This document shows positions 1 to 64,000 of a DNA stretch of 64,000 nt, one piece after another (within the stretch, counting starts at the first letter, position 1; each line of letters begins with the position of its first letter). The DNA is from Desertibaculum subflavum. Lineage in GTDB: Bacteria > Pseudomonadota > Alphaproteobacteria > Ferrovibrionales > Ferrovibrionaceae. The stretch is taken from contig QOZS01000010.1 in the NCBI GenBank assembly GCA_003576705.1, forward strand, positions 59,280 to 123,279, written 5' to 3'. Below the pieces are notes generated by a model. The model worked only from the letters and a program-made list of their open reading frames with translations. It made no database searches and had not been told where the DNA came from. The translations under genes were made by a program, and so were the position numbers.

Positions 1-224
1 AGCTCGCGCGCTTTCAGCGCCGATTGCAGCTGCAGGCCGTCGAGGCCCGGCATGCGGATATCGCTGACGACGCAGCCGACCGGCGCGAGCCGGACCAAGG
101 CGAGAAAGGCGTCGCCGGAGGCAAAACTCTCGACCCGGAAGGCGCGCGATTCGAGCAGCGCGTGCAGCGAATCGCGTACCGCGTCGTCGTCATCGACGAT
201 GTAGACGACCGCATCAGGCGGCAT
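1..224 (-). CDS. fixJ: FixJ-type response regulator, N-terminal part (cut by window edge)
   Basis: This is the receiver domain of a two-component response regulator; only the first 74 residues lie in the window. Seen: an acidic run at residues 11-14 (D-D-D-D) after a hydrophobic first strand, and the phospho-acceptor Asp55 in the block VSDIRMPGLDG. The ATG at 222-224 overlaps the last 11 bases of the upstream sensor kinase, so the two are translationally coupled. The partner is a FixL-type haem kinase, which makes FixJ the natural assignment: a DNA-binding LuxR-type output domain would be expected beyond the edge, but it cannot be seen. A FixJ-like regulator of another name is also possible. 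Confidence 0.8.
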   Translation of the reverse strand, partial: MPPDAVVYIVDDDDAVRDSLHALLESRAFRVESFASGDAFLALVRLAPVGCVVSDIRMPGLDGLQLQSALKARE

Positions 225-1530
225 CGTCGTCCTCCTTCTCCCCCTCCTCGTCCATCAGCGGCACGGTAAAGAAAAACGTGGCGCCCGGACCCGGCTCGCC
301 GCCCGCCTCGAGCACGCCGCCATGCGCCTCGATGATCGAGCGACAGATTGAAAGCCCGAGCCCCATGCCGGTCGCCTTGGTGGTCGCGAAGGGCTGAAAC
401 AGCTTCTCCCGTATGCCGTCAGACAGGCCAAGGCCGGTATCGCGCACGATGACACGCGCCCAGCCGGGTGTGCCCAAGGCGGTGCTGACCGTCAGCTCGC
501 GATGCGTCACCTCCTCCATCGCCTCCATCGCGTTGCGGACCAGGTTCAGCACCACCTGCTGGATCTGAACCCGATCGATCAGCGCAGGAGGAAGGTCCGG
601 CGCCGGGTCCAGGTTGAACTTGATCTGCCGCTGCTTGGCGCCCACCAAAGCGAGCGCGCTCGCCTCCTCCACCGTCTGATTCAGATCCTCGGGCTTGCGC
701 TGGGCGCCGGTACCGCCGATGAAGCCGCGCAGCCGCCGGATGATCTGGCCGGCGCGCTCGATCTGTTCGGTCGCCTTGCCCATGTGCTGGACGATCTTGT
801 CGCGATCCTCAGGCCGGCCCGTACCCAGCAGATGCCGGCTCGCGTTCACGTAATTGCTCACGGCGGCGAGCGGCTGGTTCAGCTCATGCGCCAGGGTCGA
901 GGCCATCTGGCCCATGGTGCTGAGGCGCGAGACATGCAGCAGCTCCTGCTGCATCTCGTGCAGGCGGCGCTCGGCTTCCTGCCGCTCCGTCAGGTCGCGC
1001 ACGAAGCCGGTGAACAGCCGCCTCTGGCCTCCCGCGACCTCGCCGACGGACAACTCCATCGGGAAGGTCGATCCGTCCTTGCGCTGCCCGACCACGACCC
1101 GGCCGATGCCGATGATGCGTCGCTCGCCGGTCGTCCGGTAGCGCTCCAGATACCGGTCGTGGTTATCGCGATAGGGCGAGGGCATCAGCATCTTGACGTT
1201 CTTGCCGATGACCTCGGCCTCGGAATAGCCGAACAACCGTTTCGCCGCGGGGCTGAACGATTCCATCAGCCCCTGTTCGTCGATGACGATGATCGCATCG
1301 GGGTCGGTTTCCAGCACGACGCGGAGCCGCGCCGCGGTTTCGGCCAGCAGCGCCTCCGATTGCCGATGCCGCTCGACGTTCTGGCGCAGCGCCTCCAGCG
1401 CCTCGGCAAGCAGGCCCAGTTTGTCAGCGCGGCCAAGGCCGGGCACTTGCACGTCCAACCGATCTTTTGCCAGCGCGCGGATGGTCTCGACGAAGCTGTC
1501 GAGCAGCGCCTCCGTCTCGTCCAATGACAT
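214..1530 (-). CDS. fixL: FixL-type haem-PAS oxygen-sensor histidine kinase
   Basis: A soluble sensor kinase of 438 aa, expected to autophosphorylate when oxygen leaves its haem and to pass the phosphate to the FixJ-like protein encoded next. Domains: helical N-terminus 1-60; PAS about 65-180; dimerisation/phosphoacceptor about 196-265 with His215 in LAHELNQP; HATPase about 310-425 with N-box near Asn333, DTGLGL (364-369) and GMGLGL (388-393). In the PAS domain, His124 (NHDRYL) aligns with the haem-ligating histidine of FixL, and Arg132 (YRTT) and Arg144 (GIGR) match the haem-pocket arginines. No membrane segments are seen. The start at 1530 has the good ribosome site AGGGGA; a longer open frame upstream runs into the divergent MaoC gene and is not used. 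Confidence 0.9.
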   Translation of the reverse strand: MSLDETEALLDSFVETIRALAKDRLDVQVPGLGRADKLGLLAEALEALRQNVERHRQSEALLAETAARLRVVLETDPDAIIVIDEQGLMESFSPAAKRLFGYSEAEVIGKNVKMLMPSPYRDNHDRYLERYRTTGERRIIGIGRVVVGQRKDGSTFPMELSVGEVAGGQRRLFTGFVRDLTERQEAERRLHEMQQELLHVSRLSTMGQMASTLAHELNQPLAAVSNYVNASRHLLGTGRPEDRDKIVQHMGKATEQIERAGQIIRRLRGFIGGTGAQRKPEDLNQTVEEASALALVGAKQRQIKFNLDPAPDLPPALIDRVQIQQVVLNLVRNAMEAMEEVTHRELTVSTALGTPGWARVIVRDTGLGLSDGIREKLFQPFATTKATGMGLGLSICRSIIEAHGGVLEAGGEPGPGATFFFTVPLMDEEGEKEDDDAA

Positions 1531-1669
1531 GCCGAAATCAAATCCCCTGAGAGGACGGAAAATACCAGTAGATATGCCCTGCGGAAAGCTTGTGGCACCG
1601 GTTTGCGCGGCGTGATGTGTCGCGATATCCGTATTCTCGTTGTGCTTATAAACCGGATGGGAGAGGAAC

Positions 1670-2527
1670 GTGACCGTCGATATCGATGCGCTGCGCCGCC
1701 ATATCGGCCGGAAGAAGGTCGACCACGATATCTGCGCGCCGGCCCAGGCCGCGGCGCTCGCCCTGATCTTCGGCCGGCCGCAGGATGCGCCGGAGCGCAG
1801 CGATGTGATGCAGCCGGGCTGGCACTGGGCGTATTTCTGGGCGATGTCGCCGCGCAGCGAACTCGGCCTCGACGGGCTGCCGGTCGAGGACGCCGTGATG
1901 CCGAAGATGCCTTTCCCCCGCCGGATGTTTGCCGGCTCGACGCTTACCTTCCATGCCCCGATCCGGATCGGCGAGAAGATCCGGCGCGAGACCGAGCTGA
2001 CCGATCTCTCGCTCCGGACTGGCAGTTCCGGCAACCTGATCTTCGCCACCACCACGATGCGCATCTTCGGCCCCGACGGCCTCGCCATGGTGGACGAGCG
2101 GCACGGCGTGTTCCGCGAGGAAGTGCCGGCCGGCGCCAAGACCGTGCCGCCGAAGCGCGAGGCGCCGCCCGCCGGGACGCCCTGGCAACGCACTGTCGAA
2201 GTCGACGTGGTGACCTTGTTCCGCTATTCCGCCGTCACCTTCAACCCGCACCGCATCCATTACGACCGGCCCTATGCGACCGGGGTGGAGGGCTATCCCG
2301 GCCTGATCGTGCACGGGCCGTTCGTGCAGCAATGCCTGCTCGACTTCGCCCGCGATCACAATCCGGGCCGGCGCATCGCGCGCTTCGAGATGCGCGCCCG
2401 CGCGCCCTTGTTCGATACGGCGCCGTTCACGCTGGTCGGCCGTCCCGCCGACGACACGGCCTGCGAGCTCTGGGCGGTGACGCCGGAAGGCACCATCGCC
2501 ATGTCGGCCAACGTCACCCTAGCCTGA
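1670..2527 (+). CDS. MaoC-like acyl-CoA hydratase (mesaconyl-C4-CoA hydratase type)
   Basis: A 285-aa double hot-dog protein of the HTD2/mesaconyl-C4-CoA hydratase group. These enzymes hydrate a double bond in short branched dicarboxylic acyl-CoAs in the cytoplasm. The N-terminal half (about 10-150) looks like a FAS1-type dehydratase domain. The C-terminal half carries the hydratase signature FNPHRIHYDR at 191-200, with the catalytic Asp/His pair expected there. The start is GTG at 1670, preceded by a GAGAGG ribosome site; it stands divergent to the FixL gene, 139 bp apart. Its 3' end overlaps the convergent PLP-enzyme gene by 9 bp. The exact acyl-CoA substrate cannot be decided: itaconyl-, mesaconyl- or citramalyl-type CoA are all possible. 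Confidence 0.75.
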   Translation: MTVDIDALRRHIGRKKVDHDICAPAQAAALALIFGRPQDAPERSDVMQPGWHWAYFWAMSPRSELGLDGLPVEDAVMPKMPFPRRMFAGSTLTFHAPIRIGEKIRRETELTDLSLRTGSSGNLIFATTTMRIFGPDGLAMVDERHGVFREEVPAGAKTVPPKREAPPAGTPWQRTVEVDVVTLFRYSAVTFNPHRIHYDRPYATGVEGYPGLIVHGPFVQQCLLDFARDHNPGRRIARFEMRARAPLFDTAPFTLVGRPADDTACELWAVTPEGTIAMSANVTLA

Positions 2528-3721
2528 CCGCCCCAGCAGCGCCGCGAGACGCGCGCCGGCGACGCGGCCCTCGCCCGGCTGCAGCGCCATCGGGTTGAAG
2601 CGGATGATGCCGGCGCGTAAAGCGGTCGGGTCGACATGCACCGACGGCATGCTGTTCTGCAGCGCGATCACCAGGTCGAGCACGTCATGGCCGGCGCCCG
2701 GATCGAGCCGGGCGTCGAGCACCGGCACGGTATCGCCGCCGGCATCGACCAGGGTCAGCTGGACCTGGTTGGCGCTGCGCAGCGCGTCCTGCACCTCGGC
2801 GAGGCGGGCGAGCCAGGCGGCATGGCGCGCCGCCGGATCCTCGGCGACGAAGCGGCGCAGCGCCACCAGCAGGCCGACGACCTGCTCCTTGCCCACCTTG
2901 CAGGGCCGGCCGATGCCGTGCTGCGGCAGGCCTTTCAGGCGGCGCTTGTCGAACAGCGCGGGCGGCGGGTTCCACTGCCGGAACAGGATGTCCTGGTCGA
3001 GCATCTGCAGCGCCGCCGACTGCACCAGATCACGCCGGCCGCAGAGAATGCCGCTCGCCTGCGGTCCCAGGATCGCCTTGCCGCCGGAGAAGGCGACCAG
3101 ATCGGCGCCCTCGGCGATGAAGCGGCGCAGGTTACCGGCCGGCGGCAGCTGCCCGGCGGCATCGACAATCACCGGCACGCCGCGCGCATGCGCCACCGCC
3201 ACCATCTCGGCGAGTGAGGGCTCGGATTGCGGGTTCGCCACATGGAGCACGCAGGCGGTGCGCTCGGTGATCGCATCGGCGACCTCCCAGGCCTCGGCAT
3301 CGCGCAGGCCGGCGCCGGCATAGCGGTCGGCCAGGCCGACCTCGACCAGGCGCGCGCCGGCCTGGCGCACCGCATGGTCGTAGAGATTGCGCTGGCTCCG
3401 CACCACGACGACCTCGTCCTTGAGGCCCGTCGTGTCGGGCAGGCGGTTCATCAGCGAGGGATCGAGGCCGGCGATGCAGGCGGCGGTGCCGAGCATCAGC
3501 CCGGCGGCCGCGCCGGCGGTGACGATGCCGGCCTCTGCCCCCGTCACCTCGGCGATGATCTCGCTGGCGCGGCCCTGCAGGGTCGGCATGTCGACGCAGG
3601 CCTGCGTCGCCTGGCGCATCGCCTCCGCCACTTCCGCCGGCAGGATGCCGCCGGAGACGCGGGTCGAGGTGCCCTTGGCGTTGATGATGGTGGGGATGCC
3701 GAGCTGTTCGAACACGTTCAC
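2519..3721 (-). CDS. SelA-like PLP-dependent lyase/aminotransferase-fold enzyme
   Basis: A 400-aa fold-type I PLP enzyme related to the SelA family but shorter than true selenocysteine synthase. Lys215 in the block FSGGKAILGPQASG is the expected Schiff-base lysine, and Asp187 (VIVDAAGQLPP) should contact the pyridine nitrogen. Short SelA-like proteins of this type include D-glucosaminate-6-phosphate ammonia-lyase and other ammonia-lyases of sugar or amino acids; the substrate here is unknown. It is the last gene of a minus-strand operon, and its GTG start overlaps the stop of the amidohydrolase by 4 bp (GTGA). Despite a selenoprotein elsewhere in this window, it should not be read as SelA: length and context argue for catabolism. 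Confidence 0.75.
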   Translation of the reverse strand: MNVFEQLGIPTIINAKGTSTRVSGGILPAEVAEAMRQATQACVDMPTLQGRASEIIAEVTGAEAGIVTAGAAAGLMLGTAACIAGLDPSLMNRLPDTTGLKDEVVVVRSQRNLYDHAVRQAGARLVEVGLADRYAGAGLRDAEAWEVADAITERTACVLHVANPQSEPSLAEMVAVAHARGVPVIVDAAGQLPPAGNLRRFIAEGADLVAFSGGKAILGPQASGILCGRRDLVQSAALQMLDQDILFRQWNPPPALFDKRRLKGLPQHGIGRPCKVGKEQVVGLLVALRRFVAEDPAARHAAWLARLAEVQDALRSANQVQLTLVDAGGDTVPVLDARLDPGAGHDVLDLVIALQNSMPSVHVDPTALRAGIIRFNPMALQPGEGRVAGARLAALLGRSG

Positions 3722-5004
3722 GGCTGCATCTCCGCGAGCCAGGCGGCGAGGATGCCGGTCGCCATCAGGAAATCATCGATCTCCATCGCCTCCGCCGGGT
3801 TGTGGCTGCCATTGGCGTTGCGCACGAACAGCATGCCGGTCGGGATGCCGGCCGCCGCGAAGGCCGCCGCATCGTGCGAAGCCGGCGATTCGAGACGGCG
3901 ATGCACGATGCCGGCGGCATTAGCGATGCGTTCGAAATCGCCGCGGATGCCGGGATCGATCACGCCGGGCGCCGCCGAGGTGCGGCGGCCGAATTCGAAG
4001 CGCACGCCGCGCCGGGCGGCAATCTCCTGCGCCTTGGCGTGCAACAGCGCCTCCAGCTCCTTAAGCGCCGCCGGATCGCAGCTGCGGATGTCGAGGCTGA
4101 AGCGGAGCTCGCCCGGCACCTTGGTCAGCGCGTGCAGCTCGGGATCGGTGAAGAACTGGCCGATGGTGACCGCCATCGATCGCCCCTGGCGCTCCCATTC
4201 CTGCCAGGTCGCGTCCAGCGCGACGGCGAGCTCGGCCGCCGCCAGCATGGCGTCGTGGCGGTAGCCGCGCAGCAGGCCGACATGGCCGTACTCGCCGATG
4301 ACCCGCGCCTCCGGGTGGCGGAAATTTCCGGGGATGCCGGTGACGATGCCTACGGCCAAGCCTTCGCGGTCGAGGATCGGGCCCTGCTCGATATGCAGCT
4401 CCAGGAAGGCGCGCACGTTCTCGGTCGTCATCCAGGCATCGCCGGCGGCGATGCGGGCCGGGTCGCCGCCAGCCGCCGCGATATGGCGCGACAGCGACCG
4501 GCCGGTATCCACCCGCTGGGTCGCCATCGCCTCCACGCTCAGCACGCCGAGCGCGGCGCGGGAGCCGATATAGGAGACGTTGAACCAGGCGCTTTCCTCG
4601 GCCCGGATGCCGAGCACGGCGATGTCGCAGGGAGGCGTGATGCCGGCCCGCTGCAGCGCCTCGACCGCCAAGAGCCCGGCCACAACGCCGGCCGCGCCGT
4701 CGAAATTGCCGCCCTGCTTCACCGAATCGAGATGCGAGCCGATGACGATACGTGGCGCGCGCCGGTCGCGGCCGGGCAGGGTCATGCAGGTATTGGCGGC
4801 GGGATCGGTGGTGACTTCGAGGCCGAGGCGGCCGGCATAATCCGCCATCACCTTGTGCGCCCGGCTCTCCTCCTCGCTGTAGGAGGCCCGCGTGATGCCG
4901 ATGCCGTCGAAGGAACAGGCCTTGAGGCCGGCGAACATCTCGTCGGCGCCGGCGCGGTTCGCCTGCACCGCGCGGACCAAGTCGGTTGGATTCATCGGCC
5001 TCAC
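3718..5004 (-). CDS. M20-family Zn-dependent amidohydrolase (allantoate / N-carbamoyl-amino-acid hydrolase type)
   Basis: A 428-aa cytoplasmic binuclear zinc hydrolase that removes a carbamoyl or ureido group from N-carbamoyl-amino acids or allantoate-like substrates. Metal and catalytic residues visible: His91 in GSHLDSV, Asp102 in GNFDGAAG, the Glu136-Glu137 pair in RAEESAWF, His204 in ELHIEQGP, and a C-terminal His in NGSHNPAEAM. It lies between gamma-glutamyltransferase and a SelA-like PLP enzyme with 4-bp overlaps at both ends, so all three form one translation-coupled unit, probably for breaking down amino-acid conjugates. The start is either GTG at 5004 (GTGA overlap) or ATG at 4995; the overlap pattern favours GTG. 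Substrate is not assignable from sequence. Confidence 0.85.
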   Translation of the reverse strand: MRPMNPTDLVRAVQANRAGADEMFAGLKACSFDGIGITRASYSEEESRAHKVMADYAGRLGLEVTTDPAANTCMTLPGRDRRAPRIVIGSHLDSVKQGGNFDGAAGVVAGLLAVEALQRAGITPPCDIAVLGIRAEESAWFNVSYIGSRAALGVLSVEAMATQRVDTGRSLSRHIAAAGGDPARIAAGDAWMTTENVRAFLELHIEQGPILDREGLAVGIVTGIPGNFRHPEARVIGEYGHVGLLRGYRHDAMLAAAELAVALDATWQEWERQGRSMAVTIGQFFTDPELHALTKVPGELRFSLDIRSCDPAALKELEALLHAKAQEIAARRGVRFEFGRRTSAAPGVIDPGIRGDFERIANAAGIVHRRLESPASHDAAAFAAAGIPTGMLFVRNANGSHNPAEAMEIDDFLMATGILAAWLAEMQP

Positions 5005-6698
5005 CCGCGCCGCGCCGCGTCGGGCCAGAAGCGGACGCCGGCCCTTGCATAGCCGCCGCTGACGCCGACCGGCGTGCCGTCGGCGCGCCAGCAGGAGGCC
5101 CCTTCCATCATGCCATCGGCGTGGAAGCGGATGGCGTTCATGCCGCCGGCGACATGCGGCAGCGCGATCACGTCATGGCCGCGATCCTGCAGCGCGGTGC
5201 GCACCGCTTCCGGCACGGCGTGTTCGACCTCCACCACCTGGCCCTGGGTCCAGAGGCGCGGCGCCTCCACTGCCTCCTGCAGCGACATGCCGTGATCGAC
5301 CAGATTGACCACCGCCTGCATCGCCGATGGGAAGATGCGCAGGCCGCCGGGCAGGCCGAGCGCGAAGTCGAGCCGTCCGTCCTTCAGCGTGATCAGCGGC
5401 GCCTGCGAGGTGGTGATACGCTTGCCGGGCGCGATGGAGAGCGCGTGGCCCGGATGCGGGTCGAACAGGTTCATGTAGTTGTTCGGCACGATGCCGGTGC
5501 CCGGCACGATGAAGCGGGCGCCGAACAGGTTGTTGATGGTCTGGGTGCTGGCCACCACATTGCCGCGATCGTCGGCGACGGTGACATGCGTGGTGTTCGC
5601 CGATTCGCCGGGCTGTACGCCGGCCTGCCAATCCTGCGCCCAGCGCGGATTGATCCTGCGCGAACACTCGGCGGCATAGTCGCGCGAGATCAGCTTCGCC
5701 ACCGGGACCTTCACGAAGGCGGGATCCGCCGTTGCCGCCTTGCGGTCGGCGAAGGCGATCTTCAGCACCTCGGCGAGCAGGTGCAGCGTATCCGGCGTAC
5801 CGAAGCCCATCTCGCGGATGTCGTAGCGTTCCAGGATGTTCAGCATCTGGATCACGTGCACGCCGCCGGAGGAGGGCGGCGGCGGGCCAATGATCTCGAC
5901 CCCGCGATAGAGGCCGCGCACGACGTCGCGTTCCACCGTGCGGTATTCGCTCAGGTCGGCGCGCGAGATCAGGCCCCCCACCTTGGCGAAGTGATCGGCG
6001 ATCACCCCGCCGAGCGCGCCGCCATAAAGGACACCCGGCCCTTCCTTGGCGATGGCGCGGAGCGTGTCGGCATAATCGCCCATGACCAGCCGCGAGCCCG
6101 GCTTGATCGGCGCGCCGTCCGGCAGGTAGCGCGCGGCGATCACCGGGTCGCGCGCGAGATCCGGCGCCGTGTCGGCCGCGCATTCGGCGAGATAGGCGGT
6201 GACAGCGAAGCCGCGCGACGCATGGCGGATCGCCGGCTCCATCACATCGGCAAGCGACATGGTGCCGTGACGCTCCAGCGCCTGGCACCAGCCCTTCAGC
6301 GTGCCGGGCGCCGCCACCGCTTTCGGGCCGACGGTGTTCTCGCGATCCTCGACCTCCATGTAATAGGGCATGGTGTCGGAGACCGGGCGGTACAGGTCGG
6401 GCGTGGCGGCGAGCGGCGCGGTGCTGAGCCCGTCGAGCACCGTGTGCCGCCCGTCGGCCAGGCGGATATGCGCCATGCCGCCGCCGAAGATGCCGACCAT
6501 CATCGGCTCCACCACGGTGAGGGTGAAGAGCGCGGCGACGGCCGCGTCGATCGCATTGCCGCCCGCCGCCAGCATCTCCGCGCCGGCGGCCGAGGCGAGC
6601 GGATGGTTGGTCGTCACCATGCCGCGCGAACCGAAAGCCGGGCGCTTCTCGCACACGAAGCTGGTCCCGGCGCGCTGGCGCCATCCCCCATCGGTCAT
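5001..6698 (-). CDS. ggt: gamma-glutamyltransferase family protein
   Basis: A 565-aa Ntn-hydrolase that should self-cleave into large and small subunits and hydrolyse or transfer gamma-glutamyl groups. The cleavage and nucleophile site is Thr369 in ESANTTHVTVAD; downstream is the small-subunit core with the PSSGGVH block near 275-282 of the large subunit. Unlike periplasmic Ggt of enterics, no signal peptide is visible, so it is probably cytoplasmic (GgtA type). The start at 6698 is fixed by AAGGAG six bases upstream; an ATG 15 bases earlier has a poorer site. It is the first gene of an operon with the M20 amidohydrolase and SelA-like enzyme. The long open frame extending upstream lies in repeat DNA and is not coding. 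Confidence 0.88.
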   Translation of the reverse strand: MTDGGWRQRAGTSFVCEKRPAFGSRGMVTTNHPLASAAGAEMLAAGGNAIDAAVAALFTLTVVEPMMVGIFGGGMAHIRLADGRHTVLDGLSTAPLAATPDLYRPVSDTMPYYMEVEDRENTVGPKAVAAPGTLKGWCQALERHGTMSLADVMEPAIRHASRGFAVTAYLAECAADTAPDLARDPVIAARYLPDGAPIKPGSRLVMGDYADTLRAIAKEGPGVLYGGALGGVIADHFAKVGGLISRADLSEYRTVERDVVRGLYRGVEIIGPPPPSSGGVHVIQMLNILERYDIREMGFGTPDTLHLLAEVLKIAFADRKAATADPAFVKVPVAKLISRDYAAECSRRINPRWAQDWQAGVQPGESANTTHVTVADDRGNVVASTQTINNLFGARFIVPGTGIVPNNYMNLFDPHPGHALSIAPGKRITTSQAPLITLKDGRLDFALGLPGGLRIFPSAMQAVVNLVDHGMSLQEAVEAPRLWTQGQVVEVEHAVPEAVRTALQDRGHDVIALPHVAGGMNAIRFHADGMMEGASCWRADGTPVGVSGGYARAGVRFWPDAARRG

Positions 6699-6816
6699 CC
6701 GCGGCTCCTTCATCCCCGACGCTCGCTGCAATCTAGGGCAGGCGGTGCGGGCGCGGCAAAGGCGGGAGGCGCCCCGCTGCGGCATATCCGATCCGCGGCG
6801 CGTCTGTTCCTCTCTG

Positions 6817-6906
6817 TCGTCGTCCCCGGGCTTGTCCCGGGGACCCACGGCTCTCCGGTGAGCCGCGGCAACCGCGTGGGTCAACGGGACAAGCCCGGTG
6901 ACGACG
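6817..6906. repeat. Palindromic repeat A, copy 1
   Basis: A 90-nt imperfect inverted repeat. The left arm holds CCGGGCTTGTCCCG followed by GACCCACG; the right arm holds the reverse complement, CGTGGGT then CGGGACAAGCCCGG, and both ends are GTCGTC/GACGAC. It would form a long hairpin in RNA or DNA. A near-identical copy lies at 7034-7123 and a diverged relative at 10633-10725. Confidence 0.9.
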
Positions 6907-7033
6907 AAAGAGAAAGCGGCGCGTCTGTTCCCTTCCACAATCGCTTCTGGCCTTGAGCCGGCAGATCCCGCCGCGTTCGGCAACATCGAGGACATTGCGG
7001 CGCATCTGTTCCGCGGCGCTTCTGTTCCTCCTT

Positions 7034-7123
7034 GTCGTCGTCCCCGGGCTTGTCCCGGGGACCCACGGCTCTCCGCTGAGCCGCGGCAACTGCGTAGGTC
7101 ACCGGGACAAGCCCGGTGACGAC
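7034..7123. repeat. Palindromic repeat A, copy 2
   Basis: A second 90-nt copy of the palindrome at 6817-6906 with only a few differences. It is flanked by the same 16-mer GCGGCGCRTCTGTTCC (variants at 6997-7012, 7013-7028 and 7133-7148; also at 6795-6810 and 6916-6931 around copy 1). The 16-mers lie at similar distances from both copies, so repeat plus flank appear to have been duplicated together. Confidence 0.9.
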
Positions 7124-7264
7124 GGAGGGGAAGCGGCGTGTCTGTTCCGCGGCGCCACTCCTGCCCCAAGGTGCCTATGGCGCGCGGCGGCAGCGACGGC
7201 GGGTGGTCGGAGGGACATATTCGGCATACAGATCAATTCTAATCGTCATAATAGCATATTTATG

Positions 7265-7308
7265 TATACTGTGCAATATCTAGGGGGTCACATGCAAGCC
7301 AGGCTTGC
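7265..7308 (+). promoter_or_regulatory. Candidate marR promoter and autoregulatory operator
   Basis: TATACT at 7265-7270 makes a good -10 element, with a weak -35 (TCGTCA, 7243-7248). About 24 bp downstream is a perfect 15-bp inverted repeat, GCAAGCC-A-GGCTTGC (7294-7308). A symmetric site just after the start of transcription of a marR-efflux operon is where a MarR repressor would bind. That role is inferred from position. Confidence 0.5.
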
Positions 7309-7348
7309 GTAGGATGCGTGTTGCCAGCGCTTAAGCCGGGGATAATCA

Positions 7349-7376
7349 TTCGCCTGCTAACCGTTCGCCTGCTAAC
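7349..7376 (+). repeat. Tandem 13-bp direct repeat ahead of marR
   Basis: TTCGCCTGCTAAC occurs twice (7349-7361 and 7364-7376), 15 bp apart, ending 3 bases before the marR start codon. It occupies the place of the ribosome site, and no good Shine-Dalgarno is seen. It could be a recent slippage duplication or a regulator site. Confidence 0.7.
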
Positions 7377-7379
7377 GAA

Positions 7380-7883
7380 ATGTCGCGGCCCGGTCATATG
7401 CCCCAAGGCGAGGATCCTTCTTATCGCTTCGGCCTCCGGCTCGCCGAGGTGTCGCGGCTGTGGCGCCATGAGCTCGATGCGCGGCTGAAGCCGCTCGGGC
7501 TTTCCACCGCGCGCTGGGTCACCCTGGTCAATCTCTCCGCCCATCCCGAGGGCATGACGCAGAACGCGCTGGCGATCCGCGTCGGCATCAAGGGACCGAG
7601 CCTGGTGCGACAGCTGGACCTGCTGGAGGCGGATGGCTGGGTCGAGCGCCGCGACAGCCCGGCGGATCGCCGGGTGAAACGGGTCTTTCTGACGCCGAAG
7701 GGCGAGCCGGTGATCGAGACCATCGCGGCGATCGGCCGCCGTTTGCGTGCGGAGCTGATGGAAGGCGTCGACGAGCGCGAGATCCGCGCGGCGGTCGCGC
7801 TGCTCGACCGGATGAAACTGCGCCTGCACGCGCTGGAGCGCCGCGAAGAGGCGCAGGCCCTGCCCGAGATCGAGACGGTGTGA
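7380..7883 (+). CDS. MarR-family transcriptional regulator
   Basis: A 167-aa winged-helix repressor. The DNA-binding core runs from about residue 50 to 115: helix-turn-helix around TQNALAIRVGIKGPSLVRQLDLLE, then a wing with the family-typical D-R-R-V-K-R before LTPKG. It precedes and overlaps the emrA start (GTGA), so it is probably an autoregulated repressor of the efflux pump, relieved by a small toxic ligand. ATG at 7380 is taken as start; the ATG at 7398 is an alternative, and neither has a clear ribosome site. A 15-bp perfect palindrome 72 bp upstream is a candidate operator. Confidence 0.9.
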   Translation: MSRPGHMPQGEDPSYRFGLRLAEVSRLWRHELDARLKPLGLSTARWVTLVNLSAHPEGMTQNALAIRVGIKGPSLVRQLDLLEADGWVERRDSPADRRVKRVFLTPKGEPVIETIAAIGRRLRAELMEGVDEREIRAAVALLDRMKLRLHALERREEAQALPEIETV

Positions 7884-9061
7884 CGATGGCCCAGATCATC
7901 CGCGCCAAGCCGAGCCCCGAGCAGCCGACCGAGCTTCGCGTCGAGACCAGGACCGAGGCGCCGCCCGCACCAGTGCGCCGCCGCCGTGAGTTCCGGCCGA
8001 TCCGCATCGGCATCATCGCGGCTCTCCTGCTCGCCGCAGCCGCGTATGGCGGGTATCAGGTCTATTTGCGCTTCACCCATGTGTCGGAATACGACGCCCG
8101 CGTCACCGGCGACGTCGTCACCATGTCGAGCCGGGTCGACGGCTGGGTGGTCGAGATGGCGGCGCTGGAGGGCATGACGGTCGAGGCGGGCCAGGTGGTG
8201 GCGCGCATCGACGACCGGATCGCGCGCCTGCGCGTGGAGGCGTTGAAGGCGGAGATCGCCGCGGTGCAGGCCGAGCGCCGGCGCCTGCAGGCGGAGCGCC
8301 AGCGGGTCGACAACATGATCGCGGCGAAGGCGAAGACCAAGGCCTCCGGCGTGCAGATGAGCGAGGCGGCGCGCACCGCGCTGGATGCCGATATCCAGCT
8401 GGCGCGCCAGGAACTGGAGCGCGCCCGCGTGCTGTCGCAGCGCGGCGTCGTCACCGACAAGCAGCTGGAGACGGCGCATGCCAACATGCTGCGGCTGGAG
8501 AGCAACCGGAAACGGCTCGACGCCGAGCGCCTGCAGGCGGAAGCGAGCCTGAACGAGGCGCTGGCCGAGCGCGACCAGCTCGACGTCATCGACCGCCAGA
8601 TCTCCGCGCAGGACCCGGCCGAGGCCAGCCTGAGGGCGCAGCTCGCCCAGCTCGAGCTGGCCGCCGCCGACTACACGATCCGCAGCCCGGTGCCGGCCAT
8701 CATCGACCGCACCTTCGTCGAGCCCGGCGAGTTCGTGCAGGCCGGCCAGCGCATCCTGATCCTGCACAATCCGAAGGAGCTCTGGGTCGAGGCCAATATC
8801 AAGGAAACGCAGCTGCGCAAGCTGAAGCTGGGTCAGGAAGTGCACATCACCGTCGATGCCTTCCCCGACGACAGGTTCATGGGCAAGGTGACGCGGATCG
8901 GCAGCGCCGCCACCTCGCGCTTCGCCCTGCTGCCGACGCCCAACCCCTCCGGCAACTTCACCAAGATTACCCAGCGCGTGCCGGTGAAGGTCCAGTTCAC
9001 CGAGATGCCGCGCCAGCTGTCGCCGGGCATGATGGTCGAGGTCGATATTGACATACGATAG
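7880..9061 (+). CDS. emrA: HlyD/EmrA-family membrane fusion protein
   Basis: A 393-aa periplasmic adaptor for a tripartite efflux pump. A single N-terminal membrane anchor lies at about 43-64 after a short basic cytoplasmic tail. It is followed by a biotinyl-lipoyl half, a long alpha-helical coiled coil (about 125-235, rich in Ala, Glu and Arg) and the second lipoyl/beta-barrel half. The start is GTG at 7880, overlapping the marR stop, or ATG at 7886. The 3' end overlaps emrB. With EmrB it should export hydrophobic drugs or acids across the envelope; no TolC-type outer-membrane gene is in the window, so a shared one is presumably elsewhere. Confidence 0.9.
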   Translation: MTMAQIIRAKPSPEQPTELRVETRTEAPPAPVRRRREFRPIRIGIIAALLLAAAAYGGYQVYLRFTHVSEYDARVTGDVVTMSSRVDGWVVEMAALEGMTVEAGQVVARIDDRIARLRVEALKAEIAAVQAERRRLQAERQRVDNMIAAKAKTKASGVQMSEAARTALDADIQLARQELERARVLSQRGVVTDKQLETAHANMLRLESNRKRLDAERLQAEASLNEALAERDQLDVIDRQISAQDPAEASLRAQLAQLELAAADYTIRSPVPAIIDRTFVEPGEFVQAGQRILILHNPKELWVEANIKETQLRKLKLGQEVHITVDAFPDDRFMGKVTRIGSAATSRFALLPTPNPSGNFTKITQRVPVKVQFTEMPRQLSPGMMVEVDIDIR

Positions 9062-10619
9062 CGCCGAGGAACTGGCGGCGCGCTACGGCCCGGCCTATCG
9101 CTGGCTGGTCACCATCTCGGGCATGGTCGGCATCCTGGCCATGGTGCTGGCGATGACCACGGTCAATGTCGCGGTGCCGGACGTGATGGGCGCCTTCGGC
9201 ATCGGCCAGGACAAGGCGCAGTGGATGTCGTCGGCCTATATGGCGACGATGACCGCGGGCATGCTGCTGAACAACTGGCTCGCCAATATCGCCGGCGAAC
9301 GGCGGGTGTTCATCACCGCACTCGCCGTGTTCTCGTGCGGCGCGGTGCTGGGCGGCACGGCGCCGAACGAGGACATGCTGATCTTCGCCCGCGTGTTGCA
9401 GGGCTTCAGTGCCGGCGTGGCGCAGCCGCTGGTCATGGCGACGATCTTCAGCGCCTTCCCGCCGGAGCGGCGCGGCTCCGCCATGGGCATCTTCGGTCTG
9501 GGCGTCGTCTTCGCCCCGGCGATCGGGCCGACGCTCGGCGGCCTGATGATCGAGTTCTTCTCCTGGCGCTATGTCTTCTTCATCTCGCTGCCGTTCTGCC
9601 TGATCGCGGCCATCATGGCCGCGCTGTTCATGCCGACCCGGCCCTGGCCGCGCCGGATTCCAAGCTTCGACTGGATCGGCTTCGCGCTGCTCTGCATCGG
9701 GCTGTTCGGGTTGATGACCGCGGCGGCGAACGGCCAGCGCGAGGGCTGGGACAGCGACAGCATCATGCTGCGGCTCGCCGCCGGGATCGGCGGCGCGGTC
9801 GGTTTCATCGCCTGGGAGCTGAACCGCGACGAGCCTCTGCTGGACCTGCGCATGTTCATGAGCCCGGCCTTCGCCTCCGCCGGCGTGGTCGCCTTCATCT
9901 TCGGCGCCGGCATGATGGGATCGACCTATCTCGTTCCCGTCTTCGTGCAGACGGTGCAGGGCTTCACGGCGCTCGATGCCGGCATGATGATGATGCCGGC
10001 CGGGTTGATGCTGGCGGTGATCTTCCCGACCGCAGGACGGCTGTCCGACACGCTGTCGCCCGGGCTGATGATCATGGGCGGCCTGCTGCTGTTCTGCGCC
10101 GGCTTCGTGCTGATGGCCGGCGCGGATGCGAACAGCACCTTCTGGTGGCTGGCGGGGGTGACCATGGTGTCGCGCCTCGGGCTCGGCTTCATCAATCCGA
10201 GCCTCAATGCCGCGGCGCTGAAGGCGCTGCCGCAGGAGCTGGTGCGGCAGGGCGCCGGCGCGACCAACTTCATGCGCCAGCTGGGCGGCGCCTTTGGCAT
10301 CAATCTCAGCGTCGTGTTCCTGGAGTTGCGCACCGGCTTCCACGCCGAGGCGCTGACCGCGACGCAGGACTGGGGCAACGAGACAACGCTGCGCCTGATC
10401 GACCAGGTCAAGGAGCTGATGGGCCAGGCAGGCCTGCCGGAGGCGGTGCAGCGCGCCGGCGCGCTGGAATACCTGGCGACCATCGTGCATGGCCAGAGCC
10501 AGATGCTGGCCTTCCAGGACACCTACATCATCGTGGCCGGCGTCGCGCTGGCCGCCATGATCCCCGCCTATGTGCTGTCGCAATCGCAGCGCCTGCCGAA
10601 GGTGGCGTTCGCGACGTAG
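9048..10619 (+). CDS. emrB: DHA2-family MFS drug efflux permease (EmrB type)
   Basis: A 523-aa inner-membrane proton antiporter with about 14 hydrophobic segments, as is usual for the DHA2 family. Motif A-like and motif C-like sequences are present early on (the FARVLQGFSAGVAQPL region and LGVVFAPAIGPTLGG). The start must be TTG at 9048: the frame is closed by a stop just upstream, GAGG sits six bases before the TTG, and the next ATG would remove the N-terminus. It overlaps emrA by 14 bp. With the MarR regulator and adaptor it forms a three-gene multidrug efflux operon. Confidence 0.9.
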   Translation: MTYDSAEELAARYGPAYRWLVTISGMVGILAMVLAMTTVNVAVPDVMGAFGIGQDKAQWMSSAYMATMTAGMLLNNWLANIAGERRVFITALAVFSCGAVLGGTAPNEDMLIFARVLQGFSAGVAQPLVMATIFSAFPPERRGSAMGIFGLGVVFAPAIGPTLGGLMIEFFSWRYVFFISLPFCLIAAIMAALFMPTRPWPRRIPSFDWIGFALLCIGLFGLMTAAANGQREGWDSDSIMLRLAAGIGGAVGFIAWELNRDEPLLDLRMFMSPAFASAGVVAFIFGAGMMGSTYLVPVFVQTVQGFTALDAGMMMMPAGLMLAVIFPTAGRLSDTLSPGLMIMGGLLLFCAGFVLMAGADANSTFWWLAGVTMVSRLGLGFINPSLNAAALKALPQELVRQGAGATNFMRQLGGAFGINLSVVFLELRTGFHAEALTATQDWGNETTLRLIDQVKELMGQAGLPEAVQRAGALEYLATIVHGQSQMLAFQDTYIIVAGVALAAMIPAYVLSQSQRLPKVAFAT

Positions 10620-10632
10620 AACACCTGCTCAA

Positions 10633-10725
10633 TTCGTCTTGCCCGGGCTTGACCCGGGCATCCACGACTTTCCGCGGCGCTGTCCAAAGGCGTGGGCGGC
10701 CGGGTCAAGCCCGGCCACGACGAAC
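10633..10725. repeat. Palindromic repeat A, diverged copy 3
   Basis: An inverted repeat after emrB: left arm TTCGTC then CCCGGGCTTGACCCGGGC, right arm CCGGGTCAAGCCCGG ending in CGACGAA. It shares core and ends with the copies at 6817 and 7034 but differs in the centre. It could serve as transcription terminator of the efflux operon; no T-run follows. Confidence 0.85.
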
Positions 10726-10820
10726 GGGGTCTGCGGCATCTTGCAATGCAGCTCGACCGCGCTCTGAGTTAGTATCCTCCGACAAGGCGAACACGCCAGA
10801 GGGTCGAGGAGGAAGCCAAG

Positions 10821-11597
10821 ATGGATTGGGCGAAACTGACCGCGGACCTGGAGCGGCTGCTGAGGCTGCGCACGCCGCCTTTCGGCATGAAGCTGTTCGA
10901 GCGCAAGGAAGACATGGAGGTGATCCCGCGCATCCGCCGGCCGAAGGCGGTGCATGCCTTCGACCAGGTGGTGGCGCAGGCGGCAAGGCTCGGCTGGACC
11001 GTCGGCGTGACCGCGGACGACCTGGTGGGCGCGCAATGCCGGGCGGTGATCGGCCTGGGCAACGCCAAGGACGAGAAGTGGAAGTCGGGCCAGCACATGG
11101 TGGGCGTCTGGTACTCGACGCTGGACGACGCGACGGCGCATCAGGCGGCGATGAACTGCGTCGGCGACGGCCAGTTCCAGGCGATGGTGGTGTCGCCGCT
11201 GGCGGCGGGGCGGCTGGACCCGCCGGACATCGCCCTGTTCTACGCGACGCCGGGCGCGATGATGTACTTCATCAACGGCATGCAATGGTCGGGCTACAAG
11301 AAATTCGACTGGGGCGTGGTCGGTGAATCGGCCTGCGCCGATTCCTGGGGCCGGGCGCTGAAGACGCGGCAGGCCAGCCTCTCCATCCCCTGCTTCGCCG
11401 AGCGGCGGTACGGCGGAGTCCTGGACGACGAGATGCTGATGGCGCTGCCGCCGGATCAGTTGCAGCACGCCATCACGGGCATGGAGGCGCTGGCCAAGAA
11501 CGGCTTCCGCTATCCCTTCCCGCAATACGGCATCCAGCAGGATGTCCGCGCCGGCATGGGCGTGAGCTATCCCGACCGCAAGCCGCCGGCGGCGTGA
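10821..11597 (+). CDS. DUF169 family protein
   Basis: A 258-aa protein of the DUF169 family, function unknown. Family-like features are the N-terminal LRTPPFGMKLF segment, the invariant-looking Cys in VGAQCRAVIGLG, and the C-terminal block ACADSWGRALKTRQASLSIPC with Cys pairs that could bind a metal or form a disulfide, then AERRYGGV. No signal or membrane segment. GAGGAGG lies about 8 bases before the ATG. The alkylsulfatase-like gene starts inside its stop codon (GTGA), so the two are co-translated; this is the only clue to its role. Confidence 0.75.
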   Translation: MDWAKLTADLERLLRLRTPPFGMKLFERKEDMEVIPRIRRPKAVHAFDQVVAQAARLGWTVGVTADDLVGAQCRAVIGLGNAKDEKWKSGQHMVGVWYSTLDDATAHQAAMNCVGDGQFQAMVVSPLAAGRLDPPDIALFYATPGAMMYFINGMQWSGYKKFDWGVVGESACADSWGRALKTRQASLSIPCFAERRYGGVLDDEMLMALPPDQLQHAITGMEALAKNGFRYPFPQYGIQQDVRAGMGVSYPDRKPPAA

Positions 11598-13525
11598 GCG
11601 CGATGTCCGACCGCAAGCCGACGCCACCGAAGGACGCCGAGCCCGCGACGCGCGAGGCCAATGCGCAATGGCTGGACGCACTGCCCTTCGACGACCGGGA
11701 GGATTTCGAGGACGCGCAGCGCGGCTTCGTCGCCACTTTGCCGGACGGCGTGATCCGCACGCCATCCGGCACCGTGGTGTGGAGCCTGAAGGCCTATGAG
11801 TTCCTATCCGGCCCGAACGCGCCGCCGACGGTGAATCCGAGCCTGTGGCGCATCGCGCAGCTCAACATGAACAACGGCCTCTACAAGGTGGTCGATCGCG
11901 TCTGGCAGGTGCGCGGCCTGGACCTCGCCAACATGACGATCATCGAGGGCGAGACCGGGCTGATCCTGGTCGACCCGCTGACCACGGCGGAAGTGGCGCG
12001 GGCGAGCCTGGAGCTCTATTTCGGGCACCGGCCGCGCGTGCCGGTGAAGGCGGTGATCTATACCCACAGCCATGTCGACCATTATGGCGGCGTGAAGGGC
12101 GTGATCACCGAGGAGGAGGTGCGCGCCGGCCGCGTGGCGGTGCTGGCGCCGGACGGCTTCATGGAGGCGGTGGGCGGCGAGAACGTGCTGGCCGGCGTCG
12201 CCATGACGCGGCGCGCGCAGTTCCAGTTCGGCGGATTGCTGCCGCCGGGCGAGCGCGGCCAGGTGGATGCGGGCCTGGGCAAGGTGACGTCGCGCGGCAG
12301 CGTGACCCTGATCCCGCCGACCGACCTGATCGTCCAGAAGACCGAGACGCGCGTGATCGACGGCGTCGAGATCGAGTTCCAGCTGGCGCCGGAGAGCGAG
12401 GCGCCGGCCGAGATGCACATGTTCTATCCGCAGTTCGGCGTGCTGAACATGGCGGAGAACGCGACGCACCACCTGCACAACTTCATTCCGCTGCGCGGCG
12501 CGGTGGCGCGCGACACACGGCTGTGGTCGCGCTATATCGCCGAGGCGATGCGGATGTACGGCGACCGTGTCGAGATCGTCATCGCGCAGCATCATTGGCC
12601 GACATGGGGCCGCGCGCGCGTGCTGGCCTTCCTCGCCAAGCAGCGCGACCTCTACAAGCACATCCACGACCAGGCGCTGCGCCTCGCCAATCTGGGCCTC
12701 AGGCCGGCGGAGATCGCCGAGAAGGTACAGCTGCCGGCGGAATTGCGGCGCGACTGGTCGGTGCGCGGCTATTACGGCACGGTCAGCCACAACGCGAAGG
12801 CCGTGTTCCAGCGCTATCTGAGCTGGTACGACGGCAATCCCGCCAACCTGAACCCGCTGCCGCCGGTCGAGACCGCGCGCAAGACGGTGGAATATATGGG
12901 CGGCGCCGCGGCGGTGATCGCGCGCGCCCGCGCCGACTTTGCCAAGGGCGAATACCGCTGGGTGGCGCAGGCGATGTATCAGGTCGTGTTCGCCGAGCCG
13001 GACAACGCCGAGGCGCGCGAGCTTGGCGCCGATGCGCTGGAGCAGCTCGGCTACCAGGCGGAATCGGCGACCTGGCGCAACGCCTATCTCTACGGCGCGC
13101 GGGAGCTGCGCGGCGGGGTTATGCAGCTGCCGCCCAGGCCGATCCTGAGCCCGGACCTGATCCGCGCGGTGACGACCGACACCTTCTTCGATTTCATGGC
13201 GGTGCGGCTGAACGCCGACCGTGCCGCCGGCAAACGCTTCGCGATCGACTGGCGCTTCACCGACACGGGCGAGATCGTCGCACTGAACCTGGAGAACTCG
13301 ACCCTCACGCATCTGCTGGGCCAGCCGAGCACCCGCCCCGCCGCGACCGTCACCACCACGCGCCCGGTGCTGGACGCGCTGATGGTGAAGCAGTCGACGG
13401 TGGCGGAGGCGACGCAGAGCGGCGCGCTCAAGGTCGAGGGCGACGCGCAGCCGCTGCACGACCTGTTCGACATGCTCGACGACTTCCCGGCGATGTTCCC
13501 GATCCTGACGCCGGGACCGAGCTGA
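11594..13525 (+). CDS. Alkyl/aryl-sulfatase, metallo-beta-lactamase fold (SdsA1/BDS1 type)
   Basis: A 643-aa Zn hydrolase of the SdsA1/BDS1 group, which removes sulfate from alkyl sulfates such as SDS. Residues 157-166 hold the metal motif THSHVDHYGG (His158, His160, Asp162, His163). The order is catalytic metallo-beta-lactamase domain (about 90-400), an alpha-helical dimerisation domain (about 400-520), and a C-terminal SCP2-like lipid-binding domain (about 525-640). Secreted homologues carry a signal peptide; none is seen here, so it is probably cytoplasmic. Starts: GTG 11594 (overlapping the DUF169 gene) or ATG 11603. Confidence 0.85.
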   Translation: MSAMSDRKPTPPKDAEPATREANAQWLDALPFDDREDFEDAQRGFVATLPDGVIRTPSGTVVWSLKAYEFLSGPNAPPTVNPSLWRIAQLNMNNGLYKVVDRVWQVRGLDLANMTIIEGETGLILVDPLTTAEVARASLELYFGHRPRVPVKAVIYTHSHVDHYGGVKGVITEEEVRAGRVAVLAPDGFMEAVGGENVLAGVAMTRRAQFQFGGLLPPGERGQVDAGLGKVTSRGSVTLIPPTDLIVQKTETRVIDGVEIEFQLAPESEAPAEMHMFYPQFGVLNMAENATHHLHNFIPLRGAVARDTRLWSRYIAEAMRMYGDRVEIVIAQHHWPTWGRARVLAFLAKQRDLYKHIHDQALRLANLGLRPAEIAEKVQLPAELRRDWSVRGYYGTVSHNAKAVFQRYLSWYDGNPANLNPLPPVETARKTVEYMGGAAAVIARARADFAKGEYRWVAQAMYQVVFAEPDNAEARELGADALEQLGYQAESATWRNAYLYGARELRGGVMQLPPRPILSPDLIRAVTTDTFFDFMAVRLNADRAAGKRFAIDWRFTDTGEIVALNLENSTLTHLLGQPSTRPAATVTTTRPVLDALMVKQSTVAEATQSGALKVEGDAQPLHDLFDMLDDFPAMFPILTPGPS

Positions 13526-13544
13526 CCTTGCCGAAAACTTATCG

Positions 13545-13688
13545 CCTCTCCGCCCGCGAAGCGGGGGGACAGGGAAGGAGAGGTGGGGAGGATGCGCTCT
13601 CCGCAACGAGCGCCGTGCGAGCGGCGGCGCCCTCACCTCACCCGCCGCTTCGCGGCGACCTCTCCCCTCCCTGAAGGGAGCGGAGAGG
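13545..13688. repeat. Dispersed GC-rich palindromic element B
   Basis: Two facing hairpins with the same ends. The left one (13545-13583) has CCTCTCC/GGAGAGG arms enclosing CCCGC-GAA-GCGGG. The right one (13659-13688) has the same arms enclosing CTCCC-TGAA-GGGAG. Between them is CGCCG-CTTCG-CGGCG. Such mirrored blocks are typical of short non-coding mobile repeats. It lies between convergent genes and may end transcription from both sides. Confidence 0.8.
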
Positions 13689-13701
13689 TTACTCTGTCGC
13701 G

Positions 13702-14253
13702 CTACTTCTTCGCCTGCGGCAGGAAGTCGTCGAGCGGGACGCCCAGGCTGTTGAGCGCCCAGGAGACCATGTTGTACTGGCCGATGGTGAAGACGACGTC
13801 GATCATCTGCTCGGTCGAGTAGGCCTTGGCGAGCGCGTCCCAGGTGGCATCGGAGATCACCGAGTTCTCGTAGAGATCGTCGACTGCCTGCATCAGCGCC
13901 TTCTCATGCGCGTTGACGGCGCCGGCCGGGCCTTTCTTTACGCTCTCGATATCGGCATCGGTGAAGCCGCCGCGGCGGGCGATCAGCTCGTGCTGGGCGA
14001 ACTCGTATTCCGCCTGGTTGAGCCAGCCGATGCGCAGGATCAGGAGCTCGCGGTCGCGGAAGGCGAGCGATTGCTTCGACAGGATGTGGCCGGCGAACGG
14101 CGTCCAACGCTTTACCAGGCCCGGGTGGTGCGCCAGCACCTTGAAGATGTTGAAGACCCGGCCGCCCATCGCGTTCTTCTCGACCATTTCGCGGTCGGAC
14201 GGCTCAAGCGTGGCGAGGTCGCGCATCGGCACGCGCTGCTTGCGCTTAATCAT
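13702..14253 (-). CDS. Carboxymuconolactone decarboxylase (CMD/AhpD-like) family protein
   Basis: A 183-aa alpha-helical protein of the CMD/AhpD superfamily. The core (about 60-110) reads as FRDRELLILRIGWLNQAEYE followed by FAQHE, the usual helix pair. AhpD-type members have a CxxC redox pair here; this one has no cysteines, so peroxidase-reductase activity is unlikely, and a decarboxylase-like or unknown role fits better. The start at 14253 is certain: AAGGAGG lies five bases upstream. It lies 46 bp downstream of the MlrC-like gene on the same strand and is probably its operon partner. Confidence 0.85.
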   Translation of the reverse strand: MIKRKQRVPMRDLATLEPSDREMVEKNAMGGRVFNIFKVLAHHPGLVKRWTPFAGHILSKQSLAFRDRELLILRIGWLNQAEYEFAQHELIARRGGFTDADIESVKKGPAGAVNAHEKALMQAVDDLYENSVISDATWDALAKAYSTEQMIDVVFTIGQYNMVSWALNSLGVPLDDFLPQAKK

Positions 14254-14299
14254 GTTTCCTCCTTGGAACTCCCTAAGACTCGGTCGCAGCATAGAGCAA

Positions 14300-15814
14300 C
14301 TATGCCGGCGACCATTGCAGGTCCGGATCGAATGGCCACATCGGCCGCCGGATGTGGCGGTACGGCACGCGGGTCAGGATCGGCGTGACCAGGCCAGGGC
14401 AATCCGCCTCGACGATGCGGTCGTCGGTGAAGAACTCGTCGAAGCCGGCGCGGAAATGGCCGCGGCTCTTCAGGACCAGCGAGCGGACCTTGGCGAGATC
14501 GATGCCGAGATGCTCGAACATCATCGGCTCGTGCGCCTGGTTGCGCACGCTGACCACGACGACGCGGAGGCCGCCGATCTTGAGCAGCGCCGTCGGCCCC
14601 AGGCTGCCAGCGCGGGTCGCCATGGTGCCGCGGCGGCCGACGAAGCTGCCGTCGGAGAGCTTCTCGACCACCGCCTCCGCCTCGAACGGCTCGGAGTACT
14701 CGTTCGTCTCCGCGCGATTGAAGCGGGCGGTGAAGCGGGCGCCTTCGCCCAGCCGGTGCGCCTCGGCGGCGAGCGGCACGTCGTAATGGATGCCGAAACA
14801 GGCGCCCTCGACGCCGGCCTTGTGGAAGGCCTTGAGCAGCCAGGTGGTGTTGCCGCGCGCACCGCCGCCTGGATTGTCGGCGACATCGGCGAAGCAAAGC
14901 GAGGGTCGCGCCGGATCGCGGCCTGCCGCCAGCGCCATCCTCGTGCAATCGTCGATCGAGGTAAGCCTGGCGACGAAGCGGTGGCGGTCGGCCCAGATGC
15001 GGCCCGCGATATCGCGCGCCGCCTTATCGGCCGCCGCCTGGTCGCCGCGGCTCGTCACCACCACCGAGATGCCGTTGCGCGGGCTGTCGGCGAGCGAGAA
15101 GTTGCCGAGCACGGAGACGTTGAGGATCGGTCCGCCGACCAGTGTCTGCCCGTAGTTGATGCCATCCGCGTAGGGCCCCTGCTTGGTCAAGAGCGCGACC
15201 GAAGGCGGCAGGATCGGCAGGTGGATATAGGCCTTCGCCGTCTTCATCCCGGCGAACATTTCCAGCATGGCGCGGGCCGCCTCCTCGCCGCGCTCGTACT
15301 GGTCGACATGCGGGTTGGTGAGATAGGCGCAGAGCAGGTCGGTCGATTGGACCATAGGGGCTGAAAGATTGGCGTGCAGGTCGAGCGTCGCGATCACCGG
15401 CACGTTCGGTCCGACCACGGCGCGGATGCGCTTCAGCATGGTGCCGTCGGCATCCTGATCGCCGGTCGCGCCGGCGGCGCCGTGCTGGCAGCAATAGACG
15501 CCGTCGAGCGGTGCGGCGGCCCTCAGCGCCGCCTCGATCTTCGCGCAGCAACGCTCGAAGAAGCCCTGCTCGGCCGGGCCGCTGGCGCCGGCGGAGGTGT
15601 AGAGCACAGGCACCTTCTCCCAGGGGCCCGCCGCATCCATCACGGATATGAAACCCGACAGGCCCGCCGAGGCGCGCGGCGCGGGCTTCCGCAGGTCTTC
15701 CGCCAGCGCCTCGCCTTCGAGGTAGCATTTCTCGCGGAACTCGGCCTCCTCGGCCGGCGGGGCGAAGCCGTTCGTCTCGAGCGCGAAGCCGAGCAACGCA
15801 ATGCGGCGGGGCAT
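14300..15814 (-). CDS. M81-family metallopeptidase (MlrC-like)
   Basis: A 504-aa member of the MlrC/M81 group, named after microcystinase C of sphingomonads, which finishes degradation of linear microcystin. The N-terminal DUF1485 part carries candidate zinc ligands His111 (CCQHGAA), Asp145/His147 (LDLHANLS) and His169 (NPHVDQYERG). The C-terminal MlrC_C part starts near 290 with the FADVADNPGGGARGNT block. Such proteins are common in soil bacteria that make no contact with microcystin, so the substrate is probably another peptide or amide. Start at 15814, with GGAG ten bases upstream. Confidence 0.85.
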   Translation of the reverse strand: MPRRIALLGFALETNGFAPPAEEAEFREKCYLEGEALAEDLRKPAPRASAGLSGFISVMDAAGPWEKVPVLYTSAGASGPAEQGFFERCCAKIEAALRAAAPLDGVYCCQHGAAGATGDQDADGTMLKRIRAVVGPNVPVIATLDLHANLSAPMVQSTDLLCAYLTNPHVDQYERGEEAARAMLEMFAGMKTAKAYIHLPILPPSVALLTKQGPYADGINYGQTLVGGPILNVSVLGNFSLADSPRNGISVVVTSRGDQAAADKAARDIAGRIWADRHRFVARLTSIDDCTRMALAAGRDPARPSLCFADVADNPGGGARGNTTWLLKAFHKAGVEGACFGIHYDVPLAAEAHRLGEGARFTARFNRAETNEYSEPFEAEAVVEKLSDGSFVGRRGTMATRAGSLGPTALLKIGGLRVVVVSVRNQAHEPMMFEHLGIDLAKVRSLVLKSRGHFRAGFDEFFTDDRIVEADCPGLVTPILTRVPYRHIRRPMWPFDPDLQWSPA

Positions 15815-15952
15815 GGGATTGGTACTCCGGTGCGATCTCCGGCAAGCCTCGTGGCCGGGCCGCATGGCTGTCAAGCCGGCGCTGCCCTTCATTTTTGCCC
15901 ACCGCCCCGCCATGCTGGCGCCCAAGCTTGGGGCAGGGAGGAGCCGCACCCG

Positions 15953-17122
15953 ATGAAGAGGGACGCGCTCGCGGGCATCCGCGTGATCGATTTCACCACC
16001 ACCATCGCCGGCCCGCATTGCACCCGGCTGCTGGCCGATCTCGGCGCCGAGGTGGTGAAGATCGAATCGCCGGAAGGCGACATGATGCGCACGCGCCCGC
16101 CGATCCGGAACGGCGCGAGCCACATGTTCGGCTATCTCAATGCCGGCAAGCACAGCCTGGTGCTGGACCTGAAGCGGCCTTCCGCCATTGCCGCCGTAAA
16201 GCGCATGGCGGCGCGCGCCGACATCGTGGTGGAGAATTTCCGCCCCGGCGTGATGAAGCGGCTCGGCCTCGACTACCCGAGCCTGAGGCGACTGAAGCCG
16301 GACCTGATCTATTGCGCCATCTCGGGCTATGGCCAGACCGGGCCCTCGGCCGAGCTGCCGGCCTATGCGCCGATGATCCACGCCGCTTCCGGCTACGAGA
16401 TGGCGCATCTCGCCTATCAGCCGGGCCGCGAGCGGCCGGACAATTGCGGCGTGTTCTTCGCCGATTTCAACAGCGGCGCCTATGCCTTCGGCGCCATCAT
16501 GACCGCGCTGTATCAGCGCCAGGCGTCGGGCATCGGGCAGATGATCGACGTGTCGATGTGCGAGACCATGCTGGGCACCTTGATGGGCGAGGTGATGCGC
16601 GCCCAGGTGCCGTACGACCTGCCGAGCCGGCCGATGTTCGGTCCGGTGCGCACGCGGGACGGCTATGTCATGCCGGCGGTGGCGAGCGAGAAGACCTTCC
16701 AAGGGCTCTGCCGGGCGGCCGGTCATCCGGAGTGGATCGAGGATCCGCGCTTCGCCCGCTATGCCGACCGGCGCAATCATTGGGGCGCCTATGTCGACGA
16801 GCTGGAGCAGTGGTCGGGCCAGCTCAGTTCCGAGCAGGTGATGGCGCAGTTCGAGGCGCATGGCGTGCCCGCCTCGCGCTATCGCACCGTGGCCGAGCTG
16901 ATGAGCGACCCGCAGCTCGCCCATCGCGAGGCACTGCAGCCGGTGACCGATGCCGGCGGCACGGTGAAGGTGATGGCACCGCCCTTCCGCATGTCGGAAG
17001 CCGAGACGCGCGTGCGCCCGTTCTGCCAGAGCCTCGGCGAGCAGAGCGAAGGCGTGCTGCGCGGTTTCGGCTTCAGCGAGGCGGAGATCGCCGATCTGCG
17101 AACCAAGGGCGCCGCCGGCTGA
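15953..17122 (+). CDS. CaiB/BaiF (class III) CoA-transferase
   Basis: A 389-aa family III CoA-transferase, which moves CoA between carboxylic acids through a covalent aspartyl-CoA intermediate. Asp171 in FFADFNSGAYA aligns with the catalytic Asp. The N-terminal block AGPHCTRLLADLGAEVVKIE is the usual CoA-binding start of the family. The ATG at 15953 is preceded by GGGAGGAG; the open frame runs some 190 codons further upstream, but only antisense to the MlrC-like gene. Substrate unknown. It stands alone in its operon and is divergent to the MlrC-like gene. Confidence 0.88.
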   Translation: MKRDALAGIRVIDFTTTIAGPHCTRLLADLGAEVVKIESPEGDMMRTRPPIRNGASHMFGYLNAGKHSLVLDLKRPSAIAAVKRMAARADIVVENFRPGVMKRLGLDYPSLRRLKPDLIYCAISGYGQTGPSAELPAYAPMIHAASGYEMAHLAYQPGRERPDNCGVFFADFNSGAYAFGAIMTALYQRQASGIGQMIDVSMCETMLGTLMGEVMRAQVPYDLPSRPMFGPVRTRDGYVMPAVASEKTFQGLCRAAGHPEWIEDPRFARYADRRNHWGAYVDELEQWSGQLSSEQVMAQFEAHGVPASRYRTVAELMSDPQLAHREALQPVTDAGGTVKVMAPPFRMSEAETRVRPFCQSLGEQSEGVLRGFGFSEAEIADLRTKGAAG

Positions 17123-17563
17123 TGCTTCGCCCTCGCCGATGAATCGCCGTTTCCCGTAGACCTGGAATTATCGCCGAAGAATTCTTCTCTTTCCCCCGAT
17201 GCGGGGCGTTGGCCGGCGCAAATTTCGACATTGAAGGTGGAACCAATCGCCCGCCTGGGCAATAATTCTGTGGTCAGCCCGTCTGCAGCCTGGGCCGGCC
17301 CTTGGGCCGGTGTGGCAGAGAAAGTTCGCAATGGCCCGTTCGGGCCGGTCCCAACGGGGAGGCGACAGATGGACAGAACGCGATGTGCCTTGGCGAGGGG
17401 CTTCGCGACATCCGGCCAACCCCCATCACGTTGTGCCGTGCGCAGTTGCGGCTGTAGGTGCCCGTTTTAGCGACCCGCTCCAGCGACCGTCGTCCGGCGG
17501 AAGCGCAGTCCCATCGGTTCATGCATGCGCGGGTCAGGCATCCGCGCAGTGGAGGATCTGTCC
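17123..17563. other. Intergenic region upstream of the glgE operon, with two GC palindromes
   Basis: This 441-bp gap contains two perfect inverted repeats, CCGGCCC-TT-GGGCCGG (17295-17310) and GGCCCG-TT-CGGGCC (17333-17346). They may terminate the CoA-transferase transcript or bind a regulator of the glucan operon. No convincing gene is present: the 79-codon frame at 17231-17470 has no recognisable features. No clear sigma-70 promoter was found. Confidence 0.6.
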
Positions 17564-19573
17564 ATGAACGCCCCCTCCAAGGCAACGCCTGCGATGCATC
17601 CCGAATGGTCGCCGACCAGCCGCATCGTCATTGAAAGCGTCTATCCGGAGATCGACGGCGGGCGCTATCCGGTCAAGCGTGTCGTCGGCGAGGCCTTCGA
17701 GGTCTGGGCCGACATCTTTCGCGACGGCCACGACGTGCTGGGCGCAGCGGTGAGATATCGCGACAAGGCCGCCGGGTGGCGCGAAGCGCCGATGACCTTT
17801 TTCGACAACGATCGCTGGCGCGGCAGCTTCGCGCTCGATCGGATCGGCCCCTGCTACTACACGATCGAAGCCTGGACCGACCGCTATGCATCCTGGCGGC
17901 ACGACGTGCAGAAGAAGCGCGATGCCGGCCAGAACGTCTCGCTCGAGCTGATCGAAGGCGGCGGGCTGGTGTCGGAAGCGGTCGGTGTGGCGGATGCCAA
18001 GGTGGCGGGCCTGCTGCGCGATCTGCTGGCGGAACTGGAGCGGCAGAAATCGATCGAGGCGAAAGCTTCGCTGCTGCTGCAGGACGCCACCGCCGCGTTG
18101 ATCGCGCGCTCGGGCCTGCGCGGCGACCTGTCGCGCTATCCGCGCGAGCTGCAGGTCTATGTCGACCGCCCGGCGGCGCGCTGCGCCGCCTGGTACGAGA
18201 TGTTCCCGCGCTCGCAAGGAACGCAGCCCGGCAAGAGCGCCACTTTCGACGATTGCATCCGCCGCCTGCCGGAAGTGCAGGCGATGGGCTTCGACGTGCT
18301 CTACTTCGTGCCGATCCATCCGATCGGCAAAATCAACCGGAAGGGGCGCAACAACGCCGTCACGGCGAAGCCCGGCGAGCCGGGCAGCCCCTATGCCATC
18401 GGCTCGGACGAGGGCGGACATATCGCGGTGCATTCCGAGCTCGGCACGCTCGACGATTTCCGCCGGCTGGTGGCCGAGGCCGGCAAGCACGGCATGGAGC
18501 TCGCGCTCGACTTCGCCATCCAATGCGCGCCGGACCATCCCTGGGTGAAGCAGCATCCGGAATGGTTCGTCTTCCGGCCCGACGGCACGGTGAAATACGC
18601 CGAGAACCCGCCGAAGAAATACCAGGACATCGTCAACGTGAACTTCTACGGCCCGCATCGCGAGGCGCTGTGGAACGAGCTGCGCGACGTGCTGCTGTTC
18701 TGGGCGCAGCAGGGCGTGAAGATCTTCCGCGTCGACAACCCCCACACCAAGCCGGTGCCGTTCTGGGAATGGGTGATCCGCGAGGTGCAGACAAGGCACC
18801 CGGACGCGATCTTCCTGTCGGAAGCCTTCACCCGACCAAAGATGCTGAAGGCGCTGGCGAAAGCGGGGTTCAGCCAGTCCTACACCTACTTCACGTGGCG
18901 GAACTTCAAGCAGGAGCTGGTCGACTACATGACCGAGCTGACGCAGACGGAATGCCGCGAGTACCTGCGCCCGAACTTCTTCGCCAACACTCCGGACATC
19001 CTGCCGCCGATCCTGCAGCGCGGCGGCCGGCCCGCCTTCCAGATGCGCCTGGTCCTCGCCGCCACGCTGTCCAGCGTCTACGGCATCTACAACGGCTTCG
19101 AACTGTGCGAGGGACGCGCACTGCCGAACAGCGAGGAGTATGCCGATTCGGAAAAGTACGAATTCAAGGTCTGGGACTGGAACCGGGAAGGCCACATCAA
19201 GGATTACATAGGCCTGGTCAACAAGGCGCGGCGCGAGAACCCTGCCCTGCATGAACTCACCAATTTGCGCTTTCACCCCGCCGATTCAGATTCCGTGCTG
19301 TTCTACGGCAAGATGACGGCCGACCGCAGCAATATGGTCTTCGTCGCGGTGAACCTCGATCCCTACGAGGCGCACGAGGCGACCGTGGTCTTCCCGCTGC
19401 ACGACATGGGCGTCGGCGACGACGATGCCTTCGAAGTGGAGGACCTGCTGACCGGCGAGCGCCATCTGTGGCGCGGGGCGCAGCAGCGGGTACGTCTCGA
19501 CCCGCAATCGAACCCGGCCGCGATCTATCGCGTCATGCCGTTCCGGCATGTCGAATTCCGCGAAGCGCGCTGA
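17564..19573 (+). CDS. glgE: GlgE: alpha-1,4-glucan:maltose-1-phosphate maltosyltransferase
   Basis: A 669-aa GH13_3 enzyme that extends alpha-1,4-glucan with maltosyl units from maltose-1-phosphate. N-terminal beta-sandwich domains (about 15-200) precede the catalytic barrel. The nucleophile Asp391 (RVDNPHTKP), acid/base Glu420 (LSEAFTRP) and Asp478 (ANTPDIL) lie within a few residues of the positions known in Streptomyces GlgE. The His-Thr-Lys after the nucleophile is typical of the phosphate-binding GlgE group. Start ATG 17564 with GGAGGA seven bases upstream; the longer frame is ignored. It is the first gene of a glucan/trehalose operon, 8 bp ahead of the TreS-maltokinase fusion that makes its substrate. 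Confidence 0.95.
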   Translation: MNAPSKATPAMHPEWSPTSRIVIESVYPEIDGGRYPVKRVVGEAFEVWADIFRDGHDVLGAAVRYRDKAAGWREAPMTFFDNDRWRGSFALDRIGPCYYTIEAWTDRYASWRHDVQKKRDAGQNVSLELIEGGGLVSEAVGVADAKVAGLLRDLLAELERQKSIEAKASLLLQDATAALIARSGLRGDLSRYPRELQVYVDRPAARCAAWYEMFPRSQGTQPGKSATFDDCIRRLPEVQAMGFDVLYFVPIHPIGKINRKGRNNAVTAKPGEPGSPYAIGSDEGGHIAVHSELGTLDDFRRLVAEAGKHGMELALDFAIQCAPDHPWVKQHPEWFVFRPDGTVKYAENPPKKYQDIVNVNFYGPHREALWNELRDVLLFWAQQGVKIFRVDNPHTKPVPFWEWVIREVQTRHPDAIFLSEAFTRPKMLKALAKAGFSQSYTYFTWRNFKQELVDYMTELTQTECREYLRPNFFANTPDILPPILQRGGRPAFQMRLVLAATLSSVYGIYNGFELCEGRALPNSEEYADSEKYEFKVWDWNREGHIKDYIGLVNKARRENPALHELTNLRFHPADSDSVLFYGKMTADRSNMVFVAVNLDPYEAHEATVVFPLHDMGVGDDDAFEVEDLLTGERHLWRGAQQRVRLDPQSNPAAIYRVMPFRHVEFREAR

Positions 19574-19581
19574 GCCCCGGC

Positions 19582-22500
19582 ATGCTGACGGACGAGCCTC
19601 TCTGGTTCAAGGATGTCATCGTCTACGAGGCGCATGTCAAAGCCTTCTTCGACGGCAATGACGATGGGGTCGGCGACTTCCAGGGCCTGATCGCCAAGCT
19701 GGACTATCTGCAGGATCTCGGCGTCAACGCCATCTGGATCCTGCCCTTCTATCCCTCGCCGCTCCGCGATGACGGCTATGACATCGCCGATTACCGTGAG
19801 GTCCATCCGTCCTACGGAACGATGAAGGATTTCCGCCTGTTCGTGCGCGAGGCGCATAAGCGGGGGCTGCGCGTCATCACCGAGCTGGTCATCAATCACA
19901 CCTCCGATCAGCATCCGTGGTTCCAGCGCGCCCGTCTGGCCAAGTCCGGCTCGCCGTTCCGCAACTGGTACGTCTGGAGCGACACGGACAAGCGGTACAC
20001 CGAGACCCGGATCATCTTCAGCGACACCGAGAAGTCGAACTGGACCTGGGACCCGGCGGCGAACGCCTATTACTGGCACCGGTTCTTCAGCCACCAGCCG
20101 GATCTCAACTTCGACAATCCGCAAGTGATGAAGGCGGTGGTCAACACCATGCGGTTCTGGTTCGACAGCGGCGTCGACGGCATGCGGCTCGACGCCATTC
20201 CTTATCTGGTCGAGCGGGACGGCACCAACAACGAGAACCTGGCCGAGACGCATGCGGTGCTGAAGCACCTGCGCGCCGAGCTCGACAAGAAGTACCGCAA
20301 CCGGATGTTCCTGGCCGAAGCCAACCAATGGCCGGAGGACAGCCAGGCCTATTTCGGCAACGGCGACGAATGCCACATGGCCTATCACTTCCCGCTGATG
20401 CCGCGCATGTACATGGCGATCGCGCAGGAGGACCGGCACCCGATCACCGACATCATGCGGCAGACGCCGGACATCCCCGAATCCTGCCAATGGGCGATCT
20501 TTCTGCGCAACCATGACGAGCTCACGCTCGAAATGGTGACCGATGCGGAGCGCGACTATCTCTGGAACGCCTACGCGGCCGATCGGCGCGCCCGCCTCAA
20601 TCTCGGCATCCGCCGGCGCCTGGCGCCGCTGATGGACAACGACCGGCGCAAGATCGAGCTGATGAACAGCCTGCTGATGTCGATGCCCGGCAGCCCGATT
20701 CTCTACTACGGCGACGAGATCGGGATGGGGGACAACATCTTCCTCGGCGATCGCGACGGCGTGCGCACGCCCATGCAATGGACGCCGGACCGCAATGGCG
20801 GCTTCTCGCGTGCCGATCCGGCGCGCCTCTACCTGCCGCCCCTGATGGACCCGGTCTACGGCTTCCAGGCGGTGAACGTGGAGGCGCAGAGCCGCGCGCC
20901 GTCCTCGTTCCTGAACTGGATGAAGCGGCTGATCGCGGCGCGCCAGGCGCGCAAGGTGTTCGGCCGCGGCACGCTGAGCTTTCTCTATCCGTCGAACCGC
21001 CGCATCTTCGCCTATATCCGCGAGTACGAGGACGAGACGGTGCTCTGCGTCGCCAACCTGGCGCGCTCTGCCGAGGCGGTCGACCTCGACCTCGCGGCGT
21101 ATCGCGGCCGGGTGCCGGTGGAGCTTCTGAGCCGTACGCTGTTTCCCCAGATCGGCGACGGCTACTACCGCATCACCCTGTCGGGTCATTCGTTCTTCTG
21201 GTTCCTGCTGTGTCAGCCGACGGCGCTGACCGATGGCGGACCCGCGATCGGGGAATCGCTGCCCGAATTCGTCACGCTGGTCATGGGCGATAACTGGCAG
21301 GCGCTGCTGACAGCGCACAACAAGCGGATGTTCGAGCGCGACGCGCTGAAGCGCTATCTGCCGCTGCGCCGCTGGTACGGCGCCAAGGACGAGGTGCTGC
21401 GCGAGGCCACCGTGGCAGCCGCCATTCCCTTCGCGCAGGGCAGCGACCGCTGGATGCTCTCCTTCATCGACGTGCGGTTCGAAGGCCGGTCGGCCGCGCA
21501 ACGCTACTTCCTGCCGCTCGCGACGGACTGGCGCGAGGTGCATGCGCTGCCGCCGGACCGTGTCGCGGTCACCATCGCAAAGGTGCGCAAGGGCCCGAGG
21601 GAGGGCGCACTCTACGAGGCGGTGCAGGACGAGCGCTTTGCGCCGGCCGTGATCGACGCCGTGCGACGCGACCTGACGATCGATGGACCGGCCGGCCAGA
21701 TCGAGTTCCGGGCCACCAAGGCCTTCGCGAGCCAGACGATGCCGGAGACCCTGTCGGTGCGGCCGCTGGCCGTGGAACAGAGCAACAGCTCGATCCTGAT
21801 CGACGACTATGCCGTGCTGAAGTTCTATCGCCGGCTGGCGACCGGCATTCATCCCGATCTGGAGGTCGGCCGCTTCCTCACCGAAACGGCAGGCTTCGCC
21901 AATACGCCGGCATTGCTGGGCACGGTCGAGCTGAAGGATGCCGAAGGCAGCGCCGCCATCGCGGCCATGCACGCCTTCATCCGCAACCAGGGCGACGGGT
22001 GGAGCCATACGCTCAGCTATCTGCAGCGGCACATGGACGACGTCGCCGTTCTGCCGGCCGACGAAGTGGCCGCGCGCGCGGATCCCCATGCCATCAACAT
22101 CGTGCAGTTGCGCAAGCTGGGCGAACGCACGGCCGAGCTGCATCGAGCGCTCTGTCCAGCCAAGGCCGCTTCGGCTTTCGCGCCGCAGCCTTTGACGGCG
22201 GCGGATGTGCAGAAATATCAGCGCGAAGTACGACAGGAGGCCCGCGAGGCACTGGAGGCCTTGGGGAAGGCGCGCCGGTCGCTGAGCAAGGAGGCCGCGG
22301 AGCAGACCGAACCGCTGCTCGCCAAGCGCCGCCAGATCCTGGATGCCATCATGGCGCCGATCGCCGTGCCGCCGGGCGTGATGAAGACGCGCTATCACGG
22401 CGACTATCACCTGGGCCAGGTGATCGTGGCTCAGAACGACTTCTACATTCTGGATTTCGAGGGCGAGCCGCGGCGCCCGCTGGCGCATCGACGCGCCAAG

Positions 22501-22845
22501 CACACGCCGCTGAAGGATGTTGCCGGCATGCTGCGGTCGTTCGACTACGCGGCATGGTCCACCCTGGATCACGAGACCCAGAAGCAGCCGGAGCGGCGCG
22601 AGCTTCTGCGGCCGCATCTGCTGGCCTGGCGCGACGAGGCGGGCAAGGCCTTCCTCGCCGGCTATCGCGAGGCGATCGGCGATTGCGCTTCCTATCCCAG
22701 CGACGAGAAGGCCACCGACGGCCTGTTGAAGCTCGCAACGCTGGAGAAGGCTTTCTACGAAATCGGCTACGAGCTGGCGAACCGTCCCAACTGGCTCTGG
22801 ATTCCGCTCGCCGGCGTCAACGACATTCTCTTCCGCAGCGCCTGA
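19582..22845 (+). CDS. treS: TreS-maltokinase (Pep2) fusion: trehalose synthase / maltokinase
   Basis: A 1087-aa bifunctional protein. Residues 1-550 are a GH13_16 trehalose synthase that interconverts trehalose and maltose: Asp204 ([10 protein letters not shown]), Glu246 ([10 protein letters not shown]) and Asp312 ([10 protein letters not shown]) form the triad. Residues about 580-1087 are a maltokinase phosphorylating maltose at C1 with ATP: the N-terminal cap includes [11 protein letters not shown], and the kinase active site holds HGDYHLGQ (939-946) and Asp958 in YILDFEGEP. Fusing the two lets maltose pass directly to maltose-1-phosphate for GlgE, encoded just upstream. Separate genes are known in actinobacteria, and the fusion is common in proteobacteria. 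Its downstream neighbour, glgB, starts 19 bp later. Confidence 0.95.
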
Positions 22846-22864
22846 TTCCAGGCCGGGGATCATC

Positions 22865-25066
22865 ATGCATCCTGCAAGCGACGCATCCTCCCACGACGTT
22901 CAGGCCATCGTGAACGGCGACCATCCCGATCCCTTCGCCTTCCTCGGCCTGCACGAGACAGAGGACGGGCTGGTGGTGCGTACCTTCCTGCCGGAAGCCG
23001 CCGGCGTCACCGTGCTGGACGCCAAAACGTCGCGCCCCGTCGGCGCGCTCGAGCGCGTGCACGATGCCGGCCTGTTCGCCGGCCGGATCGAACGCAAGCG
23101 CCGCCTGCCCTATCGTCTGCGGGTGAACTGGGGCGGCCGCGAAGCCGATGTCGGCGATCCCTATCGCTTCCCGCCGTGGCTGGGGGAGGTCGACCTGCAT
23201 CTGTTCGGCGAGGGAACCCATCTCTCGGCCTATGACAAGCTCGGTGCGCATCCGACGAATCTGGACGGAACCCAAGGTGTCGCCTTCGTCGTCTGGGCGC
23301 CCAATGCCCACCGCGTCAGCGTGATCGGCGATTTCAACAACTGGGACGGCCGCCGGCACCCGATGCGCCACCATCCCGGCGCCGGCCTGTGGGAGATCTT
23401 CATTCCCGATCTCAAGCCGGGCGACCGCTACAAATACGAGATCAAGGCGCCGGACGGCGCCATCCTGATGAAAGCCGATCCCTGCGCCTTCGCGGCCGAG
23501 CATCCGCCACAGACGGCGTCGGTCGTCGCCGATCTCGGGTCGCCCGAATGGCGGGATGCCGGCTGGCTCGCCGAGCGGGAGAGGCATGTCGACCGCAGCG
23601 CGCCGGTCTCGATCTACGAGGTGCATCTCGGTTCGTGGCGGCGGAAGCCCGAGGAGGGCAACCGATACCTCACCTATCGCGAGCTGGCCGAGCAGCTGGT
23701 GCCCTATGTCAAGGACATGGGTTTCACCCATATCGAGCTGCTGCCGATCTCCGAATATCCCTTCGACGGGTCCTGGGGCTATCAGCCGACCGGCCTGTTT
23801 GCGCCGACCAGCCGGTTCGGCACGCCGGAAGAGTTCCGCCTGCTGATCGAGGCGGCGCATGCGGCAGGCCTCGGCGTGATTCTCGACTGGGTACCGGGCC
23901 ACTTTCCCACCGATCCGCACGGGCTCGGCAATTTCGACGGCACGCATCTCTACGAACATGCCGACCCGCGGCAGGGCCTGCACAAGGACTGGGACACGCT
24001 GATCTACAATTACGGCCGGCGCGAAGTGGCGAACTTCCTGCTCGCCAACGCGCTGTTCTGGCTGGACCGCTATCACATCGACGGCCTGCGCGTGGATGCG
24101 GTCGCATCCATGCTCTATCTCGACTACAGCCGCGCCGCCGGCGAGTGGGTGCCGAACAAGTTCGGCGGGCGCGAGAACCTGGAGGCGGTCGAATTCTTCC
24201 GCCGCCTGAACGAGACCGCCTATGGCCGGCATCCCGGGATTGCGACTGTGGCAGAAGAATCGACCGCCTGGCCGATGGTGTCGCGGCCGACCTATCTCGG
24301 CGGGCTCGGCTTCGGCTACAAGTGGAACATGGGGTGGATGCACGACACGCTGGACTACATCAGCCGTGATCCCGTGCATCGGTCGCACCATCACAACCAG
24401 CTGACCTTCGGCCTGATCTACGCCTTCAGCGAGAACTTCGTGCTGCCGCTGAGCCATGACGAGGTGGTGCATGGCAAAGGCTCGCTGCTCGGCAAGATGC
24501 CCGGGGATCGCTGGCAGCGCTTCGCCAACCTGCGCGCCTACTACACCTTCATGTTCGGCCATCCCGGCAAGAAGCTGCTGTTCATGGGGGCCGAGCTGGC
24601 GCAGGAGCGCGAGTGGAACCACGACAAGAGCCTTGACTGGCACCTGCTGGAAGATCCGGCGCATGCCGGCATTCAGCGCCTGCTGCGCGACCTGAACGCC
24701 CTCTACCGCGCCGTGCCGGCATTGCACGCGCGCGATTGCGAGCCGGAGGGGTTCGAGTGGATCGACGCCAATGACAGCGTCAACAGCGTGCTGTCCTTCA
24801 TCCGCAAGCCCGGCGAGGGCGGCGCGCCGGCCATCGTGGTCTGCAACTTCACGCCGGTGCCGCGGCATGGCTACCGGCTGGGCGTTCCGGCGGAAGGCTT
24901 CTACCGCGAAGCGCTGAACTCGGACGCCGAGATCTATGGCGGCGGCAATATCGGCAATGGCGGCGGCGTACATTCGGAACCGGTGCCCTGGCACGGGCGC
25001 CCGCATTCGGTCACCCTCACGCTGCCGCCGCTGGGCGGCGTCGTTCTCGTCGCGGAACACGGCTGA
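22865..25066 (+). CDS. glgB: GlgB: 1,4-alpha-glucan branching enzyme
   Basis: A 733-aa GH13_9 branching enzyme that cuts alpha-1,4 chains and reattaches them as alpha-1,6 branches. It has an N-terminal N1 domain and CBM48 (about 130-225, with [20 protein letters not shown]), the catalytic barrel, and a C-terminal beta domain. The triad is Asp411 ([10 protein letters not shown]), Glu464 (VAEESTAW) and Asp532 ([10 protein letters not shown]), each six residues on from the E. coli enzyme numbering. The length matches the long form with N1 domain. It sits between the TreS-maltokinase fusion and glgX with gaps of 19 and 4 bp, and branches the glucan that GlgE elongates. Confidence 0.96.
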
Positions 25067-25070
25067 GCCG

Positions 25071-27206
25071 ATGGCTAGCCAATCGCTCCGCGTCGAGCCC
25101 GGCCTGCCCTACCCGCTCGGCGCGACCTGGGACGGCAAGGGAGTCAATTTTGCGCTGTTTTCCGCGCACGCCGAACGCGTGCAGCTTTGCGTGTTCGACC
25201 ACCGGGGACAGCGCGAGATCGCCCGCGTCGATCTGCCGGAATACACGCACGAAGTGTGGCACGGATACCTGCCCGATGCGCGGCCGGGCCTGCTCTACGG
25301 CTATCGCGTCTTCGGACCGTACGAGCCGCGCGCCGGGCACCGGTTCAATCCCCACAAGCTGCTGATCGATCCCTGTGCCAAGGCCCTGCACGGCCGTATT
25401 GCGTGGAGCGACGCCCATTTCGGCTATCGGGTCGGCGCGCGACAGGGAGACCTTTCCTTCGATCGCCGCGACAATGCCCGCGGCATGCCGAAATGCATGG
25501 TCATCGATCCCGCCTATACCTGGGACGGCGACCGGCATCCGCGCACGCCCTGGAGCAACAGCATCATCTACGAGGCGCATGTGCGCGGCTTCACGATGCA
25601 GCGCGATGCCGTGCCGGCGGCACTGCGCGGCAGCTTCGCCGGCCTGGCGCATCCCGCCGCGATCGAGCACCTGCAGAAGCTCGGCGTCACCGCCATCGAG
25701 CTGCTGCCGGTGCAGGCCTTTCTCGACGATCGCTATCTGATCGAGCGCCAGCTTTCCAACTACTGGGGCTATAACTCGATCGGCTTCTTCGCGCCGATGC
25801 CGCGCTATCTCGCCACCGGTCATGTCGGCGAGTTCAAGGCCATGGTGCGCCACCTGCACGAGGCCGGCATCGAGGTGATCCTCGACGTGGTGTACAACCA
25901 CACGGCCGAGGGCAATCACCTCGGCCCGACCTTATCCTTCCGCGGCATCGACAACCGGTCCTACTACCGCCTCATGCCGGGCGACGAGCGCCATTACGAG
26001 GATTTCACCGGCTGCGGCAACGCGCTGCGCCTGCACCACCCGCGCGTCCTGCAGATGGTCATGGACTCGCTGCGCTACTGGGTCGAGGAGATGCATGTCG
26101 ACGGATTCCGCTTCGACCTCGCCACCACGCTGGCCCGCGAGGCCGATGGCGCGTTCGACCCGCATTCCGGCTTCCTGGACGTGCTGCGCCAGGACCCGGT
26201 GCTGGGGCGCATCAAGCTCATCGCGGAGCCCTGGGATGTCGGCGTGGGCGGCTATCAGGTAGGCCAGTTTCCACCCGACTGGGCCGAGTGGAACGACAAG
26301 TTCCGCGACATCGTGCGCCGCTTCTGGAAGGGCGAAGGCGGCCTGATCGGCGAATTGGCAGGCCGCATGTCGGGTTCGCAGGACCTGTTCGGCCACGCCG
26401 GACGCAGGCCCTGGTCCAGCATCAACTTCGTCACCGCACATGACGGCTTCACGCTGCGCGACCTGGTCAGCTACGAGCACAAGCACAACGAGGCGAACCA
26501 GGAAGGCAACCGGGACGGCAGCGACAACAACAACAGCTGGAATTGCGGGGTGGAGGGCGCGACCGATGATGCGGCCGTGCTCGCGCTTCGTGCCCGCCAG
26601 CAGCGCAACCTGCTCGCCACCTTGCTGCTGGCCCAGGGCGTGCCGATGCTGCTCGCCGGCGACGAGCTGGGGAACAGCCAGGACGGCAACAACAACGCCT
26701 ATTGCCAGGACAATCCGATCGGATGGATCGATGGCCCCGACCGCCACGACAACGATCTGTTCGATTTCGCCTGCCATCTGATTCGGATACGGCGCGAGCA
26801 TCGCCCCCTGCGGCGGCGCAACTTCCTCACCGGCAGCCGGTTCGGTGACAACGGCCTGCTGCGCGATGTCGTCTGGCTGGCGCCGAGCGGGGAGGCGAAG
26901 ACGCAGGAGGACTGGAACTATCCCGACGCCCGCATTCTCTGCTTCCTGCTTGCGGACCCGCATGCGACGGACAAGTCGCAATCGGCGGACGCGCCGCTCT
27001 TCATCGTGCTGAACGCGCATCACGACGACATGGCCTATACCTTGCCGGACCTGCCCGGGATCTCGGCTTGGCTGTATCTGATCGATACCTCTACCGCCGA
27101 CGGAAAGGGCCGCCAGGCGCCGGTCGAGCCGCGGGCCCAGGTGGAAGTGGCGGCGCGGAGCGTGGTCGTGCTGTGCGGCCACCATGGCACCGGCGCGGGC
27201 GGATAG
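25071..27206 (+). CDS. glgX: GlgX: glycogen debranching enzyme (isoamylase type)
   Basis: A 711-aa GH13_11 isoamylase-like enzyme that hydrolyses alpha-1,6 branches in glycogen or limit dextrin. CBM48 occupies about 10-110 (PLGATWDGKGVNFALFSAHA). The barrel follows, with nucleophile Asp349 (GFRFDLATTLA), acid/base Glu386 (LIAEPWDVG) and the third Asp in TAHDGFTLRDLVSYEHKHN. The block GDELGNSQDGNNNAYCQDN is characteristic of GlgX/TreX. Start ATG 25071, four bases after glgB. It supplies linear maltodextrins for the TreZ and MalQ-TreY enzymes that follow, so the operon both builds and mobilises glucan. Confidence 0.95.
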   Translation: MASQSLRVEPGLPYPLGATWDGKGVNFALFSAHAERVQLCVFDHRGQREIARVDLPEYTHEVWHGYLPDARPGLLYGYRVFGPYEPRAGHRFNPHKLLIDPCAKALHGRIAWSDAHFGYRVGARQGDLSFDRRDNARGMPKCMVIDPAYTWDGDRHPRTPWSNSIIYEAHVRGFTMQRDAVPAALRGSFAGLAHPAAIEHLQKLGVTAIELLPVQAFLDDRYLIERQLSNYWGYNSIGFFAPMPRYLATGHVGEFKAMVRHLHEAGIEVILDVVYNHTAEGNHLGPTLSFRGIDNRSYYRLMPGDERHYEDFTGCGNALRLHHPRVLQMVMDSLRYWVEEMHVDGFRFDLATTLAREADGAFDPHSGFLDVLRQDPVLGRIKLIAEPWDVGVGGYQVGQFPPDWAEWNDKFRDIVRRFWKGEGGLIGELAGRMSGSQDLFGHAGRRPWSSINFVTAHDGFTLRDLVSYEHKHNEANQEGNRDGSDNNNSWNCGVEGATDDAAVLALRARQQRNLLATLLLAQGVPMLLAGDELGNSQDGNNNAYCQDNPIGWIDGPDRHDNDLFDFACHLIRIRREHRPLRRRNFLTGSRFGDNGLLRDVVWLAPSGEAKTQEDWNYPDARILCFLLADPHATDKSQSADAPLFIVLNAHHDDMAYTLPDLPGISAWLYLIDTSTADGKGRQAPVEPRAQVEVAARSVVVLCGHHGTGAGG

Positions 27207-27208
27207 CC

Positions 27209-29065
27209 GTGCGGCGCGCGCATGCGATGCCGTTCGGCGCGATCCTCGACGCCGGTCGCGGGACCAGCTTTCGCCTGTGGGCGCCGGCGGCGCGGCAAGT
27301 CGAGCTCTGCCTGCGCACGGCCGACGGTGCCGCCTTGCCGCCCGCGCCCATGCCGCGCGCGGCCGACGGGTGGTACAGCGCGGAGAGCGCCGCCGCGGCG
27401 GCCGGTGCGCGCTACAGCTTCCGGATCGACGGCGAGATGGAGATTCCCGACCCGGCGTCGCGCTTCCAGCCGGATGGGGTGCATGGCCCGAGCGAGGTCA
27501 TCGATCCCGGCGCGTTCGACTGGGCAGATCACGAATGGAACGGCCGGCCATGGCATGAGACGGTGCTGTATGAGCTGCATCTCGGCAGCTTCACGCCCGA
27601 AGGCACCTGCAAGGCGGCGATCGAGCGGCTGGATCATCTGCGCGACCTCGGCGTCACCGCCATCGAGCTGATGCCGCTCGCCGAGTTTCCTGGCGCGCGT
27701 AACTGGGGCTATGACGGCACGCTGCCGTTCGCGCCGACGCGGGCCTATGGCCGCCCGGAGGATCTGAAGCAATTGGTGCAGGCCGCGCATCAACGCGGCC
27801 TGATGGTGTTCCTGGACGTGGTGTACAATCACTTCGGCCCGGAAGGGAACTACCTGCACCGCTACGCGCCGGACTTCTTCACCGACCGGCACCAGACGCC
27901 CTGGGGCGCCGCGATCAATTTCGACGCCCCCGGCAGCCCGACGGTGCGCGACTTCTTCGTGCACAACGCGCTCTATTGGCTGGAGGAGTTCCACATCGAC
28001 GGACTGCGCCTCGACGCGGTGCATGCGATCCGCGACGACAGCAGGCCCGACATCCTGGAGGAGCTCGCCGCGCGGGTCGCGACGGACCTGCCGGGCCGGC
28101 AGGTCCATCTCGTCCTGGAGAACGACGACAACGCCGCGCGCTACCTGGCGCGCGACGCGGCGGGGCGCCCGACCCGCTATGCGGCGCAGTGGAACGACGA
28201 CATCCACCACGTCCTACATGTGCTCGCGACCGGCGAGACGACGGGCTATTACGGCGACTACGGTTCGGAGCCGCACCGGCGCCTGGGGCGCGCCCTGGCC
28301 GAAGGCTTCGTCTATCAAGGCGAGCCTTCGCCGCATCGCGGCGGCGCGGCGCGCGGCGAGCCCAGCGCCGGCCTTCCGCCCACCGCCTTCGTCGCCTTTC
28401 TGCAGAACCACGACCAGGTGGGCAATCGCGCCATGGGCGAGCGGATCTCGGCGCTGGCGGACGCGCCGGCGCTGCGGGCGGCCATGTCCGTGGTCCTGCT
28501 GTCGCCGCAGATACCGATGCTGTTCATGGGCGAAGAATGGCACGCGCCGCAGCCCTTCCCCTTCTTCTGCGATTTCGGATCCGAGCTTGCCGACGCCGTG
28601 CGCGAGGGGCGGCGGCGGGAATTCGCGCGCTTCCCGGAATTCGCCGATCCGGTGGCGCAGGCGCGGATCCCCGATCCACTTCTGGAAGCGACCTTCGCCG
28701 CGGCGAAGCTGGATTGGAGCGTGCTCGGCCGCGAGCCGCACCGGACCTGGCTTGAATTCGTCCGCTCTCTGCTGGCGATACGGCACCGCGAGATCGTACC
28801 GCGGCTGGCGGATATCGGCGCCGGGAGCGGCAGTTGCACGATGCATGGCGATTCGGCCGTCGAGATTTGCTGGCGCCTCGGTGACGGCTCGACCCTGCAA
28901 GCCGTTCTGGCGCTGTCGGCCCAGAGCAGCGCGGGCGTGAAGATACCGCGGCGCGGCCGCCCGCTGTTTGTCACCGAGCCTGACGCGTCCACGCGCGCGC
29001 AATTCGATGATCTGCCGCCCTGGTTCGCCGGCTGGTTCCTGGCCGCGCCGGGAGACGCCGGCTGA
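27209..29065 (+). CDS. treZ: TreZ: malto-oligosyltrehalose trehalohydrolase
   Basis: A 618-aa GH13_10 enzyme that releases free trehalose from malto-oligosyltrehalose produced by TreY. The N-terminal CBM48-like domain begins MPFGA..., followed by the barrel with nucleophile Asp269 (LRLDAVHAIRD), acid/base Glu304 (LVLENDDN) and the third Asp in QNHDQVGNRAMGER. The LENDDN and NHDQVGNRA blocks are TreZ-specific. Starts possible: GTG 27209, two bases after the glgX stop, or ATG 27227; the residues before MPFGA resemble those in homologues, so GTG is preferred. Its stop overlaps the next start by 1 bp (TGATG), and its substrate is made by the C-terminal half of that fusion protein. Confidence 0.93.
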   Translation: MRRAHAMPFGAILDAGRGTSFRLWAPAARQVELCLRTADGAALPPAPMPRAADGWYSAESAAAAAGARYSFRIDGEMEIPDPASRFQPDGVHGPSEVIDPGAFDWADHEWNGRPWHETVLYELHLGSFTPEGTCKAAIERLDHLRDLGVTAIELMPLAEFPGARNWGYDGTLPFAPTRAYGRPEDLKQLVQAAHQRGLMVFLDVVYNHFGPEGNYLHRYAPDFFTDRHQTPWGAAINFDAPGSPTVRDFFVHNALYWLEEFHIDGLRLDAVHAIRDDSRPDILEELAARVATDLPGRQVHLVLENDDNAARYLARDAAGRPTRYAAQWNDDIHHVLHVLATGETTGYYGDYGSEPHRRLGRALAEGFVYQGEPSPHRGGAARGEPSAGLPPTAFVAFLQNHDQVGNRAMGERISALADAPALRAAMSVVLLSPQIPMLFMGEEWHAPQPFPFFCDFGSELADAVREGRRREFARFPEFADPVAQARIPDPLLEATFAAAKLDWSVLGREPHRTWLEFVRSLLAIRHREIVPRLADIGAGSGSCTMHGDSAVEICWRLGDGSTLQAVLALSAQSSAGVKIPRRGRPLFVTEPDASTRAQFDDLPPWFAGWFLAAPGDAG

Positions 29066-32000
29066 TGGACGACGAGCTGGATGCGCTCTGCCGCCGGGCC
29101 GGCATCGAGCGTGTCTATTTCGACCACGCCGGCATGCGGCGCGAGGCGGATGCGGAAACCATCCGCGCCCTCGCTGAGGCCCTGGGCGTGACCGGCGACG
29201 ATACCGCGGATGAGCCCGCCGCCATCGATCCCGTCACCGTGTGGCGCGCGGGCACCGGCCCGCCGGAGATCATTCTGACGCTTGCCGCGGCGGCCGATCC
29301 CGGTATCGAGTGGAGCCTGACCGAGGAGGACGGCACGCCGCATGCCGGGTTGACGCATGCGACGGCGCTGGAGCTGGTCGAGACGGTGATCCGGGGCGGC
29401 CGGCACTGGGAGAAGCGGCGCCTGGTGCTGCCGCTGTCGCCGGCGCCGGGCTATCACCGCTTCGAGCTGCGCATTGCCGACGCACCGGCGGGCCCGGCGG
29501 AAGCCCTGCTGATCGCCGCGCCGTCGCGGGCATATGCGCCGAGCCCTCTCGACGAGGGTGCCCGGGTCTGGGGCATCTCGGTCCAGCTCTATTCTCTGCG
29601 GTCCGGATTCGACTGGGGCATAGGCGATTTCGGCGACCTTGCCGACATGCTGCGCCGCGCCGCGCGGGCGGGCGCCAGTCTGGTCGGCATCAATCCGGTG
29701 CATGCGCTCTATCTGGACGAACCGGCGCGATCGAGCCCTTATTCGCCGAACAGCCGGCGGTTCCTCAATCCCCTCTACATCGACGTCGAGGCCGTGCCGG
29801 ACTTCGCGGAATGTGCCGAGGCGCAGGCCCTGGTCGGCAGCGCCGAGTTTGAGGCTGAACTCGCAGAGCTGCGTCGGCGGCCGCTGGTCGACTATCCCGC
29901 GGCGGCGCGGTGCAAGTGGAGAATCCTGGAACTGCTGTTCCGATCGTTCCGCGATCACCATATTGCGCGCCAGACCGCCAGGGCGAGGCGGTTCCGCGCC
30001 TTTCAGCGCGAGCATGGCGCGGCGCTGCAGCGGTTCTGCGTCTTCCAGGCCTTGCGCGAGACCCACGGGCGGGAAAATCCCTCGCTCCGCTATTGGCGCA
30101 ACTGGCCGATCGAGCTTCAGGACCCGGGCTCGCCCGCCGTCGCGCGCTTTGCCGCGGCGAATCGCCAGCGCATCGAATACCTCGCCTATCTGCAGTGGAT
30201 CGCGGAGGAGCAGGCCGCCGCCTGCGCCGCCGCCGCGCGCGAGGCCGGCATGCCGATCGGCCTCTACAAGGATCTCGCAGTGGGCGTCGACGGCGGCGCC
30301 GCCGATGCATGGTCGGAACAGGACGTGATCGTGCCGGGCTGGAGCATGGGGGCGCCGCCCGACAGCCTGAGCAGCAAGGGCCAGGATTGGGGTCTGTCCC
30401 CGCTCAGCCCGATCGCCCTCAAGCGCGAGCGCTATCGGCCCTTCATCGAGCTGATCCGCGCCAACATGCGGCATGCCGGCGCCATGCGCATCGATCATAT
30501 CCTTGGCCTGTGGCGTGCTTTCTGGATTCGGCATGGGGAGCCGGCGGCGCGCGGCGCCTATGTGCGATACCCGTTCGCCGATCTTGTCGGAATCCTGATC
30601 CTGGAAAGCCATCGGCAGCGCTGCCTGATCGTCGGCGAGGATCTCGGCACCGTGCCGGAGGGCCTGCGCGAGGAGCTGGAACGGGCGGGCATTCTCTCCT
30701 ACCGGCTGCTGCTCTTCGAGCGGGAGGTGGACGGACGGCCGCGCCGTCCGGCCGACTATCCGAGCGCCGCCCTGGTCGCGGTGAGCACTCATGACCTGCC
30801 GACCTTCCCGAGTTTCTGGCGCGGCGACGATATCAAGTTGCGCGCGCGGCTGGGCTTCCTGCCGGATCAAGGGCAGGTCGAGGCGGAACAACGCAATCGC
30901 GCCGTCGATCGCGACGCTCTGCTTGCAGCGTTTCGCGACGAGCGCCTGGTCGGCGATGAAGAGCATCAACGGACGCCTGTGGAAGCGGCCTATCGCTTCC
31001 TCGCCCGGTCGCGCGGGCAGATCCTGATGATGCATCTGGAAGATCCGCTTGGCGTGATCGAGCAGATCAATGTGCCCAGCACCAACGAGGAACACCCGAA
31101 CTGGCAGCTTCGCCTGCCCCATGAACTGGAAGCGGTGTTCGCCGACCCGCGCGTCACAGCGCTTTGCCGCATATTGAACGCCGAGCGCCCGGCCCCGACG
31201 GCTGTGCTGATGGCGCGGCTGGCCGTGCCGCTTTCCACCTATCGCCTGCAATTCAACGCCCGCTTCACCCTCAGGCAAGCGCTCGACGTGGTGCCGTATC
31301 TCGCCGCACTCGGCATCAGCCACGTCTACGCCTCGCCGCTGCTGAAAGCGCGGCCCGGGAGCGAGCACGGCTACGACATCACCGACCACAACAACCTGAA
31401 CTCCGAGATCGGCAGCTGGGACGATTTCGTGCACTTCACCGATGCGCTGCGGGCGCACGGCATGGGCCTGGTGCTCGACTTCGTTCCCAACCACATGGGC
31501 ATCGGCAAGGCCGACAATGCCTGGTGGCTCGACGTTCTCGAATGGGGCCAGGGGTCCGGCTTTGCCGAGTTCTTCGATATCGACTGGATGCCGGCCAAGC
31601 CGGAGCTGTTCGGCAAGCTGCTGCTGCCGCTGCTCGGCGAGCACTACGGCATCGTGCTCGAACGCGGCGAGCTGGTTCTGCGGTTCGCGCCCGAAGAGGG
31701 CGCGCTGAGCGTCTGGTACTACGAGCACCGGCTGCCCTTGCGGCCGCGATCCTATGCCGTCGTCATCCGCCGCCAACTGGCCCGGAACGGCGACGGGACA
31801 TCGATTGCGGCACCGCTGCGCGAAGAGTTGACGCGCCTGGCGGAAGAATTCGATCGGGTGCGACGTGTCGGCCGGCAACGCCGCGATATGGCGCGCAGCA
31901 TCGCCGCCGGCCTCAAGGCCAGGCTGGCGCAGCTCTGCCGCGAGGATCCGGCCGCCGCGCAGTTCATGGAGGATGCCACGGCATCCTTCGCAGGCCGGCC

Positions 32001-34110
32001 CGGCGACAGCGAGAGCTTCCGGCCGCTGCACGGCTTGCTGGAGCGCCAGCATTACCGGCTGGCTTTCTGGCGCGTCGCCGCCGACGAGGTGAACTACCGC
32101 CGCTTCTTCAACATCAACGAGCTGGCCGGCATCCGGATGGAGAATCGGCGGCTGTTCGACATCGCGCATGGCCTGATCGGGCGAATGATCGCCGAAGGCC
32201 GATTGCAGGGCCTGAGACTGGACCATGTCGACGGCATGTTCGACCCGGAGGCTTATTTTCGCCGCCTGCAGGCGCTGGCACGTGCGCGGCAGCCGGCGCA
32301 GGGTGACGCAACCCTTCGCTTCTATGTCGTCGCCGAGAAGATCCTGGCGCGGCACGAGGCCTTGCGGCCAAGTTGGGCGATCGCCGGCACCACCGGCTAT
32401 GAAACCGGCGTCCTGATCAATGGCCTGTTCGTCGACCCTGCCGGGGAAGCCGAATGCGACGAGGCCTATCGCAGCTTCACCCACGACGCATCGAGCTTCG
32501 AGGAGATCGCCCCAGCCGCCAAGGACCTGGTGATCGAGAACCTGCTGTCGAGCGAGCTCAGCAGCCTCGCCAATGAGATCGACCGCATCGTCGAACGACA
32601 TTGGGCCACGCGCGACTTCACGCGGCAGCGTCTGCGCGATGCGTTGAAGGCAATTGTCAGGCACTTTCCGGTGTATCGAACCTACGTGACCGCTCGCACG
32701 ATCACGGCGGAGGACAGGCGCGACATCGATTGGGCGGTGAAGCGGGCCAGGCGCGAATGGCGCGGCGCCGACGTGCAGATCTTCGACCTGCTGCACGACG
32801 CGTTGACCGGCGACCTCGCCTCGCAGAGCTTCGCCTTCGGCCGCGCCGAGCTGGCCCGCTTCGCCATGCGATTCCAGCAATACACCGGCCCGGTGATGGC
32901 GAAGTCGGTCGAGGATACGGCGTTCTACCGCTATCGCCGCCTGATCTCTCTCAACGAAGTGGGTGGCGATCCCGGACAGTTCGGCGCGTCGCCCGCCGCC
33001 TTCCACCATGCGAACCGACAGCGCGCGCGACAATGGCCCCATTCGATGCTGGCAACGTCGACCCACGACACCAAACGCGGCGAGGACGCGCGGGCGCGCA
33101 TCGACGTGCTGACGGAGCTGCCGGCGGCGTGGCGCGAGCGCGCCGATCGCTGGGCGATGCTGAACCGCCTGCTGCGCCAGGATCTTGACGGCCTTCCCGC
33201 GCCGACGCCCGGCGACGAGTACATGCTGTATCAGGCCCTGCTGGGCGCCTGGCCCGCCGCGTTCGCCGGCGGCGCCTTGGAAGCGAAGACGCTCGCTGCC
33301 CTGACGGCGCGGATCGAACGCTACGTGGTCAAGGCCGTGCGCGAGGCGAAGCTGATCTCGAGCTGGGACAGCCCGAACGACGCCTATGAAGCGGCCTGCA
33401 CGGCGTTCATCCGCGGCGCGCTCGACAACACCCGGACCAATCCGTTTCTGGCGGATTTCGCCGCCTTTGCCGAGGGCATCGCCTTCTTCGGCATGCTGAA
33501 CAGCCTGTCGCAGCTGGCATTGCGGATGACGATTCCCGGCATTCCCGACGCGTATCAGGGGACCGAGCTGTGGGACCTGAGCCTGGTCGATCCGGACAAC
33601 CGTGGCGAAGTCGATTTCGTGGCGCGGCACAGACGGCAGGAAGAGATCGCGCACACGGACCACGCGGCGGCGGAAGCCCGCCTGGACGCGCTGCGCCAGG
33701 ACCTGGCGCGCTGGACCGACGGTCAGATCAAGCTCCGGCTGCTGCACCGGCTCGCGCGCGCGCGACAAGAATATCCCGATCTGTTCCGGCAGGGGGCATA
33801 TGAGCCGCTGGTTGCCGTCGGTAGCGAGGCAGACCATGTCGTCGCGCTCCAGCGACGGTATCGCGACGAGCGCGCGATCGTGGTGGCGGGCCGGCTCTTC
33901 GTCTCGCTGCTCGGCGCCGAGGCGAGGAGTTATCGAAGCGCGTGGAACGATACCCGGCTGGTTCTGCCCGCCGATCACAGCGGCAGATGGCGAGAGATAT
34001 TCACCGGCCGGATCTGGGCGCTGCGTTCGCAGGAAGCCGCTGTCATGCCGCTGATCGGCGATCTTCTGGCGGAACTTCCGGTCGCCGTTCTGGTGCGCGA
34101 ACGGCCCTGA
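29065..34110 (+). CDS. MalQ-TreY fusion: 4-alpha-glucanotransferase / malto-oligosyltrehalose synthase
   Basis: A 1681-aa protein joining two GH families. Residues 1-710 are a GH77 amylomaltase: Asp477 (MRIDHILGLWRAFW) and Glu525 (VGEDLGTVPEG) are nucleophile and acid/base, and the third Asp is in STHDLPTFPSFW. Residues from Met716 to the end are a GH13_26 TreY, which turns the reducing-end linkage of maltodextrin into trehalose: it opens with VPLSTYRLQFNARFTL, with Asp1053 (LRLDHVDGMFDP) and Glu1091 (VAEKILARHE). No stop or frameshift separates them. MalQ would lengthen short maltodextrins into TreY substrates. The Met at the junction has no clear ribosome site, so one polypeptide is expected. 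Last gene of the operon. Confidence 0.93.
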   Translation: MDDELDALCRRAGIERVYFDHAGMRREADAETIRALAEALGVTGDDTADEPAAIDPVTVWRAGTGPPEIILTLAAAADPGIEWSLTEEDGTPHAGLTHATALELVETVIRGGRHWEKRRLVLPLSPAPGYHRFELRIADAPAGPAEALLIAAPSRAYAPSPLDEGARVWGISVQLYSLRSGFDWGIGDFGDLADMLRRAARAGASLVGINPVHALYLDEPARSSPYSPNSRRFLNPLYIDVEAVPDFAECAEAQALVGSAEFEAELAELRRRPLVDYPAAARCKWRILELLFRSFRDHHIARQTARARRFRAFQREHGAALQRFCVFQALRETHGRENPSLRYWRNWPIELQDPGSPAVARFAAANRQRIEYLAYLQWIAEEQAAACAAAAREAGMPIGLYKDLAVGVDGGAADAWSEQDVIVPGWSMGAPPDSLSSKGQDWGLSPLSPIALKRERYRPFIELIRANMRHAGAMRIDHILGLWRAFWIRHGEPAARGAYVRYPFADLVGILILESHRQRCLIVGEDLGTVPEGLREELERAGILSYRLLLFEREVDGRPRRPADYPSAALVAVSTHDLPTFPSFWRGDDIKLRARLGFLPDQGQVEAEQRNRAVDRDALLAAFRDERLVGDEEHQRTPVEAAYRFLARSRGQILMMHLEDPLGVIEQINVPSTNEEHPNWQLRLPHELEAVFADPRVTALCRILNAERPAPTAVLMARLAVPLSTYRLQFNARFTLRQALDVVPYLAALGISHVYASPLLKARPGSEHGYDITDHNNLNSEIGSWDDFVHFTDALRAHGMGLVLDFVPNHMGIGKADNAWWLDVLEWGQGSGFAEFFDIDWMPAKPELFGKLLLPLLGEHYGIVLERGELVLRFAPEEGALSVWYYEHRLPLRPRSYAVVIRRQLARNGDGTSIAAPLREELTRLAEEFDRVRRVGRQRRDMARSIAAGLKARLAQLCREDPAAAQFMEDATASFAGRPGDSESFRPLHGLLERQHYRLAFWRVAADEVNYRRFFNINELAGIRMENRRLFDIAHGLIGRMIAEGRLQGLRLDHVDGMFDPEAYFRRLQALARARQPAQGDATLRFYVVAEKILARHEALRPSWAIAGTTGYETGVLINGLFVDPAGEAECDEAYRSFTHDASSFEEIAPAAKDLVIENLLSSELSSLANEIDRIVERHWATRDFTRQRLRDALKAIVRHFPVYRTYVTARTITAEDRRDIDWAVKRARREWRGADVQIFDLLHDALTGDLASQSFAFGRAELARFAMRFQQYTGPVMAKSVEDTAFYRYRRLISLNEVGGDPGQFGASPAAFHHANRQRARQWPHSMLATSTHDTKRGEDARARIDVLTELPAAWRERADRWAMLNRLLRQDLDGLPAPTPGDEYMLYQALLGAWPAAFAGGALEAKTLAALTARIERYVVKAVREAKLISSWDSPNDAYEAACTAFIRGALDNTRTNPFLADFAAFAEGIAFFGMLNSLSQLALRMTIPGIPDAYQGTELWDLSLVDPDNRGEVDFVARHRRQEEIAHTDHAAAEARLDALRQDLARWTDGQIKLRLLHRLARARQEYPDLFRQGAYEPLVAVGSEADHVVALQRRYRDERAIVVAGRLFVSLLGAEARSYRSAWNDTRLVLPADHSGRWREIFTGRIWALRSQEAAVMPLIGDLLAELPVAVLVRERP

Positions 34111-34111
34111 G

Positions 34112-34132
34112 GGCGGCGGCTATTCGGCCGCC
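34112..34132. terminator. Candidate bidirectional terminator hairpin
   Basis: GGCGGC-TATTCG-GCCGCC (34115-34132) can form a six-pair GC stem between the convergent treY fusion and alpha-glucosidase genes, overlapping the end of the latter. It lacks a T-run on either side, so it is only a weak candidate. Confidence 0.3.
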
Positions 34133-35763
34133 AAGGTGAAGTCGGCGCAGCCATGCGCCGCGGGCGCGCGGGCGAAGACGGCACCGTGGGCATCGAGCTG
34201 AACCGTCGACGGCGACACGGCGGCAAAGCCATGACCGCCGATCGGCGTCATCGGCGGTCCGAAGCTGAGGTCCAGCGTCACCGGTTCGGCACTGAAATTG
34301 AACGCGGCCAACACGCGCCCCTCGCCGCTGAACCGCTCGAATGCTAGCGTCTGGCCCGGCACCGACAATGCGTGAAGCCGCCCCATGCGCAGCTCCGGAT
34401 GCGCGCGCCGCCAGCGCAGCGCCGACCGCCAGGAATTCAGGATGGAGCCGGGATCCGCCTCCTGCATGTCGACCGCGCGGCCGCGATGCGCGCGTGACAC
34501 CGGCAGCCACGGCGTCCGCGCCGCCGAGAAACCGGCATGTCGCGCCGACATGGTCCAGGGCATCGGCGTGCGCGACCCGTCGCGACCGGAGAAGACCGGA
34601 TGGAACGCGGCGCCGTAGGGATCGCGCATGCGGTCATGCGGCACCTTCGCCTGCGGCAGGCCAAGCTCCTCGCCCTGGTAGAGGCAGACCGTGCCGGGCA
34701 GCGCGAGCAGCAGGTTCATCAGCAATCGCCCGAACCGGTCGCCGCCCTTGGCGCCGCCCCAGCGGCTGACCGCGCGCTCCACATCGTGGTTGCTGAAAGC
34801 CCAGCAGAAGCCGGCCTCGCTGGCCCGCGCCTGCAGCGCGAAGGCATCGTTGAAGAGCTCCGGCGTGAAGCCCCGCTTCATCAGGCCGAGCGTGTAGGCC
34901 ATGTGAAGCTTACCTTCGCCGGGCGCGCTGTAGGCGAGGCAGCGCTCGAGCGCCCCATCCTCGCTCGACACCTCGCCCAACGTGACGGCGCCGTATTCGT
35001 CGGCGAGCGCGCGGATGCGCGCGAGGAATTCGTGGGTGCCGGCGCCCATCATGTCGTGCAGGTGATATTGCAGACGGAAGGGCCGCGACGGAATCTCGCC
35101 GTCGGCCGGCGGGCGCGGCGGGTTGTCCTTCAGGTCCGGGTCGTGGAACATGAAGTCGACGGCATCGAAACGGAAGCCGTCGACGCCGCGGTCCAACCAG
35201 AACCGCGCGGTTCCGAGCAGCGCCTCGACCACCGCCTCGTTGCGCAGGTTCAGCGACGGCTGGTCCGATAGAAAATGATGCAGGTAGTACTGGCGGCGGA
35301 TCGGATTCCAGGTCCATGCACCGCCACCGAACACGGAAAGCCAATTGTTGGGCGGACCGCCATCGGGACGCGGATCGGCCCAAGTGTACCAGTCGGCCTT
35401 TGCCGCGTCGCGCCCGGCACGACTTTCGCGGAACCACGCATGATGATCGGAAGTGTGGCTCCAAACCTGGTCGATCATCACCTTGAGGCCCAGGCGGTGG
35501 GCCTTCTCGACGATGGCGTCGAAATGGCCGAGCGTGCCGAGGGCGGGATGGACGCCGCAATGATCGGCCACGTCATAGCCGAAATCCTTGAGCGGCGACG
35601 GGAAGAAGGGCGAGAGCCAGATCGCATCGACGCCGAGCGATGCCACATAGTCCAGCCGGCCGAGAACGCCGGGCAGGTCGCCGAGGCCGTCGCCGTCGCT
35701 GTCGCAGAAACTGAGCGGATAGATCTGATAGATGACCGCGCCGCGCCACCAATCCGACGACAT
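34120..35763 (-). CDS. GH13 alpha-glucosidase (oligo-1,6-/alpha-1,4-glucosidase, AglA type)
   Basis: A 547-aa GH13_23-like cytoplasmic glucosidase that hydrolyses maltose, sucrose or short isomalto-oligosaccharides. The family start WWRGAVIYQIYPLSF is present. Nucleophile Asp200 (GFRFDAVDF), acid/base Glu264 (TLGEVSSEDG) and Asp327 (FSNHDVERAVSRWG) make the triad. Start ATG 35763 with AAGGAAGG eight bases upstream. It faces the glucan operon tail to tail, 9 bp apart. Compared with the TreS domain at 19582 it lacks the TreS-specific blocks, so trehalose synthase is unlikely. It probably yields glucose from oligosaccharides linked to the same carbon store. Confidence 0.88.
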   Translation of the reverse strand: MSSDWWRGAVIYQIYPLSFCDSDGDGLGDLPGVLGRLDYVASLGVDAIWLSPFFPSPLKDFGYDVADHCGVHPALGTLGHFDAIVEKAHRLGLKVMIDQVWSHTSDHHAWFRESRAGRDAAKADWYTWADPRPDGGPPNNWLSVFGGGAWTWNPIRRQYYLHHFLSDQPSLNLRNEAVVEALLGTARFWLDRGVDGFRFDAVDFMFHDPDLKDNPPRPPADGEIPSRPFRLQYHLHDMMGAGTHEFLARIRALADEYGAVTLGEVSSEDGALERCLAYSAPGEGKLHMAYTLGLMKRGFTPELFNDAFALQARASEAGFCWAFSNHDVERAVSRWGGAKGGDRFGRLLMNLLLALPGTVCLYQGEELGLPQAKVPHDRMRDPYGAAFHPVFSGRDGSRTPMPWTMSARHAGFSAARTPWLPVSRAHRGRAVDMQEADPGSILNSWRSALRWRRAHPELRMGRLHALSVPGQTLAFERFSGEGRVLAAFNFSAEPVTLDLSFGPPMTPIGGHGFAAVSPSTVQLDAHGAVFARAPAAHGCADFTLAAE

Positions 35764-36215
35764 GTCCTAGACCTTCCTTCTGCGGCAGGCCGATGCCGGC
35801 CTCCGCACGCCATCGCTGGCGGGCCGCCTCCGGCGTCGCGCCGTCAGCCGCCGATCCCTGGCCTGGAATGCCGGGTTCGGCCCGAGTCGGGCAAATGGAA
35901 TATCCATCAACCTTCGCTAAAGCGCGGTTAACCCATCTCTGTTCGCCACCCGACTTGCCCCCCAACGGACGGCCGAAGCGCGCGAAAACGAATCTAGCTT
36001 GTGACAGAGGCCGGCGGCATCGGCCACTTGGCCGATCCGGCCGGCGCTTGCGAATCTCACAAATTCAGATCGAAGCGGGCCTGCCGACGACGAGCCGATT
36101 GTGCTTCGCGGCCGCATCGCGTCAAATGGGCCACGAGGAGGAGCGCGCGGCACGGGTTGGATGCCTAACAATAAAGTGCGTGCGCGACCGTTGCTCTGTT
36201 CGGGAGGGGCAAAGA
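35764..36215. other. Divergent intergenic region with long GC hairpin
   Basis: This 452-bp region lies between the alpha-glucosidase and the molybdenum-hydroxylase operon. It contains the perfect inverted repeat ATCGGCCA-CT-TGGCCGAT (36019-36036) nested inside GCCGGC/GCCGGC-type outer arms (about 36009-36046), a candidate operator for either operon. Nothing else of note; no credible small gene. Confidence 0.6.
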
Positions 36216-37082
36216 ATGATGGAAGCGCAGTATCGGGCGCCTGGTTCGGTCGACGAGGCCGTGGCGCTGATGGCGGGGGCCGGCGGCAAGGGACGGGTAT
36301 TGGCCGGCGGCACCGATCTTCTGGTCCAGATGCGGGCCGGCATGGTGGCGCCCGGCCTGATCGTCGACGTCAAGCGCATCGCCGAGATGACCGCGATCAG
36401 CCAGATTGCCGGCGCCTGGCGCGTCGGCGCGGCGGTGACCGGGGCCGAAATCCACGACCATGCCGGCCTGAAGAAGGCCTGGCCCGGCGTGGTGGAAGCG
36501 ATCAACCTGATCGGGTCGAAGCAGGTGCAGGGCCGCGCCTCGGCCGGCGGCAATCTGTGCAATGCCTCGCCGGCCGCGGACAGCGTGCCGGCCCTGGTCG
36601 CCGCCGGCGCCATCGCCACGGTGCAGGGGCCGAACGGCCGGCGCGAGGTGCCGGTCGAGCAGATCCCGGCAGGTCCCGGCAAGACCAGCCTCAAGCCGGG
36701 CGAGATCGTCGTCAGCTTCACCCTGCCGGCCCGGCCGGCCGGTTCGGGCGATGCCTATCTGCGCCTGATCCCGCGCACCGAGATGGACATCGCCGTGGTG
36801 GGCTGCGGCGTCAACCTGACCATGAAGGACGGCACCTGCACCGCGGCGCGGGTGGCGCTCGGCGCCGTCGCGCCGACCGTGCTGCTGGTGGAGGGCGCGG
36901 CCAAGGCGCTGGTCGGATCGAAGCTGGACGACAAGGCAATCGAGGCGGCCGCCGCCGCCTGCCGCGCCGCCTGCAAGCCGATCGACGACAAGCGGGGCAC
37001 CATCGTCTACCGCACCAAGATTGCCGGCGTCCTGCTCAAGCGCGCCGTCGCCATCGCCGCCGAGCGCGCGAGGAGCAACTGA
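36216..37082 (+). CDS. Molybdenum hydroxylase FAD subunit (CoxM type)
   Basis: A 288-aa FAD-binding subunit of a three-subunit xanthine-oxidase-family enzyme; it passes electrons from the 2Fe-2S subunit to an acceptor. FAD contacts lie in AGGTDLLVQMR (residues 29-40 region) and ASAGGNLCNASPAAD (about 108-122), and TEMDIAVVG falls in the CO-dehydrogenase flavoprotein C-terminal domain. Start ATG 36216 follows GGGAGGGG. Fe-S and Mo subunits follow at 1-bp spacing and 4-bp overlap. The order M-S-L matches CoxMSL operons, but the large subunit is not of the CO-oxidising form. Confidence 0.9.
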   Translation: MMEAQYRAPGSVDEAVALMAGAGGKGRVLAGGTDLLVQMRAGMVAPGLIVDVKRIAEMTAISQIAGAWRVGAAVTGAEIHDHAGLKKAWPGVVEAINLIGSKQVQGRASAGGNLCNASPAADSVPALVAAGAIATVQGPNGRREVPVEQIPAGPGKTSLKPGEIVVSFTLPARPAGSGDAYLRLIPRTEMDIAVVGCGVNLTMKDGTCTAARVALGAVAPTVLLVEGAAKALVGSKLDDKAIEAAAAACRAACKPIDDKRGTIVYRTKIAGVLLKRAVAIAAERARSN

Positions 37083-37083
37083 C

Positions 37084-37566
37084 ATGTCGAAGACCCACGT
37101 CACCACCACCATCAACGGCGAGCCGACGGAATATCTCTGCGAGGCGTCGCAGAGCATGCTGGATGTGCTGCGCGACGAGCTCGACCTGACCGGCACCAAG
37201 GAGGGCTGCGGCTCCGGCGATTGCGGCGCCTGCTCCATCATCGTCGACGACCGGCTGGTTTGCGCCTGCCTGATGCTCGGCGCCGAGGCCGAGGGCCGCC
37301 GCGTGCTCACCATCGAGGGCATGAGCCACGGCGACAAGCTGCACCCGCTGCAGCAGAAGTTCATCGAGATGGCGGCGCTGCAATGCGGCGTCTGCACGCC
37401 CGGCATGTTGATCGCGGCCAAGGCGCTGCTCGACCGCAATCCGAACCCGAGCGAGACCGAAGTGCGCTTCGGCCTCGCCGGCAATCTCTGCCGTTGCACC
37501 GGTTACGACAAGATCGTCCGCGCGGTCCTCGATGTGGCCGCCGAACAGAGGGAGACCACGCGATGA
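37084..37566 (+). CDS. Molybdenum hydroxylase 2Fe-2S subunit (CoxS type)
   Basis: A 160-aa iron-sulfur subunit carrying two [2Fe-2S] clusters. Plant-type ferredoxin cysteines: Cys42, Cys47, Cys50 and Cys62 (GCGSGDCGAC and downstream). Helical-domain cysteines: Cys101 and Cys104 (QCGVCTPGM) with Cys136 and Cys138 (NLCRCTGY). All eight expected ligands are present. It relays electrons from the molybdenum site to the FAD subunit encoded just before it. The stop overlaps the start of the large subunit by 4 bp (ATGA). Confidence 0.95.
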   Translation: MSKTHVTTTINGEPTEYLCEASQSMLDVLRDELDLTGTKEGCGSGDCGACSIIVDDRLVCACLMLGAEAEGRRVLTIEGMSHGDKLHPLQQKFIEMAALQCGVCTPGMLIAAKALLDRNPNPSETEVRFGLAGNLCRCTGYDKIVRAVLDVAAEQRETTR

Positions 37567-39845
37567 GCGAACAACGCCGCTACAAGTGGGTCGGGACCCG
37601 CCAGAACCGTCCGGACGGCGCCGACAAGGTGACCGGCCGCGCCCGCTTCGGCGCCGATTTCAACCTTCCGGGCGAGCTGGTCGGCAAGGTGCTGCGCAGC
37701 CCGCATGCGCATGCCGTGATCAAGTCGATCGACGTCAGCAAGGCCGCGGCACTGCCGGGCGTGAAGGCCGTCGTCACCGGCGCCGATTTCCCCGAGCAGC
37801 CGGACCAGTTGCTGCCCGCGGGCGAGATGCAGGTCAACCTGCGCGACGTGACGCGCAACGTGATGGCCAAGGAGAAGGCGCTGTACGAGGGCCATGCCAT
37901 CGCCGCCGTCGCCGCCACCACGGCAGCGGTCGCGCAAGAGGCGCTGTCGCTGATCAAGGTCGACTACGAGGTGCTGCCGCATGTGATCGACGTGCAGGAA
38001 GCGATGAAGGACGGCGCGCCGATCCTGCACCCGCATATGCGCACCGACGGCGTGAAGCCGGCGCCGGAAAAGGCCTCGAACATCGCCAAGCGTCTGGAAT
38101 TCAACAAGGGCGATGCGGCCGCCGGCTTCGGCAAGGCCGATATCGTCATCGAGCGCGAGTTCACGACGCAGCCGGTGCACCAGGGCTATATCGAGCCGCA
38201 TGCGGCATTGGCGAGCGCGGCCGAGGACGGCCAGGTTCAGCTCTGGACCACGACGCAGGGCCATTTCCAGGTGCGCGGCTTCTGCTGCCGCCTGCTGAAC
38301 CTCGAGACCTCGCAGCTCCGCGTCACGCCTTCGGAGATCGGCGGCGGTTTCGGCGGCAAGACGGTGGTCTATCTGGAGCCGGTGGCGATCCGCCTGTCGC
38401 AGAAGGCCGGCAAGCCGGTGAAAATGGTGATGTCGCGGGAAGAGGTGTTCCGCGCGTCGGGGCCGACGTCCGGCGGCTGGGTGAAGGTGAAGATGGGCGC
38501 CAAGAAGGACGGCACCATCGTCGCGGCCGATATCACGGTCGCGCTGCAGGCCGGCGCCTTCGCCGGCTCGCCGGTGGGTCCGAGCTGCATGTGCAGCATG
38601 GCCTGCTATGACGTCGAGAACATCCATGTCGTCGGCTACGACGTGGTGAGCAACCGGCCGAAGGTCGCGGCGTATCGCGCGCCCGGCGCGCCGATCTCGG
38701 CCTGGGCGGTCGAGTCGGTGGTCGACATGGTGGCGCAGGAGCTGAATATCGACCCGATCGATTTGCGTCTGAAGAACGCGGCGAAGCAGGGCACCAAGAC
38801 GCATTACGGCCCGACCTTCGGCGTGATCGGCATGGTCGAGACCCTGGAAGCCGCCAAGGCCTCGCCGCACTACAAGTCGAAGGTGAAGCCGGGCTATGCC
38901 CGCGGCGTCGCCGCCGGCTTCTGGTTCAATGTCGGCGCCGATTCTTCGGCTGCCGCGCATGTGGGCGAGGACGGCAGCGTCACCATCATCTCCGGCAATC
39001 CGGATATCGGCGGCTCGCGCGCCTCGCTCGCCCTGATGGCGGCGGAGGAGCTCGGCATCGACTACAAGAAGGTGCGGCCGATCGTGGCCGACACCGCTTC
39101 GATCGGCTTCAACTTCGTCACCGGCGGCAGCCGCGTCACCTTTGCGACCGGCCTCGCCGTGGTGAACGCGACGCGCGACATGATCGGCCAGCTGAAGCAG
39201 CGCGCGGCGAAGCTGTGGGAGGTCGATGTCGACGCCGTGGTGTGGGAGGACGGCGAGGCGCGGCCCTCCAGCACCAATGTCGGCAAGTTCGAGCCGCTCT
39301 CGCTCGCCAAGCTCGCGGCGAGCGCGAGCCGCACCGGCGGACCGATCAACGGTCATGCGCAGCTCAATGCGCAAGGCGCCGGCCCGGGCTTCGGCGTCCA
39401 CATTGTCGACCTGAAGGTGGATCCCGATACCGGCATCTGCACCATCGACCGCTATACCGCGGTGCAGGATGTCGGCACCGCCATCCATCCTTCCTATGTG
39501 GAAGGCCAGCTGCAGGGCGGCGCGGCGCAGGGCATCGGCTGGGCGCTGAACGAGGAATACATCTACGACGCCAAGGGCCGGCTGCTGAATCCGGGCTTCC
39601 TGGATTACCGCATGCCGGTCGCATCCGACCTGCCGATGATCGAGACCGTGCTGGTCGAGGTGCCGAACCCCGCGCATCCCTACGGCGTGCGCGGCGTGGG
39701 CGAGGTGCCGATCATTCCGCCGATGGCGGCGATCGGCAGCGCGATCGCGCGGGCGACCGGCGTGCGCATGGTCGACCTGCCGATCTCGCCGCCGAGGCTT
39801 TCGGCGGCCCTCGACGCGGCGACGCCCCGGATGGCGGCGGAGTAG
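37563..39845 (+). CDS. Molybdenum hydroxylase large subunit, molybdopterin-binding (CoxL form II type)
   Basis: A 760-aa catalytic subunit binding molybdopterin cytosine dinucleotide. The GGGFGGKT block lies near 258-265. The active-site loop reads AYRAPGAP (Tyr371 on), not the AYxCSFR loop of true CO dehydrogenase (form I), so CO oxidation is unlikely. Glu714 in VRGVGEVP is the expected catalytic base. Form II enzymes hydroxylate N-heterocycles, aldehydes or purine-like compounds; the substrate is unknown. Proximity to amidohydrolases and a purine-type permease at 50423 makes a heterocycle plausible, but that is inference. A MoaD/ThiS-like gene follows one base later. Confidence 0.9.
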   Translation: MSEQRRYKWVGTRQNRPDGADKVTGRARFGADFNLPGELVGKVLRSPHAHAVIKSIDVSKAAALPGVKAVVTGADFPEQPDQLLPAGEMQVNLRDVTRNVMAKEKALYEGHAIAAVAATTAAVAQEALSLIKVDYEVLPHVIDVQEAMKDGAPILHPHMRTDGVKPAPEKASNIAKRLEFNKGDAAAGFGKADIVIEREFTTQPVHQGYIEPHAALASAAEDGQVQLWTTTQGHFQVRGFCCRLLNLETSQLRVTPSEIGGGFGGKTVVYLEPVAIRLSQKAGKPVKMVMSREEVFRASGPTSGGWVKVKMGAKKDGTIVAADITVALQAGAFAGSPVGPSCMCSMACYDVENIHVVGYDVVSNRPKVAAYRAPGAPISAWAVESVVDMVAQELNIDPIDLRLKNAAKQGTKTHYGPTFGVIGMVETLEAAKASPHYKSKVKPGYARGVAAGFWFNVGADSSAAAHVGEDGSVTIISGNPDIGGSRASLALMAAEELGIDYKKVRPIVADTASIGFNFVTGGSRVTFATGLAVVNATRDMIGQLKQRAAKLWEVDVDAVVWEDGEARPSSTNVGKFEPLSLAKLAASASRTGGPINGHAQLNAQGAGPGFGVHIVDLKVDPDTGICTIDRYTAVQDVGTAIHPSYVEGQLQGGAAQGIGWALNEEYIYDAKGRLLNPGFLDYRMPVASDLPMIETVLVEVPNPAHPYGVRGVGEVPIIPPMAAIGSAIARATGVRMVDLPISPPRLSAALDAATPRMAAE

Positions 39846-39846
39846 C

Positions 39847-40095
39847 TTGGCGCGGGTCATTCTGACCTACTCGTTCGCCAAGCAGTTCGCGGACGGGCAG
39901 ACCGAGATCGAGCTGCCGGGCCGTACGGTCCGGCAGCTGATCCGTGCGCTGGAGGCGCGCTTTCCGGCGCTGGAAGGCCATCTCGAAGGCGACATCGCCG
40001 TCGTCATCGACGGTGTCGTGCACCAGAACGCGCTTCTGGAAGAGGTGGCAGAAGATTCCGAAGTGGCGTTCATCCCGCCGATCGGCGGTGGGTGA
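39847..40095 (+). CDS. MoaD/ThiS-like beta-grasp protein
   Basis: An 82-aa ubiquitin-like protein ending in Gly-Gly-Gly, the tail that MoaD and ThiS use to carry a thiocarboxylate. MoaD donates sulfur to molybdopterin. Its position one base after the molybdenum-enzyme large subunit suggests dedicated cofactor supply or sulfuration of that enzyme. The start is TTG at 39847, supported by GGCGGAG six bases before; no ATG is available. Whether the last two or three glycines are exposed cannot be told. An alternative is a ThiS-type sulfur carrier for another pathway. Confidence 0.8.
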   Translation: MARVILTYSFAKQFADGQTEIELPGRTVRQLIRALEARFPALEGHLEGDIAVVIDGVVHQNALLEEVAEDSEVAFIPPIGGG

Positions 40096-40115
40096 CCGGG
40101 CGGGAGGCTGAGGCC

Positions 40116-40970
40116 ATGCAGATCGGCGCCGCGATGTTCTTCACCGACTACTCGATCCGGGCCGACGCGCTGGCGCGGGCGTTGGAAGAGCGCGGCTTCG
40201 AATCACTCTGGGCGCCGGAGCATTCGCATATTCCGGCCTCGCGCGCGACGCCGTTTCCGCAAGGCGGCGACCTGCCGAAGAAATATTACGACGTGATGGA
40301 TCCCTTCGTGTCGCTCAGCGTCGCTGCCACGGTCACCCGCAAGCTGAAGGTCGCGACCGGCATCTGCCTGGTGGTGCAGCGCGACCCGATCCAGACGGCG
40401 AAGCTGGTCGCCTCGCTGGACCAGGTGTCGAACGGCCGCTTCATGTTCGGCGTCGGCGCCGGCTGGAACGCCGAGGAGATGGCCGATCACGGCACCGAGT
40501 TCAAGACGCGGTTCCGCCTGATGGCGGAGCGCATCGCGGCGATGAAGCAGATCTGGACCGAGGAGAAGGCCGAATTCCACGGCGAGTTCGTGAACTTTCC
40601 GCCCCTGCAGACCTGGCCGAAACCGGTGCAGAAGCCGCACCCGCCGGTGATCGTCGGCGGCGTGTTCCCGCATGGCGCCCGGCGTGCGCTTGCCTTCGGC
40701 AATGGCTGGATGCCGCATGTGAGCCGGCCGCAATACGGCGATGTCGGCGACTTCCTGCCGCGCTTCCGGCAGATGGCGGCGGAAGCGGGCCGCGATCCCG
40801 CCAGCGTGCCGGTGACCGCCTGGGCGGTGCCGGATGATATCGACCGGTTGAAGCGCTACCGCGATCTGGGCGTCGAGCGGTCGGTGGTCAGCCTGCCATC
40901 CGATCCGGCGGATAAGCTGCTGCCCACGCTCGACCGCTGGGCCGGGTTCATCGAACAGCTCAAGAGCTGA
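40116..40970 (+). CDS. LLM-class (luciferase-like) oxidoreductase
   Basis: A 284-aa TIM-barrel protein of the luciferase-like monooxygenase superfamily, of the F420-associated TIGR03619-like type. Features: start MQIGAAMFFTDYSI, the LWAPEHSHIP block, and DQVSNGRFMFGVGAGWN (about 104-121), which contacts the flavin or F420 phosphate. No F420 genes are visible in the window, so the cofactor (FMNH2 or F420) is open. Start ATG 40116 with GGGAGG and GAGG upstream. It lies within the operon downstream of the molybdenum hydroxylase and may act on the hydroxylated product. Confidence 0.85.
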   Translation: MQIGAAMFFTDYSIRADALARALEERGFESLWAPEHSHIPASRATPFPQGGDLPKKYYDVMDPFVSLSVAATVTRKLKVATGICLVVQRDPIQTAKLVASLDQVSNGRFMFGVGAGWNAEEMADHGTEFKTRFRLMAERIAAMKQIWTEEKAEFHGEFVNFPPLQTWPKPVQKPHPPVIVGGVFPHGARRALAFGNGWMPHVSRPQYGDVGDFLPRFRQMAAEAGRDPASVPVTAWAVPDDIDRLKRYRDLGVERSVVSLPSDPADKLLPTLDRWAGFIEQLKS

Positions 40971-40989
40971 GACAGCGCGGGGGAGAGAA

Positions 40990-41718
40990 ATGCCGTCATC
41001 CGACATCGTCGCCGAGCTTGCGCCGACCGGCGTTCTGCGCGCCGGCATCAACCTGGGCAACTTCCTGCTGGTGACCGGGCGCACGGCGAGCGGCGATCCG
41101 GCCGGCGTGGCGCCCGACATGGCGGCGGCGATCGCTGGCAAGCTTGGCGTGCCCGTGAAGTACGTGCCCTACAAGACGCCGGGCGAGCTTGCCGATGCCG
41201 GCGGCACCGGCGCCTGGGATATCGGGCTGATCGGGGCGGAGCCGGCACGGGCGGAGAAGATCGCCTTCACCGCGGCCTATTGCGAGATCGAGGCAACCTA
41301 TCTCGTTCCTGCCGGATCGAAGCTCTCCAGCATCGCCGATGTGGACAAGCCGGGCGTGCGCATCGCGGTCAGCGCGCGCAGCGCCTACGACCTGTGGCTG
41401 GAGCGGAATATCAAGCAGGCGACCTTGCTGCGCGCGGCCGGCCTCGACGCCTCCTTCGATTTGTTCGTCAACGACAAGCTGGACGCGCTGGCGGGATTGA
41501 AGCCGCGTCTGCTGTCGGACGTGGAGAAGCTGCCCGGCGCACGCCTCCTGCCGGGCAAGTTCACGGCCGTGCAGCAGGCGGTCGGCACCGCGCGGAGCAA
41601 TAAGGCAGGCGCGGCATTTCTCAGCAGATTCGTCGAGGATGCCAAAGCCTCCGGCCTGGTCGCCGAACTGATCGCGAAGCACAAGGTCGTGGGGCTCTCT
41701 GTCGCACCGGCGGCCTGA
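40990..41718 (+). CDS. Periplasmic-binding-protein-like domain protein lacking a signal peptide
   Basis: A 242-aa protein with the fold of family 3 solute-binding proteins: GVLRAGINLGNFLL at the N-terminus, then a GVAPDMAAAIA helix and a WDIGLIGAEPARAEKI ligand-loop region, as in amino-acid binding proteins. There is no signal peptide or lipobox; the ATG follows a GGGGAGAG site and no upstream extension is possible in this spacing. It therefore appears cytosolic, and no ABC transporter genes lie nearby. It may bind a substrate or intermediate of the surrounding catabolic pathway, or be a re-used enzyme scaffold. Confidence 0.75.
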   Translation: MPSSDIVAELAPTGVLRAGINLGNFLLVTGRTASGDPAGVAPDMAAAIAGKLGVPVKYVPYKTPGELADAGGTGAWDIGLIGAEPARAEKIAFTAAYCEIEATYLVPAGSKLSSIADVDKPGVRIAVSARSAYDLWLERNIKQATLLRAAGLDASFDLFVNDKLDALAGLKPRLLSDVEKLPGARLLPGKFTAVQQAVGTARSNKAGAAFLSRFVEDAKASGLVAELIAKHKVVGLSVAPAA

Positions 41719-41730
41719 GGAGGATCGAGT

Positions 41731-42696
41731 ATGCGTCCGCGTATCGTGGTGGTGACCCAGGCGATGGTCGATGAGGAGGTCGTGCGCGAGATGGCGCCCG
41801 ACGGCTTCGAGCTGCAGATCGCCAAGCCCGGCAGCGGCGACTGGCAGACGGCGATCGGCGGCGCCGAATATCTCGTCGGCTTCGTCGACATGCTGGTCAA
41901 GGAAGAGCTCTATCGCGGCGCGCCGAGGCTGAAGCTGGTGCAATGCCTGAGCGCCGGCTATGACCGCGCCGATATCGCCGCGGCCCGGCGCGCCAATGTC
42001 CCGCTTGCCAACAACGGCGGCGCCAATTCGGTCGCGGTTTCGGAACACGCGATCCTGCTGATGCTGGCGGTGTCGCGCCAGCTGATCCGCCAGCATGCGA
42101 GCGTCGCCGCCGGCCGCTGGCGCGGCAACTCGACCCCGCGGCTGCACGAGCTGCGCGGCCGCACGCTCGGCATCGTCGGCCTCGGCACCATCGGCAAGAA
42201 GACGGCGCGGCTCGCCCAGGCCTTCGGCATGCCGGTGCATTACTACGACATCGCCCGCCTGCCCGAGGATGCCGAAGATGCGCTGAACGTGCGGTTCCGG
42301 CTCTATCGCGAGCTGCTCCGCACCTCCGACGTCGTCTCGCTGCACGTGCCGCTCAATGCCTCTACCAAGGGCATGCTGGGCGAGGCGGAGCTGGCGCTGA
42401 TGAAGGCGGACGCGATCCTGATCAACACCAGCCGCGGACCGGTGGTGGACGAGAAGGCGCTCCACCGCGCGCTCGCCGACGGCAAGCTCGCCGGCGCCGG
42501 CCTCGACGTCTTCGAGCAGGAACCGCCGCCCGCCGACAATCCGCTGTTCACCCTCGACAATGTCATCCTGACCGCCCACATGGCCGGGCCGACGCAGGAG
42601 AGCAATATCGGGCGGCTGCGCAACGCTTTCGACAATGTGCAGCGCGTCGCGCGCGGCGAGCCGCCGCTCTGGGTGGTGCCCGAATTCACCGATTGA
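41731..42696 (+). CDS. D-2-hydroxyacid dehydrogenase (NAD-dependent)
   Basis: A 321-aa member of the D-isomer 2-hydroxyacid dehydrogenase family (PGDH/glyoxylate-reductase type). The NAD-binding Rossmann motif GIVGLGTIG is at 147-155. The catalytic residues are Arg235 (INTSRGPVVD), Glu264 (FEQEPP) and His283 (LTAHMAG). The start ATG at 41731 has GAGGA upstream. The exact 2-oxo/2-hydroxy acid is not identifiable. It lies 12 bp downstream of the binding-protein-like gene and 33 bp upstream of an amidohydrolase, in the same operon direction, so it probably reduces a keto-acid fragment from the pathway. Confidence 0.9.
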   Translation: MRPRIVVVTQAMVDEEVVREMAPDGFELQIAKPGSGDWQTAIGGAEYLVGFVDMLVKEELYRGAPRLKLVQCLSAGYDRADIAAARRANVPLANNGGANSVAVSEHAILLMLAVSRQLIRQHASVAAGRWRGNSTPRLHELRGRTLGIVGLGTIGKKTARLAQAFGMPVHYYDIARLPEDAEDALNVRFRLYRELLRTSDVVSLHVPLNASTKGMLGEAELALMKADAILINTSRGPVVDEKALHRALADGKLAGAGLDVFEQEPPPADNPLFTLDNVILTAHMAGPTQESNIGRLRNAFDNVQRVARGEPPLWVVPEFTD

Positions 42697-42729
42697 CGCG
42701 GCGCACCCGCTGGCTGGGAGGAGAGGTCG

Positions 42730-43866
42730 ATGCAGTACGACGTCATTTCCGCCGATGGCCATGTCGACCTGATCTGGCTGCCGCCCGATCTCTTCACCGC
42801 CAATGCCTCCGAAAAGTTCCGCGATCGCATGCCCTATGTGACGGAGAGCCCGGACGGACCGCGCTGGGTCAGCCGCAACGGCGCGCAGTTCGGGCTGGTC
42901 AACGGCATGGGCTCGGCCGGACGCAAATACGTGCCTGGCGAGATCCATCGCTCCGACCGCATGGCCTCGACCGGCCTCTATGACGACGGCAGGAAGGGCA
43001 TCCGCCGCCTGACCGAGCCGGACCTGCGCCTCAAGGACCAGGACCGCGACGGCGTGCAGGCGGAGGTGCTCTATGGCGTGCTGGGCTCGAGCGGCCGCCT
43101 GAACGATGGCGAGGCGGCGGTCGAGATGCTGCGCATCTACAACGACTGGCTGCACGATTTCTGCCGCAGCCATCCCGACCGGCTGATCGGCCTCGCCAAC
43201 ATCCCGAGCCACGATATCGACGCCGCCGTCGCCGAGGTGAAGCGCGCGGCGGCGCGCGGCGTGCGCGGCATCGACGTCGCCAACCGGCCGGACATGATCC
43301 CGCTCTATGACGAGGTCTACGAGCCGCTCTGGCAGATCGCGCACGAGACCGGCATCCCGGTGCATTTCCATACCATCGGCGGGCGGTCGCCGGATTACAG
43401 CAAGATGAGCCGGGTGATGGCGCGGCGCGCCTTCGCGACCCACATCACCGGCTTCCAGATGCATATGAGCTACATGCTGATCCAGCTGATCTTCAGCGGG
43501 GCGCTGGCGCGCTATCCGAACCTGAAGGTGGTGATCGGCGAGGCCGGGCTCGGCTGGATCCCCTATGTGCTGCAGCACATGGACCTGGAATGGGAGGACC
43601 AGTTCAAGGACCTGGACCTGAAGATGCGCCCGAGCGAGTACTGGCGCCGCCAGTGCTATGCGACCTATCAGACCGACCCGATCGGCATCAAGCTGCTGCA
43701 GGATCTCGGCGAGGACAACGTGATGTGGGGATCGGACTTTCCGCATCCCGACGGCATCTGGCCGGATTCACGGGAGTTCATCGATCGCGAGCTCGGCCAC
43801 CTGCCGGCAACGACACGCCGCAAGGTGATCTGCGACACCGCCGCGAAGCTCTACCGGCTGCAGTAG
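42730..43866 (+). CDS. Amidohydrolase-2 family metal-dependent hydrolase (ACMSD-like)
   Basis: A 378-aa TIM-barrel amidohydrolase related to aminocarboxymuconate-semialdehyde decarboxylase. Instead of the usual HxH, the first metal motif reads ADGHVD (residues 8-13), as in a large subgroup of this family. His212 and His214 (VHFHTIGG) and Asp336 (WGSDFPHPDG) complete the site. Members decarboxylate or hydrolyse aromatic breakdown products. Start ATG 42730 after GGGAGGAGAGG. It is the last plus-strand gene of the 36-44 kb operon and ends 5 bp from the convergent LigI-like gene. Confidence 0.88.
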   Translation: MQYDVISADGHVDLIWLPPDLFTANASEKFRDRMPYVTESPDGPRWVSRNGAQFGLVNGMGSAGRKYVPGEIHRSDRMASTGLYDDGRKGIRRLTEPDLRLKDQDRDGVQAEVLYGVLGSSGRLNDGEAAVEMLRIYNDWLHDFCRSHPDRLIGLANIPSHDIDAAVAEVKRAAARGVRGIDVANRPDMIPLYDEVYEPLWQIAHETGIPVHFHTIGGRSPDYSKMSRVMARRAFATHITGFQMHMSYMLIQLIFSGALARYPNLKVVIGEAGLGWIPYVLQHMDLEWEDQFKDLDLKMRPSEYWRRQCYATYQTDPIGIKLLQDLGEDNVMWGSDFPHPDGIWPDSREFIDRELGHLPATTRRKVICDTAAKLYRLQ

Positions 43867-43870
43867 CCGG

Positions 43871-44767
43871 TCAGAACCCGTAGAGCACGGCCGGGTTGTC
43901 GACCAGGACGCGCTTGCGCGCGGCCGGATCGGGCAACCAGCGGCCGAGCAACTCGAGCGTCTCCACCGTCGGCATCATCGGCTTCGAGAAGCGCACATGC
44001 GGCCAGTCGCTGCCCCAGACCATCCGGTTGGGCGCGGCGGCGATCAGTGCCTGCGCCATCGGATCGACATCCTCGAAGTCGTGGTTCTTCTGGCTGGCGC
44101 GGTAGGCGCCGGAGATCTTCACCCAGGTGCGGCCGGTCTTCAGCAGATCCAGCATGGTGCGGAAGGCGGGATGGCCGGTGCCCTCCGGCAGGTGCACGCC
44201 GGCCATATGATCGATCACCACCGGCACGGATAGCTTGGGCAGGCGCGGCGCGACATCGACCAGGCGCTGCGGCGTGGTGAGCAGCTGCACATGCCAGCCG
44301 AGCGGCGCGATCCGCTGAGCCAAGGTCTCCAGCGCGTCGAAGCCGATGCCGCCGCCGATCGAGACATTGAGCCTGACGCCGCGCACGCCGATCTCGTGCA
44401 TCGAGCGGAGATCCGCTTCCGGCACGTCCGGCGGCACCACCACGACACCGCGCAGCCGCTTGGGATGGCGGCGCATCACTTCCAGCATCAGGCGGTTGTC
44501 GGTGCCGTGCACGCTGACCTGCACCAGCACGCCGCGATCGATGCCGAGCCCGTCGAGCATGCGGAAATATTCCGCCTCGCTCGCCGCCGGCGGCGTGTAG
44601 CTGCGGTCGGCGACGAAGGGATAGGCGACGCCGTCGCCGATCACATGCGCATGCGTGTCGCAGGCGCCGGGCGGCACCGGCCAGGAGGGCCGCTGCATCT
44701 GCGGCAACGGGCCCGTGCAAGCCGGTGCCGAAGCAGTGGCGAGCGGATGGTGCGGCGCTTGCGTCAT
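43871..44767 (-). CDS. Amidohydrolase family protein, 2-pyrone-4,6-dicarboxylate lactonase (LigI)-like
   Basis: A 298-aa TIM-barrel amidohydrolase resembling LigI-type lactonases. DTHAHV (37-42, His39/His41) is the metal motif of the first strand, followed by GVLVQVSVHGTDN, a VVIDHMAG strand and the C-terminal WGSDWPHVRFSKP with the catalytic Asp. Such enzymes hydrolyse lactone rings in aromatic acid degradation. Start ATG 44767 with GGGAGGAAAGA; it overlaps the preceding paralogue gene by 4 bp, which places it at the end of the selenoprotein operon. It differs clearly from the ACMSD-like protein encoded next door. Confidence 0.85.
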   Translation of the reverse strand: MTQAPHHPLATASAPACTGPLPQMQRPSWPVPPGACDTHAHVIGDGVAYPFVADRSYTPPAASEAEYFRMLDGLGIDRGVLVQVSVHGTDNRLMLEVMRRHPKRLRGVVVVPPDVPEADLRSMHEIGVRGVRLNVSIGGGIGFDALETLAQRIAPLGWHVQLLTTPQRLVDVAPRLPKLSVPVVIDHMAGVHLPEGTGHPAFRTMLDLLKTGRTWVKISGAYRASQKNHDFEDVDPMAQALIAAAPNRMVWGSDWPHVRFSKPMMPTVETLELLGRWLPDPAARKRVLVDNPAVLYGF

Positions 44768-45765
44768 TCTTTCCTCCCGAGAGATTCGATCGCACGGGTA
44801 ACCGATCGCGTGCCGCCCATCCAGAGCGGCGGATAGGTCATCTTCAGGCCGGCCCCGCCGGTGACGATCGGATGGATGTCCCGCGGCGATGCGGCGATAC
44901 GCGCGGCAGATTCGCTTTGGTTGAACAGGTAATCCTGCGCGGCGGCGAGATCCCACCCGCCGCGCTCGATCATGCGCGCCATCTCGGGCGGCAACAGGAA
45001 GAACTGCTCGCCGCCGGGGCGCTCCCGTCCCGCCGAGGCCGCCAGCCGCGCCCCGCGCATGGCGTCAAGCATGGGGCGCAGCACCGCCTGCGGGCTGCTG
45101 CCGCCATCGACCGGCAGCACTTCCATGGTGCCCGAGACGCCGAGCACGGTCACAGCGTCGGCCTCGCGCGTGAAGCCGCGGCGAACATGCAGTGGCGGCG
45201 CCCAGGGATCGTCGACTTCCGCGAAGGCAAAGGTGTACTTGCCGGGCTGGCCCATGGTCGCCATGTCGCCGACGCCCGGATGCGCGCCGCCGATATTGGT
45301 GAGCGCCAGTCGGATGGCACGGCCGATGCAGGCATTGGCGCGGTTGCCGGGTCCGAGACAATTGGCGCTGGCGTTCATGCCGAGGCGCGCGGCGATCGGT
45401 CCATGCACGATTGCGGCGACAGTCGGCGTTCCTGTCGTCGTCTGGATGCCGAGCAGGTTGAAATCTGGCTCCAGGCAGGCGGTCACCGCGGCCAGCACCA
45501 CCGGCAGCTCGGCCGGAACGCAGCCAGCCAGCACGCATTGATAGGCGACGGCCGATACCGTCAGCTCGCCGAACAGCGGCGGCACCTGGCCGAAGGACCG
45601 GCTCGGTTCGGCGACGCCCTGCAGCATGCGAGCGAGGCGCGACCGCGTCGGCGGCACCAGCGGCAGGCCGTCGCCGAGCTGCAGCGCATCGAGCGCGGCC
45701 TGCGCTTCCTCGAAGCTGACATTGTCGCCGAAAAGGGGAAGCTCTTCGCTGCCGATGCCGGACAT
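44764..45765 (-). CDS. Conserved protein of unknown function, paralogue B (UGSC-operon partner)
   Basis: A 333-aa protein clearly homologous to its upstream neighbour at 45767-46810. Shared blocks: DGLPLVPPT near 32-40; AGC (Cys82) before PAELPVVLAA; ASANC (Cys136) followed by GPGNRANACIGRA; TNIGGAHPGVGD; and DPWAPPLHVRRGF. Cys82 and Cys136 align with Cys81 and Cys135 of the neighbour, so two cysteines are conserved after duplication. No signal or membrane segments. The gene starts one base after the paralogue stops and overlaps the LigI-like gene. No characterised family is recognised. Tight linkage to the probable selenoprotein two genes upstream suggests a joint complex or pathway. Confidence 0.8.
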   Translation of the reverse strand: MSGIGSEELPLFGDNVSFEEAQAALDALQLGDGLPLVPPTRSRLARMLQGVAEPSRSFGQVPPLFGELTVSAVAYQCVLAGCVPAELPVVLAAVTACLEPDFNLLGIQTTTGTPTVAAIVHGPIAARLGMNASANCLGPGNRANACIGRAIRLALTNIGGAHPGVGDMATMGQPGKYTFAFAEVDDPWAPPLHVRRGFTREADAVTVLGVSGTMEVLPVDGGSSPQAVLRPMLDAMRGARLAASAGRERPGGEQFFLLPPEMARMIERGGWDLAAAQDYLFNQSESAARIAASPRDIHPIVTGGAGLKMTYPPLWMGGTRSVTRAIESLGRKE

Positions 45766-45766
45766 A

Positions 45767-46810
45767 TCAGGCCGGCAGCGCCACCCGCACCGAGCAGACG
45801 GCGGTGCCGCCGAAGGACGGGATATAGGCCGAATGCTTGCCCGGACCGCCGGCGACGACGATGTGAATGTCCTCGACCGTCGGCGACATCGGATACCAAT
45901 CGCCATCCGGATGGCGGCCGGTCGAAGCATAGCTCTCGCGGTTCTCCTTGGAGACGCGGGAGATGTGCACGCGGGCGCGGCGGAAGACCTCCTCGCGCAG
46001 GGCCTCGATGGTCCAGCCGTCGCGGTGCAGCGTCTCGGCATGCTCGGGCCCCAGCACCAGCACGTAAGGCCCCTTGCCGTAGATGAGATTGGAGCCCGGC
46101 TGAGCGATCGATTCGCAGATCGTGGTCAGCACGCCTTCGGCCGTGGTGCTGCCATGGTCGTTGATGTTGTGCGGCGCCTCGCCGGACATCACCGTGACCA
46201 CGCTGTCGGTGGCGGCGAAGCCGCGGCGGACGTGATAGGGCGCCCAGGGACTCACCTCCTCGTTCTCGCCGAAGCAGAACGAGAACTTGGCCGGCGAGCC
46301 CTGCGTCGAGCGGTCCATCACGCCGGGCCTGGCGCCGCCGACATTCAGCAGGATGAGTTCCAATGCCCGGCCGATCGTCGCATTGGCGCGCCAGCCCTGG
46401 CCGAAGCAGTTGCTGCCGCAATTGATGTCCAGCGCCTGGCGCAGCGGCCCGCTCACCATGATCATCGGCGCGCAGGGATGCGTCGTGGCCAGCGTGCCGT
46501 GCAGGTTGTATTCCGGCGACAGCACGCCGCGCAGCGCCGCCAGCACGACCGGGAAATATTCCGGCTTGCAGCCCGCCATCACCGCGTTGGCGGCGAGGCT
46601 CGCCAAGGTCGGCACCACCTGGCGCGGCGAGATCGGCGCGAAGGTCTGGTTGTCGCCGCGGGCGGCGGCGGTGAAGCGCGCCACCGCCGCCTCGGTCGGC
46701 ATGACCAGCGGCATGCCGTCGCTCCAGCCTTGCGCCAGGGCGAAGTCGTTCCAGGCCTCGCTGTCCGGGATGTCGAGGTCGATGACCTCGCTCGAGCTGA
46801 AGTCGTTCAT
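45767..46810 (-). CDS. Conserved protein of unknown function, paralogue A (UGSC-operon partner)
   Basis: A 347-aa protein paired with the homologue encoded just downstream. Order of conserved blocks: DGMPLVMPT (31-39), MAGCKPEYFPVVLAA (Cys81), the NCGSNC motif (Cys131, Cys135) followed by FGQGWRANATIGRA, NVGGARPGVMD, and SPWAPYHVRRGF. Cys131 is not shared with the paralogue; Cys81 and Cys135 are. The C-terminal half differs more between the two. GGGAAGAGGGG precedes the ATG at 46810, 16 bp after the selenoprotein stop. Two similar chains from adjacent genes suggest a heterodimer, which is inference. Function unknown. Confidence 0.8.
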   Translation of the reverse strand: MNDFSSSEVIDLDIPDSEAWNDFALAQGWSDGMPLVMPTEAAVARFTAAARGDNQTFAPISPRQVVPTLASLAANAVMAGCKPEYFPVVLAALRGVLSPEYNLHGTLATTHPCAPMIMVSGPLRQALDINCGSNCFGQGWRANATIGRALELILLNVGGARPGVMDRSTQGSPAKFSFCFGENEEVSPWAPYHVRRGFAATDSVVTVMSGEAPHNINDHGSTTAEGVLTTICESIAQPGSNLIYGKGPYVLVLGPEHAETLHRDGWTIEALREEVFRRARVHISRVSKENRESYASTGRHPDGDWYPMSPTVEDIHIVVAGGPGKHSAYIPSFGGTAVCSVRVALPA

Positions 46811-46826
46811 CCCCTCTTCCCGAACG

Positions 46827-47345
46827 CTATTTCGCGATCAGCTCGCGGATGCCCTCGAAGGCGCGGTCGATGCGCTCCGCCAGCTCCGTCGCGTTGAGGC
46901 CGCCCACCGGGTGCTTGACCACGACCAGCTTGGGCTCGATCTTCCGCGCCTTGGCCTGGGCGAGCACCAGCGGTCGGAACGTCTCGGTCGCGATCACCAC
47001 GCCGGCCACGCCCCGCTTCTCCAGCTCTACCGAGTCGTGGAAACTCCACGACGAACAGGAGCCTCAATCGGCGAGCGCAAGCAGCGCGATGCGATAGCTC
47101 TGCGCGACCTCGGCCAAGGTCTCGGCCGGGGCCGCCTGGCTCGCGCTGTTCTTCTGCGCATAGCCGATATTGTCGATCCCGCGGATGGTCGCGAGCTTGG
47201 CCTTGAGCCCGTCCAGCAGCTCGCGCGCATTCGGCTTGGAATTCGAGAACAGGACGATCGGGTCCTTCAGCCAGTCGACGGCGCCGCTGGCCAGCACTTC
47301 GGAACCGGCCGGCATGACACCGAAGGACGGATTGATGATCCGCAT
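46827..47345 (-). CDS. UGSC-family selenoprotein (in-frame TGA read as selenocysteine)
   Basis: A 172-aa protein if TGA at 47064-47066 is read as selenocysteine (Sec94). Without recoding it stops after 93 aa. Past the TGA the same frame runs 78 more codons to a TAG at 46827-46829, giving Gly95-Ser96-Cys97, then SSWSFHDSVELEKRG, VVIATETF and VVKHPVGGLN, recognisable as the UGSC domain, named for the motif U-G-S-C. The TGA falls exactly on the U, with Cys97 as the likely selenenylsulfide partner. The start ATG 47345 has GGGAGGAAAG. Position: 36 bp after a CxxC flavoprotein and before two paralogues. The enzymatic activity of the family is unknown; a thiol-disulfide-like role is inferred. A Cys-codon sequencing error is the main alternative. 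Confidence 0.85.
47024..47066 (-). promoter_or_regulatory. Candidate bacterial SECIS element
   Basis: On the minus strand, the TGA at 47066-47064 is followed by 11 nt and then the perfect stem GTCGTGG/CCACGAC (47052-47046 with 47040-47034), apical loop AGTTT. An added A-T pair gives an 8-bp stem with loop GTT. The loop starts 18 nt after the TGA and has a G among its first two bases, as bacterial SECIS rules require. GCTC (47062-47059) can pair with GAGC (47027-47024) as a lower stem. All of it lies in coding sequence, as usual in bacteria. Confidence 0.75.
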
Positions 47346-47381
47346 AATGCTTTCCTCCCTTCGCCGGGACGTTTCCGCCCC

Positions 47382-48287
47382 TCAACCTGCCAGCGCGCCC
47401 AATACGGCCTGACCGGCTCGACGCCCGTCCGCCGCCGCTTCGGCTACGGACTGGACGGCACCGGCACGCACGTCGCCAGCAGCATAGAGCAATGATGCGC
47501 CGGCCCGCTGGTTCTCGTCCACCCGAATTCGCAGGCCTTCGTCGCGCGTGACCAGATCGCCGGCGAAATCGGTTGCGGGCCGACGGTCCGTGTAGACGAA
47601 CAGGCCGCGCACCGGCACGGCCGCTTGGCGGCCGCCCTGGTCCAGCACGACCGATTGCAGTCCGTCCTCTCCCTGCAAGCCAAGAATGCGGCCCGGCAGG
47701 ACCGCGACATTTGGCAAAGACGTAAGGTGCCGGATGCGCGGGTCGGCAGTGTCCAAGGTGGCCGTGCCGGTGACAACAGTGGTTCGGCCCGCCGTTTCCG
47801 CCAGTTCGATCGCTTCCTGAAGGGCCCAGCGATCGGCGCCGGCCACCATGACATCGGCGCCGGCATAGAGCGGCCCGTCGCAGGCGGCACAATGCGACAG
47901 GCCCTGACCTTCGAAGCGGGCTTCGTCGTCGATGCCGAGCCGGCCGTTGCCAAGCCCCGTCGCGACGATGACGGCGCGGGCGGTGAAGCTTTCCGACTCC
48001 GTCTGTACCGTCCAGACATCGCCCGGCCGCAGTGACTGAACTTCGCCGATGGCGAGTTCGGCACCGGCACCCATCGCGTCATCGGTCAGGCTGGCCACAT
48101 GGTCCGGGCCGCTGGTGCCCGCGGGCAAGTCCGGGCAATCGACCAAAGCCCCCAGATTGATCAGGAGGCCGCCGGGGCCCATCCGGTCGATGCAGAGGCA
48201 GCGCAGGCCGCCGCGTGCCACGATTGCTGCGGCGGTCAGGCCGGCGACACCGGCGCCGATCACGATCGCGTCGAAGGACGTCGTCAC
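47382..48287 (-). CDS. Thioredoxin-reductase-like FAD-dependent oxidoreductase
   Basis: A 301-aa flavoprotein of the low-molecular-weight thioredoxin-reductase type. The FAD-binding GAGVAGLTAA follows the first strand (11-20), the active-site pair is Cys133/Cys136 (HCAACDG), and the C-terminal FAD motif is AAGDVRAGAVQSVAEAAADG (269-288). In the middle domain the usual NADPH motif (GGGxSA and the HRR that reads the 2'-phosphate) is replaced by AGADRWALQEA with no HRR, so it may use another electron donor. Start GTG 48287 with GAGG upstream. It stands 36 bp before the UGSC selenoprotein gene, whose selenenylsulfide it might reduce (inference). Confidence 0.85.
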   Translation of the reverse strand: MTTSFDAIVIGAGVAGLTAAAIVARGGLRCLCIDRMGPGGLLINLGALVDCPDLPAGTSGPDHVASLTDDAMGAGAELAIGEVQSLRPGDVWTVQTESESFTARAVIVATGLGNGRLGIDDEARFEGQGLSHCAACDGPLYAGADVMVAGADRWALQEAIELAETAGRTTVVTGTATLDTADPRIRHLTSLPNVAVLPGRILGLQGEDGLQSVVLDQGGRQAAVPVRGLFVYTDRRPATDFAGDLVTRDEGLRIRVDENQRAGASLLYAAGDVRAGAVQSVAEAAADGRRAGQAVLGALAG

Positions 48288-48315
48288 ATCCAGCGCCTCT
48301 TTGCTGCCGCCATGA

Positions 48316-48765
48316 TCAGGGTGCCCGGCGATAGAACGGGGCGCGCCCGCGCACCGGGTCGAGCAGCGACCAGTCACCCTGCTCGACCTCGTGCCCGCGG
48401 GGGAAAGGCGGGCGCGGCTCCTGCCCGAGCGAGCGCATCACCCGATCGTCGCGATAGTAGCAGAGCAGCACCACGCGATTTAGCGCGAAGAGCGGCGCAC
48501 CGCCTTCCCGCTTGAAGGCCGCGGCGATTTCGGCACGGCGTCCCGCCGGAAGATCGGCGAAGCTGCCGCCGGCCATGCGTGCCAGCAATGCCAGCGCGGC
48601 CCGCGCATCTGCCGTGTCTCGCTCCAGACTGCGCAGGATGTCGGCGAAGATCAGGTCGTCGTCAGCACCGGGCACACCGTAGACGTCGCTCGCCGGAATC
48701 ATCAGCGCCGCCAGCGCGCGCAAGTCGCGCGTCTCGGCTTCGGTCAGGGGATTGTCGCGGTCCAT
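48316..48765 (-). CDS. Gluconate 2-dehydrogenase subunit 3-like protein
   Basis: A 149-aa alpha-helical protein of the gluconate 2-dehydrogenase subunit 3 family, which accompanies GMC-type dehydrogenases. The family opening LRALAALMIPASDVYGVPGADD lies at 14-36. Members usually have a Tat signal for export; this one begins MDRDNPLTEAETRD and has none, and no cytochrome c subunit gene is nearby. So the pair with the following-strand GMC gene is probably a soluble cytosolic enzyme. It starts 9 bp after the GMC stop. Confidence 0.85.
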   Translation of the reverse strand: MDRDNPLTEAETRDLRALAALMIPASDVYGVPGADDDLIFADILRSLERDTADARAALALLARMAGGSFADLPAGRRAEIAAAFKREGGAPLFALNRVVLLCYYRDDRVMRSLGQEPRPPFPRGHEVEQGDWSLLDPVRGRAPFYRRAP

Positions 48766-48774
48766 TGCATGGCC

Positions 48775-50382
48775 TCAATCGAACAGCGTGGCGTCGGCGA
48801 GGCGCCGCTTGATGCTGTCGGCGATATAGAGCGCCAGCGCCTGGATGGTCGAGGTCGGGTTCACGCCGCCGGCCGTGACCCAGATGCTGCCGTCGACGAT
48901 GAACATGTTCTTCACGTCGTGGCAGCGGCCCCATTCGTTGACCACCGAGCGCGCCGGATCGGTGCCCATCCGCGCCGTGCCGAGCAGGTGCCAGCCGCCG
49001 TTCAGGATCGGCCGCTCCACCGCGATGTTGCGGGCGCCGGCGGCCTCCAGGATTTCCGTCGCCCGCGCGATGCCGTGATCCATCATGCGGTGACTGTTCT
49101 CGCTGATCGTGTAGTCGATGCGCGGCGCCGGGATGCCGTGCGAATCCTTGAGGACCGGATCCAGCGTGACGCGGTTGTGCTCCTCGGGCAGGTCCTCGCA
49201 GATCGCCGATAGCCCGATGCGGCGGTTGAGCAATTGCTCCCGATAGATGCGGTGATGCTCCTCGCCCCAGGGCAAACGACCCGCGGCCGTGCTGACGATT
49301 GCCTCGACGATCGAGCCGAAGCCGCGGCCGAACTGAAAGGCATAGCCGCGCACGAAATCGCGCCGGTGGTCGGTCTCATAGAACTCGTGGCTCCACAGGC
49401 AGAGCGGCGGGCCGTGATTACCGTCGAGCGGCTCGTCGACATAACCGTAGGTCAGCGCATAGGGGTGGAACATCAGGTTCTTACCCACCAGGCCGCTCGA
49501 ATTCGCGATGCCGTCGGGAAAGCGGCCGGAAACCGAATTCAGCATCAGCCGCGGGGTGCCGACGCCGTTGCAGGCGACGATCACCATCTCGGCCGGCTGG
49601 AACTGCTCGCGGCCCTCGGCATCGTAATAGACGACGCCGGAGGCCATGCCACGCTCGTCGAGCGCAATCTCGCGCACCCGGGCGCGGGTCCTCAGCTCCA
49701 CGCCGGCGCGGATCGCATGCGGCCAGTAGGTGATGTCGGTGCTCGCCTTGGCGCCCTGCGCACAGCCCGGCGTGCAATGGCCGAGGTTGAGACAGCGCCC
49801 GCGACCGTCGTAATCGACCGTCGCGATGGTGGTGTCGGAAGGCCACCAGTGCCAGCCGAGCTTGTTCATCGCACGGCCGAAGCGCTGGCCCGATTTGCCG
49901 AGCGGCAGCGGCGGCATCGGCGGCTGCTTCGGCGGATAGGCGGGATCGCCGGCCAGGCCGGAGACGCCCATCATGCGATCGTTCTCGGCAAAGAACGGCT
50001 CCAAGGTCGCGTAGTCGACCGGCCAGTCATCGGCGACGCCGTCGAGAGTCCGGACCTTGAAATCGGAGGGATGCAGGCGCGGATAATGCGCCGTGTACAT
50101 GATGGTGCTGCCGCCGACGCCGTTGAAATTCACCACCTTGATCGGCGAGTTCGCGTCGTTGATCGGATAGTCGGTCGGCCGCGCCCGCCGGTTCGGGTTG
50201 ACGGCGAAATCGGAGAAGAGGCGCGCCTCCCAGTCGCGGCCATTGCTCGGGTAATCGGTCGGCTTCACCCAATCGCCCTGCTCCAGGCAGAGGATGCGCA
50301 TTTTGGTTTCGGCCAGGCTCCACGCCACGGCGGCGCCGGAGGCGCCCGAACCGATGATCAGCACGTCAACCTTCTCGTTCAC
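48775..50382 (-). CDS. GMC-family FAD-dependent oxidoreductase
   Basis: A 535-aa GMC oxidoreductase that oxidises an alcohol group, probably of a sugar, sugar acid or polyol. The ADP-binding motif GSGASGAAVAW is at about 12-22; the GMC block around TMYTAHYPR and a C-terminal WHLLGTARMGTDP with active-site His follow, ending in the FAD-binding AGGVNPTSTIQALAL. The start is GTG 50382 with the strong site GGAGGGGAGG. A subunit-3-like protein is encoded next. Without signal peptide or cytochrome partner it would be cytosolic and pass electrons to an unknown carrier, perhaps the flavoprotein/selenoprotein pair downstream (inference). Confidence 0.9.
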   Translation of the reverse strand: MNEKVDVLIIGSGASGAAVAWSLAETKMRILCLEQGDWVKPTDYPSNGRDWEARLFSDFAVNPNRRARPTDYPINDANSPIKVVNFNGVGGSTIMYTAHYPRLHPSDFKVRTLDGVADDWPVDYATLEPFFAENDRMMGVSGLAGDPAYPPKQPPMPPLPLGKSGQRFGRAMNKLGWHWWPSDTTIATVDYDGRGRCLNLGHCTPGCAQGAKASTDITYWPHAIRAGVELRTRARVREIALDERGMASGVVYYDAEGREQFQPAEMVIVACNGVGTPRLMLNSVSGRFPDGIANSSGLVGKNLMFHPYALTYGYVDEPLDGNHGPPLCLWSHEFYETDHRRDFVRGYAFQFGRGFGSIVEAIVSTAAGRLPWGEEHHRIYREQLLNRRIGLSAICEDLPEEHNRVTLDPVLKDSHGIPAPRIDYTISENSHRMMDHGIARATEILEAAGARNIAVERPILNGGWHLLGTARMGTDPARSVVNEWGRCHDVKNMFIVDGSIWVTAGGVNPTSTIQALALYIADSIKRRLADATLFD

Positions 50383-50422
50383 TGGGCCCTCCCCTCCGAC
50401 TGTGCAAACCTGCGGCCGCCGC

Positions 50423-51718
50423 TCAGATCCAGGCGAACTTGATCACGAACAGCACCGCGAGGATGCCCACCACCGGATGCACCTCGCGGGCGCGGCCGGA
50501 GGCGACCTTGATCGCCGCATAGGTGATGAAGCCAAGCGCGATGCCGTGGGCGATCGAGAAGGTGAAGGGCATGGCCAGCGCGGTGACGACCGCGGGCGCG
50601 TACTCCGTCACATCCTCCCAGTCGATCTCGACCATGCTGCGCGCCATCATGCAGGCGACGAAGAGCAGCGCCGGCGCGGTGGCATGCGCCGGGATCGAGG
50701 CGGCGAGCGGCGCGAAGAACAGCGTCAACAGGAACAGCAGGCCGACCACGACAGCGGTGAGCCCGGTGCGGCCGCCCGCCTTGATGCCGGCGGCGCTCTC
50801 GATGTAGCTGGTCGTGGTGGAGGTGCCGACCATAGCGCCCACCACCGTCGCCGTGGAATCGGCCAGCAGCGCGTTGCGCAACCCCGCCGCCGGCATCTTG
50901 CCGTCCGGGTCGAGCAGGCCGGCACGATGCAGCACGCCGACCAGCGTGCCCGCCGTATCGAACAGGTCGACGAACAGAAAGGCGAAGACGATGCTGATCA
51001 GGCCGATCTTCAGCGCACCGCCGATATCGAGCTGGAACAGCACCGGTGCCGGGCTCGGCGGCAGCGAGACGATGCCGCCGTACTGCGCTTGGCCGACCAG
51101 CATGGCGAGCACGGTGACGGCCAGGATGCCGATGATGATCGATCCCGTGACCTCCAGCCGGTCGAGCGCAACGATCACGACGAAGCCGATGCCGCAGAGG
51201 ATCGGTGCCCACTTGGTCAGATCGCCGATGGTCACGAAGGTCGCCGGGTGCGCCACGACGACCCCGGCGCCCTTCAGCGCAATGATGCCGAGGAACATGC
51301 CGATGCCGGCGCCGATCGCCATCTTGAGCGAGCGCGGGATGGCATTGATGATCTTCTCGCGCACCGGCAGCACGCTGAGCAGGATGAAGATCAGGCCGGA
51401 GAGGAAGACCGCGCCGAGCGCGACCTGCCACGTATAGCCCATGGTCTTCACCACGAAGAAGGTGAAGTAGGCGTTGAGGCCCATGCCCGGGGCGAGCGCG
51501 ATCGGATAATTGCTGAGCAGGCCCATGGCGATGCTGCCATAGGCCGCGGCCAGGCAGGTTGCGACGAAGGCGGCGTTCCGGTCCATGCCCGCGATCTCCA
51601 TGATCGACGGATTGACCGCGGCGATATAGGCCATGGTGAGGAACGTGGTCAGCCCGGCCAGCAGTTCGGTCGGCACGGTGGACCCGCGCTCGCGGATCCT
51701 GAAAAATTGTTCGAGCAT
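50423..51718 (-). CDS. NCS2-family purine permease (AzgA/GhxP type)
   Basis: A 431-aa inner-membrane transporter with about 12-14 hydrophobic segments. Family motifs: TFLTMAYIAAVNP near the N-terminus, APGMGLNAYFTF, the VDLFDTAGTLVGV substrate loop and the GTSTTTSYIESAAGI block. This is the AzgA-like group taking up adenine, guanine, hypoxanthine or related heterocycles by proton symport. Start ATG 51718 with AAGGGGGG. It is 40 bp ahead of the GMC gene and on the same strand, so it may bring in the compound that this island breaks down. Substrate choice cannot be made from sequence. Confidence 0.9.
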   Translation of the reverse strand: MLEQFFRIRERGSTVPTELLAGLTTFLTMAYIAAVNPSIMEIAGMDRNAAFVATCLAAAYGSIAMGLLSNYPIALAPGMGLNAYFTFFVVKTMGYTWQVALGAVFLSGLIFILLSVLPVREKIINAIPRSLKMAIGAGIGMFLGIIALKGAGVVVAHPATFVTIGDLTKWAPILCGIGFVVIVALDRLEVTGSIIIGILAVTVLAMLVGQAQYGGIVSLPPSPAPVLFQLDIGGALKIGLISIVFAFLFVDLFDTAGTLVGVLHRAGLLDPDGKMPAAGLRNALLADSTATVVGAMVGTSTTTSYIESAAGIKAGGRTGLTAVVVGLLFLLTLFFAPLAASIPAHATAPALLFVACMMARSMVEIDWEDVTEYAPAVVTALAMPFTFSIAHGIALGFITYAAIKVASGRAREVHPVVGILAVLFVIKFAWI

Positions 51719-51825
51719 GCGCCCCCCTTGGTGCTGCGACCGGGGTCTATCGCCATCCATCCCCGGTCCTGTGCCGCTTTGCGCGTATACTAGATTTGAA
51801 TTGATCGGCGGTCATCGGGCGAGAC

Positions 51826-52587
51826 ATGAAGCAGGTTCTGATCATCGGCATCGGTGCGGGCGATCCCGAGCAGATCACCGTCCAGGCAGTGAATGCGCTG
51901 AACCGCGCCGATGTGTTGTTCGTGATGGACAAGGGTCCTGCCAAGGCGAAGCTCGCCGCCTACCGGAAGGAAATCTGCCGGCGCTATATCCGGCACGACC
52001 GCTTTCGTGTCGTCGAGGCGGAGAGCCCGGAGCGCGACGTTGCCGCGACGGATTACGATGCCGCGGTCGGTGATCTGAACCGGCGCAAGCAGGACGTGTT
52101 CGAACGGCTGATCGTCGAGGAGATCCCCGAGGGCGGCTGCGGCGCCTTCCTGACCTGGGGCGATCCGTCGCTCTACGACAGCACGATCCGCAATGTCGAA
52201 GCGGTGGCGCGGAAGGGTCACCGATTCGAATACGAAGTGATTCCCGGCATCAGCAGCATCCAGATGCTGGCGGCCCGGCACCGGACGACGCTCAACCGCA
52301 TCGGCCAATCGGTCGCGGTGACGACCGGCCGCCGACTTGCCGAGGGCTGGCCGGCCGATTCCGACAGCGTCGTGGTGATGCTGGATGCCGGCGACAGCTA
52401 CAAGCGCTTCGCGGAGCAGGATGTCGACATCGTGTGGGGCGCCTATCTCGGCACGCCGGACGAGATTCTGGTCGCCGGGAAGATCCGCGATGTGGCGCCC
52501 GAAATCGAACGGAAGCGAGCGGCGGCACGCCGTGCGAACGGCTGGATCATGGATTGCTATCTGATGCGGCGACGCAAAACCGACTAA
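51826..52587 (+). CDS. cobF: CobF: precorrin-6A synthase (deacetylating)
   Basis: A 253-aa SAM-dependent tetrapyrrole methylase. CobF methylates C1 of precorrin-5 and releases acetic acid, a step specific to the aerobic cobalamin route. The methylase signature IGIGAGDPEQITVQA is at 6-20, and GDPSLYDS near 116-123 forms the SAM pocket. The end RRANGWIMDCYLM is typical of CobF. Start ATG 51826 is close after an AT-rich stretch (51785-51800). It is convergent to cobS, with a 4-bp overlap of the ends. Confidence 0.93.
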   Translation: MKQVLIIGIGAGDPEQITVQAVNALNRADVLFVMDKGPAKAKLAAYRKEICRRYIRHDRFRVVEAESPERDVAATDYDAAVGDLNRRKQDVFERLIVEEIPEGGCGAFLTWGDPSLYDSTIRNVEAVARKGHRFEYEVIPGISSIQMLAARHRTTLNRIGQSVAVTTGRRLAEGWPADSDSVVVMLDAGDSYKRFAEQDVDIVWGAYLGTPDEILVAGKIRDVAPEIERKRAAARRANGWIMDCYLMRRRKTD

Positions 52588-53357
52588 CCCGCCAGAGCAA
52601 GCGCCGTGATTGCCCCAGCCTCGGCGACGGCAACGATGGCGCCGAGCACGTCGCCCGTATAGCCATCCAGCCGCCGATTGGCCTTGGCGGCAATCGGAAT
52701 CGCGAGGGCCAGGGCCACGAGTACCGCCAAGAAGGGCCCGGACCAATCTCCAAGCAGGATCGAGCCGACAAGCCATACGAGCGCGAGCGCGAGCGCTGCC
52801 GCGATCACTTGCACTGCCTGCGGCCGGTCGGCGGCGACCGCGGCGCCATCCGTGCGTGCCAAAGGCAACAGGAGCATCACCGGCGCGATCGCAAACCGGC
52901 CGGCGGCATGCGACAGCGCCAGCGACACGGCCGCCGCCGAGGCAGACGCGAAGCTCGCCAGCGCCGCCACCCGCACCAGCAGCAGCAGCGCAAGGCCCGC
53001 CGCGCCGAATACGCCGAGACGGCTGTCGCGCATGGCGGCCAGACGGTCGGCGGCGGTGCCCCGGCAACCCATGCCGTCGCAGAAATCGGCGAAGCCGTCC
53101 TCGTGCAGCAGGCCGGTCAGCAGGACAGGGACGATCACGGCGGCCACGGCGGCGAGAAGCGGCGTCGCGCCCAGCGCCTGCAGCAGCGCCCAGGCAAGCC
53201 CACCGGCAGTGCCGACCAGCGCGCCGACCAGCGGGAAGGCCCACAAGGTCTCGGCCAGCTTCGGCGCCGGCTGCTGCGCGGTATAGGGCCAAGGGATGCG
53301 GGTCAGCCAATGGATCGCCACGATCCATTCGTCGTAGGCACGCCGCAGCCGGTCCAT
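52584..53357 (-). CDS. cobS: CobS/CobV: adenosylcobinamide-GDP ribazoletransferase
   Basis: A 257-aa membrane enzyme joining adenosylcobinamide-GDP to alpha-ribazole to give cobalamin. HEDGFADFCDGMG (about 84-96) is the metal-binding signature; several hydrophobic helices follow. It starts just after the cobU gene (3 bp gap). Although called CobS in enterics and CobV in the Pseudomonas scheme, it should not be confused with the cobaltochelatase CobS. It receives products of CobU and CobT encoded directly upstream. Confidence 0.93.
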   Translation of the reverse strand: MDRLRRAYDEWIVAIHWLTRIPWPYTAQQPAPKLAETLWAFPLVGALVGTAGGLAWALLQALGATPLLAAVAAVIVPVLLTGLLHEDGFADFCDGMGCRGTAADRLAAMRDSRLGVFGAAGLALLLLVRVAALASFASASAAAVSLALSHAAGRFAIAPVMLLLPLARTDGAAVAADRPQAVQVIAAALALALVWLVGSILLGDWSGPFLAVLVALALAIPIAAKANRRLDGYTGDVLGAIVAVAEAGAITALALAG

Positions 53358-53360
53358 GCT

Positions 53361-53918
53361 TCAGCCTTGCGGCTTCAGGCGCAGCGGCAGCCCGGCGACC
53401 ATCAAAACGACGCAATCCGCCGCCGCGGCGATGCGCTGATTGAGGCGGCCCTGTTCGTCACGAAAGCGTCGGCCGAGGGTGGTTTCCGGCACGATGCCGG
53501 CGCCGACCTCGTTGCTGACCAGGACGGTCGGCGCGGCGCGCGCCTGCAGCACCGCGAGAAGCGCCGCGATGCTGCCGTCGATGTCCTGATCCGCGAGCAT
53601 CAGGTTGCTGAGCCAGAGCGTCAGGCAATCGACCAGGACCGGCTGTCCGCCGCAGGCGCTCAGAATGCTCGCCAGCTCGCGCGGCGCCTCGATGGTGCGC
53701 CAGGCACTGCCACGCCGCGCCGCGTGCATCGCGATGCGTAGGCGCATCTCTTCGTCCAGCGCTTCCGCCGTCGCAAGGTAGGTGGCGCCGGAGCCTCGCG
53801 CGGCCTCGAGGACCAGCTCCTCGCCGAAGCGGCTCTTGCCGGAACGGGCGCCGCCGAGCAGGAGGGTAAGGCGCGGCGGTATGGCACCGTGGCCGAGCAG
53901 TTGAGCCCAGGCCGTCAC
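53361..53918 (-). CDS. cobU: CobU/CobP: bifunctional adenosylcobinamide kinase / guanylyltransferase
   Basis: A 185-aa enzyme that phosphorylates adenosylcobinamide and then attaches GMP. The P-loop GGARSGKS is at 22-29; the VDCLTLWLSNLM block and VLVSNEVGAGIVPET segment are CobU-specific. The start is GTG 53918, overlapping the cobT stop by 4 bp; no ATG is possible near it. Neighbours cobT and cobS act on either side of it in the nucleotide-loop assembly. Confidence 0.95.
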   Translation of the reverse strand: MTAWAQLLGHGAIPPRLTLLLGGARSGKSRFGEELVLEAARGSGATYLATAEALDEEMRLRIAMHAARRGSAWRTIEAPRELASILSACGGQPVLVDCLTLWLSNLMLADQDIDGSIAALLAVLQARAAPTVLVSNEVGAGIVPETTLGRRFRDEQGRLNQRIAAAADCVVLMVAGLPLRLKPQG

Positions 53919-54934
53919 GCCGAAGGCCCTGAAACCTGCGCCTCTTCGAAGGTGGCCATGCCGTTGTGACAGGCGACCGCGGCGCGCACGAGGCCGATCG
54001 CCGCCGCCGCGCCGCTCGCCTCGCCAAGCCGCATGCCGAGCGAGAGCAGCGGGACGAGGCCCATCGCGTGCAGGCAGCGGCGATGCGCGGGCTCGCCCGA
54101 TTCATGCGCGGCGATGGCATGGTCCAGCGCGCCGGGGGCAAGACGCAGCAGCGGCGCCACCGCCGATGTCACGATGAAGCCGTCGAGCAGCAGCGGCACC
54201 CGGTGCAGCCTCGCCGCCAGCGCGGCGCCCATGATCGCCGCCAGTTCGCGCCCGCCGACGCGGCGCGCGGCCTCGATCGGGTCCTTCAGCGCCGCGCCGT
54301 GGTGCCGGAGCGCGCGGTCGACGATCGCCGCCTTGTTGCGCACCCCCTGTGAGTCAAGCCCGGCCCCCGGCCCGGCCCAGTCGACGCCGCCGCCCCCGAA
54401 CAGGGCGGCGGCCAGCGCCGCTGCCGCCGTGGTGTTGCCGATCCCCATATCGCCCAGGATCAGCAGCTCTTCCGCGCCGCTGACGGCGCCTAGCCCGGTA
54501 TTGACGGCCGCGACGAATTCTTCCTCGTCGAGCGCCGCCGTCGCCGTCATGTCGCCGGTCGGGCGATCGACGCCGCAGTCGATCGCCGTGAGGCTGGCGT
54601 CGAAGGCGCGCGCAAGCTGATTGATCGCCGCGATGCCGGCGCGAAAGCCTGCCAGCATCTGCGCGTTGACCGCATCGGGATAGGGCGAGACGCCGTACCG
54701 GGTCACGCCGTGGCTGCCGGCGAACACGATGATGCGCACCGCGTCGGCGCGCGGGGTGACATTGCCCTGCCATGCCGCCAGATGGACGGCGATGTCTTCC
54801 AGCCGCCCGAGCGAGCCCGGCGGCTTGACCAGCCTGCCCTGGCGCTGCCGCGCCGCCGCCTCGATCGCCGCGTGCTTCGCCGGCAGATCCGCGAGCAGGT
54901 CGCGCAGCTCCGCCGCCTTGGTGATCTTCATCAT
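53915..54934 (-). CDS. cobT: CobT: nicotinate-nucleotide-dimethylbenzimidazole phosphoribosyltransferase
   Basis: A 339-aa enzyme making alpha-ribazole phosphate from dimethylbenzimidazole and nicotinate mononucleotide. Recognisable blocks: PPGSLGRLEDIA, FAGSHGVTRYGVSPYP, LLILGDMGIGNTTAAAAL and a C-terminal catalytic Glu region LSLGMRLGEASGAAAA. Start ATG 54934, whose A is the last base of the cobA stop (TGATG), or the adjacent ATG. It provides the lower ligand that CobS attaches. Confidence 0.95.
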   Translation of the reverse strand: MMKITKAAELRDLLADLPAKHAAIEAAARQRQGRLVKPPGSLGRLEDIAVHLAAWQGNVTPRADAVRIIVFAGSHGVTRYGVSPYPDAVNAQMLAGFRAGIAAINQLARAFDASLTAIDCGVDRPTGDMTATAALDEEEFVAAVNTGLGAVSGAEELLILGDMGIGNTTAAAALAAALFGGGGVDWAGPGAGLDSQGVRNKAAIVDRALRHHGAALKDPIEAARRVGGRELAAIMGAALAARLHRVPLLLDGFIVTSAVAPLLRLAPGALDHAIAAHESGEPAHRRCLHAMGLVPLLSLGMRLGEASGAAAAIGLVRAAVACHNGMATFEEAQVSGPSA

Positions 54935-55779
54935 CAGCCGGTTCGCCTCTTCCCATCGATCTCACAAATGGCAGCGCCTTGCGCAATCCAGCCGGCCATG
55001 GCCGGCAACCGCACGACATTGCCGATGCAGATGATGGCCGGCGCCATGGCGGCGGCCTCCAAGGCGTCGCCGGCGGCAATGCGGCTCAAAGTCGTTTCGA
55101 CGATCTGCTGATCGGGCAAGGTGGCTCGGCAGACGATGGCGACGGGTTCGTCGCTGCTCCGCCCGGCCGCCAGCAGATGCCCGGCGATCTCCCGCAGGTG
55201 CTTGCTCGCCATGTAGAGCACGATGACCGGCGAGCTGCGCGCAATCGCCGGCCAGTCGATGCCCGACGGGATGCCGCCGGACCGGTCATGGCCGGTCAGG
55301 AACGTGACGGCGTGGTTGGTATCGCGATGCGTGACCGGAATGCCAGCATAGGCGAGCCCGCCGATACCCGCGGTGATGCCCGGAATGATGCGGAACGGAA
55401 TGCCGGCGGCGAGCAGATCCTGCGCTTCCTCGCCGCCGCGGCCGAACACGAAAGGATCGCCGCCCTTGAGGCGCAACACGCGACGGCCATGCCGGGCCCG
55501 CTCGACCAGCAGCGCTGAGACCTCCGCCTGCTTGAGCGACGGCTGGCCCGCCCGCTTGCCGGCGAACTCGATCGCGGCATCGCCGCGCGCCCAGTTCAGA
55601 ATGCGCGGGTCGACCAGGGCGTCATGCACGACGACATCGGCCTGCTGCAGCGCGGACAGCGTGTGCAGCGTCACCAGGCCCGGATCGCCCGGCCCGGCGC
55701 CGGCCAGCCAGACCCAGCCGGGCAGAAATTCCGGCCATTCCAGCCCGGCCGCGGATGGCAGCATGTCCTTCCACGCCAT
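54934..55779 (-). CDS. cobA: CobA: uroporphyrinogen-III C-methyltransferase
   Basis: A 281-aa SAM-dependent methylase converting uroporphyrinogen III to precorrin-2, the first committed step to cobalamin and sirohaem. GAGPGDPGLVTL (SAM loop 1) and LKGGDPFVFGRGGEE are present, with the ITAGIGGLAYAGIPVTHRD block. GGGAG precedes the ATG. There is no CysG-like N-terminal domain, so this is a stand-alone SUMT. It heads the cobA-cobT-cobU-cobS operon. Confidence 0.95.
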   Translation of the reverse strand: MAWKDMLPSAAGLEWPEFLPGWVWLAGAGPGDPGLVTLHTLSALQQADVVVHDALVDPRILNWARGDAAIEFAGKRAGQPSLKQAEVSALLVERARHGRRVLRLKGGDPFVFGRGGEEAQDLLAAGIPFRIIPGITAGIGGLAYAGIPVTHRDTNHAVTFLTGHDRSGGIPSGIDWPAIARSSPVIVLYMASKHLREIAGHLLAAGRSSDEPVAIVCRATLPDQQIVETTLSRIAAGDALEAAAMAPAIICIGNVVRLPAMAGWIAQGAAICEIDGKRRTG

Positions 55780-55870
55780 TCAGCGGGCTCCCGAAAGGTG
55801 GGCCGGCATGCCCAAGCCCACCATCCGATCCAGTTCCTTGCCGCCACCCACCATGCCTGTCGCCGCCACC

Positions 55871-56917
55871 CTAGACCCCTGCCCTGCGGGCCGTCATCCC
55901 TAGCGCTTCCGCCAAGCGCGTCCAAGCCATGGCATGCCCCGGCAGGCCGAAGCGCAGCCATGACGGGCGTTCGGGGAACCGCCGCACCAGAATTCCTGCC
56001 TGCCCAAGCTTTCGGTACAGCGCCGGCGCCTCGGCGTGCTCAGCCAATCGAAACAGCAAGGTGCCCCCGACTACGTTCAGCCCCGCGGCCCGCAGCATCT
56101 CGTCCAGCCGGGCGACATCCGATGTCAAGCGAAGGCGGGCCTGGTCACGCCATGCTGCATCGCGCAGCGCCATCTGACCGACGGCGAGCGCCGGACCGGA
56201 GACGGCCCAGGGCCCCAGAGCCGTGCGCATGCCGGCAACATGATCCGGCGCTCCGAGCAGGAAGCCGAGCCGCAACCCGGCAAGCCCATAGGTCTTGCCG
56301 AAGGAGCGCAGGACCAGCAGGCTGCGCCGCGGCAACAACGGCGCGACGCTGAGCGCGGCATCCTCCAAATCGGCAAATGCCTCATCCACGACGACCAGAC
56401 CCTGGCGCGCCGCCTGCCGCTCGGCCAGCTGCAGCAGACCGGCGGGGTCATGTCGTCGGCCATCCGGATTGTTGGGGTTGCAGAGCACGATCGCGTCGGC
56501 TGCGCCGGCCTCGGCGAGCGAACTGACATGCCGCACATCGGCACCGGCCGTCCGCCAGCAAATTGCATGCTCGCTATAGGTCGGCGCGAGCACGGCGACC
56601 GACCTTGCGGGGAACAGGCGCGGCAGCAGGCTGATCAGGATCTGGGTGCCCGGTGCCGCCACGATCATGTCGGCAGACGGCACGCCATAGGCTGTGGCCG
56701 CGGCCTGTTCCAGGCCGGCCTGCGCCTCCGGCTCCGGCAGGCGCGAAAAGGCCTCCGGACGGAGCGCCGGCAGCGGATAGGCGACCGGATTGATACCGGT
56801 GGACAGGTCGATGAACGGCTCCGGTGCGCGGGGAAATTCGCGCCGGGCCGCGGCGAGGCGACCGCCATGCAGGACGGCGCCTTCATCGGGCAAAGCTGGA
56901 TCCTCGGTCCGGGCCAT
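55871..56917 (-). CDS. cobC: CobC/CobD: threonine-phosphate decarboxylase (PLP)
   Basis: A 348-aa PLP enzyme resembling histidinol-phosphate aminotransferase; it makes (R)-1-amino-2-propanol phosphate, or its counterpart, for the cobinamide side chain. LSTGINPVAYPLP (38-50) is the cobalamin-type N-terminus; CNPNNPDG (146-153) and Lys208 in LRSFGKTYGLAGLRLG bind PLP. The start ATG at 56917 shares its bases with the opposite-strand cbiB start (CATG). A GTG at 56932 would add five residues. The cobC name follows the Pseudomonas denitrificans scheme. Confidence 0.88.
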   Translation of the reverse strand: MARTEDPALPDEGAVLHGGRLAAARREFPRAPEPFIDLSTGINPVAYPLPALRPEAFSRLPEPEAQAGLEQAAATAYGVPSADMIVAAPGTQILISLLPRLFPARSVAVLAPTYSEHAICWRTAGADVRHVSSLAEAGAADAIVLCNPNNPDGRRHDPAGLLQLAERQAARQGLVVVDEAFADLEDAALSVAPLLPRRSLLVLRSFGKTYGLAGLRLGFLLGAPDHVAGMRTALGPWAVSGPALAVGQMALRDAAWRDQARLRLTSDVARLDEMLRAAGLNVVGGTLLFRLAEHAEAPALYRKLGQAGILVRRFPERPSWLRFGLPGHAMAWTRLAEALGMTARRAGV

Positions 56918-57905
56918 GCCGTTCGATAGCACGCTCGCGCTGGCTTGTGCGGCCCTTCTGATCGAGGCCCTGGTGGGCTATCCTGCGGCGCTGTATCGCG
57001 TCGTTCGGCACCCTGTTGTCTGGATCGGGGCGGCAATCGGTGCTCTCGACCGCCATTTCAATCTGGAGCGGCTTTCGCCCGGCGAGCGGCGGCTGGGCGG
57101 GATTGTGGCAATGGTGATCGTTCTGATCCTGGCCGCGTTGCCGGCCTGGGTGTTCACGGCGGCTGTCTGCTCACTGATCGCGCCTGCCCTGGCCCTCATC
57201 TTCTTAGCGGTCCTGGCCGCGCCCCTGCTGGCGCAGCGGTCGCTATATGCGCATGTCGCCGCCGTGGCCGACGGGCTGGAACGTGAAGGTCTTGCCGGCG
57301 GGAGGGCTGCCGTGAGCCGGATCGTCGGCCGCGATCCGGACAGCCTGGACGAGGCGGCGGTCGCGCGCGCGGCAATCGAAAGCCTGGCGGAGAACTTTTC
57401 CGACGGCGTCACGGCGCCGGCTTTCTGGTGCGCGGTGCTGGGCCTGCCCGGCATCGCCGCCTACAAGGCCGTGAACACCGCCGACAGCATGATCGGTCAC
57501 CGCACGGCGCGCCATCTCGCCTTCGGCTGGGCGGCCGCACGCTTTGACGACCTGGTCAATCTGCCGGCGTCGCGGCTGTCGGCGCTGCTGCTGGTCGCGG
57601 CGGCGGCGCTACGCCGCGACAGCGATGCCGCCGGGGCGTGGCGGGCGGTGCGGCGCGACGCCCGTCAGCACCGATCGCCCAATGCCGGATGGCCGGAAGC
57701 GGCGATGGCCGGCGCGCTGGGCCGCAGGCTTGCCGGCCCGCGTGTCTATGGCGGCACCCTCGTCGAGGATGCGTGGATGGGCGACGGGAGTCCGGACGCT
57801 TCTGCCGCGGATATCCGCCGTGCCCTCGCCCTCTACCGCGTGGCCTGCGGCCTGCTCATCGCGCTGCTCGGCGCGCTGGCGGCGTTGGTTACCTGGCTGA
57901 GCTGA
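56916..57905 (+). CDS. cobD: CbiB/CobD: adenosylcobinamide-phosphate synthase
   Basis: A 329-aa integral membrane protein with several hydrophobic helices, which attaches aminopropanol (phosphate) to adenosylcobyric acid. Family blocks seen: [24 protein letters not shown] at the N-terminus, [34 protein letters not shown] and [14 protein letters not shown]. The start is ATG 56916, overlapped by the divergent cobC start; the ribosome site is weak. Its end overlaps the convergent cobQ by 17 bp. It works with CobC, which makes its amine substrate. Confidence 0.92.
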
Positions 57906-59355
57906 GGATGCGATCGATATCGAGATGCGCTTCCAGATGCGCGGCAAGGCGATCCAGCGTGGCCTCGACCGAGGCCGCGTGATTGCGTGTCGAAGGCGCC
58001 GCACCGAGGCGCCCGAGCCAGGCCGAGCGCTGGCCGTCATCGGCGAAGAAGCCGTGCATGTACGTGCCCGATACCAGCCCGTCCGCCGATACCGCCCCAT
58101 CGAGGCGCCCTTGCGTCAGCCGGACCAGCGGCCGCTCCGCGTCCGGCCCCTGCGTGCGGCCGAGATGCATTTCGTAGCCGCGGAAGGGGACGCCGTCGGC
58201 AACGGTTTCGCCTGAGACCTCGACCAGCTTCTTGTCGGCCGTCAGCACGGTCTCGACATTGAGCATGCCGAGCCCGTCCACTGTACAAGCGGGTCCTTCG
58301 ACACCGTCCGGATCGGCGATGCGCCGGCCCAGCATCTGAAAGCCGCCGCACAGCCCAAGCACGCGGCCGCCACGGCGGCGATGCGCGGCGAGATCGACGT
58401 CCCAGCCGGCGGCGCGGAACGCCGCCAGATCGGCGATGGTCGCCTTCGAGCCCGGCAGGATGACGAGATCGGCCCGGCCCGGCAGCGCCTCGCCCGGCCG
58501 GACCAGAACCAGCTCCACCTCCGGCTCCGCGGCCAGCGGGTCGAGATCGTCGAAATTGGCGATCCGCGGCAGCACCGGCACCGCCACCACGATGCGCCCG
58601 CCGCCCTGTGGCCGCCGCGCATGCTCCACCAGGTCGAGCGAATCCTCCGCCGGCAGCAGCCGGGCATCGTCAAACCAGGGCACCAGGCCGAGCGCCGGCC
58701 AGCCGGTGCGTTCGGCGATCAGTTCCATGCCGGCGCTGAACAGCGAGGTATCGCCGCGCATGCGGTTGACCACGAAGCCGACCACCGTCGCCGCATCCTC
58801 GGGCGACAGGACGGCATGGGTGCCGACCAGGCTGGCGATGACGCCGCCCCGGTCGATATCGCCGACCACCACCACCGGAACGTCAACAGCACGGGCGAAA
58901 CCCATATTGGCGATGTCGCCGCCGCGCAGATTGATCTCGCTGGCGCTGCCCGCGCCTTCCACCAGGACGAAATCGGCCGCGGCGCGCAGCCGGCCAAAGC
59001 TCTCCAGCACGAATGGCATAAGGTCCGGCTTCATCTTCTGATATTCCCGCGCGCCGGCGCGGGCATGCACGCGGCCCTGCACGACGACCTGCGAGCCGCC
59101 TTCGGTTTCCGGCTTCAGCAGCACCGGGTTCATGTGCACCGACGGCGGGACGCCCGCCGCCAGCGCCTGCAGCGCCTGGGCGCGGCCGATCTCGCCGCCA
59201 TCGGCGGTGACGGCCGCATTGTTCGACATGTTCTGCGGCTTGAACGGCCGCACCGACAGGCCGCGCCGCACCAGCGCACGCGCAAGACCCGCCACCAGCA
59301 TCGACTTGCCGACGCTGGAACCGGTGCCCTGCAGCATGATGGCGCGCGCCGGCAT
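57889..59355 (-). CDS. cobQ: CobQ: cobyric acid synthase (glutamine-hydrolysing)
   Basis: A 488-aa amidotransferase that amidates positions b, d, e and g of adenosylcobyrinic acid a,c-diamide. The ATP-binding GTGSSVGKS lies at 10-18; the class I glutaminase domain has the nucleophile Cys336 ([11 protein letters not shown]) and His434 (YMHGFF). The start ATG at 59355 overlaps the cobO stop by 1 bp (TGATG). The open frame extends far upstream only as a shadow of cobO. Confidence 0.95.
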
Positions 59356-59975
59356 CAGAACTCGATCCCCGCCTGTGCCTTCACCCCGGCCTGGAAATGG
59401 TGCTTCACCAGACGCATCTCGGTGACCAGGTCGGCGATCTCGATCAGTTCCGGCTTGGCGTTGCGGCCGGTGACCACGACGTGCAGGTCGCCTCGGCGCT
59501 CCCGCAGCGCCGCGACCACCTCGTCCAGCGGCAGGTAGTCGTAGCGCAGCGCGATGTTGAGCTCGTCCAGGATCAGGAGCGAGATCGCGGGATCCGCCAT
59601 CAGCCGCAGCGCTTCGGCCCAGGCGCGCCGGCAGGCGGCGACGTCGCGTTCGCGGTCCTGGGTGTTCCAGGTGAAGCCCTCGCCCATCGCATGCCATTCG
59701 ACCAGGTCGCCGAAGCGCTCGAGCGCGCGCCGCTCGCCGGTATGCCAGGCGCCCTTGATGAACTGCACCACGGCGCTGCGCCGCTCTTGCGCGATCATGC
59801 GCAGCACCAGGCCGAAGGCCGCTGTCGACTTGCCCTTGCCGGTGCCGGTATGGACGATGAGCAGGCCCTTCTCGACGGTCTTGCCGGCGACCTCGGCATC
59901 CTGCAGCGCCTTCCGCTTCGCCATCTTGGCGCGGTGCTGCGCCGCCGTATCGGTGGTGTTGTCGTCAGCCGTCAT
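59355..59975 (-). CDS. cobO: CobO: cob(I)yrinic acid a,c-diamide adenosyltransferase
   Basis: A 206-aa CobA/CobO-type adenosyltransferase that transfers the adenosyl group of ATP to cob(I)alamin precursors. The P-loop [10 protein letters not shown] is at 42-51; [15 protein letters not shown] and the end [28 protein letters not shown] tail (in its usual place) are characteristic. Start ATG 59975 (an ATG at 60011 is less likely). Its product is the substrate of CobQ, encoded one base downstream. Confidence 0.95.
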
Positions 59976-60378
59976 GTCGAGATCGTCCGGAAGCCCGGCG
60001 CAGTCATGCATACCGCGCCCGGGTGCATCAAGCGGCGCCAGCATCCTTGTTGACTCGGGTTGAACCCGCGGGGTACTCACGGCCAGACGGTCCTTCCGCC
60101 TGGAAGGCGAAAAGGGAATGCGGTGCGGGCTCGCCCAATGCCGCAGCTGCCCCCGCAACTGTAAGCGGAAAGCCGTTCGTCGCTATGCCACTGGGCCTTG
60201 CTCGGGAAGGCTGACGGAAGGCGATCGTATCCGCGAGCCAGGAGACCTGCCGTCGCCGTGCTTGTCTGTTGCCGGGGCGGGGTGCACCGGTAACGGCGGT
60301 TCCGCCTCGCGGCGGGCCGGCCCCCGGTTGTGGGCGAGACCGTACCCCCGGACCGCCGCCGACCGGCGCGGACATGCC
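59976..60378. other. Divergent intergenic region holding the cobalamin riboswitch
   Basis: This 403-bp gap separates cobO from the DUF1636-cobW-cobN genes. It is mostly the cobalamin riboswitch (about 60087-60253). The 125 bases after it contain GC-rich inverted repeats such as GGCGG-TT-CCGCC (about 60294-60305), likely part of the switching hairpin that hides or frees the DUF1636 ribosome site. No small gene seen. Confidence 0.7.
60087..60253 (+). promoter_or_regulatory. Cobalamin (B12) riboswitch
   Basis: The conserved boxes occur in the right order and spacing: AAAAGGGAAT with GGTGCGG (60110-60127), GCCGCAGCTGCCCCCGCAAC followed by TGT (60140-60162), CCACTGG (60188-60194), GGGAAGGC (60204-60211) and GCGAGCCAGGAGACCTGCC (about 60233-60251). 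It is on the plus strand and precedes DUF1636, cobW and cobN, so high B12 should shut these three genes down. Confidence 0.95.
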
Positions 60379-60768
60379 ATGGCCGGAAGCCAGCCCCAGA
60401 TCCTGGTCTGCACGACCTGCCGCCATCCGGCGGTCGAAGCCCGCGAAGGGACGCCGCCGCCTGGCCAATTGCTGTGCGATCGGATCGGCGAGCTGGCGGA
60501 GGCAGGTGGCGCGCGCCCGGCGCCGGTGACCTGCTTCGGCAATTGTGAGCGCGGCTGCACCGTGGTGGTCGCCGCGCCCGGAAAATGGGCCTACATGCTG
60601 GGGCACCTGACGCCCGACCATGCCGCCGACCTGGTGGCCTATGCCGCGGCCTACGCCCAGTCGGAGACCGGCTTCGTCGGGCGCGGCACGCGGCCGGCCT
60701 CGCTCCGCACCGCCATCGTCGTGCGATTTCCCCTGCACCTGATCAACCTGGAGAGGTCCGCACCGTGA
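60379..60768 (+). CDS. DUF1636 family protein, cobalamin-associated
   Basis: A 129-aa small protein with a likely metal or Fe-S site. Cysteines lie in LVCTTCR (near 10-15), VTCFGNCERGC (near 51-61) and elsewhere; the segment VVVAAPGKWAYMLGHLTP is the family signature. DUF1636 proteins are repeatedly found in front of cobW and cobN; their job is unknown, with electron supply or cobalt handling proposed on context only. ATG at 60379; the end overlaps cobW by 4 bp (GTGA). Controlled by the riboswitch just upstream. Confidence 0.85.
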   Translation: MAGSQPQILVCTTCRHPAVEAREGTPPPGQLLCDRIGELAEAGGARPAPVTCFGNCERGCTVVVAAPGKWAYMLGHLTPDHAADLVAYAAAYAQSETGFVGRGTRPASLRTAIVVRFPLHLINLERSAP

Positions 60769-61802
60769 CCGCCATCGCCGGCAAGATTCCCGCCACCATC
60801 GTCACCGGCTTCCTCGGCGCCGGCAAGACGACGCTGATGCGCCATGTGCTGGAGAATGCGCGCGGGCGGCGCATCGCCGTCATCGTCAACGAATTCGGCG
60901 CCATCGGCATCGACGGCGCCCTGCTGCAGGATTGCGGCATCGAGGGCTGCGACGACGGCAGCATCATCGAGCTCGCCAATGGCTGCATCTGCTGCACCGT
61001 GGCCGACGACTTCCTGCCGACCATGGAGCAGCTCCTGGCGCGTCCGCAGCCGCCGGAGCACATCCTGATCGAGACTTCGGGGCTCGCGCTGCCCAAGCCG
61101 CTGATCAAGGCGTTCGACTGGCCGGCCGTGCGATCGCGCGTCACCGTCGACGGCGTGATTGCCGTGGTCGACAGCCGCGCGGTGGCGGAGGGCCGTTTCG
61201 CCGACGACCCCGAGGCGGTGGCGCGCCAGCGGGCGGCCGATCCTTCGCTCGACCACGACAACCCCTTGGCCGAGGTGTACGAGGACCAGCTGATGGCGGC
61301 CGATCTCGTGGTGCTGAACAAGCTCGACCTGATCGACGACGACACCGCGGCACAGCTTGCCGGCGCGATCGGCGGCAAGGTGGCACGGCCGGTGAAGATC
61401 GTACGTGCCCGCGAGGGCCAGGTCGACCCGACGGTCCTGCTCGGCCTATTCGCCGCGGCGGAGGACGACCTCGCGGCCCGCCCCTCGCATCACGATGCGG
61501 AGGGCGAGCACGAGCACGACGATTTCGAGAGCTTCCCGATGACAATCGGTGAGATCGCCTCGCCCGAAGCTCTGATCGCGCGCCTGAAGCGCGTCGTCGA
61601 AGCGCACGACGTGCTGCGCATCAAGGGCTTCGTCGCGGTGTCGGGCCGGCCCATGCGGCTGGTGCTGCAAGGCGTCGGCGGGCGCTTCCGCCACCATTTT
61701 GACCGCCCCTGGGCGCCCGGCGAGGCACGCGCCGGCATCCTGGTGGTGATCGGCCAGACGGGCCTCGACCGCGCGGCCATCGAAGCGGCAATCCGGGGAT
61801 AG
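60765..61802 (+). CDS. cobW: CobW: GTPase of the COG0523 metal-chaperone family
   Basis: A 345-aa GTP-binding protein thought to deliver cobalt to the cobaltochelatase. P-loop GFLGAGKTTL is at 15-24; the metal-binding CxCC motif is Cys74-Ile-Cys76-Cys77 (ANGCICCTV). A His/Asp-rich segment near 237-248 (DAEGEHEHDD) may bind metal. C-terminal CobW_C domain from about 255. The start is GTG 60765 in the DUF1636 stop. Its place directly before cobN and behind a B12 riboswitch separates it from zinc-related COG0523 members. Confidence 0.95.
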   Translation: MTAIAGKIPATIVTGFLGAGKTTLMRHVLENARGRRIAVIVNEFGAIGIDGALLQDCGIEGCDDGSIIELANGCICCTVADDFLPTMEQLLARPQPPEHILIETSGLALPKPLIKAFDWPAVRSRVTVDGVIAVVDSRAVAEGRFADDPEAVARQRAADPSLDHDNPLAEVYEDQLMAADLVVLNKLDLIDDDTAAQLAGAIGGKVARPVKIVRAREGQVDPTVLLGLFAAAEDDLAARPSHHDAEGEHEHDDFESFPMTIGEIASPEALIARLKRVVEAHDVLRIKGFVAVSGRPMRLVLQGVGGRFRHHFDRPWAPGEARAGILVVIGQTGLDRAAIEAAIRG

Positions 61803-61805
61803 CAC

Positions 61806-64000
61806 ATGCACCTGCTGGTCCGCGAAAGCCGCGGACTCGACGACGACGCGGCGGCTATCGACCTGGGCCAGAGCCCGGCCGAGCTGCTGGTGCTGTCGTT
61901 CTCCGACAGCGATCTGCGCGGCGTCGCAGCGGCCTGGGCGTCGGAGCGGGAACGGCTCCCCACGCTGCGGCTTGCCAATCTCGCCCAGCTCCGCCACCCG
62001 CTCTCGGTCGATCTCTACCTGGAGCGGATGCTCGGGCGGGCGCGGGCCATCGTCGTGCGCCTGCTCGGCGGCGTGGAGTATTGGCGCTACGGCGCCGAGC
62101 AGCTGGCGGCCAGCTGCCGCGCGCGAAAGATACCCCTGGTGCTGCTGCCAGGCGACGCCCACGAGGACGCGCGCCTCGCCGAGATGTCGACGGTGCCGCA
62201 GGCCGATCTCGCGCGGCTGCATGCCTATTTCCGTCATGGCGGGCCGGACAACCTGGGCCACGCCCTGCGCTGCCTCGCGCAGATCGCCGGCGGCGAAGCC
62301 AGCACGGAACCGGCGGCGCTGCCGGTGCCCGCGCACGGCATGTTCGACGCTGCCGCACGGTCGAAAGGCGGCCGTCCCCTTGCTGTCGTTGTGTTCTATC
62401 GCGCCTACTTTCTGGCCGGCGACACGGCGCCGATCACGGCGCTGGCGGATGCGCTGGACGCGGCGGGACTCGATGTGCGCGCACTGTTCGTCGACAGCCT
62501 GAAGAATGCGGATTGCGCCCGCTGGATCGGCGATGCCCTGCGCGACATGCGGCCGGCCGTCGTCGTGAACACGACCGGCTTCTCGGCCCGCAGCGAGGAC
62601 AGCGCCTCGCCCCTCGATGCCGCCCAGGCGCCGGTGTTGCAGGCGGTCCTTTCCGGCGCGACCCGCGAGGCCTGGCAACAATCGGCACGCGGCCTGTCGC
62701 AGACCGACCTTGCCATGCAGGTCGTGCTGCCGGAGCTCGACGGGCGGTTGCTGGCCGGCCTGGTCTCGTTCAAGAAGGAGGCGACCGAGTTCGCCGCGCT
62801 CGAGTTCCGCACCAACGCCCACATGCCGGACCGCGAGGGAATCGATCTGGTGGCGCGCCGCGCCGCGGGCTGGGCCCGGCTGGCCGGCACGCCGCCGGGC
62901 CGGCGGCGTATCGCGCTGATTCTGTCCGACTATCCGAATGCGCCGGGCCAGATCGCCCACGCGGTCGGCCTGGATGCGCCCGAGAGCGCCACGGCGATGC
63001 TGCGCCTGCTCGATGATGCCGGTTACGACCTGGGGCCGGATCTGCCGGCCGGTGCCGATCTGGTCCCGGCGCTGTGCGACGCGGAGCGGCGCGTCCGTCT
63101 GCCGCTCGACGACTATCGCCGCCTGTTCGACCAGCTGCCGGGCGAAACACGCGCGGCGATCGCCGATGCCTGGGGAGCGCCGGAAGCCGATCCGGCCTGC
63201 ATCGATGGTGCCTTCGCATTGCCGGGGCTTCGCTTCGGGCAGGTGACGGTCGCTATCCAGCCGGACCGGGGGCACGGACCCGACCGCAAGGTGACGTATC
63301 ACGATCCGGACCTGCCGCCGCGCCACGCCTATGTCGCGTTCTATCTGTGGCTGCGCCGCGTGCTCGACGTCGATGCCATCGTTCACCTCGGCGCGCACGG
63401 CACGCTGGAATGGCTGCCGGGCAAGGCGGTCGCGCTGTCCGCCGCCTGTCATCCGGCCGCGCTGGTCGCCGGCATGCCGGTGATCTATCCCTTCATCGTC
63501 AACAATCCGGGCGAAGCGGCGCAGGCCAAGCGGCGGCTCGGCGCCGTCACCATCGGTCATCTGACGCCGCCGCTGCGCACCGCCGGCACGCATGGCCCGG
63601 CGCGCGAGCTGGAGCAGCTGATCGACGAATATGCCGCCGCCGACGGGTTGGACCGGCGCCGCACCGCGCTGTTGCGCCGCGAGATCCTGGAACGCGCCGA
63701 ATCCATCGGCCTGCTGGCCGAGAGCGGCGCCACGCGCGCGATGCCGGAGGAGGACCAGCTGGGGCGGCTCGATGCCTTCCTATGCGACGTCAAGGACATG
63801 CAGATCCGCGACGGGCTGCATGTCTTCGGCACCGAGATCGCGCCGGAACGCCGCGCGGCGATGCTGGCGGCACTGACCGGCGAGGCCGCCGCGAACGACC
63901 TGGACCGCTCGCCAGCGGCGGAGCGCCGGGCGCTGCTCGACGCGCTCGACGGACGCTTCGTGCCGCCCGGCCCGGCCGGCGCGCCGAGCCGCGGCCGCGC
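61806..64000 (+). CDS. cobN: CobN: aerobic cobaltochelatase large subunit (cut by right edge)
   Basis: The first 731 residues of the large subunit of the ATP-dependent aerobic cobaltochelatase, which inserts cobalt into hydrogenobyrinic acid a,c-diamide together with CobS and CobT chelatase subunits (not in the window). The CobN/BchH blocks VAIQPDRGHGPDRKVTYHD and HLGAHGTLEWLPGKAVALS are present, with two conserved His. ATG 61806 is three bases after cobW. CobN is usually 1100-1300 aa, so roughly half the gene is beyond the edge. Confidence 0.95.
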   Translation, partial: MHLLVRESRGLDDDAAAIDLGQSPAELLVLSFSDSDLRGVAAAWASERERLPTLRLANLAQLRHPLSVDLYLERMLGRARAIVVRLLGGVEYWRYGAEQLAASCRARKIPLVLLPGDAHEDARLAEMSTVPQADLARLHAYFRHGGPDNLGHALRCLAQIAGGEASTEPAALPVPAHGMFDAAARSKGGRPLAVVVFYRAYFLAGDTAPITALADALDAAGLDVRALFVDSLKNADCARWIGDALRDMRPAVVVNTTGFSARSEDSASPLDAAQAPVLQAVLSGATREAWQQSARGLSQTDLAMQVVLPELDGRLLAGLVSFKKEATEFAALEFRTNAHMPDREGIDLVARRAAGWARLAGTPPGRRRIALILSDYPNAPGQIAHAVGLDAPESATAMLRLLDDAGYDLGPDLPAGADLVPALCDAERRVRLPLDDYRRLFDQLPGETRAAIADAWGAPEADPACIDGAFALPGLRFGQVTVAIQPDRGHGPDRKVTYHDPDLPPRHAYVAFYLWLRRVLDVDAIVHLGAHGTLEWLPGKAVALSAACHPAALVAGMPVIYPFIVNNPGEAAQAKRRLGAVTIGHLTPPLRTAGTHGPARELEQLIDEYAAADGLDRRRTALLRREILERAESIGLLAESGATRAMPEEDQLGRLDAFLCDVKDMQIRDGLHVFGTEIAPERRAAMLAALTGEAAANDLDRSPAAERRALLDALDGRFVPPGPAGAPSRGR

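Follow-up and report, generated by a model that had tools for sequence, protein, structure and literature searches.

A UGSC-family gene with an in-frame TGA in Desertibaculum subflavum and its LRG partners: a predicted selenoprotein and candidate subunit of a reductive enzyme

A minus-strand gene in the genome of Desertibaculum subflavum (5.67 Mb, completeness 100) is interrupted by a TGA triplet, which raises the question of whether this codon ends a short protein or is read as selenocysteine (Sec), and of what the read-through product would do. The gene lies in the 64,000-nucleotide stretch of DNA analysed here, which we call the window. A preliminary description had traced a frame of 93 codons up to the TGA and 78 further codons beyond it as the C-terminus of a UGSC domain; translation and a match to the Pfam family confirmed this layout, which runs from an ATG at 47345 through the TGA at 47066-47064 to a TAG at 46829-46827 (Table 1). 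Scored as a read-through translation with Sec written as Cys, residues 26-169 match Pfam UGSC (PF24696) with 116.1 bits against a gathering cut-off of 25. The NCBIfam equivalog NF041046 gave 117.4 bits and its cut-off of 125 was narrowly missed, so the window protein represents an outlying subfamily that is not filed under the strict model. The codons at the site read TGA-Gly-Ser-Cys, and Cys97 would be the resolving cysteine.

Table 1. Features of the UGSC gene and its surroundings (positions within the window).
Feature	Position	Strand	Basis
Predicted UGSC-family selenoprotein gene, 172 residues with TGA as Sec	46827..47345	-	Frame reading, Pfam and NCBIfam matches
In-frame TGA, predicted Sec codon (residue 94)	47064..47066	-	Alignment to Cys-form relatives
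Predicted bacterial SECIS hairpin	47034..47052	-	Folding, pair conservation, rules in the available text of PMC13188914
LRG1, 347 aa, constant UGSC partner	45767..46810	-	No Pfam/NCBIfam model; co-occurrence
LRG2, 333 aa, 34% identical to its paralogue LRG1	44764..45765	-	Sequence comparison
Amidohydro_2 hydrolase, overlaps LRG2 stop by 4 nt, same gene run	43871..44767	-	Pfam/NCBIfam scan
Thioredoxin reductase-like flavoprotein, CAAC motif	47382..48287	-	TIGR01292, 179.5 bits (cut-off 343 not reached)
Small 149-aa protein, same gene run	48316..48765	-	No Pfam or NCBIfam match
GMC oxidoreductase, same gene run	48775..50382	-	Pfam scan

That a chance stop would fall exactly at the Sec position of a UGSC domain had been judged unlikely, and the relatives of the gene bear this out. 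A survey of the class, in which the best UGSC candidates (at most 11 per genome) were scored, found the family in 27 of 289 genomes; among the 70 matches listed, 69 have a single TGA as their sole stop and the remaining one (G246) has no stop. Two further UGSC genes of the window's own genome have one TGA each. Alignment with UGSC relatives, as the preliminary description had suggested, spoke for the Sec reading: the in-frame TGA is aligned with a Cys of relatives that lack Sec, one of the criteria by which a selenoprotein gene is recognized. Loci of the Cys form were sought among named genomes with a pattern that demanded Cys or Gly at this position, and the residue was Cys wherever it was read out, in Methanobacteriaceae, haloarchaea, actinobacteria and sphingomonads. 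The coexistence of Sec and Cys forms, taken as established from the outset, agrees with the accessible parts of PMC2398784. Most database relatives of the window protein (26 of 31) terminate at the residue directly before the TGA; two of the other five cross the TGA position with Gly or Trp (P0122 and P0123), probably because TGA was translated there under another code, and the last three are truncated or shifted in other ways. Within the window, TGA is also the ordinary terminator of the upstream gene and of three downstream genes in the same run, so the genetic code is not reassigned.

Decoding of a TGA as Sec calls for dedicated machinery, and the search for selA, selB, selC and selD that had been proposed found all of them above their cut-offs in the same genome: SelA (579 bits), SelB (478 bits), SelD (283 bits, inside a 959-codon frame) and a tRNA-Sec with anticodon TCA. 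SelA was present in 40 of the 289 class genomes and in 26 of the 27 with UGSC, the exception (G011) being 77% complete. SelA and UGSC lie roughly 5 to 6.4 kb apart in three genomes (G057, G091 and G123), and one neighbour cluster, whose G057 member (L142) is SelB, is common to the stretches of these three and to the Myxococcales locus L052. The window itself contains a weak SelA-like match (3014-3370, minus strand; 45 bits, below the family cut-off) in a 417-codon frame, which we take to be perhaps a related PLP enzyme. Within its frame, SelD lies at G000:C53:24982-25896 (locus L014), and fusions of SelD with NADH dehydrogenase are described in the accessible parts of PMC2398784.

Immediately downstream of the TGA, the RNA is predicted to fold into a hairpin with an 8-bp stem (47052-47045 paired with 47041-47034) and an apical loop GUU (47044-47042), the stem starting at the 12th nucleotide past the TGA. 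The rules for bacterial SECIS elements, as set out in the available text of PMC13188914, ask for a loop of 3-9 nt, a stem of 4-16 bp, a G at loop position 1 or 2, a spacing of 16-37 nt and a minimum free energy of at most -7.5 kcal/mol; the window hairpin lies within all of them, with a loop of 3 nt that begins with G, a stem of 8 bp, a distance of 19 nt from TGA to loop and a folding energy of -12.5 kcal/mol (z -3.7). We compared 35 distinct Sec-form with 51 distinct Cys-form stretches that carry the pattern GAY-TGA/TGY-GG..., loci without the exact pattern, such as L038 and L046, being left out. The mean folding z was -1.35 for the Sec forms versus +0.11 for the Cys forms (Mann-Whitney p 8.9e-8), seven or eight of the eight stem pairs can form in 29/35 versus 11/51, and the loop starts with GU in 35/35 versus 0/51. 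These comparisons point to a hairpin that is mainly a feature of the Sec forms and is mostly absent from their Cys-form relatives. An Rfam search of the UGSC region returned a chance match only.

One base pair of the stem distinguishes the subfamily of the window. Pair 21-27 is C-G in 30 Sec forms and G-C in five, the latter set being the window's subfamily, and it is paired in all 35 Sec forms versus 30 of the 51 Cys forms. The swap coincides with a change in the protein, mostly from Cys-Ser-Leu to Trp-Ser-Phe, so that residues and base pair differ together; Trp stands at that place in many Cys forms too, where the pair is kept less often. Covariation was counted over 34 of the 35 Sec stretches, one being identical over 45 nt (29 C-G and 5 G-C at pair 21-27). 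None of 500 shuffles reached the observed percentage of paired positions or the covariation score, and a single one reached one further measure; pairs changed on both sides and further pair types showed no excess, 169 and 165 of the 500 shuffles reaching them. The outer pairs are weaker, two of them failing in nine and seven of the 34 sequences and a third (22-26) in five.

Two readings would leave the gene without Sec. In the first, the TGA arose in a Cys-form gene by a sequencing error or as a disabling mutation. A single base change turns TGC or TGT into TGA, yet this reading would have to account for the same triplet in nearly all UGSC matches listed across the 27 genomes, for database relatives that mostly end at the same residue, and for a hairpin found mainly in Sec forms; the relatives already contradict it, and its probability is negligible. 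Nor do we give any real weight to a true stop with a functional 93-residue product and a relic frame downstream. This is how ordinary annotation reads the gene, but the 78 codons after the stop are open and conserved, with an HP motif downstream of the TGA that is invariant across the eight sequences compared, the Cys forms are full length, and the genome has the complete Sec machinery. That UGSC proteins are selenoproteins is already known, and the selenoprotein call made in the preliminary description is sound, supported as it is by the relatives, the sel genes and a predicted SECIS hairpin mostly absent from Cys forms. Judged from these sequence comparisons, the TGA of the window is almost certainly decoded as Sec.

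The two genes downstream of UGSC belong to a family for which we coined the label LRG. LRG1 was compared with 7,998 candidates, of which 7,972 proved to be relatives. A scan of 28 LRG members against Pfam and NCBIfam at E up to 10 returned single chance matches and no family, the pyruvoyl proprotein family included; no solved structure was convincingly related by sequence (best E 0.39), and fold searches with a fusion model, which were dominated by the UGSC half, yielded no fold match for LRG. The class survey, in which at most the best six LRG candidates per genome were scored, placed UGSC (at E of 0.001 or less) and LRG (at E of 1e-20 or less) in the identical 27 of 289 genomes. Among the matches listed, the other partner lay within 3.5 kb for 63 of 70 UGSC and 74 of 79 LRG rows, and all four LRG matches of the window's genome sit at its three UGSC genes. 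The fetched stretch likewise contained LRG at 53 of the 54 named loci and, counting those of the window's own genome, at 31 of the 32 loci from the class. The order UGSC-LRG1-LRG2 is kept in each of the four related loci examined (L138, L139, L140 and L144), and 23 natural fusions join UGSC and LRG in a single open frame among the named loci. Phytohabitans suffuscus has a natural fusion of the Cys form. A Cys is near-invariant in LRG (83/88 rows). Judged from this pattern of co-occurrence and fusion, UGSC and LRG very probably form one complex. The 2008 GOS paper reports UGSC fused to a domain 'Unknown_1' (PMC2398784, Figure S1A), which might be LRG. At L052 (8396-10108, plus strand), a second UGSC copy with a TGA at the Sec site continues in one frame into LRG and stands beside a Cys-form copy.

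Upstream of UGSC lies a gene for a thioredoxin reductase-like flavoprotein, the likely electron donor. The gene recurs in three of the four related loci (the contig of the fourth starts about 1 kb before UGSC) and in 13 of 77 stretches with the window included, and in L075 it is fused to thioredoxin. Relatives of the Amidohydro_2 and GMC oxidoreductase genes were not found in the four related loci, and the closest named relatives of the gene adjoining UGSC are mostly from Alphaproteobacteria. Neighbouring stop-to-stop frames, antisense ones included, were clustered, with one member per cluster named by Pfam; the stretches measure up to 22 kb and many genes in them are chance neighbours of UGSC. 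The frequent clusters were CoA transferase III (20 stretches), enoyl-CoA hydratase (15), AMP ligase (15), acyl-CoA dehydrogenase (13), ABC transporter ATPase (12), luciferase-like monooxygenase (10) and Amidohydro_2 (6), which suggest a role in catabolism.

The predicted model of the window UGSC protein (pLDDT 93.5, pTM 0.87) repeats the element order beta-alpha five times, and that of a UGSC-LRG fusion reached pLDDT 88.6 and pTM 0.89. A thioredoxin fold follows the order beta-alpha-beta-alpha-beta-beta-alpha. The models predict a Rossmann/flavodoxin-like domain; thioredoxin was absent among the 50 fold matches listed, an absence that alone excludes nothing. By sequence, no solved relative of UGSC was convincing, the best being isochorismatase at E 0.07. 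A thioredoxin-like fold had been held likely for UGSC in 2008 (accessible parts of PMC2398784) and is not seen in the predicted models. With thioredoxin-like selenoproteins of the UxxC type the protein shares a Sec and a Cys two residues apart and a predicted redox role, but it differs from them in its predicted alternating beta-alpha domain.

A closer likeness was found to GrdB and PrdB, the Sec subunits of glycine and D-proline reductase. Profile comparison with hhalign aligned UGSC to a GRDB profile, which was built from the same class only (16 of 20 loci), over 68 columns with Sec on Sec (alignment A4; probability 82%, score 45.8); a first UGSC alignment had given 72% and 42.0, again with the Sec columns superposed. 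Scores in controls were at most 24.2 for 200 column shuffles, below 26 for the reversed profile and at most 25.6 for 66 neighbour-frame clusters without UGSC, the other four of the 70 clusters compared containing UGSC itself (82 to 214). Four loci were left out of the profile (L106, L111, L114 and L123; frame not located or of different appearance), and clostridial genomes, with weak GRDB matches in two of ten, contributed none. TGA stands at the aligned place in 14 of the 16 GRDB-type genes; the other two (L119 and L120) had no Pfam match at 1e-6, and no solved relative of L120 was found by sequence. The window's genome has a GRDB-type gene of its own, whose frame contains a TGA at the Sec position (G000:C112:2418-2624, locus L116); it is likely another selenoprotein.

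The likeness extends to a resolving Cys three residues after the Sec, to a similar flanking pattern up to an HPVG/PLG motif and to the nearby thioredoxin reductase-like gene. The available text of the review PMC13188914 notes a UxxCxxC motif for GrdB, and this spacing occurs in 29 of 31 Sec-form UGSC proteins, the window protein being one of the two exceptions. The likeness of UGSC to GRDB is visible by profile comparison only, plain HMMER giving no match between GRDB and UGSC; a Pfam scan of eight UGSC members at E up to 10 returned UGSC and no GRDB (PF07355), so UGSC is not filed as GrdB. Unlike GrdB and PrdB, UGSC has LRG, which lacks a pyruvoyl proprotein match, as its constant partner, and no LRG was found near GRDB genes in 20 loci of about 3 kb. 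Gly_reductase (PF09338) matched none of the 289 class genomes, but the control genomes were equally without a match. Compared with known UGSC selenoproteins (PF24696, NF041046), the window form shares the Pfam family, the Sec at the UGSC site and the occurrence of Sec and Cys forms; it differs in its score below the NF041046 cut-off, in a Trp that replaces the third Cys and matches the difference in the SECIS stem, and in adjoining two LRG paralogues.

Because the single TGA at the UGSC position, the hairpin, the Sec machinery, the LRG partner with its fusions and the upstream thioredoxin reductase-like gene occur together, we favour the reading that the TGA is decoded as Sec and that UGSC is the catalytic subunit of a reductive enzyme formed with the neighbouring LRG proteins, which on balance is probable. 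According to this model, SelB and tRNA-Sec would read the TGA with the aid of the hairpin, and UGSC would join LRG1 and LRG2 in one complex, LRG holding an organic substrate. For D-proline reductase, it has been proposed that the Sec of PrdB attacks the substrate held by PrdA and that the adduct is afterwards resolved by a Cys; electrons reach glycine reductase from NADPH via thioredoxin reductase and thioredoxin (both from the accessible text of PMC3091704). By analogy, the UGSC selenol, predicted at the start of a helix, would attack a substrate carbon and a substrate bond would be cleaved, Cys97 would resolve the selenium adduct to give a Se-S bond, and the thioredoxin reductase-like protein would use NADPH to reduce this bond, either by itself or together with thioredoxin. 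A thioredoxin-type reductant is quite probable, while GrdB-like cleavage of a carbon bond, drawn from the analogy, is a possibility somewhat short of even odds. Several UGSC-LRG pairs occur per genome, amid different catabolic genes, which suggests a set of enzymes that differ in substrate.

Other functions can be read from the same data. UGSC could be a selenoprotein yet act simply as a selenol-thiol oxidoreductase, keeping reduced an LRG that would be the actual enzyme, without touching a substrate. The pairing of Sec with a resolving Cys is typical of redox motifs, LRG offers its near-invariant Cys as a target, a thioredoxin reductase-like gene is nearby, and the literature, in the parts accessible, places UGSC among redox proteins; against it stand the predicted fold without the thioredoxin element order and a Sec region like that of GrdB and PrdB. 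Fusion to LRG would be expected of a catalytic subunit more than of a recycled one, yet is compatible with either. We consider a mere recycling role rather unlikely. Less likely still is a hydrolase, lyase or transferase in which Sec serves as a nucleophile without net reduction: the catabolic and CoA-related neighbours (CoA transferase III, enoyl-CoA hydratase, AMP ligase, amidohydrolase) would suit such chemistry, but a redox cycle is the better fit to the thioredoxin reductase-like neighbours, the one thioredoxin fusion and the resolving Cys.

A search of the literature for the function of UGSC found no paper assigning one, and the reviews, as far as their text was available, treat it as open, even though UGSC, with 255 sequences in the GOS survey, is one of the more abundant families of selenoproteins in aquatic microbes (accessible parts of PMC2398784). 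Within the literature searched (for selenoproteins, the available portions of PMC2398784, PMC13188914, PMC9312934 and PMC3091704), the constant partner LRG with its fusions, the predicted fold and the apparent GrdB-like active site are new, as is the joint difference in SECIS and protein that sequence comparison indicates for the window's subfamily. The LRG partner, the natural fusions and the reductase gene provide a concrete set of proteins, and with it the long-open function of UGSC becomes testable. Annotation currently loses both halves of the pair, the selenoprotein as a truncated fragment and LRG for want of a family model. We tentatively raise the possibility that UGSC-LRG makes up a third class of selenocysteine reductases of the GrdB type, a two-part one in which LRG would replace the pyruvoyl subunit. 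Such a class would reach from actinobacteria and proteobacteria as far as archaea, and genomes would have many copies of it that are specific for their substrates; if so, it would have been overlooked because UGSC is annotated as a fragment of about 94 residues and LRG has no family model. Elsewhere in the window, the genes around 51800-54900 resemble those of B12 biosynthesis, and a cobalamin riboswitch (121.6 bits) lies at 60071-60268 on the plus strand.
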